This document shows, piece by piece, positions 1 through 64,000 of a stretch of 64,000 bases of DNA. The translations under genes were made by a program, and so were the position numbers. A model generated the notes under the pieces. That model was not told where the DNA came from. It saw only the letters and a program-made list of their open reading frames with translations, and searched no databases. The DNA is from Kineosporia babensis. GTDB taxonomy: Bacteria > Actinomycetota > Actinomycetes > Actinomycetales > Kineosporiaceae. The stretch is from assembly GCF_021129305.1 (NCBI RefSeq), contig NZ_JAJOMB010000007.1:1-64000 (forward strand). The letters are read 5' to 3'. The stretch's first letter is position 1. Every line of letters starts with the position of its first letter.

Positions 1-218
1 GCGAAGGGCATGAGCATGCACTGCTCAGACAGTTGCAGAAAATGAAAGCCACTGAATCCCGAGACCGGCCGCTCACGCGTCCGTTGCTCTCAAGACCTGC
101 CCGCCGCACAAGGCGACCGGCTGCAGGGCCTCGGAAGACATTACCAGCACTCGGGCCAGTTGGACAGTCGGCCGAACGAGACCACGCCGGCCAGGGGTTC
201 AGCCCCTCGAACGGAAGC

Positions 219-1175
219 TCAGGCCGTGGCCTTGGTCAGAGCCTGAACCACCCGGGAGACGCTGCTCTCCACACCCCACTTCGAGGCGAACTCCACCAGG
301 GCCTCGTGATCCGGCGGCGTGGCCGGCAACGCGTCGTCCAGCTCAGCAATCGGTGCGTCAGGCGCCACCGTGACCACCGCCGGCGCCGCATCCAGATAGT
401 CCGAGGCCTCCAGCAGCTTCTTGCGCTGCCCAGGAGAAAGATCCGAAGCCGGGTCCCCGGCGGCCTCCCGAAGCTCGGTCAGCGTGCCGAACCGCTTCAG
501 CATCCCGGAGGCCGTCTTCTCCCCGATGCCCGCCACCCCCGGCAGCCCGTCACTGGGGTCACCGCGCAGCGTGGCCATCTCGGCATACATCTGCCCGCTC
601 GTGACCCCGTACTTAGCCGCCAGCCACGCCTCGTCCACAATTTCCAGCTTCCGCACCCCGCGGCCCACGTACAGCACCCGAACCCGAGCCGCATCGTCCG
701 CAAGCTGGAAAAGGTCACGGTCCCCCGTAACCACATCCACGTCGGTACCGCCGGAAGCCACGTGGCGGGCGGTGAGCGTGCCGATCACGTCGTCCGCCTC
801 GTACCCGGCAGCGCCCACCCGGCACAGGCCCAGCAACGACAGCGCCTCGATGATCAGCGGGACCTGGGGCACCAGCAGGTCCGGCACCTCTTCGCTGTTG
901 GTGCGCGGATCGGACACCCGGTGCGCCTTGTAGGAAGGAATGGCGGCAACCCGGAAAGCCGGCCGCCAGTCGTCGTCCCAGCAGGCCACCAGCCGCTTCG
1001 GCCCGCGTTGGGTGACCAGGTAGGCCACCGAGTCCAGGAAACCGCGTAACGCGTTGACCACCGTCCCGTCGGGCGCCACGAATGAGTCGGGCACTCCGTG
1101 GAACGAGCGGAAGTAGAGCGATGCGGCGTCGAGCAGCATCAACTCGGGGCGGGGGTCCGGGAATGCGGCAGGCAC
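219..1175 (-). CDS. 5'-3' exonuclease (PolA N-terminal domain family)
   Basis: Stand-alone 5'-3' exonuclease/flap-endonuclease domain, related to the N-terminal nuclease of DNA polymerase I and expected to trim flaps or RNA primers in the cytosol. Visible family motifs are LLDAASL at the N-terminus, YEADDVIG and VTGDRDLFQL for the metal-binding acidic cluster, and GDPSDGLPGVAGIGEKTA, the helix-hairpin-helix DNA clamp. The frame stays open to a GTG at 1238. I prefer the GTG at 1175, which has an AGGA about nine bases upstream and leaves a short leader like that of mycobacterial homologues; the ATG at 1139 is also possible. Mycobacteria also carry such a gene (Rv2090) next to helY. The function is firm, the start is not. 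Confidence 0.85.
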   Translation of the reverse strand: MPAAFPDPRPELMLLDAASLYFRSFHGVPDSFVAPDGTVVNALRGFLDSVAYLVTQRGPKRLVACWDDDWRPAFRVAAIPSYKAHRVSDPRTNSEEVPDLLVPQVPLIIEALSLLGLCRVGAAGYEADDVIGTLTARHVASGGTDVDVVTGDRDLFQLADDAARVRVLYVGRGVRKLEIVDEAWLAAKYGVTSGQMYAEMATLRGDPSDGLPGVAGIGEKTASGMLKRFGTLTELREAAGDPASDLSPGQRKKLLEASDYLDAAPAVVTVAPDAPIAELDDALPATPPDHEALVEFASKWGVESSVSRVVQALTKATA

Positions 1176-1333
1176 GGAGCGATCCTGCCATTCCTGACCA
1201 GCCGGCGTCGGAGATACGCACCGTTGCCCGGCCATCACGCACCGACAGGCATTCAGGTGACGCTGCGCTATCCGGTGTCACCCACGAGCAAAGCCTGTGT
1301 CACCAGCTAGTTCGGGCCGGTAGCCTTCGCCGG

Positions 1334-1774
1334 ATGGAGGAGATCGACCGACAGATTCTGCGCCTGCTCTCCCAGGACGGCCGGATGAGTTTCACCGACC
1401 TGGGGCGGGCGACCGGATTATCCACGTCCGCGGTGCACCAGCGGGTACGCCGGCTCGAGCAGCGCGGCATCATCCTGGGCTATACGGCGGTGGTGCAGTC
1501 CGAGGCCGTCGATCTCCCGCTCACGGCGTTCGTCTCGGTGACCCCGCTGGACCACTCCGCACCGGACGACGTGCCGGAGCGGCTGGTCCCGATCAGCGAG
1601 ATCGAGGCCTGCTACTCCGTCGCGGGTGACGAGAACTACCTGCTCAAGGTGCGGGTGGCCACGCCGGCCGCGCTGGAGGCCCTGCTCGCCCGGATCCGTG
1701 CGGTGGCCGGGGTCCGGACTCGCACCACGATCGTGCTCTCGACCCCGTACGAAGCCCGGCCCCTCTCCATCTGA
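1334..1774 (+). CDS. Lrp/AsnC family transcriptional regulator
   Basis: 146-residue leucine-responsive-type regulator. Residues 1-60 form the AsnC winged helix (IDRQILRLLSQDGR, then LSTSAVHQRVRRLEQRGII). The rest is the RAM ligand-binding and oligomerisation domain, with the typical YLLKVRV strand and a closing TTIVLST strand. Such proteins usually sense amino acids and act on a neighbouring or distant amino-acid gene; no obvious target adjoins. It diverges from the exonuclease and ends 15 bp from the convergent helY stop. The frame is open for 84 codons upstream, but that extension is arginine-rich and unlike the family. The ligand is not predictable. Confidence 0.88.
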   Translation: MEEIDRQILRLLSQDGRMSFTDLGRATGLSTSAVHQRVRRLEQRGIILGYTAVVQSEAVDLPLTAFVSVTPLDHSAPDDVPERLVPISEIEACYSVAGDENYLLKVRVATPAALEALLARIRAVAGVRTRTTIVLSTPYEARPLSI

Positions 1775-1789
1775 TTCGTCCGAGCTACC

Positions 1790-4585
1790 TCAGGCCCGCG
1801 GCGGGCCGGCGGCCACGACCCCCCGGCTGACCGCGTCCACCGCGGCCCGGGCGGTCTTCACCAGCGCCGGGTCGTCACTGGCCTGGGCGATCTGCCCGAG
1901 CAGGTCGATCACCTGCTTGCACCAGCGCACGAAGTCACCCGCGGCCAGATCGGCATCGCTCAGCACCGCCTGCAACGGTTGCCCCGCTGCCCAGCGGTGG
2001 ATCGCCCAGGCCAGACCGGCGTCCGGCTCAGGGGTCACGTCCAGCCGGTGAGCACGTTCCTCGTCGTCGAGCACCGACCAGATCCGGGTCATCGTGTCCA
2101 GCGCCACCACCGGTGCTCCCTTGGGCACGCGCGGGCTGAGACCGCCCTCGTCCCGCCGGGATTCGTAGACGATGGCGCTGACCACTGCGGTCAGGCCCGG
2201 TACGTCCAGGTCCTTCCAGACGCCCTTGCGCAGGCACTCCGAGACCAGCAGGTCGGACTCCGAGTAGATCCGGCGCAGCTGCTCCCCGGCCGCCGTGACC
2301 TTGTCCCCGGCCAGGTAGCCGCGTTCGGTGAGCAGGTCGCAGACCCGGTCGAAGACCCGGGCGATGGTGTTGGTGCGGCCCTCGATCCGGCGCACCAGCG
2401 CGTCGGTCTCGCGCTTGAGTCGGAAGTAGCGCTCGGCCCAGCGGGCGTGGTCCTCGCGCTCGGAGCAGCCGTGGCAGGGGTGCGTGCGCAGCTGGCGGCG
2501 CAGCCGGTTCAGCTCCTCGTCCTCGTCCTGGGCACGGGACTTCTTCGGCCGGCGCTGCTGCTGCACCACATCCGCGTCGTGCTGGAACACCCCCAGCGCA
2601 TTGCGCACCGAGGAGGCCAGGTCGCGGCGGGCGGTGGCGTCACGGCCGTTGAAGTTCTTCGGCACCGTGATCCGGGTGGTGGCCTCGACCGGGGTCGGCA
2701 CATCCATCAGCGAAAGACGGCGGACCTGGCGCTCAATGGTCAGAATTGAAGGACGCGGGCCCTCCAGGCTGTCTCCACCCGAGACACCGGGGTCGAGGAC
2801 GACCGCCCAGCCCGGACGGCGCCCACCCGGTACCCGGATGATGTCGCCCTTGCGGAGTTTCTCCAGAGAACCGATCACTTCCGAGCGCCGGTCGCGAGAA
2901 GCGTTGCGCGACAGTGCGGTCTCGCGCTCGCCGATCTTGCGCCGCAGCCCGGCGTACTCCCTGAAATCGCCCAGGTGGCAGTCCATCGCGTTGGCGTAGC
3001 CCTCGAGCGCCTCTTCCTGCTTGCGCGCCTGCTTGGCCAGACCGACCACCGCGCGGTCGGCCTGGAACTGGGCGAACGACGTCTCCAGGATCTCCCGGGC
3101 CCGCGAGCGGCCGACCTGGCCGACCAGGTTCACAGCCATGTTGTAGGTGGGCCGGAAACTGGAGCGCAGCGGGAACGTTCGGGTGGAGGCCAGACCGCCG
3201 ACCACCTCCGGGTCGAGCCCGGGCTGCCAGAGGACGACCGCGTGGCCCTCGACGTCGATACCCCGGCGGCCGGCTCGCCCGGTCAGCTGGGTGTACTCCC
3301 CCGGCGTGATGTCGGCGTGGGTCTCGCCGTTCCACTTGACCAGTTTCTCCAGCACCACGCTGCGGGCGGGCATGTTGATGCCCAGCGCCAGCGTCTCGGT
3401 GGCGAAGACGGCCTTCACCAGGCCGCGGGTGAAGAGTTCCTCGACGACCTCCTTGAAGGCCGGCAGCAGCCCGGCGTGGTGCGCGGCGATGCCCCGGCTC
3501 AGCGCCTCGACCCACTCGTAGTAGCCGAGCACGGCCAGGTCCTCGTCGGGGATGTCCGCAGTGCGCGACTCCACGATGTGCCGGATCTCGGTGCGCTCTT
3601 CCGGGGTGGTCAGGCGGACATGGGAGTACAGGCACTGCTGCACCGCGGCGTCACAACCGGCGCGGCTGAAGATGAAGGTGATGGCCGGCAGCAGGCCGGC
3701 GTTGTCCAGCGCGTTGATCACTTCGAAACGGCTGGGGGTGGAGTTGGGACGCCGGCCGCCTCGTGCGTAGGTACCGCGGCTTTTGGAGCCCCGGGCCGAG
3801 GTGGAGCCGCCGCGGCGGCCGCCGGCCCCCTGGAACTGCCGTTCCCGCCGGTTCGCGTCGCGGGTGATCTGCAGCAGCTCCGGGTTCACGCCGTCGGTGG
3901 ACTGGCCCTCGGCGAAAAGGTCGTACAGCTGCCGGTTGGCCATCACGTGCTGCCACAGCGGGACCGGGCGGTCCTCGGAGACCACGACCTCGGTGTTGCC
4001 GCGCACGGTGTCCAGCCAGGCGCCGAACTCCTCGGCGTTGCTCACCGTGGCGGACAGGCTGACCAGCAGCACGTCGTCGGGCAGGTGAATGATCACCTCT
4101 TCCCAGACCGCGCCGCGGAATCGGTCGGCCAGGTAGTGGACTTCGTCCATCACCACGTAGGCCAGGCCCTCCAGGGCGGCCGAGTCCGCGTAGAGCATGT
4201 TGCGCAGCACCTCGGTGGTCATCACCACCACCGGCGCGTCGGCGTTGATCGCGGTGTCGCCGGTGAGCAGGCCGACGTTCTCGGCGCCGTGCATCTTGGC
4301 CAGGTCCGCGTACTTCTGGTTGCTCAGCGCCTTGATCGGCGTGGTGTAGAACGCTTTCCGGCCGGAGTCGCGGGCCAGGAACACGGCGAACTCACCGACC
4401 ACCGTCTTCCCGGAACCGGTGGGAGCGGCCACCAGCACGCCCCGGCCGTCGGCGAGCGCCCGGCAGGCCTCCAGCTGGAAAGGGTCCAGATCGAACGGGT
4501 ACCGCGCACGGAAGCGGGAAAGCGGGGTCTTCGCCTCCTCGTTGCGCTGGCGGGCCGCGGCAAATCGTTCGGCGGGCGACGTCAC
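1790..4585 (-). CDS. helY: SKI2/Mtr4-like DEVH-box RNA helicase HelY
   Basis: 931-residue superfamily 2 helicase of the Ski2/Mtr4 group. Walker A APTGSGKT lies at residues 54-61, the DEVH box at 147-150, the SATVSN motif III follows, and the second RecA domain contains the QLTGRAGRRG motif VI. The C-terminal part matches the helical (DSHCT-like) domain, and a basic glycine/arginine-rich insertion sits near residues 255-285. The family unwinds RNA, in mycobacteria as HelY. Downstream of tatA-tatC in the same orientation, as in mycobacteria, but a strong hairpin at 4675-4709 separates it from tatC, so it may have its own promoter. Length is normal. Confidence 0.93.
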   Translation of the reverse strand: MTSPAERFAAARQRNEEAKTPLSRFRARYPFDLDPFQLEACRALADGRGVLVAAPTGSGKTVVGEFAVFLARDSGRKAFYTTPIKALSNQKYADLAKMHGAENVGLLTGDTAINADAPVVVMTTEVLRNMLYADSAALEGLAYVVMDEVHYLADRFRGAVWEEVIIHLPDDVLLVSLSATVSNAEEFGAWLDTVRGNTEVVVSEDRPVPLWQHVMANRQLYDLFAEGQSTDGVNPELLQITRDANRRERQFQGAGGRRGGSTSARGSKSRGTYARGGRRPNSTPSRFEVINALDNAGLLPAITFIFSRAGCDAAVQQCLYSHVRLTTPEERTEIRHIVESRTADIPDEDLAVLGYYEWVEALSRGIAAHHAGLLPAFKEVVEELFTRGLVKAVFATETLALGINMPARSVVLEKLVKWNGETHADITPGEYTQLTGRAGRRGIDVEGHAVVLWQPGLDPEVVGGLASTRTFPLRSSFRPTYNMAVNLVGQVGRSRAREILETSFAQFQADRAVVGLAKQARKQEEALEGYANAMDCHLGDFREYAGLRRKIGERETALSRNASRDRRSEVIGSLEKLRKGDIIRVPGGRRPGWAVVLDPGVSGGDSLEGPRPSILTIERQVRRLSLMDVPTPVEATTRITVPKNFNGRDATARRDLASSVRNALGVFQHDADVVQQQRRPKKSRAQDEDEELNRLRRQLRTHPCHGCSEREDHARWAERYFRLKRETDALVRRIEGRTNTIARVFDRVCDLLTERGYLAGDKVTAAGEQLRRIYSESDLLVSECLRKGVWKDLDVPGLTAVVSAIVYESRRDEGGLSPRVPKGAPVVALDTMTRIWSVLDDEERAHRLDVTPEPDAGLAWAIHRWAAGQPLQAVLSDADLAAGDFVRWCKQVIDLLGQIAQASDDPALVKTARAAVDAVSRGVVAAGPPRA

Positions 4586-4674
4586 GCCGCTTACGCTACC
4601 CGCCGGTGCTCGGGAGCGAGAACCCGTATTGCACCAGGTCTCACCTCACACTCCGGAGCCCGGGCAGACGACAA

Positions 4675-4709
4675 CGGCCTCACCCCCGGCAGATCCAGGG
4701 GTGAGGCCG
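4675..4709 (-). terminator. Hairpin downstream of tatC
   Basis: Perfect 12-bp inverted repeat (CGGCCTCACCCC at 4675-4686 and its complement at 4698-4709) with an 11-nt loop, just after the tatC stop. There is no long T run, as is common in actinobacterial terminators. It probably separates tatA-tatC from helY. Confidence 0.7.
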
Positions 4710-4723
4710 GGCCGCGCTCAGGC

Positions 4724-5584
4724 TCAGGGGCGATCGATCGGCTCGTCGTCGCTCGCCAGCGGGCTGGACTCGTCGTCGCTGAGGCCGAACACCGGGTCGT
4801 TGCGGCGCTTGCGGGCGCGGCGCCGGTCGTTGAACAGGGCGACGAACACCGAGACCACGTACAGGCCGACCAGGGGCAAGGCCATCAGGATCATCTGCGA
4901 GGCGTCCGGCGAGGGCGAGACGATCGCCGCGAAGAGGAACGCGCAGAACACCGCGATCCGCCAGTACTTGCCCATGTTCCGGCCGCTGACCAGGCCCATC
5001 ATGTTCAGCCCGATGAGCACCAGGGGCATCAGGAAGGCCACCCCGAGGGCGATCATCAGCCGGCTGGCGAAGGTGATGACGGTCTGCGCGTCGGGCTGGT
5101 TGAGCGAGCCCTCGAGGGCGAACTCGGCGCCGAAGGCCACGGCCTTGGGCAGGACCAGGATGGCCAGCCAGACCCCGGACAGGAACAGCGGCACCGCGAA
5201 CGCCACGAACCACAGCGACGTGCGGCGTTCCTTCTTGGTCAGGCCCGGGGTGATGAACGCCCAGAACTGGTACAGCCAGACCGGGCTGGAGATCACGATG
5301 CCGATGTAGACGGCCACCTTGACCTGGATGTTGAAGGCGTCGGCGATCGCCCGGTAGGTCAGCGTGACCTTCTGGCCGTGCGCGGACGCCTCGGCCAGCG
5401 GCTGGATGATCAGGTTCTCCAGCACCGGGTGCACCAGGAACCAGCCACCGACGGTGGCCAGGACCAGGGCGACCGTGCTGACGACCACCCGGTACCGGAG
5501 CTCGGCCAGATGCTCCTTGAGGGACATCCGGCCCTCAGGGTTCTTCGGTCGTTTACCTGGCTTGGACGGCTTGGTCACCGCCAC
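4724..5584 (-). CDS. tatC: Sec-independent protein translocase TatC
   Basis: 286-residue multispanning TatC, the receptor of the twin-arginine translocase that binds RR signal peptides of folded substrates. The cytoplasmic N-terminus EGRMSLKEHLAELRYR carries the conserved MxLxxHLxELRxR pattern, and six hydrophobic segments follow. The tail is charged (RRRARKRRND and an acidic end) and cytoplasmic. tatA lies 53 bp upstream in the same direction. TatB is not recognised here; many actinobacteria encode it elsewhere. Confidence 0.95.
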   Translation of the reverse strand: MAVTKPSKPGKRPKNPEGRMSLKEHLAELRYRVVVSTVALVLATVGGWFLVHPVLENLIIQPLAEASAHGQKVTLTYRAIADAFNIQVKVAVYIGIVISSPVWLYQFWAFITPGLTKKERRTSLWFVAFAVPLFLSGVWLAILVLPKAVAFGAEFALEGSLNQPDAQTVITFASRLMIALGVAFLMPLVLIGLNMMGLVSGRNMGKYWRIAVFCAFLFAAIVSPSPDASQMILMALPLVGLYVVSVFVALFNDRRRARKRRNDPVFGLSDDESSPLASDDEPIDRP

Positions 5585-5637
5585 CGGCGGTCAGTTCCTC
5601 TCAACGCTGGAAGTCGGACGGTCCACAACGGGGAACG

Positions 5638-5943
5638 TCAGACGTCGGTACGGCTCTGGTAACCCGGCTGCTGCGGCGTCATGACCCGGCCCTCGAGCGG
5701 CGGGTCGGACTCCAGCGCGTCGGCCTGGCGGCGCAGTTCCTCGGCCTGGGCCTTGCGCTGGGCGGCCTCTTCGTCGGCCGGGGTGGGGTTGTCGTCCTGC
5801 TTCATCTGCTTGATCTCGGACTTGAAGATCCGCATCGAGCGGCCCAGACCCCGGGCCGCGTCGGGAAGACGGCGGCTGCCGAACAGGATCACCAGCACGA
5901 GGATCATGATGATGATGTGCGAAGGCTCTTTCAGAAAGCCCAT
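5638..5943 (-). CDS. tatA: Twin-arginine translocase subunit TatA
   Basis: 101-residue TatA with one N-terminal membrane helix ([19 protein letters not shown]), the hinge motif FGxxxLP, an amphipathic helix ([18 protein letters not shown]) and a hydrophilic tail. TatA oligomers form the transport pore recruited by TatC. It precedes tatC in an apparent operon. The ATG at 5943 starts just before the membrane helix, as usual for the family. Confidence 0.94.
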
Positions 5944-6045
5944 GAGCTGTTCCTTCCACTGAACCCGCAGCGCACGTTTTGCCCAACGGTCGGTGTCATC
6001 GTACGCGGTACCTGCTGCGCCCGGCAGACCCCGTTCGCGTCCGGT

Positions 6046-6327
6046 CTACCGGCCGTGAGCCCGCTCAGAGGCCTTGGCCCGCTGCGCGCGGTACCGCTCC
6101 TGCCTCAGCTCCAACGGATCGGTGAACACCGCGGGTTCCCGCGGTTCGGCCCGCTCGGCGACCTGCTCGAGCTTGGCGCTGATCTCGGCGAACCGCTCGG
6201 AGGCGACCGAGAGCTCACCCAGCAGGAGTTTGGCGCGGCGCCACAAGCCCAGGCCGAGCACGGCCACCACGCCGAGGGCGAAGAGCACCAGGACGACCCA
6301 GATCAGGACCCACCACCACACCGACAC
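6046..6327 (-). CDS. Small single-pass membrane protein
   Basis: 93-residue protein starting at a GTG, with one strongly hydrophobic N-terminal helix (VSVWWWVLIWVVLVLFALG) followed by a charged, helix-prone cytoplasmic tail. I recognise no named domain. It lies directly upstream of tatA in the same orientation and may be cotranscribed with it. The open frame continues upstream, but that part is arginine/glycine-rich and runs through the hairpin at 6365-6401, so the GTG at 6327 is the sensible start. A role in the membrane or with Tat is only suggested by position. Confidence 0.65.
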   Translation of the reverse strand: MSVWWWVLIWVVLVLFALGVVAVLGLGLWRRAKLLLGELSVASERFAEISAKLEQVAERAEPREPAVFTDPLELRQERYRAQRAKASERAHGR

Positions 6328-6364
6328 CCGTTCAGCGTACTGGGTCGGGCCCGGGCAACGCCGA

Positions 6365-6401
6365 AGCCGGGGCCCTCCTCCGTCAGAGGTGGACCCCGGC
6401 T
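6365..6401 (-). terminator. Hairpin downstream of the Zn-ribbon gene
   Basis: 8-bp inverted repeat (AGCCGGGG at 6365-6372, CCCCGGCT at 6394-6401) with a smaller CCTC/GAGG stem inside its loop. It lies just after the stop of the gene at 6435-6797 and is probably its terminator. Confidence 0.5.
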
Positions 6402-6434
6402 CCGGCCAAATCGGCTCCGAAGAGCGCTTACTTC

Positions 6435-6797
6435 TTACGCGGCCGTCTCGGGTGCCTGTGCCCGCGGGCGTGGCCCCTGTGCTGCGGCTGCCGCCGCCAG
6501 CAGGTCCGCCTGCTCCAGCCAGAGAGCGAAGTCCAGCACGTCGTCGTAGTTCAGTGTCGGACCCTCGTGCTCCTCGAGCACCTCGGCCGGCACGTTCCAC
6601 GGCTCTGCGACCACTCCACCGGAGATGAGCAGCGCGACCACGTCCCTGCCGGCCGGCTTGCGCACCTCCTCGTGGCACGTGGTGCAGATGAAGGCGTAAT
6701 AGGACCAGCTCTTCACGGAGCAGACGACGAGACGCACCTGGTGCGGAGTCAACTCAACATCACCGCAACTCGGGCACGACGCCTTGATCGTCGTCAT
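6435..6797 (-). CDS. Conserved actinobacterial Zn-ribbon-like protein
   Basis: 120-residue protein with two cysteine pairs, CPSC at residues 8-11 and CTTC at 38-41, which look like the knuckles of a zinc ribbon, followed by an acidic-helical region and an alanine-rich tail. Start chosen at the ATG at 6797, which has a GGAGGTGG ribosome-binding site about ten bases upstream; an in-frame ATG at 6830 lacks one. It lies between pafC and tatA on the same strand. Function is not known to me; a nucleic-acid or protein-binding role is only inferred from the ribbon. Confidence 0.7.
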   Translation of the reverse strand: MTTIKASCPSCGDVELTPHQVRLVVCSVKSWSYYAFICTTCHEEVRKPAGRDVVALLISGGVVAEPWNVPAEVLEEHEGPTLNYDDVLDFALWLEQADLLAAAAAAQGPRPRAQAPETAA

Positions 6798-7118
6798 TTG
6801 CGATCCACCTCCAGCAGAGCCGCCATTCATCGTCGAGGGGTTCTTCGGCCACGGCCCGCAACTCCTTAACCGCCGACAGTAATGCCTAGGCCGCCCTGGT
6901 GACGGGGCGTGGATCGTTCGTGCGTGGCGTGTCGTTTTTCCCGCAGTACCGCTCGCCCGGACGGCCTAGTCCCCGATCCCGGCACTGATCTGCCCTTAAA
7001 CCTCTAAAACGACAGCACAGGATCAGCGCAGAGGCATCGTGGGAGGGCATCCGAGGGCAGCCGGACGAGCTACCGACCGTGACTCACTGTGATGATTCGG
7101 CGGCCGCAGCCAGCGAGT
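6798..7118 (-). other. Gene-less stretch between pafC and the Zn-ribbon gene
   Basis: About 320 bp without a convincing coding frame on either strand. It holds the ribosome-binding site of the Zn-ribbon gene and presumably its promoter; I see no clear -10/-35 pair or inverted repeat. The gap suggests that pafBC and the genes leading to tat are separate transcription units. Confidence 0.4.
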
Positions 7119-8096
7119 TCAGTGCTCGTAACCGGCCAGCGCCGCAGCCGCCGAGGTGAGCACCTGGTCGGCCAGCCCGGGCGGGGAGACGATCCGGCCG
7201 GCACCACCGAGGCGCAGCACCAGCCGTGGGATCCAGTCCGGGGCAGCCACCCGCAGCACCACCCGCAACCGGCCGCCGGGCAATTCCTCGGTCTGCTCCA
7301 CCGGGTAGTACTCGGCCACCCAGCGCCCGCGGGGCTCCACCTCCAGGGTGACCACCAGGTCGTCCTCGGAGGGGGTGAACAGCTGCTCGTCGCCGGCCCG
7401 GGAGACCGCCTGCGGCGGCGGGGTTCCGTCCTCCTCCAGCAGGCGCAGGCCGGCCACCCGGTCGAAGCGGAACAACCGGACGCCCTCGGCCCGGTGGCAC
7501 CACGCCTCCAGGTACCAGCGCCCGTCGATGCTGGTGACCTGCATCGGGTCCACGTCCCGCTCGGTGATCTCGTCGCGGGCCGGAACCAGGTAGTGCAGCC
7601 GCAGCCGGCGATGCAGCCGCAGGGCCTCGCGGGCGGTGCGCAGCGTTGCCTCGGCCCCGCCCGGGCCCGGAGTCAGGTCGATGTCCACCCGGTTCGCGGC
7701 CGAGACCGCGTCCTGGGCCGCGGCCGAGAGCTTGACCAGCGCCGAGTCCACCGCCCGGCGATCGCCCAGGTCGTTCACGTCGCCCAGGTCGGCGAGCGTG
7801 CGCAGGCCGGCGATCAGCGCGATCGCCTCGTCCGGGTCCAGGCGCAGCGGCCGGGCGATGGCGTCGGCGTTACTCAGGTAGATCCGGCCGCTGTCCCACT
7901 CGGCCGAGATCAGGTCGTCGGGCATGTGCCCGGGGGTACCGCAGACGAACAGCAGTTCCAGGTCGCGCACCAGCTGGGGCTCGGTGATCTTGAAGTGGCG
8001 TGCGGCCTCGCCGAGCTCTACCCCCGGCCGGTTCAGCAGCCAGGGCACCATGGTGAGCAGCCGGGACAGTCGCGCGGTGGCGGCGACGGCGCTCAT
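7119..8096 (-). CDS. pafC: WYL-domain regulator PafC
   Basis: 325-residue WYL-family protein, partner of PafB. The N-terminal part is a degenerate helix-turn-helix region, the centre holds the WYL fold (GRWYLEAWCHRAEGVRLFRFDRV), and a C-terminal extension follows. In mycobacteria PafB and PafC form a heterodimeric activator of the RecA/LexA-independent DNA-damage response. The start overlaps the pafB stop by 4 bp (ATGA), so the two are translationally coupled and made in equal amounts. Length and context match mycobacterial PafC well. Confidence 0.92.
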   Translation of the reverse strand: MSAVAATARLSRLLTMVPWLLNRPGVELGEAARHFKITEPQLVRDLELLFVCGTPGHMPDDLISAEWDSGRIYLSNADAIARPLRLDPDEAIALIAGLRTLADLGDVNDLGDRRAVDSALVKLSAAAQDAVSAANRVDIDLTPGPGGAEATLRTAREALRLHRRLRLHYLVPARDEITERDVDPMQVTSIDGRWYLEAWCHRAEGVRLFRFDRVAGLRLLEEDGTPPPQAVSRAGDEQLFTPSEDDLVVTLEVEPRGRWVAEYYPVEQTEELPGGRLRVVLRVAAPDWIPRLVLRLGGAGRIVSPPGLADQVLTSAAAALAGYEH

Positions 8097-9097
8097 CCCA
8101 CCCTCATTTTCGGGTTCTCGCTCTGGATCTGCGCGGCCTGGGCCCCCAGGGCCCCCTTCAGCAGCCGAATCACTTCAGCCCGCAGATCCGCCGGAGTGAC
8201 GGCCACCGCGTCCGGGCCCAACCCGGCCAGCGCCTGGGCGAGCATCCCCGCGTCTCCAATTCTGATCTGCAGTTCGTCCCAGCCCGGTTTCTCCGCCGAC
8301 GCGATGGTGGCGACCGCCTGCCGCCGTACCCCCGCCCCGCGGCCGGTGCGCAGAAGAACGGTGGCGATCCGCTCGTCCGTGCTGGGGACGTGCTTGCCGA
8401 TCATCTGCTGCGCGTCCAGGTCTTCGGGGATCTCGTAGATCCCCGCCCGGCCCCGCCGCTTCACGTCGCTCTCGATCCGGGACAGCCGGAACACCCGCGC
8501 TGCACCCCGGCCGCGGTCCTTCCCGATCAGGTACCAGCGACCGTTGCGGCTGGCCACCGACCAGGGCTCCACCTCGCGGGCCGCCGCGTCACCGTTCGGC
8601 TTGCGGTAGGTGAAGGTGACCACCTGCCGGTCCCGGGTGGCGGCGTAGAGCGGGCCGAACGCGGGCTCAGCAGTGCGGATGCGCGGTTCCAGGCCGTCCA
8701 TGTCCTGGTCGGTGTCCACCCCGAGCGAGGTGAGCTTGGTCAGCGCCCGGGCCGCGGGACCGGCCAGACTGGCCTGCTGCCAGACCCGGCTGGCCAGGCC
8801 GACCACGGCCAGCTCCTGGGCGTCCAGCTCGATCGGCGGCAGGGCGTAGTCGTCGCGGTCGATCCGGTAACCGGGCTCGTCGTCGAACCAGCGCTCGTCG
8901 GTCCCCGTGACCACCGGAATGCCCAGGTCACGCAGGTCTTCCTTGTCGCGCTCGAACATCCGGTCGAAGGCCTCGGGGGTGTCGCAGTCGGCGTACTGCG
9001 GTACCGCCGCCCGGATATGTTCCTTCGTCAGCCAACGCCGCGAGGCCGCTAGGCAGATCACCAGATTGAGCAGCCGCTCGGTACGCCGCGAGGACAC
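8093..9097 (-). CDS. pafB: WYL-domain regulator PafB
   Basis: 334 residues from the chosen GTG (SSRRTERLLNLVICL start). An N-terminal winged helix (residues 1-65) is followed by a WYL domain (GRWYLIGKDRGRGAARVFRLSRI) and the C-terminal WCX-like region. With PafC it regulates DNA-repair genes after damage, the WYL domain probably sensing single-stranded DNA. The open frame extends to 9175, but that segment overlaps the short intergenic region shared with the divergent gene at 9147. The pafC start overlaps this stop. Confidence 0.92.
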   Translation of the reverse strand: MSSRRTERLLNLVICLAASRRWLTKEHIRAAVPQYADCDTPEAFDRMFERDKEDLRDLGIPVVTGTDERWFDDEPGYRIDRDDYALPPIELDAQELAVVGLASRVWQQASLAGPAARALTKLTSLGVDTDQDMDGLEPRIRTAEPAFGPLYAATRDRQVVTFTYRKPNGDAAAREVEPWSVASRNGRWYLIGKDRGRGAARVFRLSRIESDVKRRGRAGIYEIPEDLDAQQMIGKHVPSTDERIATVLLRTGRGAGVRRQAVATIASAEKPGWDELQIRIGDAGMLAQALAGLGPDAVAVTPADLRAEVIRLLKGALGAQAAQIQSENPKMRVG

Positions 9098-9146
9098 CGC
9101 ACCCACGCTACCCGAGCCGGGCAGGTGGCGAGATAAGGTCACGCGC

Positions 9147-10334
9147 GTGATTCTGTGGCGAGAGGGCCGTGTCACGTCCGAACGGCGCGAATGGGACGGC
9201 GCGGTCGAGTACGAGGCCGAGGTGTACTCGGACGGGGTCTGGACCGCCTGCCGGGCCCTGGTCTACCCGTTGCTGGTGGGACGGCCGGTGCCGGGTCAGC
9301 GCGTGCTGCTGAACACCACCGCGCTGGAACGCGGGCTCGGCACCGGGGGTTACGCCCTGGTCGCGGCGATTCTGGACGATCTGCCACCGGATCCCCAGCG
9401 CGGTCCGGGGCATCTGGTCAAGGCCCGCTACACCCCGCTGCAGGCGATGGTGCTGGGGGTGGACGAGCAGGAGTCGCAGCATCACCAGGTGCTGGCCGAG
9501 GCGGACGACCTGTTCGGGATGCCGGTCGTGGTGGCCGATCTGCACAGTTCGCTGCCCGCGATCCTGGCCGGGCTACGGCAGGCGGCCCCGAGCGCGCGAG
9601 TGGCGTATGTCATGACCGACGGCGGGGCTTTGCCGGCCTGGTTCTCCCGCACCATCGCCGGGCTGCGGCACGCCGGCTGGCTGGACACCTGCATCACGGT
9701 GGGCCAGGCGTTCGGTGGTGATCTGGAAGCGGTCAGCGTGCACTCCGGGCTGCTGGCCGCCCGGCACGTCGCCCAGGTGGACGTGACGATCGTCAGCCAA
9801 GGGCCGGGAAATCTGGGAACCGGCACGAAGTGGGGCTTCTCCGGGGTGCAGGCCGGGGAGGTGCTCAACGCGACGTCGGTGCTGAACGGACGTCCGGTGG
9901 CCTGTCTGCGGGTCTCCGGGGCTGATGCGCGCGAGCGCCATCGCGGCGTCTCCCACCACTCCCTGACCGCTTACGGGCGGGTTGCGCTGGCGCCCGCCGA
10001 TGTTGTGGTGCCCGACTTCGGTTCACTGCTTGAGGACGAGCGGACGGCGCCGGCCGCTGTTGGCGGAAACCCCGAGTCGGCTGCGGTCGGGGACAACGCA
10101 GCTACTCCCCTGTCGCAGCTCGGACCTCTGATCGAGCGTCAGGTGGCAGGGCTGTTCGCGCCCGAGGGTAGGCACCGTGAGGTCCGCGTGGGAGTGGACG
10201 GGCTGATGGACGCGCTGCGCGAGTGCCCGGTGGGGCTTTCCACCATGGGCCGCAATCTCTCCGCCGACCCCTCGGCCTTCCTGGCCGCTGCTGCTGCCGG
10301 CCGCCACGCCGCCGCTCTCCTTACCAACTCCTGA
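9147..10334 (+). CDS. DUF3866 family protein
   Basis: 395-residue protein starting at GTG 9147. It matches the actinobacterial DUF3866 family: N-terminal beta-rich part (VEYEAEVYSDGVWTACRALVYP), the segment VVVADLHSSLPA, a glycine-rich stretch SQGPGNLGTGTKWGFSG, and a closing helix with ALREC. No catalytic role is known to me. It sits in reverse orientation inside the otherwise minus-strand Pup-proteasome run, 49 bp from pafB (divergent) and convergent with the FKBP gene across a strong terminator hairpin, so it is a separate unit. A metabolic enzyme fold is possible but unproven. Confidence 0.8.
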   Translation: MILWREGRVTSERREWDGAVEYEAEVYSDGVWTACRALVYPLLVGRPVPGQRVLLNTTALERGLGTGGYALVAAILDDLPPDPQRGPGHLVKARYTPLQAMVLGVDEQESQHHQVLAEADDLFGMPVVVADLHSSLPAILAGLRQAAPSARVAYVMTDGGALPAWFSRTIAGLRHAGWLDTCITVGQAFGGDLEAVSVHSGLLAARHVAQVDVTIVSQGPGNLGTGTKWGFSGVQAGEVLNATSVLNGRPVACLRVSGADARERHRGVSHHSLTAYGRVALAPADVVVPDFGSLLEDERTAPAAVGGNPESAAVGDNAATPLSQLGPLIERQVAGLFAPEGRHREVRVGVDGLMDALRECPVGLSTMGRNLSADPSAFLAAAAAGRHAAALLTNS

Positions 10335-10353
10335 TCCTGGCCAGAAGACAGCG

Positions 10354-10385
10354 AAGCGCCCCTCACCAGCTGGTGAGGGGCGCTT
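10354..10385. terminator. Bidirectional terminator hairpin
   Basis: Perfect 14-bp stem (AAGCGCCCCTCACC and its complement) around an AGCT loop, ending in TTTC on the plus strand. It lies between the convergent stops of the DUF3866 gene (10334) and the FKBP gene (10401). Confidence 0.9.
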
Positions 10386-10400
10386 TCGGTGCTGCTGAGA

Positions 10401-10781
10401 TCAGCGGGCGTCGACGAGGTCCACGACGAAGATCAGGGTCTCGTTCGGGCCGATCGCGCCACCGGCGCCGCGCGGGCCGTAGGCCATCTCCGGCGGGATC
10501 ACCAGACGGCGACGGCCACCGACGCGCATGCCGGCGATGCCCTGGTCCCAGCCGGCGATGACCTGGCCGACACCGAGCCGGAACTGCAGCGGCTCGCCCC
10601 GGTTCCAGGAGGCGTCGAACTCCTCGCCGGAGGAGAACGCCACCCCGACGTAGTGGGCCTTGATCGTGTTGCCCGCGGTGGCCTCCTGGCCCTCGCCGAC
10701 GATCTCGTCCGTGATCGTGAGCGTGGTCGGCGGCTGTCCCTCGGGGAACTCGATCTCCGGACGCTGGCGCTCAGGACTCAT
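10401..10781 (-). CDS. FKBP-type peptidyl-prolyl cis-trans isomerase (cytosolic)
   Basis: 126-residue single-domain FKBP that catalyses cis-trans isomerisation of prolyl bonds. Typical segments are AHYVGVAFSSGEEFDASW, PLQFRLGVGQVIAGWDQGI, GGRRRLVIPPEMAYG and LIFVVDLVD. There is no signal peptide, so it is cytosolic. It lies downstream of the FKBP lipoprotein and pafA on the same strand; prolyl isomerases near pafA are common in actinobacteria. A role in folding Pup-pathway clients is inference. Confidence 0.93.
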   Translation of the reverse strand: MSPERQRPEIEFPEGQPPTTLTITDEIVGEGQEATAGNTIKAHYVGVAFSSGEEFDASWNRGEPLQFRLGVGQVIAGWDQGIAGMRVGGRRRLVIPPEMAYGPRGAGGAIGPNETLIFVVDLVDAR

Positions 10782-10884
10782 GGGTTTCTCCTTGTGGTGA
10801 AGTGCTCGCCTCGGGCAGGCCGAGGCTAGGGCATCGCGATGGGTGGCTGTGTCAGGACCGGCTCAAGGCCGGTCCGCCCTCCGC

Positions 10885-11856
10885 TCAGCCGGTGGCGTCG
10901 AGGATGTCGACGACGAAGACCAGGGTGTCGGTGCCCTTGATGCCGGCCGCGGCCTGACCCTCGGCCCCGTAACCCTCGTCCGGCGGGACGACCAGCATGA
11001 TCTGGCTGCCCACGCGCTTGCCGACCAGGCCCTTGTCCCAGCCGGAGATGACCCGGCCGGCGCCGATCGCGAAGCTCGCGGGCGCACCGTTCTTCCAGGA
11101 CGAGTCGAAGGACTTGCCGCCCGGCCAGATCACGCCGGTGTAGTGCACCGAGATGGTCTGGCCCTTCTCGACCTTCTTGCCCTTGCCCTCGATCAGCGGC
11201 TGCACGACCAGCGACTCCGGCGCCTTGCCGTCCGGCACCGTGATCGTCGGCTCGCCGTTCTTGGCCAGCTCGACGGTAGGCAGGCCGCTCTTGGCCTTGA
11301 CCTTGTCGCCGGTGGCGCGCTTGAGCACGTCGGAGGCACCCTCCACGTCGATCACGAAGACCAGCGTGTCGGTCGGGCCGATCCCCGCGGACGAGACGCC
11401 CTGGGTGCCGTAGCCGTCGGCCGGCGGGATCGTGATCAGCATCCGGGAGCCGACGTTGGCGCCGACCAGGCCGCTGACGAAGCCCTTGATCAGCTGGCCG
11501 TCCTCCAGGGTGAAGGCGGCCGGGCCGTTGTCGTAGGAGCTGTCGAAGGTCTCGCCGTCGGCACCGTTGATGCCCACGTAGTTGACCGTGACCCGCTGAC
11601 CGGCCTCGACCTTCTTGCCGTCGCCCTCGGAGATCACCTTGGGCGTGGTCTTCTCGGTCGAGAACGGCGTGGGCACCTCGACCTTCGGGGTCTCGCCGAA
11701 CTTGCCGGAGACCTCGATGGCGTTGATGTCGGTCGTCGTGGTGGCGGCCTGCTCCTCGCCCCCGCCGCCCGAGGACGCACTGGAGCAACCGGAGACCACG
11801 GCCGCAGCGGCTACGAGAACCGCGCCGGCCCGCAACAGGGATTGGCGTGAGAGCAC
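10885..11856 (-). CDS. Lipoprotein with two tandem FKBP domains
   Basis: 323-residue exported prolyl isomerase. The GTG at 11856 gives a lipoprotein signal peptide (SRQSLLRAGAVLVAAAAVV) with lipobox VSGC, lipidated Cys24. Two FKBP domains follow: about residues 75-175 (VNYVGINGADGETFDSSYD, IKGFVSGLVG, YGTQGVSSAGIGPTDTLVFVIDV) and 215-323 (VHYTGVIWPGGKSFDSSW, VISGWDKGLVG, YGAEGQAAAGIKGTDTLVFVVDIL). It would act on the outer face of the membrane, perhaps on proteins emerging from Tat or Sec. Encoded right after pafA, although Pup conjugation is cytosolic. The longer frame to 11973 would bury the signal peptide. Confidence 0.92.
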   Translation of the reverse strand: MLSRQSLLRAGAVLVAAAAVVSGCSSASSGGGGEEQAATTTTDINAIEVSGKFGETPKVEVPTPFSTEKTTPKVISEGDGKKVEAGQRVTVNYVGINGADGETFDSSYDNGPAAFTLEDGQLIKGFVSGLVGANVGSRMLITIPPADGYGTQGVSSAGIGPTDTLVFVIDVEGASDVLKRATGDKVKAKSGLPTVELAKNGEPTITVPDGKAPESLVVQPLIEGKGKKVEKGQTISVHYTGVIWPGGKSFDSSWKNGAPASFAIGAGRVISGWDKGLVGKRVGSQIMLVVPPDEGYGAEGQAAAGIKGTDTLVFVVDILDATG

Positions 11857-11912
11857 GTTCGACCTTCGTCGTGGGAAAGGGACGCCGAACACCCTAAGGC
11901 ATGATCCTGGGC

Positions 11913-13274
11913 TCACATGCTCTGGATCAGCCGCTCGACGCGCTCGTCCACCGAGCGGAACGGGTCCTTGCACAGCACGGTGCGCTGCGCCTGGTCGTTC
12001 AGCTTCAGGTGCACCCAGTCCACGGTGAAGTCGCGGCGGCGTTCCTGGGCCTTGCGGACGAAGTCACCCCGCAGTTTGGCCCGGGTGGTCTGCGGCGGCA
12101 CCGACGTGGCCTCGAACACCTCGATGTCGGCCCCGACCCGCTCGACCATGCCCTTCTTCATCAGCAGGTAGTGCAGTCCGCGTTCCCGGTGGATGTCGTG
12201 GTAGGCCAGATCGATCCGGGCGATCCGGGGCGAGGACAGCGGCAGGTTGTGCTTGGCCCGGTAGCGCTCGATCAGCCGGTGCTTGATCACCCAGTCCAGC
12301 TCCCGGTCGACCAGCGACAGGTCGCCGGTGGAGACCGCCCGCAGCCCGCGCTCCCACAGGTCGAGAACCCGCTTGACCGTGTCGGTCTGCAGCCCGCGGC
12401 TCTCCACGAAGTCCTTGGCCCGGGCCAGGTACTCCTCCTGGATCTCCAGCGCGGTGGCCTCGCGGCCGTTGGCCAGGCGGACCTTGCGCCGGCCGGTCAG
12501 GTCGTGGCTGATCTCGCGGATCGCCCGGATCGGGTTCTCCAGGGTGTGGTCGCGCAGCACCACCCCGGCCTCGATCATCCGCAGCACCAGGTCGGTGGCG
12601 CCGACCTTGAGCATCGTGGTGGTCTCGGACATGTTCGAGTCGCCGACGATGACGTGCAGGCGCCGGTAGCGCTCGGCGTCGGAGTGCGGCTCGTCGCGGG
12701 TGTTGATGATCGGCCGCGAGCGGGTGGTGGCGCTGGAGACGCCCTCCCAGATGTGGTCGGCCCGCTGGGAGAGGCAGTACACCGCCCCGCGCGGGGTCTG
12801 CAGCACCTTGCCCGCCCCGACCAGGATCTGCCGGGTGACCAGGAACGGGATCAGGATGTCGGACATCCGGCCGAACTCGCCGTGCCGCGAGACCAGGTAA
12901 TTCTCGTGGCAGCCGTAGGAGTTGCCGGCCGAGTCGGTGTTGTTCTTGAACAGGAAGACGTCGCCGGCGATGCCCTCTTCGTGCAGCCGGCGCTCGGCGT
13001 CGACCTGCAGGCCCTCGAGGATCCGCTCACCCGCGCGGTCGTGAACGACCAGGTGGCGGACGTCGTCGCACTCGGGGGTGGCGTACTCGGGGTGCGATCC
13101 GACATCGAGGTACAGCCGGGCACCGTTGCGGAGGAAGACATTGCTTGAGCGGCCCCAGGAGACGACCTTACGGAACAGGTAACGGGCCACCTCGTCGGGC
13201 GACAGCTTGCGCTGGCCCTCGAAGGCGCACGTGACCCCGTATTCCGTCTCCAGCCCGAAGATTCGGCGGTCCAT
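11913..13274 (-). CDS. pafA: Pup--protein ligase PafA
   Basis: 453-residue Pup ligase of the carboxylate-amine ligase (glutamine synthetase-like) fold. It activates the C-terminal glutamate of deamidated Pup with ATP and joins it to substrate lysines. Key motifs: [14 protein letters not shown] with catalytic glutamates, [17 protein letters not shown] with the active-site Asp, [17 protein letters not shown] and IINTRDEPH. The end [18 protein letters not shown] is nearly identical in mycobacteria. Start at ATG 13274 fits the family length. An in-frame ATG at 13421 overlaps the prcA stop and would add 49 residues. Confidence 0.97.
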
Positions 13275-13417
13275 TCCCTTACTGTAGGTGCCTTCTCGCC
13301 CATTAGCACCAGTACGGGGCACTGCGTTAATCGTGGAGTTACCTACGGGGAGCCCGGAGATGTCGCTGCCGGGCCCGGCGAGCCCCCTCTCGCCGGGACC
13401 GAACGGCAGCGATCCGC

Positions 13418-14287
13418 TCATGCGTCCGGTCCGCCCTCGGGGTGGCCGGGCTGCTGGTCGGGCTCGGTCGAGACCGGATCGCCCGGCGCCGGAACCGGTT
13501 TCGCCGGAGCTTGGGGCGACTGCTCGCCGGTCAGCGTGTCGTGCGCTCCCGGCCGGGCGTCGTCGCTGCTGGGCACGTCGGTGGTCGGGTCGTCCGGGGC
13601 CAGCAGGGCCTCGAGCAGATGGCCGCCGAGCCGGCGGAACGCCCGCCGGGGCCGGGCCCGGTCGAGCACCGCGACCTCGAGCCGGTCCGGGGTGAGGGTG
13701 CGGTCGGCGCCGTTGCTGTGGTCGCGGCCCAGCATCTCGACCGCCAGCGTGAGCGCCGCCGACAACGTCAGTCCGGGCTGCCAGCGTTCCTGCATGCCGG
13801 TGGTGATGGTGTCGGCCTGACCGCCCATCACCACGAAACCCTGCTCGTCGGCGACGGATCCGTCGTAGGTGAGGCGGTAGATCTGGTCCTGCTCCGGGGT
13901 CCGGCCGACCTCGGCGACCGCGATCTCCACCTCCATCGGCTTGGAGTCCTGGGTGAAGACGTTGCCCATGATCTGGGCGTACGCGTTGGCCAGGCCCCGG
14001 GCCGTGACGTCGCTGCGGTCGTAGGAGTACCCGCGCAGGTCGGCGTAGCGCACGCCGGCCACCCGCAGGTTCTCGAACTCGTTGTAGCGGCCCGCCGCGG
14101 CGAACGCGATCCGGTCGTAGATCTCGCTGATCTTGTGCAGCGAGCGCGAGGCGTTCTCGGCGACGAAGGCGATGCCGTTGTCGTAGGCCAGCACGATGAC
14201 CGGCCGGCCCCGGGCGATGTTGCGCCGGGCGTAGTCGGCCTTGTCCTTCTGCTGCTGCTCGGGCGGGACGTAGAAGGGCATGCTCAT
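13418..14287 (-). CDS. prcA: Proteasome subunit alpha PrcA
   Basis: 289-residue alpha subunit forming the outer gating rings of the 20S core. N-terminal [37 protein letters not shown] is the family hallmark; the N-terminal segment closes the gate. The C-terminal about 60 residues ([12 protein letters not shown] onward) are a proline/acid-rich extension of low complexity. The ATG overlaps the prcB stop by 4 bp, coupling the subunits in equal amounts. No catalytic threonine is expected. Confidence 0.97.
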
Positions 14288-15102
14288 CGGGCGTCGCCTC
14301 GCTCGCTCAGGGTCCGGAAGGCGGCCTCGGTCTCGTCCTGGCCGAGCCGGTGGTACCCCTCGGCGGTGACCACCGAGATCGTCGGGTAGATCCGCCGCCC
14401 GACGTCCGAGCCGCCGGTGGCCGAGTCGTCGTCCGCCGCGTCCTGCAGCGACTCCAGGACCACCTGGACCGCGTCGTCGGCCGACATCCCGGTGCGCCAG
14501 CGCTTCTTCAGCGAGCCCTTGGCGAACAGCGAGCCGGAGCCGGTGCTGTGGTAGCTGTGCTCCTCGTAGCGGGCGCCGCTGACGTCGTAGGAGAAGATCC
14601 GCCCGACGTTGCGGTCCAGGTCGTAGCCGGCGTACAGCGGCACCACGGCCAGGCCCTGCATGGCCAGCGGCAGATTGCCGCGCAGCATGGTGGCCAGCCG
14701 GTTGGCCTTGCCGTCGAGGGACATCAGGGTGCCCTCGATCTTCTCGTAGTGCTCCAGCTCGACCTGGAACAGCTTCATCATCTCGATCGCCGGGCCGACG
14801 GTGCCGGAGATCCCGACGCAGGAGTAGTCGTCGGCCGGGTAGACCTTCTCCATCTCCCGGTGGGCGATGTAGTTGCCCATCGTGGCGCGCCGGTCCCCGC
14901 CCATCACCACCCCGCCCTCGAAGGTGGCGGCGACGATCGTGGTGGCGTGCGGCAACTCGGGCATGACGGCTCCGGCGGGCAGCTGACGGCCCGGTAGGAG
15001 GTGCTCGGCGTGGGCGGCGAGGAAATCCGTGAACGAGGAGTTGCCCGGGGTGAAGAACGCCTCCGGCAACCGCCCCTCACGGAAGGAGTCGGCAGCAGTC
15101 AC
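14284..15102 (-). CDS. prcB: Proteasome subunit beta PrcB
   Basis: 272-residue proteolytic beta subunit. A 53-residue propeptide is followed by [21 protein letters not shown], so Thr54 should become the N-terminal nucleophile after self-cleavage. The [27 protein letters not shown] and [13 protein letters not shown] segments are typical of actinobacterial PrcB. It is preceded by pup with a 142-bp gap that contains a strong hairpin, and overlaps prcA by 4 bp. Confidence 0.97.
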
Positions 15103-15202
15103 AGGCGAAACCCTATCCAGACGGGCGAGGTTCGCTCACCGGGAAAACCAGAGAAGTTTTCCGCGCGCGGCGAACGTCGTGGGTGATCAGGGGCGGCAGC
15201 GG

Positions 15203-15231
15203 GGGTGCGCCGGGCGGTACCCGGCGCACCC
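15203..15231 (-). terminator. Hairpin between pup and prcB
   Basis: Perfect 12-bp inverted repeat (GGGTGCGCCGGG at 15203-15214, complement at 15220-15231) with a 5-nt loop in the pup-prcB gap on the minus strand. It could be a partial terminator or an mRNA processing/stability element that raises Pup output over proteasome subunits. Confidence 0.65.
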
Positions 15232-15244
15232 GTGAGGGCTGCCG

Positions 15245-15445
15245 TCACTGGCCGCCCTTCTGAACGAACCCCTTGACGAACTCCTCGGCGTTGCTCTCCA
15301 GGACGTCGTCGATCTCGTCGAGGATCGCGTCCACGTCGGCGTCCGTGGTCTGGGCCGCCGGGGCTGCGGGCGGGGCCTCCGGGGCCGCGTCGTCGGCGGG
15401 CTCTTCGTCGCGTCGGGTCGGGCGCTGCTGTTCCTGGCCGGCCAT
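15245..15445 (-). CDS. pup: Prokaryotic ubiquitin-like protein Pup
   Basis: 66-residue intrinsically disordered tag. It starts MAGQEQQRPTRRDEE and ends EEFVKGFVQKGGQ. The C-terminal GGQ means Dop must deamidate Gln to Glu before PafA can use it. The helix-forming core (DVDAILDEIDDVLESNAEEFV) binds the Mpa coiled coils. An upstream in-frame ATG at 15475 would add ten residues; ATG 15445 gives the normal family length. Confidence 0.97.
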   Translation of the reverse strand: MAGQEQQRPTRRDEEPADDAAPEAPPAAPAAQTTDADVDAILDEIDDVLESNAEEFVKGFVQKGGQ

Positions 15446-15576
15446 GACTGCCTCCTGCGCTCTGAATGAGTGCACTTCCTTGCAGTGATCCTAAGCATGT
15501 GCCAGCGGTTTCGGCGCGTGCCATTCCCCACTACTCGGAAGAAATTACCCACCCGACAACACTGTCGGCGCCGGAT

Positions 15577-17097
15577 TCACTCCGCCGCGAGGGCGTCCAC
15601 CAGCTCCGCCGCTGTCTCGCAGCGCTGCAGCAGGGCCTCCACGTGCTCGCGGGTGCCCCGGGACGGGTCCAGGGTGGGCACCCGCTGCAGGGCGCCCCGG
15701 CCGGGGATGTCGAAGATGACCGAGTCCCAGGACGCGGCGGCGATGTTCTCGCCGTAGCGGGCCAGGCAGCGGCCCCGGAAGTAGGCCCGGGTGTCGTGCG
15801 GGGGCTCGTGCACCGCCTCGGCGATCTCGGCGTCGGTCACCACCCGCTCGACCTGCCCGCGCGAGGCCAGCCGGTGGTACAGCCCCTTCTCCGGCCGGAC
15901 GTCGGAGTACTGCAGGTCGATCAGCTGCAGCCGGGCGGCGTCCCAGTTCAGGTTCTCGCGGTTGCGGAAGCCCTCGAGCAGGCGCAGCTTGGCCACCCAG
16001 TCCAGTTCCCGGGCGCACAGCATCGGGTCCTCGCCGAGCCGGCTCAGCACGTTCTCCCACCGCTGGAGGACGTCGGTGGTTGCCTCGTCCGCGTCGCTGC
16101 CGTACCGGTCGCTCACGTAGGCGCTGATCTGCTCGAAGAACAGCCACTGTAGTTCCACCGCGGTCATCGAGCGGCCGTCGCGCAGGGTCAGGTGCTGCTT
16201 CAGCGTGGGGTCGTGCGAGATGTCGTGCAGGGTGCCGACCGGGCGCTCGAGCGAGAGGTCCTGGGTGAACGCCGCGTCCTCGATCATCTGCAGCACCAGG
16301 TTGGTGGTGCCGACCTTGAGCAGGGTGGCGACCTCGCACAGGTTGGCGTCGCCGATGATCACGTGCAGCCGGCGGAACCGGTCGGCGCTGGCGTGCGGCT
16401 CGTCCCGGGTGTTGATGATCGGCCGCTTCAGCGTGGTCTCCAGGCCCACCTCGACCTCGAAGAAGTCTGCCCGCTGGGAGATCTGGAAGCCGGTGCCGGT
16501 GCCGTCCTGGCCCAGGCCGACCCGGCCGGCCCCGGTGAACACCTGCCGGGTGACGAAGAACGGGGTGAGGTACTTGACCACGTCGGCGAACGGCGTGGAG
16601 CGGCGCATCAGGTAGTTCTCGTGGGTGCCGTAGGAGGCACCTTTGTTGTCGGTGTTGTTCTTGTACAGGTTCACGTCGCCCAGACCCGGGTTGGCCGCGA
16701 TCCGCCGGCAGGCCTGCAGCATCACCTGCTCGCCGGCCTTGTCCCAGAGCACCACGTCGCGCGGGCTGGTGACCTCGGGCGAGGAGTACTCCGGGTGCGC
16801 GTGGTCGACGTACAGCCGGGCGCCGTTGGTGAGGATGACGTTGGCCAGGCCCGGGTCCTCCGGGGCGTCGGTGAGCTGGCTGGCGTGCGCGGTGTCGCGG
16901 CTGATCTCCCAGCCGCGGGCGTCGCGCAGCGGGGCCTCGTCCTCGTAGTCCCAGCGGGCCCGGCCCACCCGGCTGCCCAGCGGCGCCGCGTATGCGTTGA
17001 CCACCTGGGACGACATCAGCATCGCGTTGGCGGCGGGATCGCCCGGGGCCGAGACCCCGTACTCGGTCTCGATCCCCATCACCCGGCGCGCGCTCAT
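15577..17097 (-). CDS. dop: Pup deamidase/depupylase Dop
   Basis: 506-residue Dop, a homologue of PafA with the same glutamine synthetase-like fold. It deamidates the C-terminal Gln of Pup and also removes Pup from substrates. Seen: [16 protein letters not shown], the Dop loop region just after ([17 protein letters not shown]), [16 protein letters not shown] with the nucleophilic Asp of the family, [17 protein letters not shown] and [20 protein letters not shown]. It heads the dop-pup-prcBA-pafA run. Direct repeats lie upstream at 17231-17280. Confidence 0.97.
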
Positions 17098-17507
17098 CGC
17101 GGCGCCGTCCGGTTGCTGCTGCCCGCGCCGCTGCGGCTACCGCCCCTGCTGGTTGCGCTCATGAACCCAGCCTAAGAGACGCTCCCCACACCCGCCGGGT
17201 CGCCCACGTCACGTCTTCTCTCCTCGCCCTCCCCAGCCCAAGTCGCATTCCCCAGCCCAAGTCGCCTTCACCAGCCTGAGTAGCGGCGGAAGCGCCGGAA
17301 AGCTGCTTCTGCTGCTTCCACGGCTGGTGAACCTGCGGGGATGGCGGGTTCCTGGCCGGTTAGGGTCAGGTGAATGTGGCTCGGTGGCTACTGTGCGGGG
17401 GCAGGAGCACGGTGCGTGATGAGGGACGGGTTGCTGGTGACCGGTCGCGGCGCGTTGTGTGCGGCATCCGCCGCCGAAGAGTGTGGAAGCGAAGGAGTCT
17501 TACGGTC
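17098..17507. other. Divergent promoter region between dop and the DUF3054 gene
   Basis: About 410 bp with no convincing gene. It contains a cluster of direct repeats (17231-17280) and, at 17491-17497, the GAAGGAG ribosome-binding site of the DUF3054 gene. Promoters for dop (minus) and the DUF3054 gene (plus) are expected here; no clear consensus hexamers are visible. Confidence 0.5.
17231..17280. repeat. 19-bp direct repeats upstream of dop
   Basis: Two near-identical 19-bp units (CCCCAGCCCAAGTCGC core) at 17231-17249 and 17250-17268, then a diverged third copy (CACCAGCCTGAGT) from 17269. They are back to back with no spacer and lie about 135-185 bp upstream of the dop start. Possibly a regulator-binding array, or a neutral tandem repeat. 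Confidence 0.6.
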
Positions 17508-17939
17508 ATGGTCCCCTCCCCTGCCCGGCCGAACCCGCGGGCGCTCGCGGTCGCCGCCCTGGCCGATCTGGCCTGCGTTCTGGTGTTCGTGGCGATCGGC
17601 CGCAACTCGCACGAAGCGGGCTTCACCCTGGTCGGCCTGGTCACCACCGGCTGGCCGTTCTGGGTCGGGGTGGCGGGTGGCTACGTGGGGGTACTGGCCT
17701 TCCGGCTGGCTCCGGCCGCGCTCACCGGTGCCGCCATGGTGCTGATGAAGACCCTGGTGATCGGCATGATCCTGCGCAGCGTGGTGCAGAACGACGGCAC
17801 GCCGGTCTCGTTCGTGGTGGTCAGCACGATCTTCCTCGCCGTCACCATGCTGGGCTGGCGGTTCGCCGCCCGCTACCTGGCGCTGCGGCAGCTGCGCTCG
17901 GGGGCCGGTACCGCGCGGCAGCCGGAACGGGTTGCCTGA
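17508..17939 (+). CDS. DUF3054 family membrane protein
   Basis: 143-residue protein with four hydrophobic segments (VAALADLACVLVFVAIG, GLVTTGWPFWVGVAGGYVGVLAF, LTGAAMVLMKTLVIGMIL, FVVVSTIFLAVTMLGW). It matches actinobacterial DUF3054 proteins, including the early ADLACVLVFVAIGRxSH motif. The ATG at 17508 has GAAGGAG ten bases upstream; the open frame further upstream (from 17370) is arginine-rich and not family-like. Function unknown; an integral membrane protein transcribed away from dop and convergent with mpa. Confidence 0.8.
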   Translation: MVPSPARPNPRALAVAALADLACVLVFVAIGRNSHEAGFTLVGLVTTGWPFWVGVAGGYVGVLAFRLAPAALTGAAMVLMKTLVIGMILRSVVQNDGTPVSFVVVSTIFLAVTMLGWRFAARYLALRQLRSGAGTARQPERVA

Positions 17940-18059
17940 ACCAGACCTCATATGCCCGCCCGGCGGCTACCCGGCCAGTTCGCCGGTCGGGGTTCTCAAC
18001 GCTTGGCGGCGCCAGGGTGACCCGACCGCTCGACCCAACCACAAACGTCCCGAAGCAAG

Positions 18060-18095
18060 AACGGCCGGCCCACCTGCGAAGGTGAGCCGGCCGTT
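18060..18095. terminator. Bidirectional terminator hairpin
   Basis: 10-bp outer stem (AACGGCCGGC / GCCGGCCGTT) plus an inner CACCT/AGGTG stem, flanked by TTT on the plus strand. It lies between the convergent stops of the DUF3054 gene (17939) and mpa (18107). Confidence 0.85.
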
Positions 18096-18106
18096 TCAGC
18101 AGGGAA

Positions 18107-19846
18107 CTACAGGTACTGGCCCGTGTTCGCGACCGTGTCGATCGTGCGGCCGGGCTCGGTGCCCTGCTTGCCCTGGATGATCGTGCGGATGTAGACGATC
18201 CGCTCACCCTTCTTGCCGGAGATCCGGGCCCAGTCGTCCGGGTTGGTGGTGTTCGGCAGGTCCTCGGACTCCTTGAACTCGTCCACGCAGGCCTGGAGCA
18301 GGTGCTCCAGGCGGATCCCGCGCTGGCCGAAGTCCAGGAAGTTCTTGATCGCCGCCTTCTTGGCCCGGTCGACGATGTTCTGGATCACCGCACCGGAGTT
18401 GAAGTCCTTGAAGTACAGGATCTCCTTGTCCCCGTTGGCGTAGGTGACCTCGAGGAACTGGTTCTCCTCGGACTCCGCGTACATCCGCTCGACGGTGCGC
18501 AGGATCATCGCCTCGACCGTCGCGTTGCGCGAGTTGTTGTTGGCGTCCAGGTCGTCCGGGTGCAGCGGCAGGTCCTCGGTGAGGTACTTGGTGAAGATGT
18601 CCTTGGCGCCCTCGGCGTCGGGCCGCTGGACCTTGATCTTCACGTCGAGCCGGCCCGGGCGCAGGATCGCCGGGTCGATCATGTCCTCACGGTTGGAGGC
18701 GCCGATCACGATGACGTTCTCGAGCCGCTCCACGCCGTCGATCTCGGAGAGCAGCTGGGGGACGATCGTGGTCTCGACATCGCTGGACACGCCGGAACCG
18801 CGGGTGCGGAACAGCGACTCCATCTCGTCGAAGAAGACCACCACCGGGGTGCCCTCGGAGGCCTTGTCGCGGGCCCGGCTGAAGATCAGCCGGATGTGCC
18901 GCTCGGTCTCGCCGACGTACTTGTTCAGCAGCTCCGGGCCCTTGACGTTGAGGAAGTAGGACTTGGAGTCCTTCTGCCCGCGCGCCTCGGCCGCCTTCTT
19001 GGCCAGGGATCGGGCCACCGCCTTGGCGATCAGCGTCTTGCCGCACCCGGGCGGGCCGTAGAGCAGAACGCCCTTCGGCGGCTTGAGCCCGTGCTCCTTG
19101 TACAGCTCGGGGTGCAGGAACGGCAGTTCCACGGCGTCGCGGATGTTGGCGATCTGCGGGCCGAGGCCACCGATGTCGGAGTAGTCGATGTCCGGGACCT
19201 CTTCGAGGACCAGTTCCTCGACCTCGGCGCGGGGCACCTTCTCGAACGCGAACCCGGCCCGCGGGTCCATCGTCAGGGCGTCGCCGACCTTGAGCTTGAC
19301 GTCCGGGTCCTTCAGCGTGCCGGCCAGGTGGACCACGCGCTCCTCGTCGGCGTGCGCCACCACCAGGGCGCGTTCGCCGCCGTCGAGGATCTCCTTCAGG
19401 ATGACGATCTCGCCGACCTTCTCGAAGGCCCGGGCCGCCACCACGTTGAAGGCCTCGTTGAGCATGACCTCCTGGCCCGGCTGCAGGTCCTCGACCTCGA
19501 TCGAGGGGCTGAGCGAGACCCGCATCTTGCGCCCGGCGCTGATCACCTCGACCGTGCCGTCCTCGGCCGGGGCGACGAAGACGCCGAAGGTGTTGGGCGG
19601 CTGGGCCAGCCGGTCCACTTCCGCCTTGAGCTGGACGATCTGCTCACGCGCGTCGCGCAGGGTGCTCGCGAGGCGCTCGTTCTGCGATCCGAGCTGGTTC
19701 ACCTGGGCCCGGAGGCGGTCGATCTCGTCGCCCGCCGCTCCTGGAATCCGCGCAGCCGAGAGTCGCTCGACCTCCTGCTGGAGGCGAACGATCTCGCGGC
19801 GAAGCGCGCTCTCGTCAAGGCCGTACCCGCTGCTGTGGTCGGTCAT
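18107..19846 (-). CDS. mpa: Proteasome-associated AAA+ ATPase Mpa/ARC
   Basis: 579-residue hexameric unfoldase that recognises Pup and threads pupylated proteins into the 20S core. Residues 12-80 are the Pup-binding coiled coil, about 85-205 the double OB domain, then the AAA+ domain with Walker A GPPGCGKT at 264-271, Walker [10 protein letters not shown] and an [19 protein letters not shown] sensor region. The C-terminus ends GQYL, whose penultimate tyrosine is the HbYX-like motif that docks in PrcA pockets. A GGGAGGG ribosome-binding site precedes the ATG. Confidence 0.97.
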
Positions 19847-20158
19847 GGCGGTAACCCTCCCGTCCGGCGCAAGGTCGAGACTTCGACCCTAGCCCGCCTT
19901 CACGCCACAACGGCGCGGCGGCGTAAATCCATCCACGAGATGAGATCTCGTGCCCGGCCAGCTCCGTCGGCGACCGGGAAAGGAGCCATCCTGGCATGTT
20001 CGGAGTCACAATGGGTGGCCCCATGGTCACTTGTGGGAAGTTGGTCCGACAAGGAACGTGACCTAGATCTCCTCCACCGTTCGCCCGATGCCAAGGACGG
20101 CTTCCTTTGGCTCACGACCTTCACCCGAGTTCGCCGAAAAATCCAGTCCGGAAAGCTA
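19847..20158 (-). other. mpa upstream region
   Basis: About 310 bp between the trmI stop and the mpa start, without a gene. It holds the mpa ribosome-binding site, a TAGGGT that could be a -10 element (19886-19891, minus strand) and the perfect inverted repeat at 19934-19952. No terminator-like hairpin was seen after trmI. Confidence 0.45.
19934..19952. promoter_or_regulatory. Operator-like perfect palindrome upstream of mpa
   Basis: CACGAGAT at 19934-19941 and ATCTCGTG at 19945-19952 form a perfect 8-bp inverted repeat with a 3-nt spacer, about 90-105 bp upstream of the mpa start codon. Its short spacer and low stem length suit a dimeric regulator site better than a terminator. The regulator is unknown. 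Confidence 0.4.
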
Positions 20159-21256
20159 TTAATTAGTGGGATCGAAACCTGGACGAGGGTCGTCGTCGTG
20201 CTCGGCGGCCGGATCGGTGTCCAGATCCGCTTCCAGTCCGGCGAGGTCGGCTGCCGAGGCAAGCTTCGCCGCGGGCGTGTCGGTGACCTCGCGGCGCACC
20301 TTGCGGACCTTCTTGTCGGAAACTGGCCTCTCACCGAGATCGTCGGCGGTCCACTCGCCCCAGGCCTCGGACACGCCGGCCTCTCCCTCGGAGGCGGCCT
20401 TGGCCGGGCGACGGCGACGAACGGGCGCGGTCAGCCCGTCGGCCATCCGCCGGGTGGTGAGCAGGAAGCCGGTGTGCCCGACCATCCGGTGCTGCGGGCG
20501 CACGGCCAGACCCTCGAGGTGCCAGCCGCGCACCATCGACTCCCAGGCCTGCGGCTCGGTGAAGCGGCCGTCGGCGCGCAGCGCCTCGGCAGTGCGGGAG
20601 AGCTGGGTGGCGGTGGCCACGTAACAGATCAGCACGCCGCCGGGCACCAGCGCCTTGGCGACCGCCTCGAGGCAGTCCCAGGGGGCCAGCAGGTCCAGGA
20701 CGAAGCGGTCGGCGTCGGTCTCCACCACGTCCGTGGCCACGTCACCGACGGTGATCTGCCAGGCCGGGTGGGGCTCGCCGAAGAAAGCCTCGATGTTGGC
20801 CTTGGCGATGTCGGCGAAGTCCTCGCGGCGCTCGTAGGAGTGCACCATGCCGGTGTCGCCCACCGCCCTGAGCAGGGACATCGTCAGGGCGCCGGAACCC
20901 ACCCCGGCCTCGATCACGCGCGCGCCGGGGAAGATGTCGGCCATCTGCACGATCTGCCCGGAGTCCTTCGGGTAGACCACGGCAGCACCGCGCGGCATCG
21001 ACAGAACGTAGTCGGCCAGCAGCGGGCGCAGCGCCAGGTACTCGACTCCGGCGGTGTTCTTCACGACCGAGCCGTCGGGCCGGCCGATCAGCTCCTCGTG
21101 CTGGAAGTAGCCGCGGTGCGTGTGGAACTGCTTGCCCTCGGCGAGGGTGATGGTGTGCAGCCGGCCCTTGGGGTCGGTCAGCTGCACCCGGTCACCGGCC
21201 CGGAACGGGCCCCGGCGGTGATCGGCGCCGGTCGGGGCGGGGGGTGCTTCGGTCAT
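20159..21256 (-). CDS. trmI: tRNA (adenine58-N1)-methyltransferase TrmI
   Basis: 365-residue SAM-dependent methyltransferase that makes m1A58 in the tRNA T-loop. The N-terminal part is the TrmI beta domain (DRVQLTDPKGRLHTITLAEG, HRGYFQHEELIG), then the Rossmann core with motif I VIEAGVGSGALTMSLL and DRFVLDLLAPWDCLE. The last about 80 residues are a charged, low-complexity extension. The frame runs much further upstream through the neighbouring gene on another reading, but the family start is the ATG at 21256. A trmI homologue also lies near mpa in mycobacteria (Rv2118c). Confidence 0.93.
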   Translation of the reverse strand: MTEAPPAPTGADHRRGPFRAGDRVQLTDPKGRLHTITLAEGKQFHTHRGYFQHEELIGRPDGSVVKNTAGVEYLALRPLLADYVLSMPRGAAVVYPKDSGQIVQMADIFPGARVIEAGVGSGALTMSLLRAVGDTGMVHSYERREDFADIAKANIEAFFGEPHPAWQITVGDVATDVVETDADRFVLDLLAPWDCLEAVAKALVPGGVLICYVATATQLSRTAEALRADGRFTEPQAWESMVRGWHLEGLAVRPQHRMVGHTGFLLTTRRMADGLTAPVRRRRPAKAASEGEAGVSEAWGEWTADDLGERPVSDKKVRKVRREVTDTPAAKLASAADLAGLEADLDTDPAAEHDDDPRPGFDPTN

Positions 21257-21375
21257 GAGGAGCGAGTCTATGGGCGCTCGCGCGCAGGCTCGTGCACAGG
21301 GCCGCCGAACAGGGGACGACGGGCTCGGGCGGTCTGCTCGCGGAACTGCTTGAGGACGTGGTTGCCGGGTTTTGG

Positions 21376-22500
21376 TCAGGGGGCCACGAAGCGGGCCACG
21401 TCTTCCCAGTCCAGAACCCCGACCACGACCTCGTCCGGGCCAAGTACGGCGTACCGGGCGGAGGGGGCGTCCTGCAGGGCCTGGATGAGCGACTGACCGC
21501 CCAGGCCGGTGCTGAGCACGGCGCCGTCGGGGAGGGACTCGGCGACGGCGTTGGCCCCGACCTCGGCAGCGCGGGCCGCGGGCACCCCTGCGGCGGCGTG
21601 TTCGTCCACGATGGCGGCGGGGCGCCCGTAGACGTCGAGCACGACGACCGCCGTGGCTCCTGCTCCCGCGGCGGACATCAGGGCTCCGGCCACGGTGGCG
21701 GTGGAGGGGACGGCGACGGCGGGCTGCAACAGGTCGTCGATCAGGGCCTTCTCGGCGCGGATGTTCCAGCGGGCCGCCTCGACCGCCTGGCCGGCGCCCC
21801 GCCAGAGCAGGAAGCCGACCAGGACCAGCCAGATCGCGCTGCTGAGCTGGTGCTCGCCGGTGGCCACGGCCCAGGCGGCGTAGGCGACCGTGCCCACCGC
21901 CACCACCCGCCCGGCGTTCCCGGCGAAGACGGCGGCGATCAGCCGGTTGCCGCTGATCTTCCAGACCACACCCTCGACCACCCGGCCGCCGTCCAGCGGC
22001 AGGCCCGGCAGGGCGTTGAACACGGCGACCACCAGGTTGGACGTGGCGGTGGCGGCGAGCAGGAGCCGGGCCACCGAGCCGTACTCGGCGTGCGCCATCG
22101 CCTGGTCGGCGCCGAAGGCGATGACCAGGTTGGACAGCGGGCCGACCACGGCGACGATGACGGCCCGGGCCGGGGAGGTGGAGGGGGCGTCGAACGCGGT
22201 GTGCCCGCCCCACAGATCCAAAACGATCGCGGTGGCCGGGGTACCGGTGGCGGCCGCGGCGACGGCATGGGCGGCCTCGTGCACGAAGACGCTGAGCAGC
22301 AGGATCAGGGCGAAGGCGAGGGCGATGGCGTAGGTGGCCGGGCCGTCGATGTCGACCCAGACCCGCACGGTGGGGGCGAACAGCGCGGTCATCACCACGG
22401 CGATCAGGAACCAGGACGGGCGCAGGTACACCGGTACCGGGCCGACCCGGCCCAGGCGGATGCCGGACTGGGCCTGGGGCAGTTCCGCGGCCGCGCTCAT
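21376..22500 (-). CDS. Site-2 protease family (M50) intramembrane metalloprotease
   Basis: 374-residue membrane protease. The zinc motif HEAAH lies at residues 74-78 in the second hydrophobic segment; the third ligand is in LPGLPLDGGR (Asp170). Four to six membrane segments are followed by a C-terminal region (about 245-374) that resembles paired CBS domains, the arrangement of the SpoIVFB-like M50B group. Such proteases cleave membrane-bound anti-sigma factors or other transmembrane substrates; the substrate here is unknown. Located upstream of trmI in the same orientation with a 119-bp gap. Confidence 0.88.
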   Translation of the reverse strand: MSAAAELPQAQSGIRLGRVGPVPVYLRPSWFLIAVVMTALFAPTVRVWVDIDGPATYAIALAFALILLLSVFVHEAAHAVAAAATGTPATAIVLDLWGGHTAFDAPSTSPARAVIVAVVGPLSNLVIAFGADQAMAHAEYGSVARLLLAATATSNLVVAVFNALPGLPLDGGRVVEGVVWKISGNRLIAAVFAGNAGRVVAVGTVAYAAWAVATGEHQLSSAIWLVLVGFLLWRGAGQAVEAARWNIRAEKALIDDLLQPAVAVPSTATVAGALMSAAGAGATAVVVLDVYGRPAAIVDEHAAAGVPAARAAEVGANAVAESLPDGAVLSTGLGGQSLIQALQDAPSARYAVLGPDEVVVGVLDWEDVARFVAP

Positions 22501-22514
22501 CGTCGCCGTCCCGG

Positions 22515-22547
22515 TTGCTTTTCGTGGCCTGCTTGCTTTTCGTGGCC
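22515..22547. repeat. 15-bp direct repeat in the M50/recB intergenic region
   Basis: TTGCTTTTCGTGGCC occurs at 22515-22529 and again at 22533-22547, between the divergent M50 protease and RecB-family genes. Possibly a regulatory repeat, possibly replication slippage. Confidence 0.5.
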
Positions 22548-22747
22548 GGGGTGCGGCCGGCCGGCCGGTGGATGGCCCGGTTGCGCACGGATGGCCGGGC
22601 AGGAGTGCTGGTGGGAGATCTGCCCACCTGGCCCGGGGTTGCTCACAGCAGTGATGTTAAGGCAGTCCGCCCGGTTGCCCAGCTGGACCTTCCGGGCACC
22701 GTTGCCCGTTTCGCCAAAGTGTCGTACCTCGCCCTTAGGGTTTTCGT

Positions 22748-23761
22748 ATGGCCGCCGCACTGTCCCCGTCCCGGGCCTCCGACTTCATGCAGTGCCCCCT
22801 GCTCTACCGCTTCCGCGTGGTCGACCGGCTGCCCGAGCGGCCCAGCCCGGCCGCGCTGCGCGGCACGCTGGTGCACGCGGTGCTGGAGAGTCTGTTCGAC
22901 CTGCCGGCCGAGCAGCGCACCCAGCAGGCTGCGCTGGAGTTGCTGCGGCCGCAGTGGGAGCGGGTGCTGGCCGAGCGGCCCGAGGCTGCGCAGCTGTTCG
23001 GGGCTGGGGCGCTCGGTGGTGACCGGTTCGATGGTGGCGTGAGTGGTGTCGTCGGGGGAAACGCGGGTGGCACCGGCGGCGGCGAGGCGGGAAAGCTGGA
23101 GGCCGGGGAACCGGGGGCGGAACGGCCCGGGGCCGGCGATCCGGGGGCGGAGCGGCCGGGGGCCGAGACTGATCTGGACGGCTGGCTGGCCTCCGCCTCC
23201 GAGCTGATCGGCCGCTGGTTCGCGTTGGAGGACCCCACCCGGCTGGAACCGGCCGACCGCGAGCTCTACGTCGAGACCACCCTGGACGACGGGCTGGTCC
23301 TGCGCGGCTACGTCGACCGGCTCGACGTAGCGGCGGACGGGCGGCTGCGGGTGGTCGACTACAAGACGGGCAAGGCCCCGAGCGAGGCGTTCGAGGCCAA
23401 GGCCCTGTTCCAGATGAAGTTCTACGCCCTGGTCCTGTGGCGCACCCGGGGCCGGCTGCCCACCATGCTGCAGCTGGTCTACCTGGGCAACGGTGAGGTG
23501 CTGCGCTACGAACCCGACGAGCAGGAGCTGCTGGGCGTCGAGCGCAAGGTCCGGGCCCTGTGGGACGCCATCGTCCTGGCCGCCGAGACCGGCGACTGGC
23601 GCCCCTCCCCCAGCCGCCTGTGCACCTGGTGCGACCACCACGCCCTCTGCCCGGCGAAAGGCGGTACCCCGCCGCCCATTCCGGAGGATGCACTGGAGCG
23701 GGTGCTAGGGCTGAAACCGGCCACGACCGATGCCATGAGCCGAGACGGGGCCATTGCGTGA
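22748..23761 (+). CDS. RecB-family PD-(D/E)XK nuclease with Fe-S cluster motif
   Basis: 337-residue single-domain nuclease of the RecB/Cas4-like family. The N-terminus has LSPSRASDFMQCPLLYRFRVVDRLPE with Cys16; the catalytic core is LRGYVDRLD and RVVDYKTGK; the end CTWCDHHALC gives three more cysteines, matching a 4Fe-4S cluster as in AddB-type nucleases. Between about residues 85 and 138 it carries a glycine/alanine/proline-rich insert with a 10-residue repeat not expected in the family. A stand-alone RecB-like nuclease also neighbours trmI in mycobacteria (Rv2119). Likely DNA-repair role. Confidence 0.88.
   Translation: MAAALSPSRASDFMQCPLLYRFRVVDRLPERPSPAALRGTLVHAVLESLFDLPAEQRTQQAALELLRPQWERVLAERPEAAQLFGAGALGGDRFDGGVSGVVGGNAGGTGGGEAGKLEAGEPGAERPGAGDPGAERPGAETDLDGWLASASELIGRWFALEDPTRLEPADRELYVETTLDDGLVLRGYVDRLDVAADGRLRVVDYKTGKAPSEAFEAKALFQMKFYALVLWRTRGRLPTMLQLVYLGNGEVLRYEPDEQELLGVERKVRALWDAIVLAAETGDWRPSPSRLCTWCDHHALCPAKGGTPPPIPEDALERVLGLKPATTDAMSRDGAIA
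23108..23167 (+). repeat. Two 30-bp in-frame repeats inside the RecB-family gene
   Basis: 30-bp units at 23108-23137 and 23138-23167 encode EPGAERPGAG and DPGAERPGAE. They differ at a few positions and keep the reading frame, extending a flexible linker in the nuclease. Confidence 0.75.
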
Positions 23762-24127
23762 AACAGGTGTTGCAGGAGCGCGATTTGTTCACGCGGTAAG
23801 CAAGCGGACGGGACTGCCCGAAGGGGCGGGTGGGGCAGCGGAGGCCGGAAAGGTTCATGCGCTGCCCACCGCCTGGATGACAAAATGTCCGCCGTCCGGT
23901 GGACGACCCCTGGCTCCGCAGCCAGCAAGATCGGGGTTGGGATCAGGGTTCAACCCGAGGCGTGGGGGTAGTGGCCTCGGGCGTAATGGTTGGCGTCCTG
24001 CCGGATCGCGGTGGTTCGCGGTCCGGTGGATCAGCGCCTGGCGGGCCGGCTCGGCAGCCGGTCCATCACCTCGGGGGGATGCCGAGTCCCCGCGCTGCGC
24101 AGTCCGACGAACTCAGGGGAGTACACG
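23762..24127 (+). other. Gene-less stretch upstream of the ABC transporter
   Basis: About 365 bp without a convincing gene. It holds two hairpins, a 7-bp stem with GTCC loop at 23887-23904 and an 8-bp stem CCCGAGGC/GCCTCGGG at 23954-23981; either could end the nuclease transcript. The AGGGGAG ribosome-binding site of the next gene is at its right end. No promoter consensus is clear. Confidence 0.45.
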
Positions 24128-24874
24128 GTGGCAACCGAAGCGATCGCGAGAGCGATTGACCTGCAGAAGATTTACGGCACCGGCGAGGCCCAGGTCAAGG
24201 CCCTGCGCGGGGTCAGTGTGGACTTCGGCCGCGGCGAGATGACCGCGATCATGGGGCCCTCGGGCTCCGGCAAGTCCACCCTGATGCACTGCATGGCCGC
24301 GCTCGACCGCCCCACCGACGGCGACGTCGAGATCGACGGGGTGCAGGTGCGCGGGCTCAAGGACAAGGCGCTCACCCAGTTGCGACGCGACCGGCTGGGT
24401 TTCATCTTCCAGTCGTTCAACCTGGTGCCGACGCTGAGCGCCAAGGAGAACATCACGCTGCCGCTGGACATCGCCGGGCGCAAGGTGGACCAGGAGTGGT
24501 TCGACCGGGTGGTGGACACGGTCGGCCTGCGCGACCGGCTCGGCCACCGCCCGAGCGAGCTGTCCGGTGGCCAGCAGCAGCGCGTGGCCTGTGCCCGGGC
24601 CCTGGTCAGCCGCCCGGCGATCGTGTTCGCGGACGAGCCGACCGGCAACCTGGACTCCCGGGCCAGCGCCGAGATCCTCTCGTTCCTGCGCAGTTCCACC
24701 AAGGACTACGGCCAGTCGATCGTGATCGTCACCCACGACCCGGTCGCCGCCGGGTACGCCGACCGCGTGCTGTTCCTGGCCGACGGCGAGATCGTGGACG
24801 AGATGGTCGACCCGACGGCCGACAAGGTGCTCGAGCGGATGCGGGGCTTCGACGGGGTTGGGCGGCGTAGCTGA
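24128..24874 (+). CDS. MacB/LolD-type ABC transporter ATP-binding protein
   Basis: 248-residue ATPase with Walker A GPSGSGKS, Q-loop FQSFNLVPTLSA, signature LSGGQQQR, Walker B IVFADEPTGNLDSR and H-loop VTHDP. The GNLDS after Walker B is typical of the MacB/LolD subfamily that works with FtsX-like permeases. The GTG start has AGGGGAG just upstream. It ends one base before the permease ATG, so the two are coupled and form one transporter. Substrate unknown; such mechanotransmission pumps export peptides, lipids or drugs. Confidence 0.93.
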   Translation: MATEAIARAIDLQKIYGTGEAQVKALRGVSVDFGRGEMTAIMGPSGSGKSTLMHCMAALDRPTDGDVEIDGVQVRGLKDKALTQLRRDRLGFIFQSFNLVPTLSAKENITLPLDIAGRKVDQEWFDRVVDTVGLRDRLGHRPSELSGGQQQRVACARALVSRPAIVFADEPTGNLDSRASAEILSFLRSSTKDYGQSIVIVTHDPVAAGYADRVLFLADGEIVDEMVDPTADKVLERMRGFDGVGRRS

Positions 24875-24875
24875 C

Positions 24876-27407
24876 ATGCTCAGGGTCACGGTCAAGGGAA
24901 TCTTCACGCACCGGCTGCGTTTCGCGCTGACCGCGCTCGCCGTCTGCCTGGGCGTGGCACTGGTCGCGGGCACCCTGGTGCTCAGCGGCAGCATCAACCG
25001 CACCTTCGACGGCATCGTCGAGCAGACCGCGGCCGGCACCGACGTCCAGGTACGCGGCGCCGAGCTGGAGACCACCACCTTCGAGGGCACCAAGCAGCGC
25101 GAGCCGCTGCCCCTGGACCTGGGCGAGAAGCTGGCCCAGGTGGACGGGGTCGGGCGGGTGGCCGCCGACATGAACGGCACCGCCATCCTGGTCGGCGAGA
25201 ACGGCACTGCCGCTCGCAACGGCGGGGCTCCCAACCTGGGCTTCGCCTACTACCCGGACGACCCGGTGGTGACGCTGACCGACGGCCGGGCCCCGGAGCG
25301 CAAGGGCGAGGTGGCGGTCGAGAACACCACGCTCGAGCTGGCCGGCCTGAAGGTCGGGGACACCACCCGGGCGCTGATCCAGAACGAACCGCAGGACGTC
25401 ACCATCACCGCCGGCTTCGACTTCGGCTCGGGCCTGGCCGGCGCCACCCTGGTGCTGCTGGACGAGCAGACCGCGATCGAGACCTGGGCCCCGGACGGCC
25501 AGGTGCCCTCGTTCACCCTGGGCGCGGCCGACGGGGTCAGCCACGAGCAGCTGCGCGAGGAGGTCACCGCGGTCCTGCCGGCCGGGGCCGAGGCGATCAC
25601 CAGCGACGAGTTCTACGAGGAGCAGAAGGACGCGGTGGCCGCCGGGATCGGCTTCATCACCACGTTCCTGCTGATCTTCGCCGCGATCGCGGTGTTCGTC
25701 GGCGCCTTCATCATCGCCAACACGTTCTCGATGCTGGTCGCCCAGCGCACCCGCGAACTGGCCCTGCTGCGCGCGGTCGGCGCCTCACGCGGTCAGGTGC
25801 TGCGGGTGGTGCTGGGCGAGGCGGCGATCCTCGGCCTGGTCGGCTCGCTGCTCGGGCTGGGCCTGGGCATCCTGCTCGCGGCCGGGCTGCAGGCCCTGGT
25901 CGAGAGCGTCGGCCTGGAGATCACCGGGGGTCTGCCGGTCACCGCCAACACGGTGCTGGCCAGCCTGGTGGTGGGCCTGGGGGTGACGCTGGCCTCGGCG
26001 GTCATGCCGGCGGTCCGGGCCTCCAGGGTGCCGCCGATGGCCGCGCTGCGCGACGACGCCCAGACCCCGCCCGGAGGTGTGCTGCGCCGCGGCATCATCG
26101 GCCTGGTCCTGGTCGTCCTGGGGTTCGCCGCGGTGCTGCCCAGTTCCCTGGCCGAGGACCCGAACTGGCCGCTGATCGGGCTGGGCGCGGCGCTGCTGCT
26201 GTTCGGCCTGCTGGTGGCTGCTCCGTGGCTGACCCGCCCGGTGGTCCGTCTGGTCGGGGCGCCCTACACCCGGATCTACGGCACCGTCGGCCGGCTGGCC
26301 CGGGAGAACGCGCTGCGCAACCCCCGCCGGACCGCGACCACGGCGAGCGCCCTGATGATCGGTCTGGCGCTGATGTCCAGCGTCGGGGTGTTCGCCTCCT
26401 CGGCCAACGCCAGCGTGGCGGAGATCGTGGAGAACGAGCTCACCGCCGACTACGTGCTGAGCACCGGCGGCGCCGGCGTCATCCCGACCTCGGTGGCCGA
26501 CGAGGTCCAGGAGATGCCGGGGGTGACCTCGGTGGCGCCGATCCGCTCGGCGCCGATGCGGATCGACGGGCAGGCGGCGTTCGCGCTGGCCGTGGACCCG
26601 CGCGCGATCACCGAGAACGTCAAGGTCACGGTGAACGACGGGACGCTGGACTCGATCGACTCGGGCGACGTGGTGATCAGCCAGAGCGCGGCGGACGACG
26701 AGGGCTGGAAGGTGGGCGACCAGCTGCCTCCGGCCGAGATCGGCGCGAAGGGGAATCAGATCCTGACCGTCGGCGGGATCATCGAGGACTCGCAGACGCT
26801 GAACAACCCGCGGGTGATGATCCCCCTGGACCTGTACCGCGAAACGGTTCCGCCGTCCCAGCAGGGCGACTTCCTGCTCTACGTGAAGTCGGACGGCAGC
26901 AACACCGATCAGCTGCGCACCGCTCTGGAGGACAAGGTCGAGCCCTTCCTGGTGGTCTCGGTGCAGGACGGCCAGGAGTTCGCGGACGCCCAGGCCGCGC
27001 AGATCAACCAGCTGCTCTACATGATCTACGCGCTGCTGGCGCTGAGCGTGCTGATCGCGGTGCTGGGCATCGTGAACACGCTGGCGCTGTCGGTGTTCGA
27101 GCGCACCCGGGAGATCGGGCTGCTGCGGGCGGTCGGGATGAGCCGGCGTCAGCTGCGGCGGATGATCAGCGCCGAGTCGGTGAGCACGGCGGTGTTCGGT
27201 GCGGTGCTGGGCATGGCGCTGGGCCTGGTGCTCGGGCTGGTCCTGCAGCGGGCCCTGGTCTCGCAGGGGCTGGAGACCCTGTCGATCCCGTGGCTGACCC
27301 TGGTGATCGTGCTGGTCTCCTCGGCGATCGCCGGGATGGTCGCGGCGATCATGCCGGCCTGGCGGGCGGTGCGCCTGGACGTGCTGCGGGCGATCACCGC
27401 GGAGTAA
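24876..27407 (+). CDS. FtsX-like ABC transporter permease
   Basis: 843-residue permease with an N-terminal membrane helix, a large extracytoplasmic MacB-type periplasmic-core domain (about 45-255), then repeated FtsX units: a three-helix bundle near 265-400, two central helices near 410-460, a second extracellular domain and a final three-helix bundle near 715-840. Both FtsX units contain the signature ARTRELALLRAVGASRGQ- or RTREIGLLRAVGMSRRQ-like element. Ten membrane segments fit the actinobacterial long-permease type. It partners the ATPase immediately upstream. Confidence 0.92.
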   Translation: MLRVTVKGIFTHRLRFALTALAVCLGVALVAGTLVLSGSINRTFDGIVEQTAAGTDVQVRGAELETTTFEGTKQREPLPLDLGEKLAQVDGVGRVAADMNGTAILVGENGTAARNGGAPNLGFAYYPDDPVVTLTDGRAPERKGEVAVENTTLELAGLKVGDTTRALIQNEPQDVTITAGFDFGSGLAGATLVLLDEQTAIETWAPDGQVPSFTLGAADGVSHEQLREEVTAVLPAGAEAITSDEFYEEQKDAVAAGIGFITTFLLIFAAIAVFVGAFIIANTFSMLVAQRTRELALLRAVGASRGQVLRVVLGEAAILGLVGSLLGLGLGILLAAGLQALVESVGLEITGGLPVTANTVLASLVVGLGVTLASAVMPAVRASRVPPMAALRDDAQTPPGGVLRRGIIGLVLVVLGFAAVLPSSLAEDPNWPLIGLGAALLLFGLLVAAPWLTRPVVRLVGAPYTRIYGTVGRLARENALRNPRRTATTASALMIGLALMSSVGVFASSANASVAEIVENELTADYVLSTGGAGVIPTSVADEVQEMPGVTSVAPIRSAPMRIDGQAAFALAVDPRAITENVKVTVNDGTLDSIDSGDVVISQSAADDEGWKVGDQLPPAEIGAKGNQILTVGGIIEDSQTLNNPRVMIPLDLYRETVPPSQQGDFLLYVKSDGSNTDQLRTALEDKVEPFLVVSVQDGQEFADAQAAQINQLLYMIYALLALSVLIAVLGIVNTLALSVFERTREIGLLRAVGMSRRQLRRMISAESVSTAVFGAVLGMALGLVLGLVLQRALVSQGLETLSIPWLTLVIVLVSSAIAGMVAAIMPAWRAVRLDVLRAITAE

Positions 27408-27456
27408 CCGAGCCAGGAGGCAGCCGCAGGCCGGTGGCGGAAAAGAGCCAATCAAC

Positions 27457-27499
27457 AACGGACGTCCGCCCTCCCTGAGCGGGCGGGCGGACGTCCGTT
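27457..27499. terminator. Bidirectional terminator hairpin
   Basis: Perfect 15-bp inverted repeat (AACGGACGTCCGCCC at 27457-27471, complement at 27485-27499), 13-nt loop, between the convergent permease and HAD hydrolase genes. Confidence 0.88.
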
Positions 27500-27512
27500 G
27501 GTCGTAGTTAAG

Positions 27513-28241
27513 TCAGCCGACCAGCTTGCCCAGGTCCTTCGCGGTCCAGCCGGCCAGGCTCGGGGTGACCGTGCGGCCCGGGCCGTCCGGCACCGGCACC
27601 AGGTGCTGCACGGCCAGCGTCGGCACCCCGGCGGCCTCGGCCGAGGCGATCCCGGTCAGGCTGTCCTCGATCGCCACGCACTCGGCCGGGGCGAGGCCGA
27701 GCAGTTCGGCGCCCTTCAGGTACGGCTCCGGGTGCGGCTTGCCGTGCGTCACCTCGTCGCCGGTGACCAGGAACCGGAAGAACTCCCCGGGCAGCGTGCC
27801 GACGATCGCCTCGGCCATCTCCCGGTAGGACATGGTGACCAGCGCGCACGGCACCCCGAGCTCGTTCAGCTCGAACAGCAGCTCGCGGGCGCCCGGCCGC
27901 CAGGGCACCTCGACCTCGATCCGGCGCACCACGCCGGTGGTCAGCCGGGCGATGATCTCCTCGGCCGGCAGGGTGACGCCGTGCTGCTGGATGTAGTGCG
28001 CCGAGTCGATCAGCGCGTTGCCGATCAGGCTGTGCGCGTCCTCGTCGGTCCAGGTGCCGCCGAACTCGGCGACCAGCAGGTGCTCCTCGGCCATCCAGTA
28101 CGGCTCGGTGTCCACCAGCGTGCCGTCCATGTCCCAGAGAACGGCGGCGGGCAGGCCGGCTGCGCGCCGGGCGAGGGTGGTGGCAGAGTCTGTCCCGACG
28201 GCGCGGGGACTGATCGGCTGGGAGAGGTTGTTGTCACTCAC
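27513..28241 (-). CDS. HAD-superfamily hydrolase (beta-phosphoglucomutase-like)
   Basis: 242-residue HAD phosphatase with subclass I cap. Motif I is DMDGTLVDTEP with nucleophile and acid/base Asp, motif II the serine/threonine of CALVTMSY, motif III the Lys of GKPHPEPYL, motif IV AIEDSLTG. It probably dephosphorylates a small sugar phosphate or nucleotide; the substrate is not predictable. Start chosen as GTG 28241; the frame continues far upstream but that part runs opposite the PAC2 gene. Divergent from the PAC2-family gene. Confidence 0.88.
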   Translation of the reverse strand: MSDNNLSQPISPRAVGTDSATTLARRAAGLPAAVLWDMDGTLVDTEPYWMAEEHLLVAEFGGTWTDEDAHSLIGNALIDSAHYIQQHGVTLPAEEIIARLTTGVVRRIEVEVPWRPGARELLFELNELGVPCALVTMSYREMAEAIVGTLPGEFFRFLVTGDEVTHGKPHPEPYLKGAELLGLAPAECVAIEDSLTGIASAEAAGVPTLAVQHLVPVPDGPGRTVTPSLAGWTAKDLGKLVG

Positions 28242-28452
28242 GATGCTGATTTCTCGCCTCTGACGGATGGACAGACGAATGCGTACCGGAGCGACCCTCT
28301 TTGGTTCCCTTCCGGCAGCCGAGTCTAAGCCGACGGGGCCGGTGGGCCGCAGCTGAGCCGGGCCGGCGCCCTTAGGCTGGGCCGACGACGGTGAGACCAC
28401 ACCGGCGGGTGAGGCGCGAGATGACTGACGAAGATGTGAGCGAGGAGAAGGC

Positions 28453-29325
28453 GTGACGGATCTGTCGGGAGTGCCGCCGCTGCGGGACCCCGTGATGGTG
28501 GCTGCCTTCGAGGGCTGGAACGACGCCGGTGAGGCCGCCAGCGGAGCCGTGGCGCACCTGGAGAAGGTCTGGGGCGCCCAGAGCGTGGGCGAGCTCGATC
28601 CCGAGGAGTACCACGACTTCCAGGTCAACCGGCCCAGCGTGGGGGTGGACGAGGCCGGCCGGCGCTCGATCACCTGGCCCACCACCCGGCTGTACTGGGC
28701 CCGGCCGCCGGGTGCGAGCCGGGACGTGGTGATCGTGCGCGGGATCGAGCCGTCGATGCGCTGGAAGCAGTTCGTGCGCGAGGTGCTGCGGTACGCCGAC
28801 GACCTGAAGGTCGGCACCATGATCACGCTGGGGGCGCTGCTGGCCGACGTGCCGCACACCCGGCCGATCCCGGTGACCACCACCAGCGACGACGAGCGGC
28901 TGCTGGACAAGCTGGCGGTGGAGCCCTCGCGGTACGAGGGCCCGACCGGGATCGTCGGGGTGCTGCAGGAGTCGGCCACCAAGGTGGGTCTGCCCAGCCT
29001 GTCGCTGTGGGCGGCGGTCCCGCACTACGTGGGGCAGTCGCCCTCGCCCAAGGCCACGCTGGCCCTGCTGCGCCGGATCGAGGACGTGCTGGACGTCACG
29101 GTGCCGCTGGGTGAGCTGCCGGAGGACGCCCGGGCCTGGGAACGCGGGGTGGACGAGCTGGCCGAGGAGGACACCGAGATCGGCGAGTACGTCCGGCAGC
29201 TGGAACAGGCCAAGGACACCGCGGACCTGCCGGAGGCCAGTGGTGAGGCGATCGCCAAGGAGTTCGAGCGGTACCTGCGGCGGCGTGACCCGGGCGACGA
29301 GGGTCCCAAGCCCGGAATGATGTAG
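28453..29325 (+). CDS. PAC2 family protein
   Basis: 290-residue member of the PAC2 (proteasome assembly chaperone 2-like) family. Seen: VMVAAFEGWNDAGEAASGAV at the start, VVIVRGIEPSMRWKQF, ITLGALLADVPHTRPIPV and GPTGIVGVLQ, all typical of the actinobacterial group. In eukaryotes and archaea relatives assist proteasome assembly, and this gene lies a few kb from the proteasome cluster here and in mycobacteria (Rv2125), but a proteasome role in bacteria is not established. GTG start with GAGGAGAAG upstream. The C-terminal third is acidic and helical. Confidence 0.9.
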   Translation: MTDLSGVPPLRDPVMVAAFEGWNDAGEAASGAVAHLEKVWGAQSVGELDPEEYHDFQVNRPSVGVDEAGRRSITWPTTRLYWARPPGASRDVVIVRGIEPSMRWKQFVREVLRYADDLKVGTMITLGALLADVPHTRPIPVTTTSDDERLLDKLAVEPSRYEGPTGIVGVLQESATKVGLPSLSLWAAVPHYVGQSPSPKATLALLRRIEDVLDVTVPLGELPEDARAWERGVDELAEEDTEIGEYVRQLEQAKDTADLPEASGEAIAKEFERYLRRRDPGDEGPKPGMM

Positions 29326-29341
29326 ACCCGACCACGACGAA

Positions 29342-29370
29342 GGCCCGCCGTTCCAAGCGAACGGCGGGCC
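29342..29370. terminator. Bidirectional terminator hairpin
   Basis: Perfect 11-bp stem (GGCCCGCCGTT / AACGGCGGGCC) with a 7-nt loop between the convergent PAC2 gene and mshC. Confidence 0.88.
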
Positions 29371-29385
29371 GACGTCTTTAAGCTC

Positions 29386-30642
29386 TTAGAAACGCACCCC
29401 GAGCAGAGCGTCAACCGTACGCCCGAGGACTCCAGGCGCCGCGTCCACCGAGACGTCCCCGGACAGCGTCGCCTCTACCCACGCGTCCACTGCGGCCAGG
29501 GCCTTCGGCGCGTCCAGGTCGGTGCCGATCGCTTCCCGGACGGCAGCCAGCACCGGCTGCGGGTCGGCGCCCTCCTGGCGGGACATCGCGTCCTTCCAGC
29601 GCTCCAGCCGGGTCTGCGCCGCGGCCAGGTTCTCGTCGGTCCAGTCCCAGCTGGTGCGGTAGTGGTGGGCCAGGATCGCCAGGCGGATGACCTGCGGGTC
29701 CACCCCCGACTCGCGCAGCTTGGAGACGAACACCAGGTTGCCCCGGGACTTGCTCATCTTCTCGCCGTCCAGCCGGACCATCCCGGCGTGGGCGTAGTGC
29801 TTGGCGAACGGCGCCTGCCCGGTGATCGCCTGGCCGTGCGAGGCGCTCATCTCGTGGTGCGGGAAGAGCAGGTCGTCTCCCCCGCCCTGGACGTCGAAGC
29901 CCATCCCGAGGTGCTGCAGCGCGATCGAGGCGCACTCGATGTGCCAGCCCGGCCGGCCCGCACCGAGGGTGTCGCCGTCCCAGGAGGGCTCGCCCTCGCG
30001 GGCCACCCGCCACAGCAGTGCATCCAACGGGTGACGTTTGCCCGCCCGGTCGGGGTCTCCGCCGCGCTCGGCGAAGGTGGCCCGCGCCTCCTCGTCGGAA
30101 AGCTGGGCCACGCGGCCGAAGTCGGGGTCGGAGGTGACGTCGAAGTACACGTCCTGGGCCCCGGCCACCAGCGCGTCCGGGGTGGGCACCAGGTAGGCCT
30201 TGCCCGCCTTGACCAGGCCCTGCACGGACTCCACGACCAGTGGCACGGACTCCACCGCGGTCATGAACACCCGGGGGGCGAGCACGCCGAGGGCGATCAT
30301 GTCGTCCTTGAACCGCTCGGTCTCCCGGTCGGCCAGGGCCCGCCAGTCCTCACCGGTGGCGTTCGCCCGCTCCAGCAGCGGGTCGTCCACGTCGGTGACG
30401 TTCTGCACGTAGAAGACCTCGTGGCCGGCGTCGAGCCAGGCCCGGTTGAGCAGATCGAAGGCCAGGTAGGTGGACGCGTGCCCGATGTGGGTGGCGTCGT
30501 AGGGGGTGATGCCGCAGACGTAGATCCGGGCCTCACCCTCCGGCGCGGTGGTGACCAGCTTCCGCTCGGCGGAATCGAAGATGCGCACCGGTGCACCGGC
30601 ACCGGGCAGACGGGGGACAGCGGGAGAAGGCCACGGGATCAC
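29386..30642 (-). CDS. mshC: Mycothiol ligase MshC (cysteine:glucosaminyl inositol ligase)
   Basis: 418-residue ATP-dependent ligase that joins cysteine to GlcN-inositol, the penultimate step of mycothiol synthesis in the cytosol. It is a cysteinyl-tRNA synthetase relative: zinc-site Cys43 in [20 protein letters not shown] motif at 52-55, [10 protein letters not shown] with further zinc ligands, and KMSKS in [10 protein letters not shown]. It lacks the tRNA anticodon-binding end, as MshC should. Its presence marks an actinobacterium using mycothiol. Gene order next to the SCO1664/DUF3090/phosphatase trio matches mycobacteria (Rv2130c-Rv2135c). Confidence 0.95.
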
Positions 30643-30718
30643 GCTCGGAGCCTAACCGACTGCAGGAGAAGATGTCTGTGCAGGTCCAGGGCGTATTACG
30701 GGAATAAAAGCGGCGGGC

Positions 30719-31579
30719 TCAGAAGGGCGGCCAGGGGATGGCGTGCCAGTCTCCGGGAGGCTTCGGGAACCGCCCGCGACGCAGCAGCTGAGCGGCCCGC
30801 CGGGCGGTCCGGGCGATCTCGTCCTCCTCCAGGAGGCCGGCCAGCTCGGCGTGCAGTTCGCCCTCGGCGGTGAGGTCCGTCACCAGTTTCTCCAGGAGCT
30901 CGGACGTCTCCTCGCCGAGGGGTTCACCCGCCCAGCCCCACAGCACGGTGCGCAGCTTGTCGTCCAGGTTGAAGGTGAGCCCGTGGTCGACGCCGTACAG
31001 CCGGCCGTCGGTGCCGCGCAGGATGTGGCCACCCTTGCGGTCGGTGTTGTTGGCCACCGCGTCGAACAGGGCGATCCGGCGCAGGCCGGGGTCGTCGGCG
31101 TGGGCCAGCACCACCGGATCACCGGCCGCGTCCTCGGCAACCAGCACCTGTTTCCAGCTCTCCGGCATCTCCTGCGGGGGCAGCACGTCGACCACCCCGG
31201 CGCCGGGCTCGCCCATCACCGGTTCCTGGACCAGGGGCATGCCGCCCAGGCCGAGCTCACCGCTGTCCTCGGCCGGGGCGTTGATCCACAGCTGGACGCT
31301 GCCCAGGCCGAACGGGCCCTCGCGCAGCACGGTCGGCGGGACCACGTCCAGGCCGGTGTGCGCGGACAGCACGTAGCTGGCCGTCTCACGCAGGCCCAGG
31401 GTCTGGGAAGGGAAGTCCCACAACGGTTTCTCCCCGGCGATCGGCTTGTACACCGCGCCGGTGGCCACCCCGTCCAGGCCGACCGAGACGTAGAGCGTGG
31501 CGTTGCTGGCCCCGGTGATCCGGCCCCGGACCTCCAGCTCACCTTCGGCCAGAAGCTTGAGCAGCTCGGGCTCTTCCAT
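30719..31579 (-). CDS. SCO1664-family protein (PI3/4-kinase-like fold)
   Basis: 286-residue conserved actinobacterial protein of the SCO1664 type. Features resembling a phosphatidylinositol-kinase-like fold are visible: AVYKPIAGEKPLWDFP (nucleotide Lys), ALFDAVANNTDRKGGHIL (catalytic-loop DxxxxNxDR) and YGVDHGLTFN (metal-binding D after the loop). This suggests ATP binding or kinase activity, not proven. The start ATG at 31579 lies 8 bp after the DUF3090 stop, so the pair is cotranscribed. Substrate unknown. Confidence 0.85.
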   Translation of the reverse strand: MEEPELLKLLAEGELEVRGRITGASNATLYVSVGLDGVATGAVYKPIAGEKPLWDFPSQTLGLRETASYVLSAHTGLDVVPPTVLREGPFGLGSVQLWINAPAEDSGELGLGGMPLVQEPVMGEPGAGVVDVLPPQEMPESWKQVLVAEDAAGDPVVLAHADDPGLRRIALFDAVANNTDRKGGHILRGTDGRLYGVDHGLTFNLDDKLRTVLWGWAGEPLGEETSELLEKLVTDLTAEGELHAELAGLLEEDEIARTARRAAQLLRRGRFPKPPGDWHAIPWPPF

Positions 31580-31587
31580 CGCGGAGG

Positions 31588-32154
31588 TCAGCGCCGGTAC
31601 CCGTTCGCGCGCGGGCAGATGTGCCCCTCCGGGTCCAGCGGGAAGGTGCAGAACGGGCAGGGCGGGCGGCCGGCCCCGACCACCGCCAGAGCACGCTTGG
31701 CGAACGCCCGGGCGGCGGCCCCGGCCAGCGAGACCCGCAGCACCGCGCCCTCGGCGTCCTCGTCGTTGTCGGGCAGCTCGTCCTCGTCCTCGGCCAGGTT
31801 CTCCCCCGCCTCGAAGCACTCGATCACCACCCGCTCGAGCTCGCCGTCCCAGGCCAGGCTCATCGTGCCGACCCGGAACTCCTCCTCGATCGGGGTGTCC
31901 AGCGGTGCCGTGTCGTCGGTCCGGGTGGGGGCCAGGGCGGGCACGGCGGGACTGCCCGAGCTGCGCCTGAGCACCTCGTCGAGCAGTTCGTCGACCCGCT
32001 CGGCCAGCACCGAGACCTGCTGCTTCTCCAGCTGCACGGTGGTCAGCCGGTTGCCCGTACGGGCCTGGAGGAAGAAGGTGCGTGATCCGGGCTGGCCCGT
32101 CGTCCCCGCGACGAACCGGTCCGGTGACTCGTACTCGTACACCTGGCGCGGCAT
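31588..32154 (-). CDS. DUF3090 family protein
   Basis: 188-residue protein typical of DUF3090: QVYEYESPDRFVAGTTGQPGSR-type start, FFLQARTGNRLTTVQLEKQQV, and a C-terminal zinc-knuckle CPFCTFPLDPEGHICPRANGY with three cysteines and a histidine. It always accompanies the SCO1664 protein and a histidine phosphatase; the three probably act together. Biochemical role unknown. Tight 8-9 bp gaps on both sides support one operon. Confidence 0.88.
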   Translation of the reverse strand: MPRQVYEYESPDRFVAGTTGQPGSRTFFLQARTGNRLTTVQLEKQQVSVLAERVDELLDEVLRRSSGSPAVPALAPTRTDDTAPLDTPIEEEFRVGTMSLAWDGELERVVIECFEAGENLAEDEDELPDNDEDAEGAVLRVSLAGAAARAFAKRALAVVGAGRPPCPFCTFPLDPEGHICPRANGYRR

Positions 32155-32163
32155 GAGGCGACC

Positions 32164-32907
32164 CTATGACTTTCCGGTGCCGGGTGCCGCACCACCGGCG
32201 CCGCCGCCGACGACAGCATCGGACTCAGCTCCTTCGCCCGCACCGGCCGCGGGTTCCGGGGGCACCAAAGCCGCCAGATCAGTACCCGAGTCGTTGACCC
32301 GCACCGCGAACGGGCGCAGCGGTGTGAAACGGATCACGGAGACCGAGCAGGGGTCGACGAGCAGCCGCTGGAACTGGTCCAGGTGCATGCCGAGCGCATC
32401 GGCCAGGATCGCCTTGATCACGTCACCGTGCGAGACCGCCAGCCAGACCGCGTGATCACCGAACTCCTCGGCCACCCGGGCGTCGTACTCCCGGATCGCG
32501 GCCACCGCCCGGTGCTGCATGTCCGGCATCGACTCGCCCTCGGGCCCGGGGAAGGTCACCGCCGAGGGGTGCGCCTGGACCACCGGCCAGAGCTTCTCCT
32601 TGGCCAGTTCCTTCAGCGGGCGGCCGGTCCAGTCGCCGTAGCGGCACTCCCCCAGCCGGTCGTCAGTAAGCAACGGCAGGTCCGGGTGCGGGGCGAGCAG
32701 AGCGGAGGCGGTCTCCTGGCAACGCTGCAGCGGGCTGGCCACGGCGAGCCGGACCGGGATCTGCTCCAGCCGGCCGGCCAGGGCCTTCGCCTGGGCCTGG
32801 CCGGTCTCGTCCAGACCGACGCCGGGCGTCCACCCGGCCAGGACACCGCTTGCGTTCGCCGCTGTGCGGCCGTGACGGACCAGCAGAACTGTGGGCACGA
32901 TCGCCAA
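32164..32907 (-). CDS. Histidine phosphatase family protein (phosphoglycerate mutase-like)
   Basis: 247-residue histidine phosphatase of the MSMEG_4193-like group. LLVRHGRTAAN carries the phospho-accepting His of the RHG motif; LGECRYGDWTGRPLKEL holds the conserved Glu; LAVSHGDVIKAILADALG holds the second catalytic His. The tail is glycine/alanine-rich. It heads the operon with DUF3090 and SCO1664, which suggests a shared pathway, perhaps dephosphorylating the kinase-like protein's product; this is inference. Confidence 0.88.
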   Translation of the reverse strand: MAIVPTVLLVRHGRTAANASGVLAGWTPGVGLDETGQAQAKALAGRLEQIPVRLAVASPLQRCQETASALLAPHPDLPLLTDDRLGECRYGDWTGRPLKELAKEKLWPVVQAHPSAVTFPGPEGESMPDMQHRAVAAIREYDARVAEEFGDHAVWLAVSHGDVIKAILADALGMHLDQFQRLLVDPCSVSVIRFTPLRPFAVRVNDSGTDLAALVPPEPAAGAGEGAESDAVVGGGAGGAAPGTGKS

Positions 32908-32971
32908 GCCTACGTCTTCGTCACATCAGGACCCTCCCCGGTCGCACCCCTGCACGCTAAGTTGGCCGTTT

Positions 32972-33901
32972 ATGGAGCAGCGTTACGTGGGCCGCACCGG
33001 TCTGCGTGTCTCTCGCCTCGGGCTGGGGACGATGACCTGGGGCCGGGAGACCGACCAGGACGAGGCCGCGCACCAGCTCAGGGACTTTCTCGAGGCCGGC
33101 GGCACGCTGGTCGACGTGGGCAGCCGCTACGGGGCCGGGGCCTGCGAGGAGACGCTGGGCAAGCTGCACCAGGCGCACGGCGTGCGCGGCGAGCTGGTGA
33201 TCTCGGCCAAGGCGGTGGTGCCGCTGCAGCGCCAGGGGCCGGACCTGTCCCGCCGCTCGCTGCTGCTGGCGCTGGACGCGACGCTGACCCGGCTGGCCAC
33301 CGACCACGTGGACCTGTGGACGGCGCCGGGCTGGAGTTCGGCCGTGCCGCTGGAGGAAACGCTCTCGGCGCTGGAGACCGCGGTGCGCTCGGGCCGGGCC
33401 CGCTACGCCGGGATCGCCAATCTGGACGCCTGGCAGGCGGCGCTGGCGGCCACCGGTTCGCAGACTCTGGCGGCCGTGCACTCCGAGTACTCGCTGGTGC
33501 AACGGCAGGCCGAGAACGAGCTGATCCCGGCGAGCGAGCACCTGGGCCTGGGGGTGATCGGCTGGTCCCCGCTGGGCCGGGGCGTGCTCACCGGGAAGTA
33601 CCGGCACGGCACGCCGGCCGACTCCCGGGCGGCCTCACCGCATCTGGCCCAGTTCGTCGAGCCTTATCTGGACCGGTCCTCCCGCCGGATCACCGATGCG
33701 GTGATCGCGGCGGCGGACGGCCTGGGTTTCTCCCCTCTGGAGATCTCGCTGGCGTGGGCCCGGGACCGGCCCGGGATCAGCTCGGTGCTGCTCGGGGCCC
33801 GGACCGGTGCCCAGCTCCGGCAGGCGCTGGGCAGTGAGGACGTCGAACTGCCGGCCGAGATTCTCGGCGTGCTGGACGAGGTCTCGCTCTCGGCCCTATG
33901 A
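32972..33901 (+). CDS. Aldo/keto reductase family protein
   Basis: 309-residue (beta/alpha)8 NADPH oxidoreductase homologue. YVGRTGLRVSRLGLGTMTWG is the family start; VDVGSRYGAGACEE keeps the Asp and Tyr, and LVISAKAV the Lys of the catalytic tetrad. The usual His in DLxxxHW appears replaced (VDLWTAPGWSS), so catalysis may be altered. NADPH-binding GWSPLGRGVLTGKY and GISSVLLGARTGAQL are present. Start at ATG 32972. Its stop overlaps that of the convergent SulP-carbonic anhydrase gene by 6 bp. Substrate unknown. Confidence 0.88.
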   Translation: MEQRYVGRTGLRVSRLGLGTMTWGRETDQDEAAHQLRDFLEAGGTLVDVGSRYGAGACEETLGKLHQAHGVRGELVISAKAVVPLQRQGPDLSRRSLLLALDATLTRLATDHVDLWTAPGWSSAVPLEETLSALETAVRSGRARYAGIANLDAWQAALAATGSQTLAAVHSEYSLVQRQAENELIPASEHLGLGVIGWSPLGRGVLTGKYRHGTPADSRAASPHLAQFVEPYLDRSSRRITDAVIAAADGLGFSPLEISLAWARDRPGISSVLLGARTGAQLRQALGSEDVELPAEILGVLDEVSLSAL

Positions 33902-36190
33902 AACCGGGGCTGGGGAGCGGAACTCGCCGCTGTCCGGCTGCAGCACCCGGACCTCGGCGGACCCGATGTCGAAGAACATCCCGACCAGTTCCAGTTCCCC
34001 GGCCTCGACCCGGCGGCGCACCAGCGGGTGCTCCATCAGGTGCCGGAGCTGGACGACAACGTTGACCTGAGCCAGCCGGGCAACCTCGTCGACCTCGCCC
34101 AGGTCCAGGCCCGCGGCGGAGGTGTCCCGGTAGCTGGTCAGCGAGTCCTCGGCGTTCGCCAGCCAGCCCGGCAACGCCCCCCGGACCTCGAGCGAGGGCT
34201 CCAGCAGGGCGCGCATCGCGCCACAACCGGAGTGCCCGCACACCGCGATGGTGGAGACCCCGAGCACCCCGACCGCGTACTCGACCGCCGCCAGGGTGGA
34301 GTCACCCGGGTCGGAAGGCCGGTCGGGAACCAGATTTCCGACGTTGCGCACGGTGAACAGGTCGCCCGGGCCAGAGTTGGTGATCAGGTTCGGTACCACC
34401 CGCGAGTCGGCGCAGGTGATGAAAAGCGTGCACGGTGACTGCGATTCGCGCAGTTCGTGCAGAACCGAACGGACGCGGGGGGCGAGCCGCTCGTGGAAGG
34501 CACCCACCCCGTCCATCAGTGGGCTCAGCAACCGGGCACTGCGGCCGTGCGGCTGGGAGTCGGACGAGATGTCGATCTCCCCGTGCTTCCAGGGCGCGAT
34601 CGAAGCCGGCACCCCGCGGCCGAGAACCCGCCCCCGCGGCGGTTTCTTGCCCCCGATCACCTCGCTGAGCACGGCCGCGCCCTGTTCCCGGACGCTGACC
34701 GTTCCGCCGCTGCGCCGGTGTTCCTCGATCCAGTCGAGCAGGTGCTCACAGGCCGCCTGGTCGAGGAAGTCCAACTCCAGGTCGAGATTCACCGCCGCCC
34801 CCTCCGGCACCGCACCCAGCCGGCGGGCCAGCCGCGGGAGCGAGACGAAGGTGAGTGTGCCGGTGAGCACCACCCGCCAGGGGCCTTCGGCCACGGAAGG
34901 GCGAATCACCTCGACCTTGGCCAGGATCGAGCGGCGAGCGGCGTACCCGAGGGCCACCACGATGCCCAGCAGCACTCCTTCGAGCAGGTTGAGCAGCAGC
35001 ACGCCGAGCAGGGTGACCACCCAGACCGCGGCCTCGCCGTGCCGGTGGGCGGTGCGCAGGTGGCCGAGATTGACCAGCCCGAGCCCGATCACGACCAGCA
35101 GCCCGGCCAGCACGGCCAGCGGGATCTGCTTGACCACCGAGACCAGGACCACCGAGAACAGCGCCACCCAGATCGCGTGCAGCACGGCCGAGTACTTGGT
35201 CTTCGCCCCGGCCCGGACGTTGGTGGCGCTGCGGACGATCACCCCGGTCACCGGCAGGCCGCCGGCCAGACCGGAGAGGATGTTCGCCCCGCCCTGACCG
35301 ACCAGCTCCCGGTCGAGGTCGGCGCGTTTGCCGCCGTGCATCTTGTCCACCGCGACCGCCGAGAGCAGGGTCTCGACGCTGGCCACCATGGCCACGGTGA
35401 GCACCCCGACCCCGACCGAGACCCAGGCCTGCTCGGGCAGCTGCGGCAGCTGCACGGCCGAGATCAGGTTGCTGGGCAGGTCCACCCGGTCGACCACGAA
35501 CGGCAGCGAGGCCACCGTCATCAGGGTCACCGAGGCCAGCGCCGCCGGGACCTGGCCGAGCGGGCCGAGGTGGCGGGTGATCCTGGGCCACAACAGGTTC
35601 AGGACGATGGTGCCGATCCCCAGCAGCGCCGAGGCGGTGTGCAGGCTGAGGATCTGGCCGGGCAGGTCGAGCATGCTCTCCCGGGCCGAGCTGCGTGACT
35701 CGTCGCCCAGCAGCACGTGCAACTGGCCGACCACGATGGTCAGGCCGATCCCGGCCAGCATGCCGTGCACCACGGCCGGGGAGATGGCCAGCGCGGCCCG
35801 GGCCACCCGGGTCAGGCCGAAGCCGATCTGGACGATCCCGGCCAGCACGGTGATCAGGCAGGTGACCCGCCAGCCGTGCTCGGCGACCAGGCCCGCCACC
35901 ACCGCGGTCAGGCCCGCGGCCGGGCCGGTGACCTGCAGTGGGGCGCCGCCGAAGAGCCCGGCGACGATACCGCCGACCACGGCGGCGATGATGCCGGCCA
36001 CCACGGGGGCACCCGAGGCGACGGCGATCCCGAGCGACAACGGCAGGGCGACCAGGAAGACGACCAGGGACGCTTCGATGTCGGCCCGCCAATGTGGCTG
36101 CGGCACAGAACTTTCGGGTTGAGGTTCACCGTCGTCGGGCCTCGCGCCGGAGGGCGCGATCGTGACGGTGGAAGAGGACTCCTTGCTCAT
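33896..36190 (-). CDS. SulP transporter-STAS-beta carbonic anhydrase fusion
   Basis: 764-residue fusion. Residues about 35-425 form the SulP/SLC26 membrane domain with roughly twelve helices, about 445-540 a STAS domain, and about 560-764 a beta-class carbonic anhydrase with zinc-site residues in TCADSR and GHSGC. Such fusions (Rv3273 type, same length) are thought to couple bicarbonate or sulfate uptake to CO2/bicarbonate interconversion. AGGAGA lies six bases before the ATG at 36190. The long N-terminal open frame beyond it is not family-like. The transported anion cannot be told from sequence. Confidence 0.93.
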   Translation of the reverse strand: MSKESSSTVTIAPSGARPDDGEPQPESSVPQPHWRADIEASLVVFLVALPLSLGIAVASGAPVVAGIIAAVVGGIVAGLFGGAPLQVTGPAAGLTAVVAGLVAEHGWRVTCLITVLAGIVQIGFGLTRVARAALAISPAVVHGMLAGIGLTIVVGQLHVLLGDESRSSARESMLDLPGQILSLHTASALLGIGTIVLNLLWPRITRHLGPLGQVPAALASVTLMTVASLPFVVDRVDLPSNLISAVQLPQLPEQAWVSVGVGVLTVAMVASVETLLSAVAVDKMHGGKRADLDRELVGQGGANILSGLAGGLPVTGVIVRSATNVRAGAKTKYSAVLHAIWVALFSVVLVSVVKQIPLAVLAGLLVVIGLGLVNLGHLRTAHRHGEAAVWVVTLLGVLLLNLLEGVLLGIVVALGYAARRSILAKVEVIRPSVAEGPWRVVLTGTLTFVSLPRLARRLGAVPEGAAVNLDLELDFLDQAACEHLLDWIEEHRRSGGTVSVREQGAAVLSEVIGGKKPPRGRVLGRGVPASIAPWKHGEIDISSDSQPHGRSARLLSPLMDGVGAFHERLAPRVRSVLHELRESQSPCTLFITCADSRVVPNLITNSGPGDLFTVRNVGNLVPDRPSDPGDSTLAAVEYAVGVLGVSTIAVCGHSGCGAMRALLEPSLEVRGALPGWLANAEDSLTSYRDTSAAGLDLGEVDEVARLAQVNVVVQLRHLMEHPLVRRRVEAGELELVGMFFDIGSAEVRVLQPDSGEFRSPAPVS

Positions 36191-36535
36191 GGGCTGTCTC
36201 CTGGCGTCGTTCGCGGCGTCTGGAGGTGCATAGGACTGGATCGGGCGTCCGTGCCCACGACTACTTACAGTGAACAGAGTGCGGGTGACATCGCGGTTGG
36301 TCAATCCGAAACGGATGAGAATTCGCTCATAGAACTGCGTTTCGGCCGACCGCGAGACCAAAGAGGTTGTTGTGAAACAGGTTACGGGTTACTCAAGAGT
36401 TTCTCGTGAGCCCGCCGAAAGACCGGCTTACCTGCCCGTAGAACGGACAGCACGAAGTCCGGTCCCGCCGAAACGCGGAACCGGACCCGGTGGTGCCGTA
36501 CGGGTGGGACGAAGGTGCAGTGCGGTGCGCGGTCC
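36191..36535 (-). other. Gene-less stretch upstream of the SulP-carbonic anhydrase gene
   Basis: 345 bp with no convincing gene and lower GC than its surroundings. It should hold the promoter of the SulP fusion gene and ends with the hairpin at 36457-36486. No clear operator repeat was seen. Confidence 0.4.
36457..36486 (-). terminator. Hairpin downstream of the acidic protein gene
   Basis: Inverted repeat GTCCGGT / ACCGGAC extended inward by CCGC/GCGG with a small bulge, about 50 bp after the stop of the acidic protein gene. Probable terminator. Confidence 0.6.
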
Positions 36536-36898
36536 TCAGGGACGCCGGACCGCAGCCGCCGGGGCGTTGCCGTCCCGCTCGCCCGCGCCGTCCTCGCTGT
36601 CGTCCTCGTCCTCGTCGTCGTCGAAGTCGTCGAGGTCGTCGTCGAGATCCTCGAGGTCGTCGTCCTCGTCGTCCTCGCCGGCCAGCGCGTCCTCCGCGTC
36701 GTCGTACAGGACGAACGGGGTGACCTCGTCGAACGCGTCGTACAGCGACTCGTCGTAGGTCTCGAAGGCGTCCGCCAGGGTCTGGTACGCCGCGACCACT
36801 GCGGGGTCGGCCTCACCGGCCCGCTTGGAGGCGGCATCCAGGTGCGCCTCAAGAGCAGCGATCAGGCGGTCGAGCGCGGCTCGGGGCTCCGTCGTCAT
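36536..36898 (-). CDS. Conserved acidic actinobacterial protein
   Basis: 120-residue protein. The first 70 residues (TEPRAALDRLIAALEAHLDAA, DPAVVAAYQTLADAFETYDE, LYDAFDEVTPFVLYDD) form a conserved helical domain known in many actinobacteria, sometimes loosely labelled primosomal protein. The second half is an Asp/Glu tract with few other residues up to an alanine-rich end. The acidic tail suggests binding to a basic partner or nucleic-acid mimicry, but no function is known to me. Divergent from the DUF5703 gene. Confidence 0.75.
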   Translation of the reverse strand: MTTEPRAALDRLIAALEAHLDAASKRAGEADPAVVAAYQTLADAFETYDESLYDAFDEVTPFVLYDDAEDALAGEDDEDDDLEDLDDDLDDFDDDEDEDDSEDGAGERDGNAPAAAVRRP

Positions 36899-36973
36899 GG
36901 CATGAAGGTATCGGGTCGTGATGACATGGAGAGACCTGGCTCCTCGGGGATGCCGATGAGAGCCGGGTGAACG

Positions 36974-37306
36974 GTGGATGACACCGGCCGCCGACTGCGC
37001 GACCGGTGCCGCAGCGAGGAAGAGACCGGCGGAATATCGAGGAAGAGAGCTGCCTTGAGCGATGACGTGCGTGATCTGGATTCCAGGGTGCGCCCGGCCG
37101 ACGCCGGTGCGACCCCGTTCTCACCCGACTACGAGTACCGTGTGTTCTCCCTGCCCCGGGGCACCGGCCGCGCGCAGGCCCGTCAGCTGCTCACCGAGCA
37201 GGCCGAGTACGGGCGCTGGGAGCTGGCCCGGGTGCAGATCTCGTTCGGCGGCGGCCGGCGGGTCTGGCTGCGCCGGCGGATCATGCGGGTGGAACGCACG
37301 TTGTGA
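36974..37306 (+). CDS. DUF5703 family protein
   Basis: Small basic protein whose conserved part (YEYRVFSLPRGTGRAQARQLLTEQAEYGRWELARVQI, RRVWLRRRIMRVERTL) matches DUF5703, a short beta-alpha-beta fold of unknown function widespread in actinobacteria. Start is uncertain: the ATG at 36974 gives 110 residues, but the conserved domain begins near residue 52, and a TTG at 37055 with GAGGAAGAGAG upstream would give about 83. Ends before a strong terminator. Confidence 0.75.
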   Translation: MDDTGRRLRDRCRSEEETGGISRKRAALSDDVRDLDSRVRPADAGATPFSPDYEYRVFSLPRGTGRAQARQLLTEQAEYGRWELARVQISFGGGRRVWLRRRIMRVERTL

Positions 37307-37320
37307 GCCCGGGAAGCTGA

Positions 37321-37363
37321 GGTGCCCGAGAACGTCCACTGCTGGTGGACGTTCTCGGGCACC
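37321..37363. terminator. Bidirectional terminator hairpin
   Basis: Perfect 19-bp stem (37321-37339 with 37345-37363, GGTGCCCGAGAACGTCCAC on the left) and a 5-nt loop, between the convergent DUF5703 and M20 peptidase genes. The strongest hairpin in the window. Confidence 0.92.
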
Positions 37364-37377
37364 GAACTCTCGAGGGC

Positions 37378-38742
37378 TCAGCTGAGCTGCAGGAACCGGT
37401 CGAAAGCCTTGACCCCGAACCGCAGCGACTCCAGCGGCACCCGCTCGTCCACGCTGTGGAACATCCCGGCGAAGTCCAGGTCGGCGGGCAGCTTCAGCGG
37501 GGCGAAGCCGTAGCCCTTGATGCCCAGCTTGCTGAACGCCTTGTTGTCGGTGCCGCCGGACAGGCAGTACGGCAGCACCGCCGCGCCCGGGTCCAGCTCC
37601 AGCAGCGACTGCCGCATCGCCTGCACCAGCCCACCTTCGAAACCGGCCTCCAGCGCCACGTCACCGTGCAGTACCTCGACCGTGACGTGCTCCCCGGCCA
37701 GCTCGGTCAGGGTGGCCATCAGCGCGTCCCGCTGACCGGGCAGGTACCGGCAGTCGACCAGGGCCGAGGCCTGCCCGGGGATCACGTTGTGCTTGTAGCC
37801 GGCCTGCAGCACGGTGGGGTTGGCGGTGTTCTGGACCGTGGCCTCCAGCCAGCGCGCGGTGGTGCCGAACAGCTCGCGCAGCTTCTCGACATCCACCTCG
37901 TCGCCGGTCAGCAACTGCACGCCGGTCTGCTCGTGCACCCCCTCGAAGAAGGCCCGCACCGTCGCCGGGACCACCGTGGGCCACTGGTGGGCGCCGATCC
38001 GGGCCACCGCCTGGGCCAGGTGCGTCACCGCGTTGTCGCCGTTCACCTGGGAGCCGTGCCCGGCCCGGCCGCGCGCGGTCAGCCGCACCCAGGCGATGCC
38101 CTTCTCGGCGCTCTGCAGCAGGTAGGTGCGCCGGCCCTGGAGCTCCACCGAGAAGCCGCCGACCTCGCTGACCGCCTCGTCGACGCCCTCGAACAGGCCC
38201 GGGTGGTTGTCCACCAGCCAGTGCGAGCCCTTGACCCCACCGGCCTCCTCGTCGGCCATGAAGGCCAGCACGATGTCGCGGGGCGGGCGCCGGCCCTCGC
38301 GCAGCATCTGCCGCACGGTGGCCAGGATGATCGCGTCCATGTCCTTCATGTCCACCGCACCGCGGCCCCACAGGCAGTCGTCGACCACCTCGCCGGAGAA
38401 CGGGTCGACCTGCCAGTCCTCCTTCTGCGCGGGCACCACGTCGAGGTGGCCGTGCACCAGCAGGGCCGGGCGGCTCGCGTCGGCGCCCGGGATCCGGGCC
38501 ACCACGCTGGTGCGGCCGGGCTCGCTCTCGAACACCTGCGGCTCGATCTGCACCTCGGAGAGCAGGCCGGCCACGTACTCGGCGGCCTGACGCTCGCCCG
38601 GGCCGCTGTTGTCGCCGAAGTTGCTGGTGTCCATCCGCAGCAGGTCGCGGCAGATGGTCACGACCTCTTCGGTGGCCGGCGGGTGGTCCCCGGCCACCGA
38701 GGGGTCGGCTCCGGCCGGCACGGGTGCCGCTGGCCTTCTCAT
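37378..38742 (-). CDS. M20-family zinc metallopeptidase
   Basis: 454-residue M20/ArgE-DapE-type di-zinc hydrolase. Metal and catalytic motifs: LLVHGHLDVVPA, GRGAVDMKDMDA (bridging Asp) and MADEEAGG (general-base Glu). A dimerisation domain is inserted in the middle and GGTDNKAFSKLGIKGYGF with the final ligands follows. ATG 38742 has a GGAGG site about nine bases upstream; an in-frame ATG at 38802 does not. It may cleave dipeptides or deacylate amino acids. A similar gene occurs in the same region of mycobacteria (Rv2141c). Confidence 0.9.
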   Translation of the reverse strand: MRRPAAPVPAGADPSVAGDHPPATEEVVTICRDLLRMDTSNFGDNSGPGERQAAEYVAGLLSEVQIEPQVFESEPGRTSVVARIPGADASRPALLVHGHLDVVPAQKEDWQVDPFSGEVVDDCLWGRGAVDMKDMDAIILATVRQMLREGRRPPRDIVLAFMADEEAGGVKGSHWLVDNHPGLFEGVDEAVSEVGGFSVELQGRRTYLLQSAEKGIAWVRLTARGRAGHGSQVNGDNAVTHLAQAVARIGAHQWPTVVPATVRAFFEGVHEQTGVQLLTGDEVDVEKLRELFGTTARWLEATVQNTANPTVLQAGYKHNVIPGQASALVDCRYLPGQRDALMATLTELAGEHVTVEVLHGDVALEAGFEGGLVQAMRQSLLELDPGAAVLPYCLSGGTDNKAFSKLGIKGYGFAPLKLPADLDFAGMFHSVDERVPLESLRFGVKAFDRFLQLS

Positions 38743-38858
38743 GACGTGACCTCCGCATGGGTTCGTGGTCCGGCCACGGTACACACGACTCACCGTGGTC
38801 AAGTGCCCAGCCTGCCCCGCCGATGTTGCGGTGGATCACGTGCAGGGGGAACCACGGG

Positions 38859-41486
38859 GTGTCGATAGCGGACGTCCGCCGGGCCGGCGGTAACCAGGAG
38901 GCGACGGCGGGTAGGCCGCTCGCCGGTGCGGTCGCGCTCTTCGCCGGTTGCCTCCTGCTCGGCCTGGGCGTCTCGCAGTTCGGCATCCGCTTCCTGCGGG
39001 ATCCCGCCCTGCACGTGTCGGTCTGGTGGCCGCTGTCCGGTTTCGCACTTGTCCTGCTGGTCCGGCTGCGCCCCCGGGCCTGGCCCCTGGCGCTGATCGG
39101 GCTGGCCGCCGGCCAGTTCTTCACCAACCTGAACACCTACTACCACGCACCCTCCGACGCCCTGGGCATCCTGACCGCGGCGCTGGGCGAGACCGTGGTG
39201 ATCGCCGTGCTGCTGCGCCGGGCCTTCCGCGGGCCGGTGCTGCTGAACTCCCCCGCCGCGGCCGGCCGCTTCGCCCTCTGCGCGGCCAGCGGGGTGGCCT
39301 TCGGCGCCACCGTGTTCGCCCTGGTCCAGGACCCGTTCACGTTCGCCCTGTGGCACGGCTACTTCCGCTCGCACGGTCTGGGCGTGCTGGTCATCTCGCC
39401 GCTCTTCCTGGTCGCTCTGGGCCCCCGCGAGCTGCTGGCCGAGCTGCGCCGGCGCCGGCTGAACCTGGAGTGGGCGGCCCAGGCGCTGGTGCTCGGCCTG
39501 GTCACCGCCGGCGTCTTCATGAACGACCAGCGGGTGGTCCCCTCGGTGGTCTGCATGATCCCGCTGCTGTGGGGCGGGCTGCGGCTGGGCACCCTGCGGG
39601 CGATGGGCTCGCTGCTGCTGATGGCGGTGCTGGCCACCGTCGGCACGCTGCGCGGAGTCGGGCCGATCGTGCAGGAACCGCCCGACGCGCAGACCCTGGC
39701 GATCCAGCTGGTGGTCGCCGCGGTGAGCATCGGCACCCTGGCCGTGGTCCTGGCCGCCGAGCAGAAGAGCGCCCTGCTGCGGCTGGCCAAGGCGGGCAGT
39801 GCCGACCTGGTGGAGGCCGAGCGGATCGCCGGGCTGGGCTCCTCCACCTGGGACCTGAAGACCGGGGAGATCCGCTGGAGCGACGGACTGTACGCCCAGC
39901 TCGGTCAGACCCGCGAGAGCATGCCCCCGGACGCCGAGAGCTACGTCGAGAAGATCCACCCGGACGATCGGGGCGTGCTGCTGGCGGCGCTGGCCCGGGT
40001 GGACAGCGGGGAGATCCCCAACATGGAGTGCCGGCTGCTGCGCCCGGACCACTCGTGGCGCACCGTACTGCTGCGCAACCGGGTGGACCAGGACCCGGAC
40101 GGCCGTCCGGCCATCATGCGCTCGACCGTGCTGGACGTGACCGCGATCCGGGAGGCCGAGAAGGCCCTGCAGCAGGCCCACACCCAGCTCTCCGGGGTGC
40201 TCAACGCGGTGGAGAACGTGGGGATCGTGGGGGCGGCGACGAGCACCTCGCTGATCACCTTCTTCTCCCCGGCGGCGGAGCGGATGCTGGGCTGGCGGGC
40301 CGAGGAACTGGTCGGCCTGCACAACCCGCTGGTGTACCTCTCCCCCGCCGATGCCGAGCGGGCGATGGCCACCACCGGGATCGACGACCCGATGATCGCG
40401 CTCGGGCAGGAGCTGCTGCTGCGGGGGCACGACCGCCGGCGCTGGACCCTGGTCCGCAAGGACGGCACGCAGTTCCCGGCTCATGTGGGTCTGAGCATCA
40501 TCAACGCCCCGGACGGCACCCCGGAGACGTACATCGCCACGATCTTCGACCTCAGCCCGGTGCTGCGGGCCGAGGCCGAGCTGCAGGAGAGCCAGGACCG
40601 GTTCCGGCTGGCCTTCGAGTTCGCCCCGACGGCGATGGCCACCGTCTCGCTGGACGACGCCGACCTGGGCCGGATCCGGCAGGCCAACCCGGCACTGTGC
40701 CGGTTCACCGGTAAGTCCGAGCCGGAGCTGCTCGAGTGCAGCCTGGCCGACCTGATGACCCCCGCCCACGCCGAGGCAGCCGCCGCCGACCTGCGGAAAC
40801 TGCTGGCCGGGGGCGGCGACTCGACCACCGGCGAGTGGGCCTTCCACCGGGCCGACGGCGGTGAGCTGTGGGGCCTGCTGTCGACCTCGGTGGTGCGGCC
40901 CACCGACGGCCGGCCGCCCTACCTGATCACGATGATCGAGGACATCACCGCCCGGATGCAGCTGACCGAGCGGCTGCGGCACGAGGCCTCGCACGACCCG
41001 CTGACCGGGCTGCCCAACCGTCAGGTGCTGCGCCGCCAGCTGGAGGACGCGCTGGCCCAGCCCCCGGCCTCGGGGGCGGTGGCGGTGCTGTACGTGGACC
41101 TGGACGGGTTCAAGGCGGTCAACGACGGCCGGGGCCACGCCACCGGGGACGAGTTGCTGGTGCAGGTGGCCGACCGGATCGCGGCCTGCGTACGGGCCAG
41201 CGACGTGGTGTCCCGGCTGGGCGGTGACGAGTTCGCCGTCCTGCTGCCCCGGGTGAACGACCTGGACACGGCCCGGGCGATCGGCGAGCGGATCGTCACC
41301 GCGCTGGCCCTGGACTTCGACATCGACGGCGTGCCGTGCCGGATCGGCGCGAGCATCGGGATCGCCCTCTCGCCCCCGGACTCCCCGCGGGCCGGGGACG
41401 CGCCGGATCTGCTGAACGCCGCCGACGAGGCGATGTACCAGGCCAAGCGGGCCGGCAAGGGCCGGGTCGAGGTGAGCTCCCGGTGA
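38859..41486 (+). CDS. MASE1-PAS-GGDEF diguanylate cyclase (first of tandem pair)
   Basis: About 875-residue membrane sensor. An N-terminal MASE1 domain with eight or so helices (about 15-300, including SVWWPLSGFALVLLVRLRPRAW) is followed by three PAS/PAC modules and a GGDEF domain. GGDEF is intact at 788-792, preceded by RASD at 779-782, the RxxD inhibitory site. It should therefore make c-di-GMP from GTP with product feedback. No EAL domain. GTG 38859 has AGGGGGA upstream; ATGs at 38757 and 38823 are alternatives. The stop overlaps the start of a paralogue (GTGA). Confidence 0.9.
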   Translation: MSIADVRRAGGNQEATAGRPLAGAVALFAGCLLLGLGVSQFGIRFLRDPALHVSVWWPLSGFALVLLVRLRPRAWPLALIGLAAGQFFTNLNTYYHAPSDALGILTAALGETVVIAVLLRRAFRGPVLLNSPAAAGRFALCAASGVAFGATVFALVQDPFTFALWHGYFRSHGLGVLVISPLFLVALGPRELLAELRRRRLNLEWAAQALVLGLVTAGVFMNDQRVVPSVVCMIPLLWGGLRLGTLRAMGSLLLMAVLATVGTLRGVGPIVQEPPDAQTLAIQLVVAAVSIGTLAVVLAAEQKSALLRLAKAGSADLVEAERIAGLGSSTWDLKTGEIRWSDGLYAQLGQTRESMPPDAESYVEKIHPDDRGVLLAALARVDSGEIPNMECRLLRPDHSWRTVLLRNRVDQDPDGRPAIMRSTVLDVTAIREAEKALQQAHTQLSGVLNAVENVGIVGAATSTSLITFFSPAAERMLGWRAEELVGLHNPLVYLSPADAERAMATTGIDDPMIALGQELLLRGHDRRRWTLVRKDGTQFPAHVGLSIINAPDGTPETYIATIFDLSPVLRAEAELQESQDRFRLAFEFAPTAMATVSLDDADLGRIRQANPALCRFTGKSEPELLECSLADLMTPAHAEAAAADLRKLLAGGGDSTTGEWAFHRADGGELWGLLSTSVVRPTDGRPPYLITMIEDITARMQLTERLRHEASHDPLTGLPNRQVLRRQLEDALAQPPASGAVAVLYVDLDGFKAVNDGRGHATGDELLVQVADRIAACVRASDVVSRLGGDEFAVLLPRVNDLDTARAIGERIVTALALDFDIDGVPCRIGASIGIALSPPDSPRAGDAPDLLNAADEAMYQAKRAGKGRVEVSSR

Positions 41487-44074
41487 CCGGCCGGCTCGGG
41501 GCGGCCCGTCGCGAACTGGCCCACTTCGTCCTTTGTCTGGTTCTCGCGGTTGCCCTGGGACAGCTCGCCCTGCGTCTGCTGCGGGACCCGAACCTGCACA
41601 CCTCGGTGTGGTGGCCGTTGGCCGGGGCCGGGATAGCGGTTCTGGCCCGGCTGAATCCCCGTTCCTGGCCGGCTGCTCTCGGGGGCATCTCGCTCGGCTA
41701 TCTTGTCAGCGTCCTGGAGTACGGTTACGACCCGGGCGCTGCCATCGGTATTTTCGTGGCCGCGAACATCGAACTCCTGGCGGCCTCGGCAGTGCTGCGC
41801 AAGCTCTTCCCCACCGGGGTACGACTGAATTCTCCCCGGCACGCCTTTCTGTTCACCGTAAGCGTCCTGGCCGGAGTCTCTTTCGGCGCCTTCCTGTACA
41901 GCTTCTCCCAGTATCTGGCCTCGGAAGGCACGTTCGGCAGCCTGTGGAGCGCCTACTTTCGCACCCATGCCCTCGGCATTCTGCTGGTTTCACCGCTTTT
42001 CCTGGTCGCGCGCACCGGCCTCCGGGATGCCCGGCGGGAACGACGGCTGAATCTGGAGTGGCTGGCCCAGATCCTGACGCTGGTCGCGATCAGCCTGCTG
42101 GTCTTCGCGCTGGACCAGCACCTGATCGTGCCGATCGTCTGCGCGCTGCCGTTGCTGTGGGGCGGGCTGCGGCTGGGCCCGGTGCGCTCGATGGTCTCGC
42201 TGCAGGCGCTCGGCCTGATCACCACGGTCTGCACGCTGCGCGGGCTGGGGCCGTTCGGCGACGAAGCGGGCTGGCAGCGGGCCTGGTCGATCCAGGTGTT
42301 CCTGGTCGTGCTGACCCTGATGCTGTTGTTCATCGTGCTCGTCGCCCAGGCCCGGGACGCGGCGTTGCAGGCCAGCGAGGAACGCGCGGCCGCGCTGGCC
42401 AAGGCCGAGGAGATCACCGGCACCGGCTCGGGCGTGCTGAACGTGCTGACCGGCGAGGTGACCTGGTCGCCCGGGATGTACCGGCAGCTCGGCCTGGACC
42501 CGGCCACGGTGGCCCCGGCGGCGAAGCGGTTCTTCTCCGCCATCCACCCGCAGGACCAGGCCCGGGTGGTGGACTCGATCAGCCGGATGTCGCAGACCGG
42601 CCAGACCCGGGAGCCGCTGGAGTACCGGCTGATCCGCCCGGACGGATCACAGCGGCTGGTGCAGGGCCGGACCGAGGCCGAGCGCAACGAGGACGGCCAG
42701 GTGGTGCGGCTGCACTCGACCATCTACGACATCACTGGCCAGCGCGCCGCCGAGCTGGCCCGCAGCAAGGCCGACAGCGAGCTGCACGCCATCCTCGGGG
42801 CGATCACCGAGACCGGGATCGTCGGCACCGACGCCTCCACCGGCCTGGTCACCCGGTTCAACGCCGGGGCCGAGAAGCTGCTGGGCTACCGCGCCGCGGA
42901 GGTGATCGGAACGCTGCAGTCCTCGGCGTTCCACACCGAGCGCACCCGCGAGGCGGCCCGGGCCCGGGGCGAGAACGACGACGCGATGCAGGTCTTCCTG
43001 GACGAGACCGCCTCGCTCGGCGCGTTCACCGAGCAGATCACCGCCCTGCGCAAGGACGGCTCGGAGTTCCCGGCCCAGCTCAGCCTGACCCCGTACACCG
43101 GCCCGGACGGCAGCCGGGAGTACATCGGGGTGATCATCGACCTGAGCGAGGCGATGCAGGCCCGGGTCGACCTGCGCGAGAGCGAGACCAAGTTCCGGCT
43201 GGCCTTCGACGGGGCCCCGCTGGCGATGGCGATCCTCGGCCTGCAGGCGGCCGACCCGGGGGTGATCCTGCAGGTCAATCCCGCGATGTGCGCCTTCGCC
43301 CAGCGGTCCGAGGCGCAGCTGCTGCAGACCCACCTGATCGACCTGATGGAAGAACCGCACGCCACCAGGGCCCGGCACAACCTGGCCCTGCTGGCCGGCG
43401 GTCAGCTCGACCACGTCTCGGTGGACCGGCAGTTCCGCCGGGCCGGCGAGGGCGAGCTGTGGGGCCGGCTGTCCACCGCCGCGGTGCACCCGGCCGACGA
43501 CCGGCCGCCCTACCTGATCCTGATGATCGAGGACATCACCGACCGCCGGGAGCTGACCGAGCGGCTGCGGCACGAGGCCGCCCACGACCCGCTGACCGGC
43601 CTGCCCAACCGCAGCCAGCTGCGCGAGCGGCTGGACCGGGCGCTGGCCGCGAAGGCCCGCATCGGCAACGTGGCGGTGCTGTACATCGACCTGGACGGGT
43701 TCAAGGCGGTGAACGACAGCCAGGGCCACAGCGCCGGCGACGAGCTGCTGATCCAGGTGGCCGACCGGATCGCCGCCTGCGTGCGCTCCAGCGACGTGGT
43801 GGCCCGCCTCGGCGGCGACGAGTTCGCGGTGCTCTGCCCGGGGGTACCGGACCAGGACACCGCCCTGGCGATCGGGCGCAGCATCATCGCCACCCTGGCC
43901 GAGGAGTTCGAGCTCAGCAGCGCCTACGCGCGGATCGGGGCGAGCGTCGGCGTGGCGTTGTCCGGCGCGGACGAGGAAGGCAGTACGGCCAGTGCCCTGC
44001 TGGAGGCTGCGGACGGGGCGATGTACCGGGCGAAGCGGGACGGCAAGGGCCGGGTCCGGGTCAGCCAACGCTGA
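41483..44074 (+). CDS. MASE1-PAS-GGDEF diguanylate cyclase (second of tandem pair)
   Basis: About 863 residues with the same architecture as its upstream neighbour: MASE1 helices (SVWWPLAGAGIAVLARLNPRSW), PAS/PAC modules and GGDEF at 777-781 with the RSSD inhibitory site at 768-771. The GTG start overlaps the upstream stop by four bases, so the two are translationally coupled. Sequence similarity along the whole length points to tandem duplication followed by divergence of the sensory part. Predicted active diguanylate cyclase; the two ligands probably differ. Confidence 0.9.
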   Translation: MTGRLGAARRELAHFVLCLVLAVALGQLALRLLRDPNLHTSVWWPLAGAGIAVLARLNPRSWPAALGGISLGYLVSVLEYGYDPGAAIGIFVAANIELLAASAVLRKLFPTGVRLNSPRHAFLFTVSVLAGVSFGAFLYSFSQYLASEGTFGSLWSAYFRTHALGILLVSPLFLVARTGLRDARRERRLNLEWLAQILTLVAISLLVFALDQHLIVPIVCALPLLWGGLRLGPVRSMVSLQALGLITTVCTLRGLGPFGDEAGWQRAWSIQVFLVVLTLMLLFIVLVAQARDAALQASEERAAALAKAEEITGTGSGVLNVLTGEVTWSPGMYRQLGLDPATVAPAAKRFFSAIHPQDQARVVDSISRMSQTGQTREPLEYRLIRPDGSQRLVQGRTEAERNEDGQVVRLHSTIYDITGQRAAELARSKADSELHAILGAITETGIVGTDASTGLVTRFNAGAEKLLGYRAAEVIGTLQSSAFHTERTREAARARGENDDAMQVFLDETASLGAFTEQITALRKDGSEFPAQLSLTPYTGPDGSREYIGVIIDLSEAMQARVDLRESETKFRLAFDGAPLAMAILGLQAADPGVILQVNPAMCAFAQRSEAQLLQTHLIDLMEEPHATRARHNLALLAGGQLDHVSVDRQFRRAGEGELWGRLSTAAVHPADDRPPYLILMIEDITDRRELTERLRHEAAHDPLTGLPNRSQLRERLDRALAAKARIGNVAVLYIDLDGFKAVNDSQGHSAGDELLIQVADRIAACVRSSDVVARLGGDEFAVLCPGVPDQDTALAIGRSIIATLAEEFELSSAYARIGASVGVALSGADEEGSTASALLEAADGAMYRAKRDGKGRVRVSQR

Positions 44075-44150
44075 ACCGGTGCCTTCGATGTCACGCTTCG
44101 CACCCGCCCCCGGCGCGCCGGAGCACGTCGGATAAGGCAGGCTTCACCCT

Positions 44151-45950
44151 GTGTACTTCGTCGGAGTGGATCTCGCCTGGGGCGAACGCAAACCCACCGG
44201 AGTGGCCGTGCTGGATGCGGACGGCGCCCTGGTGCACGTCAGCACGGCCCAGAGCGACGAGGACATCCTCGCCGCGCTGGCCCCGTTCACCACCGGTGAC
44301 TGTCTGGTCGCGATCGACGCGCCGCTGATCGTGCGCAACGAGAGCGGCAACCGGCCGGCCGAGGCCGCCCTGAACAAGGACTTCGCCCGCTTCCACGCCG
44401 GCGCGCACCCGGTGAACACCACCAAGCCGGAGTTCTCCGGGGTGCCGCGGGGCGCCCGGATCGCCTCGGCGCTGAAGCTGGACATGAACCCGCGCTCCGG
44501 CCGCGGCCGCCGGGCGATGGAGGTCTACCCGCACGCCGCCACGGTCTCGCTGTTCCGGCTCGGCCGGACGCTGAAGTACAAGGCCAAGCCGGGCCGCAGC
44601 CGGGAACTGCTGCAGTCGGAGCTGCTGCGGCTGATGGGCCTGGTCGGTGGCCTGACCGGGGCCGAACCGGCGCTGCACACCGAGGGCTCGCGCTGGCCCG
44701 AGCTGATCGAGGCCGCGGGCGGGGCCGTCCGCAAGAGCGAGCTGCGCGTGGTCGAGGACCAGGTGGATGCCGTGATCTGCGCCTACGTGGCGCTTTTCGG
44801 GCACCGGCACCCGCAGATGATGACCACCTACGGCGACGTGGACAACGGCTACATCGTCACCCCCACGCTGCCCGCGGACCTGGAACCGAGCACTGACGAG
44901 GATGTCACCCCGGAGGACCCGGTCGCGGTCGCGGTGCGCGAGTACGCGCTGCGCCAGCCCGCCCTGGTGGAGGCCGCCGACCGGTTCTGCGCGCTGGTCA
45001 CCTCGATCCTCGACGAGGCCGGGATCAACTACCTGAGCGTCACCGGCCGGGCCAAGGCGGTGGCCTCCTTCGCCGGCAAGGCCGCCCGCCGCACCGCCGA
45101 CGGCGAGCTGGTGTACACCGAGCCGCTGCGGGAGATCAACGACCAGATCGGCGTGCGGGTGATCACCTACGTGCAGGACGACGTGGCCACCGTGGCCGAC
45201 GTGATCCACGACCAGCTGCTGGTCAAGCGGGACCGGGACATGGGTGAGGAGACCGCCCGGCAGGGCCGGTTCGGCTACCGCAGCCGGCACATGCTGATCA
45301 CCCTGGACGCCGCCCGGGAAGGGCACTCCGACTACGAGCAGCTGCGCGGCAAGGCCGCCTCGCTGCAGGTGCGTACCGTGCTGCAGCACGCCTGGGCCGA
45401 GTTCGAGCACGACATCCGTTACAAGGGAACGGTTCCGGCCGAGCAGGCGCCGGAGCTGGACCGCCGGTTCACCCTGGCCGCCGGTCTGCTGGAGCTGGCC
45501 GACCAGGAGTTCTCGATCATCCGCGACCGGCTCGCGGCGAACCGGGTGCTGCCCGGCGACGAGGGTGCCCCGGACGACGGGACCACCGGCCGCGACACCG
45601 CCGACGACGACTCCCGGATCGGGGCCCGCGAGCTGGCCGCCTTCCTGGCCGGGCAGTACCCGGAGGCCGGCTGGTCGCGCACCGAGCACTACACCTGGAT
45701 CACCGGGCTGCTGGCCGAGCTGGCGATCACCTCGCTGCCGGAGCTCACCGAGGTGCTGCTTCCGGTCAACGAGCTCGACCTGAACGCCCGGATGGACTAC
45801 AAGTACCCGCCCGGGGCGGTGCGCCGGCTGGACGACGCGCTGCTGGCGGCGTTCGGCGAGAAGTTCGTCGCGCTACCGGGCAACGCCGACCGGCGGGCGC
45901 TGCTGAAGTCCCGGCTGGAGAAGCTGCAGTCCTCCGGTGAGCAAGACTGA
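44151..45950 (+). CDS. DUF429-RelA/SpoT domain fusion protein
   Basis: 599-residue two-part protein. Residues 1-235 are DUF429, an RNase H-like fold, with acidic residues D7 (GVDLAW), D56 (AIDAP), E124 (MEVYPH) and D206 (DQVDAVICAY). Residues about 265-470 are a RelA/SpoT synthetase-like domain: GRAK at 299-302 with S306 and K310, D331 and R336 in NDQIGVRVI, GYRSRH at 375-380, LQVRTVLQHAWAEFEHD at 405-421. The Glu normally preceding xQxRT is Ser404. A helical C-terminal region follows. Start is GTG. Function unknown; could make, bind or respond to an alarmone-like nucleotide. pobA begins 4 bp downstream. Confidence 0.85.
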   Translation: MYFVGVDLAWGERKPTGVAVLDADGALVHVSTAQSDEDILAALAPFTTGDCLVAIDAPLIVRNESGNRPAEAALNKDFARFHAGAHPVNTTKPEFSGVPRGARIASALKLDMNPRSGRGRRAMEVYPHAATVSLFRLGRTLKYKAKPGRSRELLQSELLRLMGLVGGLTGAEPALHTEGSRWPELIEAAGGAVRKSELRVVEDQVDAVICAYVALFGHRHPQMMTTYGDVDNGYIVTPTLPADLEPSTDEDVTPEDPVAVAVREYALRQPALVEAADRFCALVTSILDEAGINYLSVTGRAKAVASFAGKAARRTADGELVYTEPLREINDQIGVRVITYVQDDVATVADVIHDQLLVKRDRDMGEETARQGRFGYRSRHMLITLDAAREGHSDYEQLRGKAASLQVRTVLQHAWAEFEHDIRYKGTVPAEQAPELDRRFTLAAGLLELADQEFSIIRDRLAANRVLPGDEGAPDDGTTGRDTADDDSRIGARELAAFLAGQYPEAGWSRTEHYTWITGLLAELAITSLPELTEVLLPVNELDLNARMDYKYPPGAVRRLDDALLAAFGEKFVALPGNADRRALLKSRLEKLQSSGEQD

Positions 45951-45954
45951 CGTC

Positions 45955-47130
45955 ATGCGCACCCGAGTCGCCATCATCGGCGCCGGTCCGGCCGGCCTCC
46001 TGCTGTCGCATCTCCTGGACGCCGAGGGGATCGAGTCCGTGGTGCTGGAGACCCGCACCCGGGAGTACGTGGAGGCCCGGATCCGGGCCGGGATCCTCGA
46101 GCAGTCCACCGTGGACCTGCTCACCGAGGTTGGGCTGGGGGCGCGGCTGGCCGCCGAGGGCGACCGGCACCGCGGCATCTACCTGCAGTGGCCGCACGAG
46201 CGGCACCACATCGACTTCGTGGAGCTCACCGGCCGGGCGGTGACCGTGTACGGGCAGACCGAGGTGCAGAAGGACCTCGGGCGGGCGCGCGAGGCGGCGG
46301 GCCAGCAGATCGTCTACGGCGTCAGCGAAACCGCCCTGCACGACGTGGGTACCGAGCGTCCGTTCGTCACCTATACCGACAATGATGGACGTCCGGCGCG
46401 CCTGGACGCGGAGGTGGTGGTTGGGTGCGACGGGTCTTTCGGGCCCAGTCGCGCCGCCGTGCCGGAGGCGGCCCGGCAGACCTGGCAGCGCGCCTACCCC
46501 TACTCCTGGCTGGGGGTACTGGCCGAAGTCGCGCCGTCCACGGACGAACTCATCTACGCCTGGCACCCGGACGGATTCGCCCTGCACTCGATGCGCTCGG
46601 CCTCGATCAGCCGGTTCTACCTACAGGTCCCGGCCGACACGGACATCGCCGCCTGGTCGGACCAGCGGATCTGGGACGCGCTGGCGGCCCGGCTGGGCCA
46701 CGGTCAGGATGGCTGGCGGCTCAATCCCGGCCCCCTGCTGGAGAAGAGCGTTCTGCCGATGCGCAGTTTCGTGCAGCAGCCGATGCGCTCGGGGCGGCTG
46801 TTCCTGGCCGGCGACGCGGCCCACATCGTGCCGCCCACCGGGGCGAAGGGGCTGAACCTGGCCGTGGCCGACGTGGCGCTGCTGGCCCCGGCCCTGGCCG
46901 CGCTGCTGCTGAAGGGTGATCCAGGCCCGGCCGAGGCCTACTCCGCCGCCGCCCTGCGCCGGGTCTGGCGCTGCACGCACTTCTCCTGGTGGATGACCAC
47001 CATGCTGCACACCGGCGAGGACCCGTTCGACACCCAGCTGCAGCTGTCCCAGCTGAAGTGGGTGACCAGCAGCGAGGCCGGGGCGAAGGGGCTGGCGGAG
47101 AACTACGCGGGCCTGCCGATCGGTTTCTGA
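45955..47130 (+). CDS. pobA: 4-hydroxybenzoate 3-monooxygenase PobA
   Basis: 391-residue FAD monooxygenase that hydroxylates 4-hydroxybenzoate to protocatechuate with NAD(P)H and O2. Motifs: IIGAGPAGL (FAD), VVGCDGSFGPSR (DG motif) and LAGDAAHIVPPTGAKGLNLA (GD motif). Length matches the family (about 394). ATG 45955 gives the usual MRTRVAIIGAG start. It lies 4 bp after the DUF429-RelA/SpoT gene, so it is probably cotranscribed; the ring-cleavage genes pcaHGC that use its product are 3.2 kb downstream on the same strand. Confidence 0.95.
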   Translation: MRTRVAIIGAGPAGLLLSHLLDAEGIESVVLETRTREYVEARIRAGILEQSTVDLLTEVGLGARLAAEGDRHRGIYLQWPHERHHIDFVELTGRAVTVYGQTEVQKDLGRAREAAGQQIVYGVSETALHDVGTERPFVTYTDNDGRPARLDAEVVVGCDGSFGPSRAAVPEAARQTWQRAYPYSWLGVLAEVAPSTDELIYAWHPDGFALHSMRSASISRFYLQVPADTDIAAWSDQRIWDALAARLGHGQDGWRLNPGPLLEKSVLPMRSFVQQPMRSGRLFLAGDAAHIVPPTGAKGLNLAVADVALLAPALAALLLKGDPGPAEAYSAAALRRVWRCTHFSWWMTTMLHTGEDPFDTQLQLSQLKWVTSSEAGAKGLAENYAGLPIGF

Positions 47131-47228
47131 TCACCGGCTGTCACCCTCGGGCGAAGGCCAGGGCGCCGGTCGGATGACAGCCGCGCAGGCGTCTACACCC
47201 TGCGACCGGGCGGGCCGAACGCCTGATC

Positions 47229-49505
47229 ATGCGCCTCGACGCCGGACGGCGTTATCTCTGGGTCGCCGCCGTTCTTCTCGGCGGCTACTGGCTCGTACCC
47301 GCAGGCGCCCCGCGAGCGGTGGCCCAGGTGACGGTCAGCCTCGCGAGCATGGTGGCCGTGCTGGTGGCCGCTCGCCTGGACCCGCCCCGGCGCCTGACCT
47401 GGATGGTGTTCTCGCTGGGCTCAGGCCTGAGCGCGCTGGCCGACGGCTACACCGCCTGGCATCACCTGAACGCCTCCGTGCTCCCCTTCCCGAACTGGGC
47501 GGACGCGGGCTGGCTGACGGCCAACCTGGGGGCTGCTGCCGGCCTGTTCATGCTGCAGCGGGGCCGGCGGATCGATGCGGCCGGGCTGCTCGACTCGGCG
47601 GTGGTCACCATCGGCGGCGGGCTGGTGCTCTGGGTGGCCCTGTTCAGCCCGATCCACGGCGCCCTGGACCTGGCCGAGTCGGTCGGCCTGCTGTACCCGC
47701 TGACCACGATCGGGATGCTGGCCGCTGCGGTCTGGCTGATCACCAGCGTGCCCGCCCCGGTCGAGGGCCGGGCCACCGCCGCCCTGACCGTGGGTGTGTT
47801 GCTGGGGCTGACCGGCAACGTGATCTACGGAGCCAGCGGCGGCACGCTGAACCCGCAGCACCGCTGGTTCGAGACCTTCTACCTGCTGATGTACATCGGC
47901 TGGGGGTACGGCGCCCTGCGTGCGGCCACCACTGCGGCCCGCCAGGACGTCACTCCCACCTGGGTGGTCTCACCGTTGCGGCTGGTCGCCATGTACGGCT
48001 CGATGCTGGTCGTGCCCGGGGTGCTGATGGTCGACTTCTTCCTCGACCTGGACCTCAACCACATCCCGATCGCCACCGCCTCGACCGTGCTCTCGGTGCT
48101 GGTCCCGGCCCGGCTCTGGCTCTCGATGCGCCAGCTGCGGGTCTCCACCGAGCAACGCGACGCCTACCGGGTGGACCTGGCCCACCAGGCCGCCCACGAC
48201 GCGCTGACCGGCCTGCCCAACCGCGCCTACCTGCGTGAGCTGCTGACCGCGCTGCTGCACCGGGCGGCCCGGGCCGGGGACGAGGCCGCCGTGCTGTTCG
48301 TCGACCTGGACTTCTTCAAACGGGTGAACGAGCAGCTCGGGCACGCCGCCGGGGACGAGGTGCTGCGGACCGCGGCCGCCCGGATGAAAGGGGTGCTGCG
48401 CCAGGGCGACACCCTCGGCCGGCAGGGCGGCGACGAGTTCATCGTGCTGATCGACCCGGTGCCCAGCCCGGCCGAGCTGATGGAGATCGCCGACCGGCTG
48501 GTCGACTCGATCAGCACGCCGATCATGACCGCCGGCGGCAAGGCCCGGATCAGCGCCAGCGTGGGGGTGGCGCTGGCCCGGGACGGCCAGACCGACGCCG
48601 AGCAGCTGGTGCAGGACGCCGACCTGGCCGCCTACCGGGCCAAGGTCAACGGCCGGGGCCGGGTGGAGATGTTCGACGCCGCGCTGCGGGCCGAGCTGGA
48701 GGCCCGGGCCCGGCTGGAGACCGAGATCCGGCACGGCCTGGCCGCCGGGGAGTTCGAGCTGCACTTCCAGCCGGTGATCGGCGTGGCCACCCGCGAGCTG
48801 CGCTCCTACGAGGCGCTGATCCGCTGGCGCCACCCCGAGCGTGGGATGGTCCCGCCCGGCGAGTTCATCCCGGCCGCCGAGGAGAGCCTGCTGATCTGCG
48901 AGATCGGCCGCTGGGTGCTCAACACCGCGACCAAGCAGCTGTCCGCCTGGACCTGGCAGGACCCGGCCGGCCACGGCGACGTGACGATGGCGGTGAACAT
49001 CTCGGCCCGGCACCTGGCCTCGCGCTCGCTGGTCGAGGAGGTCCGCCACGCCCTGCGCGAGAGCGGGCTGGAGGCCTCCCGGCTGGTCCTCGAGATCACC
49101 GAGACGGTGCTGCTGGACGAGCCCACCGCCGACGCCCACCTGCGCGATCTGCGGGCGCTGGGGGTGACCGTGAGCCTGGACGACTTCGGCACCGGTTACA
49201 CGAGCATCGGCCAGCTGCAGAAGCTTCAGGTGGACACCCTGAAGATCGACCAGAGCTTCCTGCGCTCGTCCGAGCCGGCCGGTCAGGCGCTGGTCCAGCT
49301 GATGGTGACCGCGGCCCACGCCTTCAACCTGGACGTGGTGGCCGAGGGGGTGGAGACCCAGGAGCAGCTCGACCGGCTGGAGCGGATCGGCTGCGAACTG
49401 GCCCAGGGCTACTTCCTGGGCCGGCCGAAACCGGCCCGGGAGATCCCGGTCTCACCCACCGACCGCGAAGTCACGGGCACCGACGTCACGGCAGCGAACG
49501 GCTGA
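47229..49505 (+). CDS. Membrane GGDEF-EAL protein
   Basis: 758-residue protein. Seven or eight membrane helices fill residues 1-300 without a domain I can name, then GGDEF (QGGDEF, 400-404, with RQGD inhibitory site before it) and EAL (YEALIRW with EAL at 528-530, DDFGTGYTS, EGVET, QGYFLGRP). Both catalytic motifs are intact, so it may make and degrade c-di-GMP or be biased by its sensor. Its 3' end overlaps the convergent IclR gene by 20 bp. It separates pobA from pcaHGC. Confidence 0.9.
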   Translation: MRLDAGRRYLWVAAVLLGGYWLVPAGAPRAVAQVTVSLASMVAVLVAARLDPPRRLTWMVFSLGSGLSALADGYTAWHHLNASVLPFPNWADAGWLTANLGAAAGLFMLQRGRRIDAAGLLDSAVVTIGGGLVLWVALFSPIHGALDLAESVGLLYPLTTIGMLAAAVWLITSVPAPVEGRATAALTVGVLLGLTGNVIYGASGGTLNPQHRWFETFYLLMYIGWGYGALRAATTAARQDVTPTWVVSPLRLVAMYGSMLVVPGVLMVDFFLDLDLNHIPIATASTVLSVLVPARLWLSMRQLRVSTEQRDAYRVDLAHQAAHDALTGLPNRAYLRELLTALLHRAARAGDEAAVLFVDLDFFKRVNEQLGHAAGDEVLRTAAARMKGVLRQGDTLGRQGGDEFIVLIDPVPSPAELMEIADRLVDSISTPIMTAGGKARISASVGVALARDGQTDAEQLVQDADLAAYRAKVNGRGRVEMFDAALRAELEARARLETEIRHGLAAGEFELHFQPVIGVATRELRSYEALIRWRHPERGMVPPGEFIPAAEESLLICEIGRWVLNTATKQLSAWTWQDPAGHGDVTMAVNISARHLASRSLVEEVRHALRESGLEASRLVLEITETVLLDEPTADAHLRDLRALGVTVSLDDFGTGYTSIGQLQKLQVDTLKIDQSFLRSSEPAGQALVQLMVTAAHAFNLDVVAEGVETQEQLDRLERIGCELAQGYFLGRPKPAREIPVSPTDREVTGTDVTAANG

Positions 49506-50223
49506 TCCCCTCGGCCGCCACCTGCAACGCCGCGACCAGCCGGGGCTTGTCGCGCTTGAGCGTGGGCACCACCAGGCCCAGCGCCGCGACCACCTCGACC
49601 TTGCCGGTGGTGGGCCGGCGGATCGGCACGGCGACCGAGCACCCGCCCAGGCTCATCTCTTCCACCGTCTGCGCATACCCCTCCCGCCGGGTGCGTTCCA
49701 GCTGCGCGCTGAGCCGGCCGGGCTGGGTGATCGTGTACGGCGTGATCCGGCGCAGGTCGCCCAGCACCCGCCGCTGCACGTCGGCCGGGGCATGAGCCAG
49801 CAGCACCTTGCCCACCCCGGTGCAGTGCAACGGCAGCCGGGAGCCGATCTCGCTGACCACCGGAACGGACTGGTGCCCGGAAAGCCGGTCCACGTAGAGC
49901 ACCTCGTCCCCGTCGCGTACGGCCAGGTGAACGGTGGCCAGCGTGGCGGCGTAGATGTCGTGCAGGAAAGGGGAGGCCACCTGGCGCAGGCCGCTCTGCA
50001 CCGGGGCGAGCAGCCCGAGGTCCCAGATCCGGCGCCCGATCACGTAGTACGGCGAGCCCGGTGAAAGCCGTTCGAGGGCGCCCCAGCTGAGCAGCTCGCC
50101 GGTGAGCCGGTGCGCAGTGGCCAGCGGGAGCCCGGCCCGGCGGGCGAGTTCGGTCAGGGTGAGCCGGCGGTGGCGCTCGTCGAAGGCGCTCAGCAGGGCC
50201 AGGGCCCTGGCCGTGACGCTCAC
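49486..50223 (-). CDS. IclR-family regulator (PcaR/PobR type)
   Basis: 245-residue IclR-type regulator. The winged helix is RALALLSAFDERHRRLTLTELARRAGLPLATAHRLTGEL, and the effector domain contains LHCTGVGKVLLAHAP and GGCSVAVPI. GTG 50223 has GGGAGG seven bases upstream; the much longer open frame beyond it is antisense to pcaH. It diverges from pcaHGC across 84 bp that contain a TTCCG-N5-CGGAA palindrome, so it probably controls protocatechuate genes in response to protocatechuate or a pathway intermediate. Confidence 0.9.
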   Translation of the reverse strand: MSVTARALALLSAFDERHRRLTLTELARRAGLPLATAHRLTGELLSWGALERLSPGSPYYVIGRRIWDLGLLAPVQSGLRQVASPFLHDIYAATLATVHLAVRDGDEVLYVDRLSGHQSVPVVSEIGSRLPLHCTGVGKVLLAHAPADVQRRVLGDLRRITPYTITQPGRLSAQLERTRREGYAQTVEEMSLGGCSVAVPIRRPTTGKVEVVAALGLVVPTLKRDKPRLVAALQVAAEGISRSLP

Positions 50224-50248
50224 CGTTCGCCTCCCGTTTTGCCCCGAT

Positions 50249-50263
50249 TTCCGCTGAACGGAA
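50249..50263. promoter_or_regulatory. IclR-type operator candidate upstream of pcaH
   Basis: TTCCG-CTGAA-CGGAA at 50249-50263 is a perfect 5-bp dyad with a 5-nt spacer, placed between the divergent IclR regulator and pcaH starts. IclR-family operators are typically short palindromes of this kind containing TTCC/GGAA arms. Confidence 0.5.
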
Positions 50264-50307
50264 GTCTCGCCTGTCCGGCCCTGGTTGTAAACGCCTACCT
50301 TCCCGGC

Positions 50308-51084
50308 ATGTCCAGCCAGCCGTCCGATGCCGCCGCGGGGACCCAGGCCGAAATCAGCGCCGAGATGGCCGAGATCGACAAGACGCACACGAGCACCGGG
50401 CACGCCCGCCCACAACCGGTGCTGAACTATCCGCCGTACCGCAGCAGCATCCTGCGCCATCCCACCAAGGACCTGCACCACGCCGACCCGGAGGAGATCG
50501 AGCGCTGGGCCCCGTGCTTCGGCCCGCAGGACGTAGGCGCGCTGGAGGCCGACCTGACCGTCCAGCACCCGGGCGAGCCGATCGGCGAGCGGATCGAGGT
50601 GACCGGCCGGATCCGGGACGGCGCGGGCCGGCCGGTCGCCGGCCAGCTGGTGGAGATCTGGCAGGCGAATGCGGCCGGGCGGTACATCCATCAGCGCGAC
50701 CAGCACCCGGCCCCGATCGACCCGAACTTCACCGGGGTGGGCCGCTGCCTGAGCGATGCCGAGGGCCGTTACCGGTTCACCACGATCCGGCCCGGGCCGT
50801 ACCCGTGGAAGAACCACCGTAACGCCTGGCGCCCGGCGCACATCCACTTCTCGCTGTTCGGAACGGATTTCACCCAGCGCCTGATCACCCAGATGTACTT
50901 CCCGGGCGATCCGCTGCTCGCGCTGGACCCGATCTACCGGTCGATCACCGATGCACGCGATCGGGAACTGCTGGTGGCCCGCTACGACCACGAGGTGACC
51001 CGGCCGCAGTGGAGCACGGGCTACCGCTGGGACATCGTGCTGACCGGGCCCCACCGCACCCGGTTCGAGGAGGACGACGCATGA
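50308..51084 (+). CDS. pcaH: Protocatechuate 3,4-dioxygenase beta subunit PcaH
   Basis: 258-residue iron-binding subunit of the ortho-cleavage dioxygenase that converts protocatechuate and O2 to beta-carboxy-cis,cis-muconate. The N-terminal PPYRSSILRHPTKDL is typical, and iron ligands fall in GPYPWKNHRNAWRPAHIHFSLFG (Tyr, then His-x-His). LVEIWQANAAGRYIHQRDQH is conserved. It overlaps pcaG by 4 bp (ATGA), giving subunits in equal amounts. Confidence 0.96.
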   Translation: MSSQPSDAAAGTQAEISAEMAEIDKTHTSTGHARPQPVLNYPPYRSSILRHPTKDLHHADPEEIERWAPCFGPQDVGALEADLTVQHPGEPIGERIEVTGRIRDGAGRPVAGQLVEIWQANAAGRYIHQRDQHPAPIDPNFTGVGRCLSDAEGRYRFTTIRPGPYPWKNHRNAWRPAHIHFSLFGTDFTQRLITQMYFPGDPLLALDPIYRSITDARDRELLVARYDHEVTRPQWSTGYRWDIVLTGPHRTRFEEDDA

Positions 51085-51614
51085 GGCGTTCCACCCCGGG
51101 GCAGACCGTCGGGCCCTTCTACCACTACGCCCTGCCCTACCCCGGCGACCACACCTTGGTTCCCCCTGGCTCCGCCAACGCCATCCGCTTCCACGGCACG
51201 GTGATCGACGGCGCCGGCGACCCCGTTCCGGACGCCTTGCTGGAGATCTGGCAGCCTGCACCGGACGGCTCGGTGGTCCGCCGGGCCGGTTCCCTGCACC
51301 GTGACGGCTTCACCTTCACCGGCTGGGGCCGGGCCAGTACCGACACGACCGGCCATTTCAGCTTCAGCACGCTACGCCCGGGCGGCCCCGACGCCTTCTT
51401 CGCGGTGACCGTGTTCGCCCGCGGACTGCTGGACCGGCTCTTCACCCGGGCCTACCTCCCGAGCCCGGAACCGGCCCCTTTCCTGAAAGGAGTGGACGCC
51501 GAACGCCGCGGCACCCTGATCGCCGTAGCAGAGCCCCAGGGCTTCCGTTTCGACATCCGGCTGCAGGGTGACGGCGAGACCGTGTTCCTGAACTTCGGGA
51601 CGGATGAGCGATGA
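51081..51614 (+). CDS. pcaG: Protocatechuate 3,4-dioxygenase alpha subunit PcaG
   Basis: 177-residue alpha subunit, shorter than PcaH and lacking the iron ligands. TPGQTVGPFYHYALPYPGD and LLEIWQPAPDGSV are family hallmarks; AFFAVTVFARGLLDRLFTRAYLP follows. ATGA overlap with pcaH upstream and with pcaC downstream, so the three genes form a translationally coupled operon. Confidence 0.95.
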   Translation: MRRSTPGQTVGPFYHYALPYPGDHTLVPPGSANAIRFHGTVIDGAGDPVPDALLEIWQPAPDGSVVRRAGSLHRDGFTFTGWGRASTDTTGHFSFSTLRPGGPDAFFAVTVFARGLLDRLFTRAYLPSPEPAPFLKGVDAERRGTLIAVAEPQGFRFDIRLQGDGETVFLNFGTDER

Positions 51615-52012
51615 ACCCGCTCGATCGCGAGAACACCGTCGGCGAGCGGATCGACGCCGGTGCGGCCGTGCGGCGCGAGGTCCTGGGTGAGGCCCACGTC
51701 GAGCGGGCCGCCGCCGCAACCACCGGCTTCACCAGCGATTTCCAGCAGTTCATCACCGATTACGCGTGGGGCGGCATCTGGACCCGGCCCGGCCTGGACC
51801 GGCGCAGCCGCTCGATGATCACCCTGACCGCGCTGATCGCCCGCGGCCACCACGACGAGCTGGCCCTGCACGTGCGCGCGGCCCGTACCAACGGCCTGAC
51901 CGACGACGAGATCAAGGAGGTCATCCTGCACAGCGCCGTCTACTGCGGGGTGCCGGCCGCCAACACCGCCTTCCGGATCGCCCAGAAAGCGCTGCAGGAG
52001 TCAGACTCCTAG
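51611..52012 (+). CDS. pcaC: 4-carboxymuconolactone decarboxylase PcaC
   Basis: 133-residue decarboxylase that turns gamma-carboxymuconolactone into beta-ketoadipate enol-lactone. Conserved WTRPGLDRRSRSMITLTALIA, GHHDELALHVRAA and EIKEVILHSAVYCGVPAAN are seen. A typical stand-alone PcaC; no PcaD fusion. pcaB and pcaD are absent from this window. Its 3' end overlaps the convergent lysE gene by 12 bp. Confidence 0.94.
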   Translation: MNPLDRENTVGERIDAGAAVRREVLGEAHVERAAAATTGFTSDFQQFITDYAWGGIWTRPGLDRRSRSMITLTALIARGHHDELALHVRAARTNGLTDDEIKEVILHSAVYCGVPAANTAFRIAQKALQESDS

Positions 52013-52627
52013 CGCGATCCGCACTCCGATCGCCACCATCACCACCGCGATCAGCCCGTCCAGCACCCGCCAGGCCAGCGCCCGCGCGAACACCGGGCGC
52101 AGCAGCCGGCCGCCGAAACCCAGTGCGCTGAACCAGAGCACGCTGGCCAGCATCGCACCGGCCACCCACCACCAGCGGCCCACCGGCTGACCGTTCGCGA
52201 TCGAGCCGAGCAGGATCACGGTGTCCAGGTAGACGTGCGGGTTCAGCCAGGTCAGCGCCAGCATGGTCAGCACCACCCGGCGCACGCTGCTCGAATCCTC
52301 CTGGCCCCCGGCCTCCAGCACCTCGCCGGAAGGCCACAGGGCCCGGCGGGCCGCAACGAAGCCGTACCAGAACAGGAATCCGGCGCCGAGCACCTGGATC
52401 ACCGTCAGCGCGACCGGGGCGCTCTGCACCAGCGCGCCCATCCCCAGTACCCCGGCCAGGATCAGCAGCGCGTCCGAGGCCGCGCAGATCACCACGGCCG
52501 GCAGCACCACCTGGGCTCGCTCGGCGATCCCCAGCCGCAGCAGGTACGCGTTCTGGGCACCGATCGCCACGATCAAGGTCAGGCCGGTGATCAGGCCCAG
52601 GACGCCGGGCAGCAGGGTCGCACTCAT
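52001..52627 (-). CDS. lysE: LysE/ArgO-family amino-acid exporter
   Basis: 208-residue LysE-superfamily exporter with about six hydrophobic helices. The N-terminal GLTLIVAIGAQNAYLLRLG and the central LALTWLNPHVYLDTVILLG match LysE/ArgO, which exports L-lysine and L-arginine. The divergent LysR-type gene next to it is an ArgP/LysG homologue, the normal partner regulator that activates export when basic amino acids accumulate. ATG 52627 gives the family start; an ATG at 52648 is possible. Confidence 0.92.
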   Translation of the reverse strand: MSATLLPGVLGLITGLTLIVAIGAQNAYLLRLGIAERAQVVLPAVVICAASDALLILAGVLGMGALVQSAPVALTVIQVLGAGFLFWYGFVAARRALWPSGEVLEAGGQEDSSSVRRVVLTMLALTWLNPHVYLDTVILLGSIANGQPVGRWWWVAGAMLASVLWFSALGFGGRLLRPVFARALAWRVLDGLIAVVMVAIGVRIALGV

Positions 52628-52681
52628 GATGGGAACGCTAGAAGGCACCCGACATCAAGTACAGCTCATCTTTCTGAAGGT

Positions 52682-52700
52682 GCGTAAGCTCTGCTTATGC
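52682..52700. promoter_or_regulatory. Dyad overlapping the lysG start codon
   Basis: GCGTAAGC-TCT-GCTTATGC at 52682-52700 is an 8-bp inverted repeat with one mismatch, with a T-N11-A core (52685/52697) as in LysR-type binding sites. It covers the lysG start codon (52697), which would suit autorepression. Confidence 0.4.
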
Positions 52701-53584
52701 GATTCCAGCGGGACCACCTGGAGACGCTGCTGGCCGCGGTCGACGAGGGCACCTTCGACGCGGCCGCAGCCCGGCTCCGCATCACCGCCTCGGCGGTGTC
52801 GCAGCGGATCAAGGCGATGGAGCAGGCCGCCGGGCGGATCCTGCTGCAGCGCACCACCCCGATCCGGCCGACCGCCGACGGTCAGGTGGTGGTGCGGCAT
52901 GCGCGTCAGGCCCTGCTGCTGGAGGGGGAGACGGCGCGGGCCCTGGCTCCCACCGACAGCACCCGCACGCCGTCGATAGCGCTTGCGGTCAATGCGGATT
53001 CGCTGGCCACCTGGTTCCTCGGCCCGCTGGCCGAGGTGCTGGAGGACACCGCGGTGGTGTTCGACCTGTATCGCGAGGACCAGGACCGGACGTCCGATCT
53101 GCTGCGCGCCGGAACGGTGATGGCGGCGGTGTCGGCGCAGTCGACTCCCGTACAGGGCTGCTCTTCGGTCAAATTGGGGACGATGCGGTACCACGCGGTG
53201 GCATCTGCGGCTTTTGTGGACCGGCACCTCCAGGGCGAGGTGGGCACCCAGGGCCTGGACGGCGTCCCGCTGGTCGACTTCGATCGCCAGGACCACATGC
53301 AGCACGCGTTCCTGCGCCGGGTGATCGGCCACGACCCGCGCTCACCGCGGCATTTCGTGCCCACCTCGGAGGATTTCGCCCGGGCGGTGCGGATGGGCCT
53401 GGGCTGGGGCATGCTGCCCGACCAGCAGTGTCAGGACGACCTGGCCACCGGAAGACTGCTGGCCCTGGCCCCGGACCGGCCGGCCGACGTCGAACTGTAC
53501 TGGCAGCGCTGGAAACTGGATTCGCCGCTGCTGGACCGGATCACCCGGGCGGTGCGGGAACACGCTGCCCGGGAGCTGCTCTAG
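52697..53584 (+). CDS. lysG: LysR-family regulator ArgP/LysG
   Basis: 295-residue LysR-type regulator. The helix-turn-helix is HLETLLAAVDEGTFDAAAARLRITASAVSQRIKAMEQ, followed by the ligand domain with VNADSLATWFLGPL. ArgP/LysG homologues sense lysine or arginine and control a divergently transcribed LysE/ArgO exporter, as found here. The stop overlaps that of the convergent ATPase gene by 4 bp (shared CTAG). Confidence 0.92.
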   Translation: MRFQRDHLETLLAAVDEGTFDAAAARLRITASAVSQRIKAMEQAAGRILLQRTTPIRPTADGQVVVRHARQALLLEGETARALAPTDSTRTPSIALAVNADSLATWFLGPLAEVLEDTAVVFDLYREDQDRTSDLLRAGTVMAAVSAQSTPVQGCSSVKLGTMRYHAVASAAFVDRHLQGEVGTQGLDGVPLVDFDRQDHMQHAFLRRVIGHDPRSPRHFVPTSEDFARAVRMGLGWGMLPDQQCQDDLATGRLLALAPDRPADVELYWQRWKLDSPLLDRITRAVREHAARELL

Positions 53585-54081
53585 GAAATGGCCGCCCGGT
53601 CGAGCGTGGCCAGCATGGACTTCGGCGGCGTGTCCCCGATCAGCGCCCAGACCAGCTTGCGGCCGCGCTCCAGGCACCAGCCGACCTCGAGCGACATCGA
53701 CATGACCAGGCGCAGGCCCAGACCGCCGACCGCGGTGATGTCCTGCCCCGGAGCGGCCGGGACCCGGGAGACCGAGCCGTCCGAGACGACCAGCAGCCAG
53801 CCCCGATTGCCGCGGGAGAGCGAGGCCGTCACCGGGGGCTCGGCGTGCCGCAGGCCGTTGGTGGTGAGCTCGCCCATCGTCATCGCCACCCGCTCGCTGG
53901 CGGCGGCGAACACATGCCCGGACGGGTGCGCGGCGTGATGCGACTCACCGGCCGCGGCGACCGCGCTGCGGGCCTCGGTCCGGGCCAGCACGGAACTGTC
54001 CACCGTGTCGATGTCCCAGTCCAGCCGCTGGGCCCAGAAACCGATCGGGGGACGGCCCTCGATCAGGACGGTGGCGTTCAC
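53581..54081 (-). CDS. RsbW-like ATP-binding protein (anti-sigma factor kinase family)
   Basis: 166-residue GHKL ATPase of the RsbW/SpoIIAB group. The N box ELTTNGLRH is at 71-79, the G1-box Asp-Gly at 101-102 and the GGLGL G2 box at 119-123. Such proteins hold a sigma factor and phosphorylate a STAS antagonist. The ATG overlaps the stop of the STAS gene by 4 bp, so the two are translated together. No sigma factor gene is in the window, so the target must lie elsewhere. It could also act in another partner switch. Confidence 0.9.
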   Translation of the reverse strand: MNATVLIEGRPPIGFWAQRLDWDIDTVDSSVLARTEARSAVAAAGESHHAAHPSGHVFAAASERVAMTMGELTTNGLRHAEPPVTASLSRGNRGWLLVVSDGSVSRVPAAPGQDITAVGGLGLRLVMSMSLEVGWCLERGRKLVWALIGDTPPKSMLATLDRAAIS

Positions 54082-54464
54082 GACTGGCCCGCGGACACAT
54101 CGGCCACCTGAGCTTCCTCGGGCAGCCAGCGGGCCAGATCGCCGGCGCCGACCAGGGTGATCAGCTCCGCCACCCGGCGCGAGGGCCCCTGGAGCAGCAG
54201 CTCGGCCCCGGTGCTGCGCAGCCCGGCCGCCAGCCGGACCACGAACGAGACCCCCACCGAGTCCATCATCGTGACGTGCCGGACATCCATCACCGTGCGC
54301 CGGCCGGCGTCGATCGAGAACCGGCCCGCGTACTCCAGTTCGTCGCTGACCCGGACGTCGATCTCACCGTGCAGGATGACCAGCGTGTGATCGTCCTGGG
54401 CGAGGACCACGACGTCTCCGGGGGCGTCGTTCTCCGGTTCCGAGGTCTGGTGATCCCTGGACAC
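54078..54464 (-). CDS. STAS-domain anti-sigma factor antagonist (RsbV-like)
   Basis: 128-residue STAS protein. VVVLAQDDHTLVILHGEIDVRVS forms the first strands and VRHVTMMDSVGVSFVVRL the switch helix; Ser69 in MDSVG is the expected phosphorylation site of RsbV/SpoIIAA proteins. When unphosphorylated it should bind the RsbW-like ATPase encoded next and free a sigma factor. GTG 54464 has GGGAGG upstream; a longer frame to 54560 would run into the divergent promoter region. Confidence 0.92.
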   Translation of the reverse strand: MSRDHQTSEPENDAPGDVVVLAQDDHTLVILHGEIDVRVSDELEYAGRFSIDAGRRTVMDVRHVTMMDSVGVSFVVRLAAGLRSTGAELLLQGPSRRVAELITLVGAGDLARWLPEEAQVADVSAGQS

Positions 54465-54577
54465 CTTCGCCTCCCTGTCTGCAGTTTCTGCCCCGAGGCA
54501 GTCTCCCCGTCTGCCCAGTTCGTCCTGCACCAGCACCCTCGTCACCTCTTCTTGATGCACGGGATCCGGGCAGCTTG

Positions 54578-54600
54578 CCTGGTTATGCTAGCTCACCAGG
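54578..54600. promoter_or_regulatory. Dyad between the STAS and heme oxygenase genes
   Basis: CCTGGT at 54578-54583 and ACCAGG at 54595-54600 form a 6-bp inverted repeat with an 11-nt spacer that contains a GCTAGC core. It lies in the 199-bp region from which both gene pairs diverge, so one site could control the whole module. No sigma-factor consensus is clear. Confidence 0.35.
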
Positions 54601-54663
54601 TATTTCCTGCCTCTGCTCTTGATCCCCCGCGCACCATGTCCGCGAGCACCAGGAGGACCGGCG

Positions 54664-55293
54664 ATGAGCGCTACCCCCGAACAGGCTTCCCCTGGAGGCC
54701 ACGGCGTCGAGGCCTTACGGGCGGCCACCCGGCAGGCCCACGACCGGCTGGATTCCCTGGTCGACCTGCAGGCCTGGAGTCCGGCCGTGCACCAGTGGTG
54801 GCTGCAGCGGATGCTCGGCCTGCACGAACCGCTGGAGCACGACCTCGGCAGCTGGCAGTCCACCCGACCGGCCGAGCACCGGGTGCCCGACGTAAAGGTA
54901 CGGCGACGCTCCGGCGCCATCGCGGCCGACCTGCGCAGCCTAGGCCTGAGCGAGGCCGAGGTGCGCGCGCTCCCCCGCAGCCCCCGGCCCGCGCCTGCGA
55001 CCGGTGAACTTGCCCTGGGCCGGGTCCTCGGGCAGCTTTACGTGCTGGACGGCTCGGCCCTGGGCGGTGCGGTGATCGCGGCGCACGCCATCTCGGCCGG
55101 CATCCCGCAGGAAGCGTGCACCAGCCTGTCGCACTCCAAGGAAAGGATCGTCTCGTGGCGCGAGACCAAGCGCCTGCTGGACGATCTCAGCCCCGAGGAG
55201 CTGTCCGAGGCGGTACGGGCGGCGATCGAGCTGTTCGCCGTGTTCGAGGCCTGGCTGCACACCCCGATCCGGCCGCACGGTAAGGAACAGTGA
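54664..55293 (+). CDS. bphO: Biliverdin-producing heme oxygenase (BphO type)
   Basis: 209-residue heme oxygenase that oxidises heme to biliverdin, the phytochrome chromophore. His26 in ATRQAHDRLDSL is the proximal heme ligand; LGRVLGQLYVLDGSALGG matches the distal helix of bacteriophytochrome-linked heme oxygenases. GGAGGACCGGCG precedes the ATG. The phytochrome gene starts at GTG 55290 inside its stop (GTGA), which couples chromophore and apoprotein production. Confidence 0.93.
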   Translation: MSATPEQASPGGHGVEALRAATRQAHDRLDSLVDLQAWSPAVHQWWLQRMLGLHEPLEHDLGSWQSTRPAEHRVPDVKVRRRSGAIAADLRSLGLSEAEVRALPRSPRPAPATGELALGRVLGQLYVLDGSALGGAVIAAHAISAGIPQEACTSLSHSKERIVSWRETKRLLDDLSPEELSEAVRAAIELFAVFEAWLHTPIRPHGKEQ

Positions 55294-57500
55294 GCGAACA
55301 ACAGGTCAGCCCGCCGGATCTCGGCGACTGCGCACGGGAGCCGATTCAGTACCCGGGTTCGGTGCAGCCCCACGGCGTGCTGGTGGTGCTGCACGCCCAC
55401 CGGCACACGCTGCTCACCGCCTCCGAGAGCCTCGCCGAGTTCCTGCCCGAGGCCCAGGCGCAGCCGGGCACGCCCGCTGCGCTGGTGTTCGGTCCGCAGC
55501 TGTGGGCGGAGGTGGCCCAGCGCGTCGCCGAGGACGACCTGCTGGAGCCGATCCGCTGGCTGGGCCCGGAGGGCAGCCGCTGGGCCGGGCGGGCGGTCGA
55601 CGTTCTGGTGCACTTCTCCGGCGAGAACCGGCTGGTGGTGGAACTGGAGGCGGTGAGCGAGGAGTCACTGGGGCGTTCGGTCTCGCTGTCGGCCACCAAC
55701 ACCCAGATCGGCCGGCTTCGAGCGGCCGCCACCTCCGGCGCGGTCTTCGAGCGGCTCACCGCGGCGGTGCAACGGGTCACCGGGTTCGACCGGGTGATGG
55801 TCTACCGCTTCGACCGGGAGTGGAACGGCGAGGTGATCGCCGAGCAGCGCCGCCCGCATCTGGAACCGTTCCTCGGCCTGCGCTACCCGGAGTCGGACAT
55901 CCCCGCCCAGGCCCGAAAGCTGTACGCGGTAAACCGGCTTCGCTTCATCGTGGACTCGCACGCCGACGCCGCCCGGCTGCTCCCCCGGGTGCCCGAGGAC
56001 GGCGAGGGCGAGCTGGACCTGAGCTTCGCCCCACTGCGCAGCGTCTCCCCGGTTCACCTGGAATACCTGCGAGGCATGGGAGTTCGGGCCTCGATGTCGG
56101 TCTCGATGGTACGCAACGGCGTGCTCTGGGGCCTGGTCGCCTGCCACCACTACTCGGCGCCGCTGCAGCCCTCGCACGACGAGCGGGCCGCGGCCGACTT
56201 CCTCACCCAGGCCGCCATGGAGATCGTCACCACCCGCGAGACCAGCGAGGACGCGGCCCGGCTGGCGGCCGGGCAACGCCGGCTGGAGCGGCTGCTGCCC
56301 GTTCTCGAACAGCCTCAGCTCGCTCCCACCGAGGCGCTGGCCGGGGCCGACCTGGCGCTGGTGGCCGGTCTGGCCGATGCCAGCGGCGTGGTGGTGCGGG
56401 CCGGGGCCGTGCAGAGCACCTGGGGTGTTGCACCGGAACCGGCTGTGGCGGAACAGATCGTGGCCCGGCTGGCGCGTACCGACGGGGTGCCCGCGTTCAC
56501 CGACGACCTGGCCGACCTGGGTACCGACGAGGTGGCCGGGGCGCTGGTGCTGCCGCTCAGCCCGGGCCACTGGATGCTCTGGCTGAACCGGGCGGTGGAG
56601 CGCACGGTGCGCTGGGCCGGCGACCCGCACGACAAGACGATCACGATCCGCTCCGATGGCACCGCCCGGATCGGGCCCCGGAAGTCGTTCGCGGCGGCCG
56701 AGGAGAAGCTGCAGGGCCGCAGCGCGCCCTGGGACTCCTGGAAGGTGCAGGCGGTGGCCGCGCTGGGCACCGCCGCCACCGCGCAACTGCGCCGCTACGA
56801 GCGCGACGCCGTGAGCATCGTCGAGGATCTGCACGACTCGCTCCAGCCCTCACGCCTGCCGCACGTGCCCGGGGCCGAACTGCAGGTGCGCTACGTGCCC
56901 GCCCCGGACGGAAGGTTTGCCGGGGACTGGTGGGACTGCTTCGAGCTGCCCGGCGGCAAGCTCGCTCTGGTGGTCGGCGACGTGACCGGCCACGGCAGCG
57001 CGGTCACCGCCACGATGACCCAGCTGCGCACCGCCCTGCGGGCCTACCTCCTCGAGGGCGCTCCCCCGGCCGAGACCCTGGCCCGGCTGGATGCGCTGGC
57101 CAACCTGGTGTTCCGGCCGACCCTGGCCACGGTGGTGCTGGCGTTGTACGACTGCGCCACCGGCGGCCTGGAGATCGCCCGGGCCGGTCATCCGCACCCG
57201 GTGCTGGCCCAGGCCGGGCCGATCCTGATGGATGCCCGGCTGCCGGTCGGGCTGGGTGTGGACACGCCGGCGGTCTCCTGGTCGGGCACCCTCGAGCCGG
57301 GCGAGACGCTGGTGCTGTACTCCGACGGGCTCAGCGAGGACCGCCGGCTCTCACCCGAGGAGAGCATCCAGCGCCTGGCCGGCACCGTCGCCGAGGTCGG
57401 CCAGGAGCCGCTGGCGAAGCTGGCCGATGCGCTGATCGAGGCCGCGCCCCAGCCCCGCACCGACGACACCACGCTGCTGGCCATCCGCCGCAAGCTCTAG
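55290..57500 (+). CDS. Bacteriophytochrome with SpoIIE/PP2C phosphatase output
   Basis: 736-residue photoreceptor. Residues about 1-130 are the PAS domain with Cys14 in DCAREPIQYPGS, the biliverdin attachment site. About 145-320 are GAF (ESDIPAQARKLY at 201-212; His257, His286-287). About 325-500 are PHY with tongue PRKSF at 463-467. The output (about 510-736) is an SpoIIE-type PP2C phosphatase: D546/D549 in GDWWDCF, D564 in GDVTGHG, D679 in LYSDG, D725-726 in DDTT. No histidine kinase domain. It should dephosphorylate a STAS protein under red or far-red light control; the STAS gene lies divergently upstream. Confidence 0.94.
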   Translation: MSEQQVSPPDLGDCAREPIQYPGSVQPHGVLVVLHAHRHTLLTASESLAEFLPEAQAQPGTPAALVFGPQLWAEVAQRVAEDDLLEPIRWLGPEGSRWAGRAVDVLVHFSGENRLVVELEAVSEESLGRSVSLSATNTQIGRLRAAATSGAVFERLTAAVQRVTGFDRVMVYRFDREWNGEVIAEQRRPHLEPFLGLRYPESDIPAQARKLYAVNRLRFIVDSHADAARLLPRVPEDGEGELDLSFAPLRSVSPVHLEYLRGMGVRASMSVSMVRNGVLWGLVACHHYSAPLQPSHDERAAADFLTQAAMEIVTTRETSEDAARLAAGQRRLERLLPVLEQPQLAPTEALAGADLALVAGLADASGVVVRAGAVQSTWGVAPEPAVAEQIVARLARTDGVPAFTDDLADLGTDEVAGALVLPLSPGHWMLWLNRAVERTVRWAGDPHDKTITIRSDGTARIGPRKSFAAAEEKLQGRSAPWDSWKVQAVAALGTAATAQLRRYERDAVSIVEDLHDSLQPSRLPHVPGAELQVRYVPAPDGRFAGDWWDCFELPGGKLALVVGDVTGHGSAVTATMTQLRTALRAYLLEGAPPAETLARLDALANLVFRPTLATVVLALYDCATGGLEIARAGHPHPVLAQAGPILMDARLPVGLGVDTPAVSWSGTLEPGETLVLYSDGLSEDRRLSPEESIQRLAGTVAEVGQEPLAKLADALIEAAPQPRTDDTTLLAIRRKL

Positions 57501-57539
57501 GACCAGACGCAATACAACCCTAGGACCAGACGCAGTACA
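57497..57539. repeat. 20-bp direct repeat at the phytochrome/DUF202 junction
   Basis: CTAGGACCAGACGCARTACA occurs at 57497-57516 and 57520-57539 with one mismatch. The first copy contains the phytochrome stop codon; the second is the 3' end of the convergent DUF202 gene. Looks like a short tandem duplication. Confidence 0.85.
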
Positions 57540-57837
57540 GGGCCCCCAGGGCGAGCACGATGGTGAGCAGCGTGCCCACCAGCACCGCTCGCGGACCGTG
57601 CACCGGATCGGCCTGGTTGAAGTCGGTGACCCGGCCGCGGTGCCGGGCCCGCTGGACCAGCCCCAGCCCGGCCGCGGTGATCACCCCGGCCATCGCCAGC
57701 AGGATCGCCACCACGATGGTCTCCGGCCGGCCGGTGCGGATCAGCAGCAGCGAGACCACCGCGAAGGCCAGTGCGGTCCGGATCCAGGCCAGAGTGGTCC
57801 GCTCGACCTGGAGCCCGGGATCGTCCGAGCGGGCCAT
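57520..57837 (-). CDS. DUF202 family membrane protein (short)
   Basis: 105-residue protein with three hydrophobic helices and the DUF202 start LQVERTTLAWIRTALAFAVVS. DUF202 proteins occur in tandem pairs in many bacteria; function unknown. The start overlaps the stop of the upstream DUF202 gene by one base (TGATG), so the pair is coupled. Convergent with the phytochrome gene. Confidence 0.88.
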   Translation of the reverse strand: MARSDDPGLQVERTTLAWIRTALAFAVVSLLLIRTGRPETIVVAILLAMAGVITAAGLGLVQRARHRGRVTDFNQADPVHGPRAVLVGTLLTIVLALGALYCVWS

Positions 57838-58208
57838 CAGCTGGTCAGCAGGACAACACCGACCAGCACCAGCGCAGCCAGGCCGACGCCGTAGCCGATC
57901 AGCCCGACCATCCCGAGCAGGGGCAGCGGCTCACCGGCCCGCATCGCCCGCTCACCGGCCCACCAGCGGCGGTAGGCGGCCACCGCCAGGGCCCCGCCCA
58001 TCAGCAGCAGGACCGAGCTGATCAGTTCCCGTTCCAGGTCGGGGACATCGGTCAGGAAGGCGTCCGCACCGATGCCGCCGGCGATCAGGCCCAGCGACGT
58101 GCGGATCCAGGCCAGGAACGTGCGTTCGTTGGCCAGGGTGAACCGCGGGTCCGGAGCCTTCCCCTCGGAGAGGAGCTTGCGCTCCCAGGAAGGCACCATG
58201 CTTCCCAT
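57837..58208 (-). CDS. DUF202 family membrane protein (YidH type)
   Basis: 123-residue protein. TLANERTFLAWIRTSLGLIAGGIG is the YidH/DUF202 signature, followed by two more helices (ELISSVLLLMGGALAVAAYRRWW and LGMVGLIGYGVGLAALVLVGVVLL). Function unknown. First gene of the two-gene unit. The ATG at 58199 is an alternative start. Confidence 0.88.
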   Translation of the reverse strand: MGSMVPSWERKLLSEGKAPDPRFTLANERTFLAWIRTSLGLIAGGIGADAFLTDVPDLERELISSVLLLMGGALAVAAYRRWWAGERAMRAGEPLPLLGMVGLIGYGVGLAALVLVGVVLLTS

Positions 58209-58330
58209 GGTCGGTGCTTCACCATGCGTTCACAAGCGGCCGGACGAGAGTGAGATGAACGTTATTTCATGGCGTTTCGACCAGACCTGGCAATCCGACA
58301 GAGTCACTGGAGAAGGCTGACCACCCTCGG

Positions 58331-58360
58331 CCCCGCCCGGCCCCGCCCGGCCCGGCCCGG
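58331..58360. repeat. GC-rich 10-bp tandem repeats
   Basis: CCCCGCCCGG twice (58331-58350) followed by CCCGGCCCGG, just upstream of the LLM-family gene. Simple sequence, no evident function. Confidence 0.6.
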
Positions 58361-58377
58361 TCTGACAGGCTGGGCCC

Positions 58378-59304
58378 ATGCGCTTGGCCATCTTCACCGA
58401 GCCCCAGCAGGGGGCTAGCTACCAGGATCTGCTCAAGGTTGCCCAGTCTGCGGAGAACGCCGGATACGACGCCTTCTTCCGCTCCGACCACTACCTCACG
58501 ATGGGCGGCGACGGCCTGCCCGGCCCGACCGACGCCTGGGTGACCCTGGCCGGTCTGGCTCTGCAGACCTCCACCATCCGCCTCGGCACGCTGGTCACCT
58601 CCGGCACCTTCCGCTACCCGGGCCCGCTGGCGATCAGCGTGGCCCAGGTCGACCAGATGAGCGGCGGCCGGGTCGAGCTCGGCCTCGGCGCCGGCTGGTT
58701 CGAGGCGGAGCACAACGCCTACGCCATCCCCTTCCCGCCGCTGGGTGAGCGTTTCGACCGGCTGGAGGAGCAGTACGAGATCATCGACGGCCTGTTCCGC
58801 ACCCCGATCGGGCAGACCTACAACTTCACCGGTAAGCACTACCAGGTGGTGGACTCCCCCGCGCTGCCCAAGCCGGCCCAGGAGAAGCTGCCGTTCATCG
58901 TGGGCGGCACCGGCGCCAAGCGCACTCCTGCGCTGGCTGCCCGCTTCGCCTCCGAGTTCAACACCCCGTTCGTCAAGCAGGCCGAGGTCGCGCCGATCTT
59001 CCAGCGGGTGCGCGAGGCGTGCGCGGCGGCCGGCCGCAGTGACCTGCCGGTGTTCTCCTCGGCCGCGGTGCTGTGCGTGGGCCGCGACGACGCCGAGGTG
59101 AAGCGCCGGGCCGCCGCGATCGGCCGGGACGTGGAGGAGATGCGCGGTAACGGCGGCATCGTCGGTACCCCGGCCGAGGCGGTGGAGGCGATCGGCAAGT
59201 ACGCCGAGGCCGGCGCCACCCGGCTGTTCCTGCAGATGCTCGACCTGTCCGACCTGGACCACCTCGAGCTGGTTGCCTCCGAAGTGGCCCCGCAGCTCGG
59301 CTGA
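58378..59304 (+). CDS. LLM-class F420-dependent oxidoreductase
   Basis: 308-residue luciferase-like (alpha/beta)8 flavoenzyme of the F420-binding type. RLAIFTEPQQGASYQDLLKVAQSAENAGYDAFFRSDHYL is the typical start, QVDQMSGGRVELGLGAGWFEAEHNAYAI the substrate/cofactor signature, and PFIVGGTGAKRTPALAARFASEFN the C-terminal barrel. Likely uses F420H2 to reduce or oxidise a small molecule that cannot be named. Its ATG follows a GC-rich repeat. Confidence 0.9.
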   Translation: MRLAIFTEPQQGASYQDLLKVAQSAENAGYDAFFRSDHYLTMGGDGLPGPTDAWVTLAGLALQTSTIRLGTLVTSGTFRYPGPLAISVAQVDQMSGGRVELGLGAGWFEAEHNAYAIPFPPLGERFDRLEEQYEIIDGLFRTPIGQTYNFTGKHYQVVDSPALPKPAQEKLPFIVGGTGAKRTPALAARFASEFNTPFVKQAEVAPIFQRVREACAAAGRSDLPVFSSAAVLCVGRDDAEVKRRAAAIGRDVEEMRGNGGIVGTPAEAVEAIGKYAEAGATRLFLQMLDLSDLDHLELVASEVAPQLG

Positions 59305-59315
59305 GTGTTGTATTC

Positions 59316-59362
59316 GTGATCACACGCGTCCACCGATCCGGACTGAGGACGCGTGTGGTCAC
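59316..59362. terminator. Hairpin between the LLM and crotonase genes
   Basis: 16-bp inverted repeat (GTGATCACACGCGTCC at 59316-59331, GGACGCGTGTGGTCAC at 59347-59362) with one G-T pair and a 15-nt loop. Most likely a terminator of the LLM gene, though it could be an operator for the next gene. Confidence 0.65.
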
Positions 59363-59383
59363 GGACGCGGAGGAGGTTCGACG

Positions 59384-60136
59384 ATGAAGTCGGTCCGGCT
59401 GGAGAAGGACGGGCCGGTGCGCCACATCGTGCTGGCCGCACCCAAGAAGCGCAACGCGCTGTCCGCCCAGATGCTGGACGAGCTGGCCGAGGCGGTGGCC
59501 CGGGTGGCCACCGACGAGGAGGCCCGGGCCCTGGTGATCCGGGCCGAGGGCAAGGCGTTCTGCGCGGGCGCCGACATCCACAGCCTGTTCGGTGACCTGA
59601 ACCGGCCCACCGCGCAGATCCGCGACGATCTGAAGAACATCTACGCCAGCTTCCTCGGGGTGGCCGACCTGCCCATCCCGACCATCGCCGCGGTGCACGG
59701 GGTGGCCGTCGGCGCGGGCGTCAACATCGCACTGGCCTGCGACATCGTGATCGCCGGGGCCAACGCCCAGTTCGCCGTCACGTTCGCCGACATCGGCCTG
59801 CACCCGGGCGGCGGGGCCAGCTGGTTCCTGACCCGGCGGATGGGTGCCGACCGGGCCCTGGCCGCGATCATCGCCGCCGAGACCATCGACGCCGAGACCG
59901 GGCTGCGGCACGGCCTGGTCACCCAGATCGCCGAGGACCCGGTCAAGGCCGCCACCCGGCTCGCCCACCAGGCCGCCGCCCGTGACCCGGGCCTGATCCG
60001 CGACGCCAAGCGGGCCGTGCAGATCGCCGAGACCTCCGAGCTGCCCGAGGTGCTGGAGTTCGAGTCCTGGGCGCAGGCCGCCACCGTGGGCCGGCCCGAC
60101 TTCGCCGAGTTCGTGGAGCGCTTCACCAAGCGCTGA
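59384..60136 (+). CDS. Enoyl-CoA hydratase/isomerase (crotonase) family protein
   Basis: 250-residue crotonase-fold enzyme. The CoA-binding AFCAGADIHSLFG and oxyanion-hole AAVHGVAVGAGVNIALACD are present. The two Glu of classical hydratases appear replaced (GVNIALACD for the first; FADIGLHPGGG for the second, where an Asp sits), so an isomerase or lyase activity is more likely than hydration. GGAGGAGG precedes the ATG at 59384. Physiological substrate unknown. Confidence 0.88.
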   Translation: MKSVRLEKDGPVRHIVLAAPKKRNALSAQMLDELAEAVARVATDEEARALVIRAEGKAFCAGADIHSLFGDLNRPTAQIRDDLKNIYASFLGVADLPIPTIAAVHGVAVGAGVNIALACDIVIAGANAQFAVTFADIGLHPGGGASWFLTRRMGADRALAAIIAAETIDAETGLRHGLVTQIAEDPVKAATRLAHQAAARDPGLIRDAKRAVQIAETSELPEVLEFESWAQAATVGRPDFAEFVERFTKR

Positions 60137-60141
60137 AGCCG

Positions 60142-60161
60142 GCTGAAGGACAGCCTTCAGC
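60142..60161 (+). terminator. Hairpin downstream of the crotonase gene
   Basis: Perfect 8-bp stem GCTGAAGG / CCTTCAGC with an ACAG tetraloop, directly after the crotonase stop. Probable terminator; it separates that gene from the FHA-associated group. Confidence 0.7.
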
Positions 60162-60229
60162 GAACCTTCATCGCCCCGGTCCAGTCTTCTTCCCGTCAGC
60201 AACGACGACGGTGCAGAAGGAGGCGGACG

Positions 60230-61405
60230 ATGCAGGCCACCGCGCGGAGGGGAGACGGCGACCTCACCGATCGCCTCCTGAACACCGACGTCTGGTCCGA
60301 TCACCTGCTGGTGCAGGCCGGGATCCCGGTCACCGACATGCGGTTCGTCAGCATCGGTGGCGGACTCGGATCGTTCCTGCTGATCGACCGGCTGCTGTCG
60401 AGGGGGGCAGCCGCCGGTGACGTCCGGGTGCTGTCGAACCTGGACGTGCCCTGGCAGACCTACGAGCACCTCACCCGGGTCTCGCAGGTTCCTGGCCCGC
60501 AGCGCGCCCAGGTGATCGACGGGATCCGCCGCCGGCACGAGCGCATCGGGTACTCCGAGCTGCTGGTCAAGGGCATGGTGCGGATGGTCCGGCGGCGTCA
60601 GGGCGGTGGCTACTTCACCGTTGTGACGCCGCCGGCCGGAAGCTCGCCGACCCGGCGGGTGGCCTTCCGCAGCCAGTTCGTGCATCTGGCGGTGGGTTAT
60701 GCCGGCCTGAAGTTCCGCACCGACCTGCAGCGCTATCGGGCCGACACCGGGGACCACCACCGGGTGGTCAACGCCTACGAAGGACACGAGCACGTCTACC
60801 GCGAGATCCTGGCCCGGCCCTGCACCGTGGTGGTCCGGGGCAGCGACGCGGTGGCCGACCGGATCCTGAAAAGGCTGGTGGACGACCGCAGTCGGTTGCG
60901 GACGAACGTCCGGATCGTGCGGGCGGTCTCTGGGGGAAGGCAGAGGCCGTCCGCGCGATCCTGGCAGAAACAACTCCGGCAGGGCGTCAGCCAGGGCTGG
61001 TACCTGCCGGTCAGCGGCGATGCCCAGCTGCTGCGGGTGAACGGCAACCGGCTGTCGATGCTGCTGGGCCCGGGCAGCACCGAGATCGGCTGTGACTTCG
61101 TGATCGACTGCACCGGGCTGGAGGCCGGCATCACCGAGCACCGGGTGCTGCACGACCTGCTCGATCACGGTGGGGCCCGGCGTAATCCGGTGAACCGGCT
61201 GGCGGTGGAACGCACTTTCGAGGTGCACGGCACCCGCAACGGGATCGGCCGGATGTACGCCAGCGGCGCGGCCACACTCACCGGTGAGGACCAGGACGAC
61301 AGCTTCGCCGGCCTGCGGGCCGCCACCGAGGAGATCGCCCGTGACCTGACCCGCCAGGGCTTCGGCAAGCGCCCGGGGCCATTCCGCCGGACCCGCCGAC
61401 CCTAA
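60230..61405 (+). CDS. Rossmann-fold, flavoprotein-like protein of unknown function
   Basis: 391-residue protein with an N-terminal dinucleotide-binding glycine motif (FVSIGGGLGSFLLIDRLL) and a second nucleotide-like segment (TVVVRGSDAVADRILKRL, about 197-215), the arrangement of FAD/NAD(P)-binding oxidoreductases. CDFVIDCTGLEAGI near 275-290 resembles the FAD-binding strand that follows. The GGYFTVVTPPAGS and VHLAVGYAGLKF segments are conserved-looking but unassigned. A strong AAGGAGG precedes the ATG. Followed 35 bp later by an FHA gene, so probably cotranscribed. Substrate unknown; could be a regulatory rather than catalytic protein. Confidence 0.65.
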   Translation: MQATARRGDGDLTDRLLNTDVWSDHLLVQAGIPVTDMRFVSIGGGLGSFLLIDRLLSRGAAAGDVRVLSNLDVPWQTYEHLTRVSQVPGPQRAQVIDGIRRRHERIGYSELLVKGMVRMVRRRQGGGYFTVVTPPAGSSPTRRVAFRSQFVHLAVGYAGLKFRTDLQRYRADTGDHHRVVNAYEGHEHVYREILARPCTVVVRGSDAVADRILKRLVDDRSRLRTNVRIVRAVSGGRQRPSARSWQKQLRQGVSQGWYLPVSGDAQLLRVNGNRLSMLLGPGSTEIGCDFVIDCTGLEAGITEHRVLHDLLDHGGARRNPVNRLAVERTFEVHGTRNGIGRMYASGAATLTGEDQDDSFAGLRAATEEIARDLTRQGFGKRPGPFRRTRRP

Positions 61406-61440
61406 AGTCCGAGAACGCCTGAGCAGAAGGGCCGATCCAG

Positions 61441-62859
61441 ATGAGCGTCATCGAAAGCAGCAGCACCGCCGTGATTCCGGGCGACGGCCTGGTGCACCGG
61501 GGGTCGGGCGTGGTGCTGACCGTGGCCGAGCTCACCGCCGGGCAACTGCCGCAGGCCCAGGCCCTGATCGAGGCCTGCGGCCGGATGGCGGACGATTCCT
61601 CCGGCCGGGCAACGGTTCTGGCAGTGGCCGAGATGGCCACCCGTTGTGCCCGCCAGGACCTGCCCGCCTTCGGGCTGGCTCTGGACACCGATCAGGGTCT
61701 GGTCGTCCTGCTGCACGACCAGGCCGAGGCCGAGATCCGTCCGGTCGGCGGGAGTGCGGTGCGACTGCGCGGCACCGATTCGCTGGCCTGGGTGGAACGG
61801 CGATTCACCGAGCCCGTCGACGGTTTCGAACTGTGGACGACGAGCTCACCTCAGACGTGCCCCGGGACGGAATCAGTGGCGATGGAGGGGATCGCGCTGA
61901 ACCTGTCCCGGGGCACTCTCCACGGCGGTGGAGTCGTCCTGGCCCGAACCCCGCAGGCCCGAACTCTGGAGGCCCAGACTTCCGAGGCCCAGGTTTCGGA
62001 AGCCCAGGTTTCGGAAGCCCAGGTTTCGGAAGCGCAGACCGAGGAACAGGTCCCGGCCGATCTGGCGGTCACCGCCGAGCGCCGGATGGAGATCCCCGCG
62101 CTGCTGGAAGTGGCCGAGATCCACGGGCAGACCGAGTTCGGCACCATCACCCCGCACGAGCCGGAACCGGCCCCGCCGCCCGAGCCGCAGCCCGAGGCCT
62201 CGGGAGAGCGCAGCCTCGGTTCACTGCTGCCCTCCACCCCGCACTTCGGTCAGCCCCAGCTACCGATCCAGGCGCACCTGCAACCGGTGGCCGAGACCGC
62301 GGCCGTGTTCGAGCCGCGCAAACCCCCACCACCCCCACCGCCGCTGCGCACCCCCGGCGGTGGACTGGCGATTCCGCGCCCGAACATCCCGCCGATCGAG
62401 GGGGTGCTGTGCTCCCGCAGCCACTTCAACGATCCGAAGGCCAGCTACTGCGCCATCTGCGGCATCTCGCTGCAGCAGGTCACCCGGCGGATCACCCATC
62501 GGCCCCGGCCCACCCTGGGCGTGCTGGTGCTGGACGACGGCACCTCGGTGACCATCGACAGCGACCTGATCATCGGCCGGGACCCGGCCACGCATCCGGC
62601 GGTGCAGGCCGGTGACGCCAAACCGATGTACCTCAACGACGAGGTCAACGGGGTCTCCCGGGTGCACGCCCGGATCACCCTGGTGGACTGGTCGGTCTGC
62701 CTGACCGACGAGGGATCGGCCAACGGCACCTACCTGATGGACGCCGGTGGCAACCACGCGGTGCACGGCGAGGACGCGGCCGAGCTGGCCGGTGGCACCG
62801 TCATCCGGATCGGCCGTCGCACCCTGACCTTCGACGGCTATCACAGTGCGGGCGAGTAA
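61441..62859 (+). CDS. FHA-domain protein with Zn-ribbon and pentapeptide repeats
   Basis: 472-residue protein. The N-terminal about 140 residues (VLTVAELTAGQLPQAQALIEAC, PAFGLALDTDQGLVVLLHDQ) are an uncharacterised domain. About 171-206 is a linker of SEAQV-type pentapeptides; then a proline-rich stretch, a C-x3-H...C-x2-C knuckle (C324, H328, C337, C340), and a C-terminal FHA domain (IIGRDPATHPAVQ, GVSRVHARITL, DEGSANGTYL) that binds phosphothreonine. A Ser/Thr kinase target or scaffold is likely. Cytosolic, no signal peptide. Confidence 0.85.
   Translation: MSVIESSSTAVIPGDGLVHRGSGVVLTVAELTAGQLPQAQALIEACGRMADDSSGRATVLAVAEMATRCARQDLPAFGLALDTDQGLVVLLHDQAEAEIRPVGGSAVRLRGTDSLAWVERRFTEPVDGFELWTTSSPQTCPGTESVAMEGIALNLSRGTLHGGGVVLARTPQARTLEAQTSEAQVSEAQVSEAQVSEAQTEEQVPADLAVTAERRMEIPALLEVAEIHGQTEFGTITPHEPEPAPPPEPQPEASGERSLGSLLPSTPHFGQPQLPIQAHLQPVAETAAVFEPRKPPPPPPPLRTPGGGLAIPRPNIPPIEGVLCSRSHFNDPKASYCAICGISLQQVTRRITHRPRPTLGVLVLDDGTSVTIDSDLIIGRDPATHPAVQAGDAKPMYLNDEVNGVSRVHARITLVDWSVCLTDEGSANGTYLMDAGGNHAVHGEDAAELAGGTVIRIGRRTLTFDGYHSAGE
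61966..62040 (+). repeat. 15-bp tandem repeats in the FHA gene
   Basis: Five consecutive 15-bp units from 61966 to 62040, the central two identical (TCGGAAGCCCAGGTT), encoding LEAQT, SEAQV, SEAQV, SEAQV, SEAQT. An older, diverged unit (PQART) precedes them. Copy number may vary between strains. Confidence 0.85.
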
Positions 62860-62922
62860 CGGACTATGTCGGTCTTGCCCCGAGCGCCGATACTGTCGGG
62901 AGGTTCCCTCCGAGGGCAGGAA

Positions 62923-64000
62923 ATGAGCATGCGCCCACGTCAGCGCACCTGTCGCCGATCGCGCACCGCCGCGCTCGGCCTGGCCCTGTGTCTGCTCGCC
63001 ACCGTCTGGGCAGCGCAGAGTGCCGCCGCGCTGCACTCAGCCGATTTCCGCCCGGCCAACTACACGGAGCCGGCCGGCGGTCACGACGGGCACAGCGGCG
63101 GGGGCAATCCGTCTCCGTCGGCCGGTTCCTCCCCCACCGCGAGCGAGCACGACGCCGACGCGCACGTGGACCTGCCTCAGGGCAATCAGGAGTGGTCCAC
63201 GCCCGACCTGATCGCGCAGGGGGCGCTGGTGCGGGTCGAGACGGTGGCCGACGTGTACGTGGCGCTGCACCACTTCCATGTGGAGAACTACGGCTACCCC
63301 GAGGTCGGTGACCCTCAGGCGGTCGCCTCCGGTGCCTTCGTCAATGCCCAGGGTCTGGTGATCACCAGCAAGGGTGCGCTGTACGACGACGAGAAGCAGA
63401 TCGAGCGGTTCGCCACCTGGGGCATCAACAAGGCCTTCGTCGACGCCAAGTTCCTGAAGGAGCTGCCGGACGACCCGTTCGCCCGGACCACGATCACCGG
63501 TGCGACCAAGGGCGAACTGGCCGACACCCCGCCCACCGACCCGGCGATGAACGACCGGCTGCAGGACTGCTACGACTGGAAGACCTCGCACCACTGCGCG
63601 GTTTTCGTGGTGATGCACCAGAAGATCGTGCCCAGCGTTCAGGACAAGGGCAGCGCCGAGCTGGAGGGGCTGGCGCAGTCGGACGCCCGGGTGGCCGCGG
63701 TCTCCACCCAGCCGCGCGGCATCACCCCGCTCACCCTGCAGCTGGCCAATCCCGAGCCGGGGGCCAAGTACTGGGTGGTGAGCTCGCGCGGGGTGAACGA
63801 GGAACCGCTGGTCGGTACCGGCACCCTGACCGACTCCGAGCAGGATCCGATCTCCGCGGCCGATCTGGCCAAGTGGGACAAGGAGTTCGGGGACCTGGCC
63901 GAGGGGGCGCCGGTGGTCTCGGCCCGCGGTGATCTGGTGGCCTTCCTCGGCACTGCGGCCGGCAGCGACGAGCTGGCCGCGGTCTCCGCCTCGCACATCT
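62923..64000 (+). CDS. Exported protein resembling a degenerate trypsin-like protease (partial)
   Basis: Open to the window edge, 359 codons visible, no stop. A signal peptide is evident (RRSRTAALGLALCLLATVWAAQSAAA), then a Ser/Gly/His-rich linker and a domain starting near residue 90. VASGAFVNAQGLVITSKGAL resembles the first half of a trypsin-like fold, but the catalytic His is missing (TSKG), and EGAPVVSARGDLVAFLG resembles the nucleophile region with Ser replaced by Ala. It may therefore be a binding pseudo-protease. GGCAGGAA precedes the ATG at 62923. Follows the FHA gene by 63 bp. Confidence 0.6.
   Translation, partial: MSMRPRQRTCRRSRTAALGLALCLLATVWAAQSAAALHSADFRPANYTEPAGGHDGHSGGGNPSPSAGSSPTASEHDADAHVDLPQGNQEWSTPDLIAQGALVRVETVADVYVALHHFHVENYGYPEVGDPQAVASGAFVNAQGLVITSKGALYDDEKQIERFATWGINKAFVDAKFLKELPDDPFARTTITGATKGELADTPPTDPAMNDRLQDCYDWKTSHHCAVFVVMHQKIVPSVQDKGSAELEGLAQSDARVAAVSTQPRGITPLTLQLANPEPGAKYWVVSSRGVNEEPLVGTGTLTDSEQDPISAADLAKWDKEFGDLAEGAPVVSARGDLVAFLGTAAGSDELAAVSASHI

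Follow-up and report, generated by a model that had tools for sequence, protein, structure and literature searches.

Organization of the Kineosporia Locus

Four genes at positions 53581–57500 of the window (the whole 64,000-nucleotide stretch of Kineosporia babensis DNA analyzed here) can with good confidence be read as a partner-switching module controlled by red/far-red light, in which a STAS protein and an RsbW-like ATPase are most likely what the neighboring phytochrome–phosphatase acts on. This assignment of partners is based on two observations, namely that genera other than Kineosporia show the pairing much more often than chance predicts, and that a paralogous locus holds the same pair under a different sensor-phosphatase. 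The features of the locus are:

53581..54081, minus strand: RsbW/SpoIIAB-like ATPase, probable STAS serine kinase (conserved residues, predicted structure, profile search)
54078..54464, minus strand: single-domain STAS protein of the anti-anti-sigma type with an MMDSVG loop (Pfam STAS, 44.2 bits)
54465..54663, no strand: 199-bp divergent intergenic region (sequence; alignment of six Kineosporia)
54569..54611, no strand: 43-bp conserved block, probably promoter/operator of the divergent pair (alignment of six Kineosporia)
54664..55293, plus strand: heme oxygenase (BphO-like), likely biliverdin source (PF01126, 33.1 bits)
55290..57500, plus strand: bacteriophytochrome PAS-GAF-PHY and SpoIIE/PP2C phosphatase in one fusion (Pfam, residues, predicted structure)

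An earlier note on this DNA had described two coupled pairs diverging from 199 bp, a phytochrome with a SpoIIE-type phosphatase output, and a STAS protein with MDSVG, all of which we recover: the coordinates and both 4-bp overlaps match the sequence, PAS_2 (53.5 bits), GAF (54.6 bits), PHY (81.3 bits) and SpoIIE (140.2 bits) all exceed their Pfam cut-offs, and the STAS loop reads MMDSVG. The GTG start of the ATPase gene lies over the STAS stop codon, and the phytochrome GTG over that of the heme oxygenase. The four-gene order is identical in all six Kineosporia searched (the window and 5/5 others). The open frame of the STAS gene extends upstream as far as 54560, but the alignment of these six shows both GTG 54464 and the GGAGG just 5′ of this codon to be conserved.

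The 43-bp block, conserved in the same alignment, is probably the promoter or operator of the divergent pair. Two motif readings are possible, a TANNNT −10 element (TATGCT) and a SigB-like site (GTTA followed by GGGATT). A sigma-70 consensus scan of the intergenic block gave no match. We also considered the block as a regulon-wide element and rejected this, as a 28-base pattern taken from it matches the genome only once when up to 3 mismatches are allowed.

Domains and Conserved Residues

By its domains and residues, the phytochrome fusion is both a bacteriophytochrome (BphP) and a SpoIIE/PPM phosphatase; its score against the NCBIfam BphP equivalog NF041576 is 258.5 bits, short of the 1040 cut-off. 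Ten residues are present in 65/65 phytochrome-SpoIIE proteins (window included): C14, D203, H256, H286 and R464, which we take to be the chromophore cysteine and the DIP/His pocket and tongue residues, and D546, D564, D679, D725 and D726, which we take to be the metal-binding aspartates of PP2C. The linker between PHY and phosphatase is of nearly fixed length, with 63 residues from Trp481 to Asp546 in 64 of the 65 proteins and 62 in the remaining one, and in the predicted structure (pLDDT 87) helix 483–518 runs continuously between the two domains.

The heme oxygenase exceeds the PF01126 cut-off (23 bits) and is the only match to that model in its own genome at E up to 0.001, although the model misses three of the five Kineosporia orthologues (G001, G003 and G004), which are 68–72% identical to the window protein. 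Its closest solved relatives are pa-HO and HemO. The STAS protein, which is 75–85% identical to the STAS of the five other Kineosporia, exceeds the Pfam cut-off and has a single domain with a loop serine, as in RsbV/SpoIIAA-type proteins; against NCBIfam TIGR00377 (ant_ant_sig) it scores 43.4 bits, below the cut-off of 53.45. The aligned serine is present in 29/29 phytochrome-linked STAS proteins (window included).

The ATPase scores 23.5 bits against HATPase_c_2, below the Pfam cut-off of 27.4, so that its assignment is based on conserved residues, predicted structure and profile search. The N-box (E71 and N75) and the G2 glycines (G120 and G122) of the RsbW/SpoIIAB-type fold, together with D101, are invariant in 11/11 aligned sequences (window included). 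The G1 box reads SDGSVS, which appears weak against the G1 motif that we assume. In the case of the predicted structure (pLDDT 86), the 11 best PDB matches are SpoIIAB, UsfX and RsbW chains solved with STAS or sigma partners, at TM-scores of about 0.5 (by query length), and a profile built from the ATPase alignment finds RsbW and SpoIIAB.

Recurrence of the Gene Association

To find STAS and ATPase genes near other phytochrome-SpoIIE genes, we used profiles for which the window proteins served as seeds, and accepted matches at E up to 1e-3. We left out short or second copies (L006–L016, L117 and L118), the window itself (L001), loci from the same genome, near-copies or the same contig (L029, L054 and L068, versus L028, L053 and L062), loci without a phytochrome (L002–L005), and loci without a full-length match, namely the 19 control loci described below and others included for different purposes. 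Of the 64 loci kept, three with short flanks (L036, L040 and L114) fall outside the count, leaving 61 non-redundant loci, window excluded, that have flanks of 1.5 kb or more in both directions. Within 1.5 kb, 26 of these have a STAS match, 19 an ATPase match, 18 both, 10 a heme oxygenase, and 29 none of the three; for the 56 loci outside Kineosporia, the corresponding numbers are 21, 14, 13, 5 and 29. Whole-genome counts in 11 genomes give a chance expectation per locus of 0.007 STAS and 0.020 ATPases, such that the 21 STAS and 14 ATPase matches outside Kineosporia compare with about 0.4 and 1.1 expected, respectively. We re-checked with Pfam only L020 (STAS and ATPase), L043 (ATPase) and the L062 fusion, each of which passes the STAS or HATPase_c_2 cut-off for the claimed domain.

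The earlier note had called the compact four-gene assembly unusual and proposed a search for its co-occurrence in actinobacterial genomes. The complete set is indeed confined to Kineosporia among the loci examined, with none in the 56 loci elsewhere, but STAS and/or ATPase pairing is not, being found in 22/56 of those loci in several layouts. In Cellulomonas sp. HZM, an ATPase-STAS fusion lies 3.4–3.7 kb from the phytochrome-SpoIIE gene. As 35 of the 61 loci are without STAS within 1.5 kb, and 29 without any of the three genes, adjacency is not obligatory. The 19 loci in which the phytochrome match falls short of SpoIIE (L073–L076, L079, L080 and L082–L094) gave no STAS or ATPase match, and form a weak control, since they are not actinobacterial like the rest and some flanks are short.

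STAS adjacency requires at least nine changes on a quick phytochrome tree, where three changes could reflect a gain plus two losses. We do not favor descent of all these loci from one ancestral assembly, as the layouts vary between lineages and the STAS of Kineosporia clusters with its GAF-linked paralogue. Assembly was likely independent in separate lineages, bearing in mind that the STAS tree has 124 columns and long branches.

A Paralogous GAF-SpoIIE Locus

All six Kineosporia also carry a paralogous ATPase-STAS/GAF-SpoIIE locus with the same divergent layout. In the genome of the window (G000:C34, 205000–212000, L104), its STAS and ATPase are 47% and 36% identical to those of the window over the aligned parts, whereas a GAF sensor stands in place of the phytochrome; there is no heme oxygenase match in the stretch of L104 examined. 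The GAF-linked STAS groups with the window STAS at a support of 99/96, and the 47% identity between them compares with at most 33% to any phytochrome-linked STAS outside Kineosporia. Thus, adjacency of STAS and ATPase marks a partner-switching module, also beside SpoIIE with other sensors, and is in itself nothing specific to light. It looks as if different sensors can be fitted to an existing partner-switching module. In K. mesophila there is also a third STAS gene (59% identity to the window STAS), with a receiver-domain protein and a BLUF protein encoded nearby.

Proposed Mechanism and Its Alternatives

In the module as we envisage it, the heme oxygenase would supply biliverdin to be bound at Cys14 of the phytochrome, and photoconversion would act through helix 483–518 to alter phosphatase activity, probably by changing the packing of the two phosphatase domains in the dimer. 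The phosphatase would then strip phosphate from the MMDSVG serine of the neighboring STAS protein, while the neighboring ATPase, as the opposing kinase, would bind unphosphorylated STAS. The output would be the pool of unphosphorylated STAS, which may free a target from the module’s own ATPase, or act in trans, on the RsbW-like proteins whose genes adjoin those of the two SigB-type sigma factors. Biliverdin binding, phosphorylation and dephosphorylation are inferred here, as are any effect of light, the direction it takes, the final target and the choice of the neighboring STAS as the exact substrate.

It is very improbable that the phytochrome is no light switch, with the phosphatase tuned solely through biliverdin or redox binding. 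While the sequence itself shows no photochemistry, the five chromophore-pocket and tongue residues are invariant in 65/65 proteins, and the two genes, heme oxygenase and phytochrome, overlap in the window, are adjacent in the five other Kineosporia and are no more than 1.5 kb apart in 5/56 other loci. We consider it unlikely, too, that the two pairs are functionally separate, with the phosphatase targeting another STAS, such as that of the paralogous locus, and adjacency a relic of shared layout ancestry. Cross-talk is plausible given that the window STAS is closer to its GAF-linked than to any phytochrome-linked counterpart outside Kineosporia, and the many loci without a nearby STAS fit this reading; however, the divergent arrangement is kept in 6/6 Kineosporia, and the association is repeated in other lineages with differing layouts.

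Support is weaker for the end target that the earlier note had in mind. Its light-driven partner switching stands insofar as a phytochrome–phosphatase, a pigment enzyme and a STAS/ATPase pair occur together, but the release of a sigma factor that it predicted has less behind it. When the 5.6–6.1 kb flanks of five Kineosporia loci were searched with a profile seeded on a SigB-type gene, no sigma gene came up; the SigBFG model has 18 matches in this genome, none inside the window; and the two SigB-type genes above its cut-off each have their own adjacent RsbW-like protein. A tentative alternative, which overlaps with the preferred reading since the latter leaves the target undecided, is a light-to-STAS switch with a non-sigma output, in which the ATPase is only the STAS kinase and unphosphorylated STAS regulates another protein, compare SypA of Vibrio fischeri. 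In line with it, besides these findings on sigma genes, the genome has 38 matches to HATPase_c_2, many of them weak, but only 2 SigBFG genes above cut-off, and STAS proteins active without a known sigma target are described in the available part of a review (PMC8256260). On the other hand, the nearest solved folds of the ATPase are anti-sigma kinases, and the sigma-adjacent RsbW-like proteins appear, tentatively at 15–22% identity, to have neither the Asn of the N-box nor the glycines of G2, and they may depend on a kinase gene at another site. In addition, three Aeromicrobium loci (L024, L081 and L034) have a strong sigma match at 2.3–5.2 kb from their phytochrome-SpoIIE-STAS genes. We nevertheless rejected the idea that a sigma factor belongs to the conserved locus, as strong matches within 5.2 kb are limited to these three; other matches are weak at 4.3 kb (L070) or beyond 5.4 kb (L060 and L077). 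We regard as doubtful the broader proposal that the Kineosporia STAS paralogues form a light and stress hub, where red light, a GAF signal and, in K. mesophila, possibly blue light would converge on the two SigB-type factors via the apparently kinase-degenerate RsbW-like proteins.

Relation to Known Systems

If the light-controlled chain works, it would place a serine-phosphorylated partner switch under phytochrome control without histidine-to-aspartate phosphotransfer or cyclic di-GMP, and could find use in controlling bacterial transcription with red light. Earlier publications already include phytochrome-SpoIIE proteins and other SpoIIE/STAS proteins linked to light, and a phytochrome-SpoIIE linked to a STAS/ATPase switch was not found in the literature searched. 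The comparisons that follow refer to the portions of each paper available to us. Phytochromes with SpoIIE/PPM-type phosphatase output are an effector class in a figure of PMC9587094, sharing the PAS-GAF-PHY sensor and SpoIIE-type phosphatase of the window, but given there as an effector class only, with no mention in that portion of partners or gene neighborhood. Blue-light flavin receptors with SpoIIE or STAS outputs, including LOV-STAS (PMC4844311), likewise join a photoreceptor to a SpoIIE phosphatase or STAS, whereas the window has a phytochrome and its STAS is a separate neighboring protein. Saccharothrix photocobilins, predicted to interact with STAS, SpoIIE and PP2C-like proteins (PMC10979010), are also bilin-containing light sensors proposed to feed STAS/SpoIIE, but they are B12-bilin proteins in a predicted network, unlike a phytochrome fused to its phosphatase.

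A further comparison is to the sigma-B partner switch RsbU/RsbP-RsbV-RsbW of Bacillus subtilis (PMC12143880), which has a PPM phosphatase with N-terminal sensor and helical linker, a STAS antagonist and the RsbW kinase; the window differs in its complete phytochrome sensor, its overlapping heme oxygenase gene, and in that no sigma gene was found there. Red light also reaches a partner-switching phosphatase in B. subtilis, where it is reported to activate SigB through RsbP/RsbQ (PMC3019169), but RsbP has a PAS domain (PMC12143880). For PPM phosphatases, PMC12143880 puts forward the idea that coiled-coil linkers allow one sensor to be exchanged for another. As the phytochrome state can be set by light and the linker length is fixed, the present family would offer a direct test of this proposal, and the paralogous GAF-SpoIIE locus a natural sensor swap over related STAS/ATPase partners.

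Composition of the Locus and Identity of the ATPase

The four genes and their placement, as read in the earlier note, are confirmed by their coordinates, by a 4-bp overlap within each pair, and by the 199 bp that separate the start codons of the two divergent pairs in the window sequence.

Genes of the locus, with Pfam scan results (window coordinates)
53581–54081, minus strand: ATPase gene, following the STAS gene with a 4-bp overlap; HATPase_c_2 below cut-off
54078–54464, minus strand: STAS gene, upstream partner of the ATPase gene; STAS above cut-off
54664–55293, plus strand: heme oxygenase gene, overlapping the phytochrome gene by 4 bp; Heme_oxygenase above cut-off
55290–57500, plus strand: phytochrome-phosphatase gene; PAS_2, GAF, PHY and SpoIIE above cut-off

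Because the ATPase scores 23.5 bits against the Pfam HATPase_c_2 cut-off of 27.4 bits, its identity rests on its N-box and G2 residues, which are invariant across 11 aligned sequences, on its predicted structure (mean pLDDT 86), for which the top PDB matches are SpoIIAB, UsfX and RsbW (TM-score by query length of about 0.5), and on a profile search that found RsbW and SpoIIAB first.

Each of the five other Kineosporia genomes examined keeps the four-gene order and shares the flanking LysE, LysR, two DUF202, and luciferase-like genes. PF01126 has one match in the window's genome (9.4 Mb), the heme oxygenase of the locus; as this model misses three of the five Kineosporia orthologues, a divergent second copy may nevertheless be present. 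We note, in addition, that a 43-bp block in the divergent region (54569–54611) occurs once in the genome and is kept in six Kineosporia, and that the DUF202 pair (57520–58208, 1-base overlap), likewise conserved in six Kineosporia, lies directly 3′ of the phytochrome gene and convergent with it.

Distribution of the Phytochrome-Phosphatase and Its Neighbors

In a survey of 394 genomes from 138 genera drawn from the class (E up to 1e-70, at most two candidates scored per genome), a phytochrome-SpoIIE match was obtained in 30 genomes, the window's own included, and 10 genera, and all 34 matches listed reach the SpoIIE domain. We then counted neighbors within 1.5 kb, leaving the window out, at 61 non-redundant loci whose flanks span 1.5 kb or more on either side: a STAS gene is present at 26, an ATPase at 19, both at 18, a heme oxygenase at 10, and none of the three at 29. 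With the five Kineosporia loci removed, the corresponding counts out of 56 are 21, 14, 13, 5 and 29. Eleven of the genomes carrying these loci (that of the Nocardioides locus L022 not among them) contain, in 47.9 Mb, 106 STAS and 297 HATPase_c_2 matches, so that chance would provide 0.007 STAS genes and 0.020 ATPases per locus. The association is thus far above chance, yet it is not obligatory. The compact assembly had been singled out as unusual; this holds for the complete set, which was not found outside Kineosporia among the 61 loci, but not for the STAS and ATPase partners, which also accompany the phytochrome elsewhere.

The layouts at the loci compared track lineage, and the phytochrome tree requires at least 9 changes for STAS adjacency and at least 16 for combined layout and heme-oxygenase labels.

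Gene layouts around phytochrome-SpoIIE genes
STAS followed by ATPase, immediately 3′ of the phytochrome gene: four Nocardioides
STAS as the sole downstream partner: five Aeromicrobium, actinobacterium LLX17
ATPase and STAS downstream, in convergent orientation: Cellulosimicrobium, Isoptericola, two further genomes
STAS upstream with divergent ATPase: two Blastococcus, one Nocardioides
Single arrangements: loci L043, L045, L059, L065, L116
Divergent four-gene form: Kineosporia

Separately, Cellulomonas sp. HZM encodes an RsbW-like ATPase fused to a STAS domain (locus L062, 1725–2573), 3.4–3.7 kb from its phytochrome-SpoIIE gene, and the set is repeated in inverted orientation on the same contig (L068).

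Relation to Described Systems

PMC9587094 lists phytochromes with a SpoIIE output as a class. Among other light sensors, flavin blue-light receptors have SpoIIE and STAS outputs (PMC4844311), and an interaction with STAS/SpoIIE proteins is proposed for photocobilins (PMC10979010); in a cyanobacterium, a GAF-SpoIIE phosphatase is required for high-light tolerance (PMC9430166). The literature subjects covered were (bacterio)phytochrome against SpoIIE, RsbU, PP2C, anti-sigma, and STAS/serine phosphatase, as well as Kineosporia phytochromes. In the open-licence literature, no paper was found that combines phytochrome, partner-switching and STAS, and among the matches listed (for one subject, 20 of 55 papers) no title, abstract or passage describes a phytochrome phosphatase paired with a dedicated STAS/ATPase switch.

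Proposed Signal Transmission and the Possible Sigma Target

All 65 phytochrome-SpoIIE proteins share the ten chromophore and phosphatase residues examined, and in 64 of them Trp481 is separated by 63 residues from Asp546 of the phosphatase. In the predicted structure (mean pLDDT 87), a single helix (483–518) connects PHY to the phosphatase, a modeled geometry that, like the constant spacing, fits the coiled-coil linker model put forward for PPM phosphatases in PMC12143880. The STAS loop serine is kept in 29/29 phytochrome-linked STAS proteins; five of the seven from Nocardioides (L020, L022, L023, L095 and L069) carry MPSLA or FPSLA at this loop, where the others have DS(S/T/V/G)G, such as DSTG. 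Within the module, any effect of light is predicted, as are phosphorylation and dephosphorylation.

Two SigBFG genes score over the cut-off in the window's genome, both outside the window, each with an RsbW-like gene just upstream (L105:2297–2839 and L106:2384–2923) that is also below the HATPase_c_2 cut-off (22.7 and 23.1 bits). In both proteins the N-box Asn and the glycines of the G2 box appear to be missing, an assignment that is tentative because the alignment identities are 15 and 22%, whereas the ATPase of the locus retains them. This suggests that labor may be divided, with the kinase and the STAS protein of the module acting in trans on degenerate anti-sigma proteins. The output may also be something other than a sigma factor (cf. 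PMC8256260).

Origin of the Module

The STAS protein is 47% identical to that of a paralogous locus in the same genome (L104, G000:C34:205000–212000), compared to at most 33% for phytochrome-linked STAS outside Kineosporia, and the two group together in the STAS tree (support 99/96). The divergent arrangement recurs at L104, with ATPase-STAS on one strand and, in the phytochrome's place on the other, a GAF-SpoIIE phosphatase; loci of this type are found in all six Kineosporia. The most economical interpretation is a standing ATPase-STAS module upon which the sensor-phosphatase has been exchanged or duplicated. Finally, a third STAS is encoded in K. mesophila on a short contig (L145/L146, G002:C44); it shares 59% identity with that of the window and lies near genes for a BLUF blue-light protein and a protein with a receiver domain.
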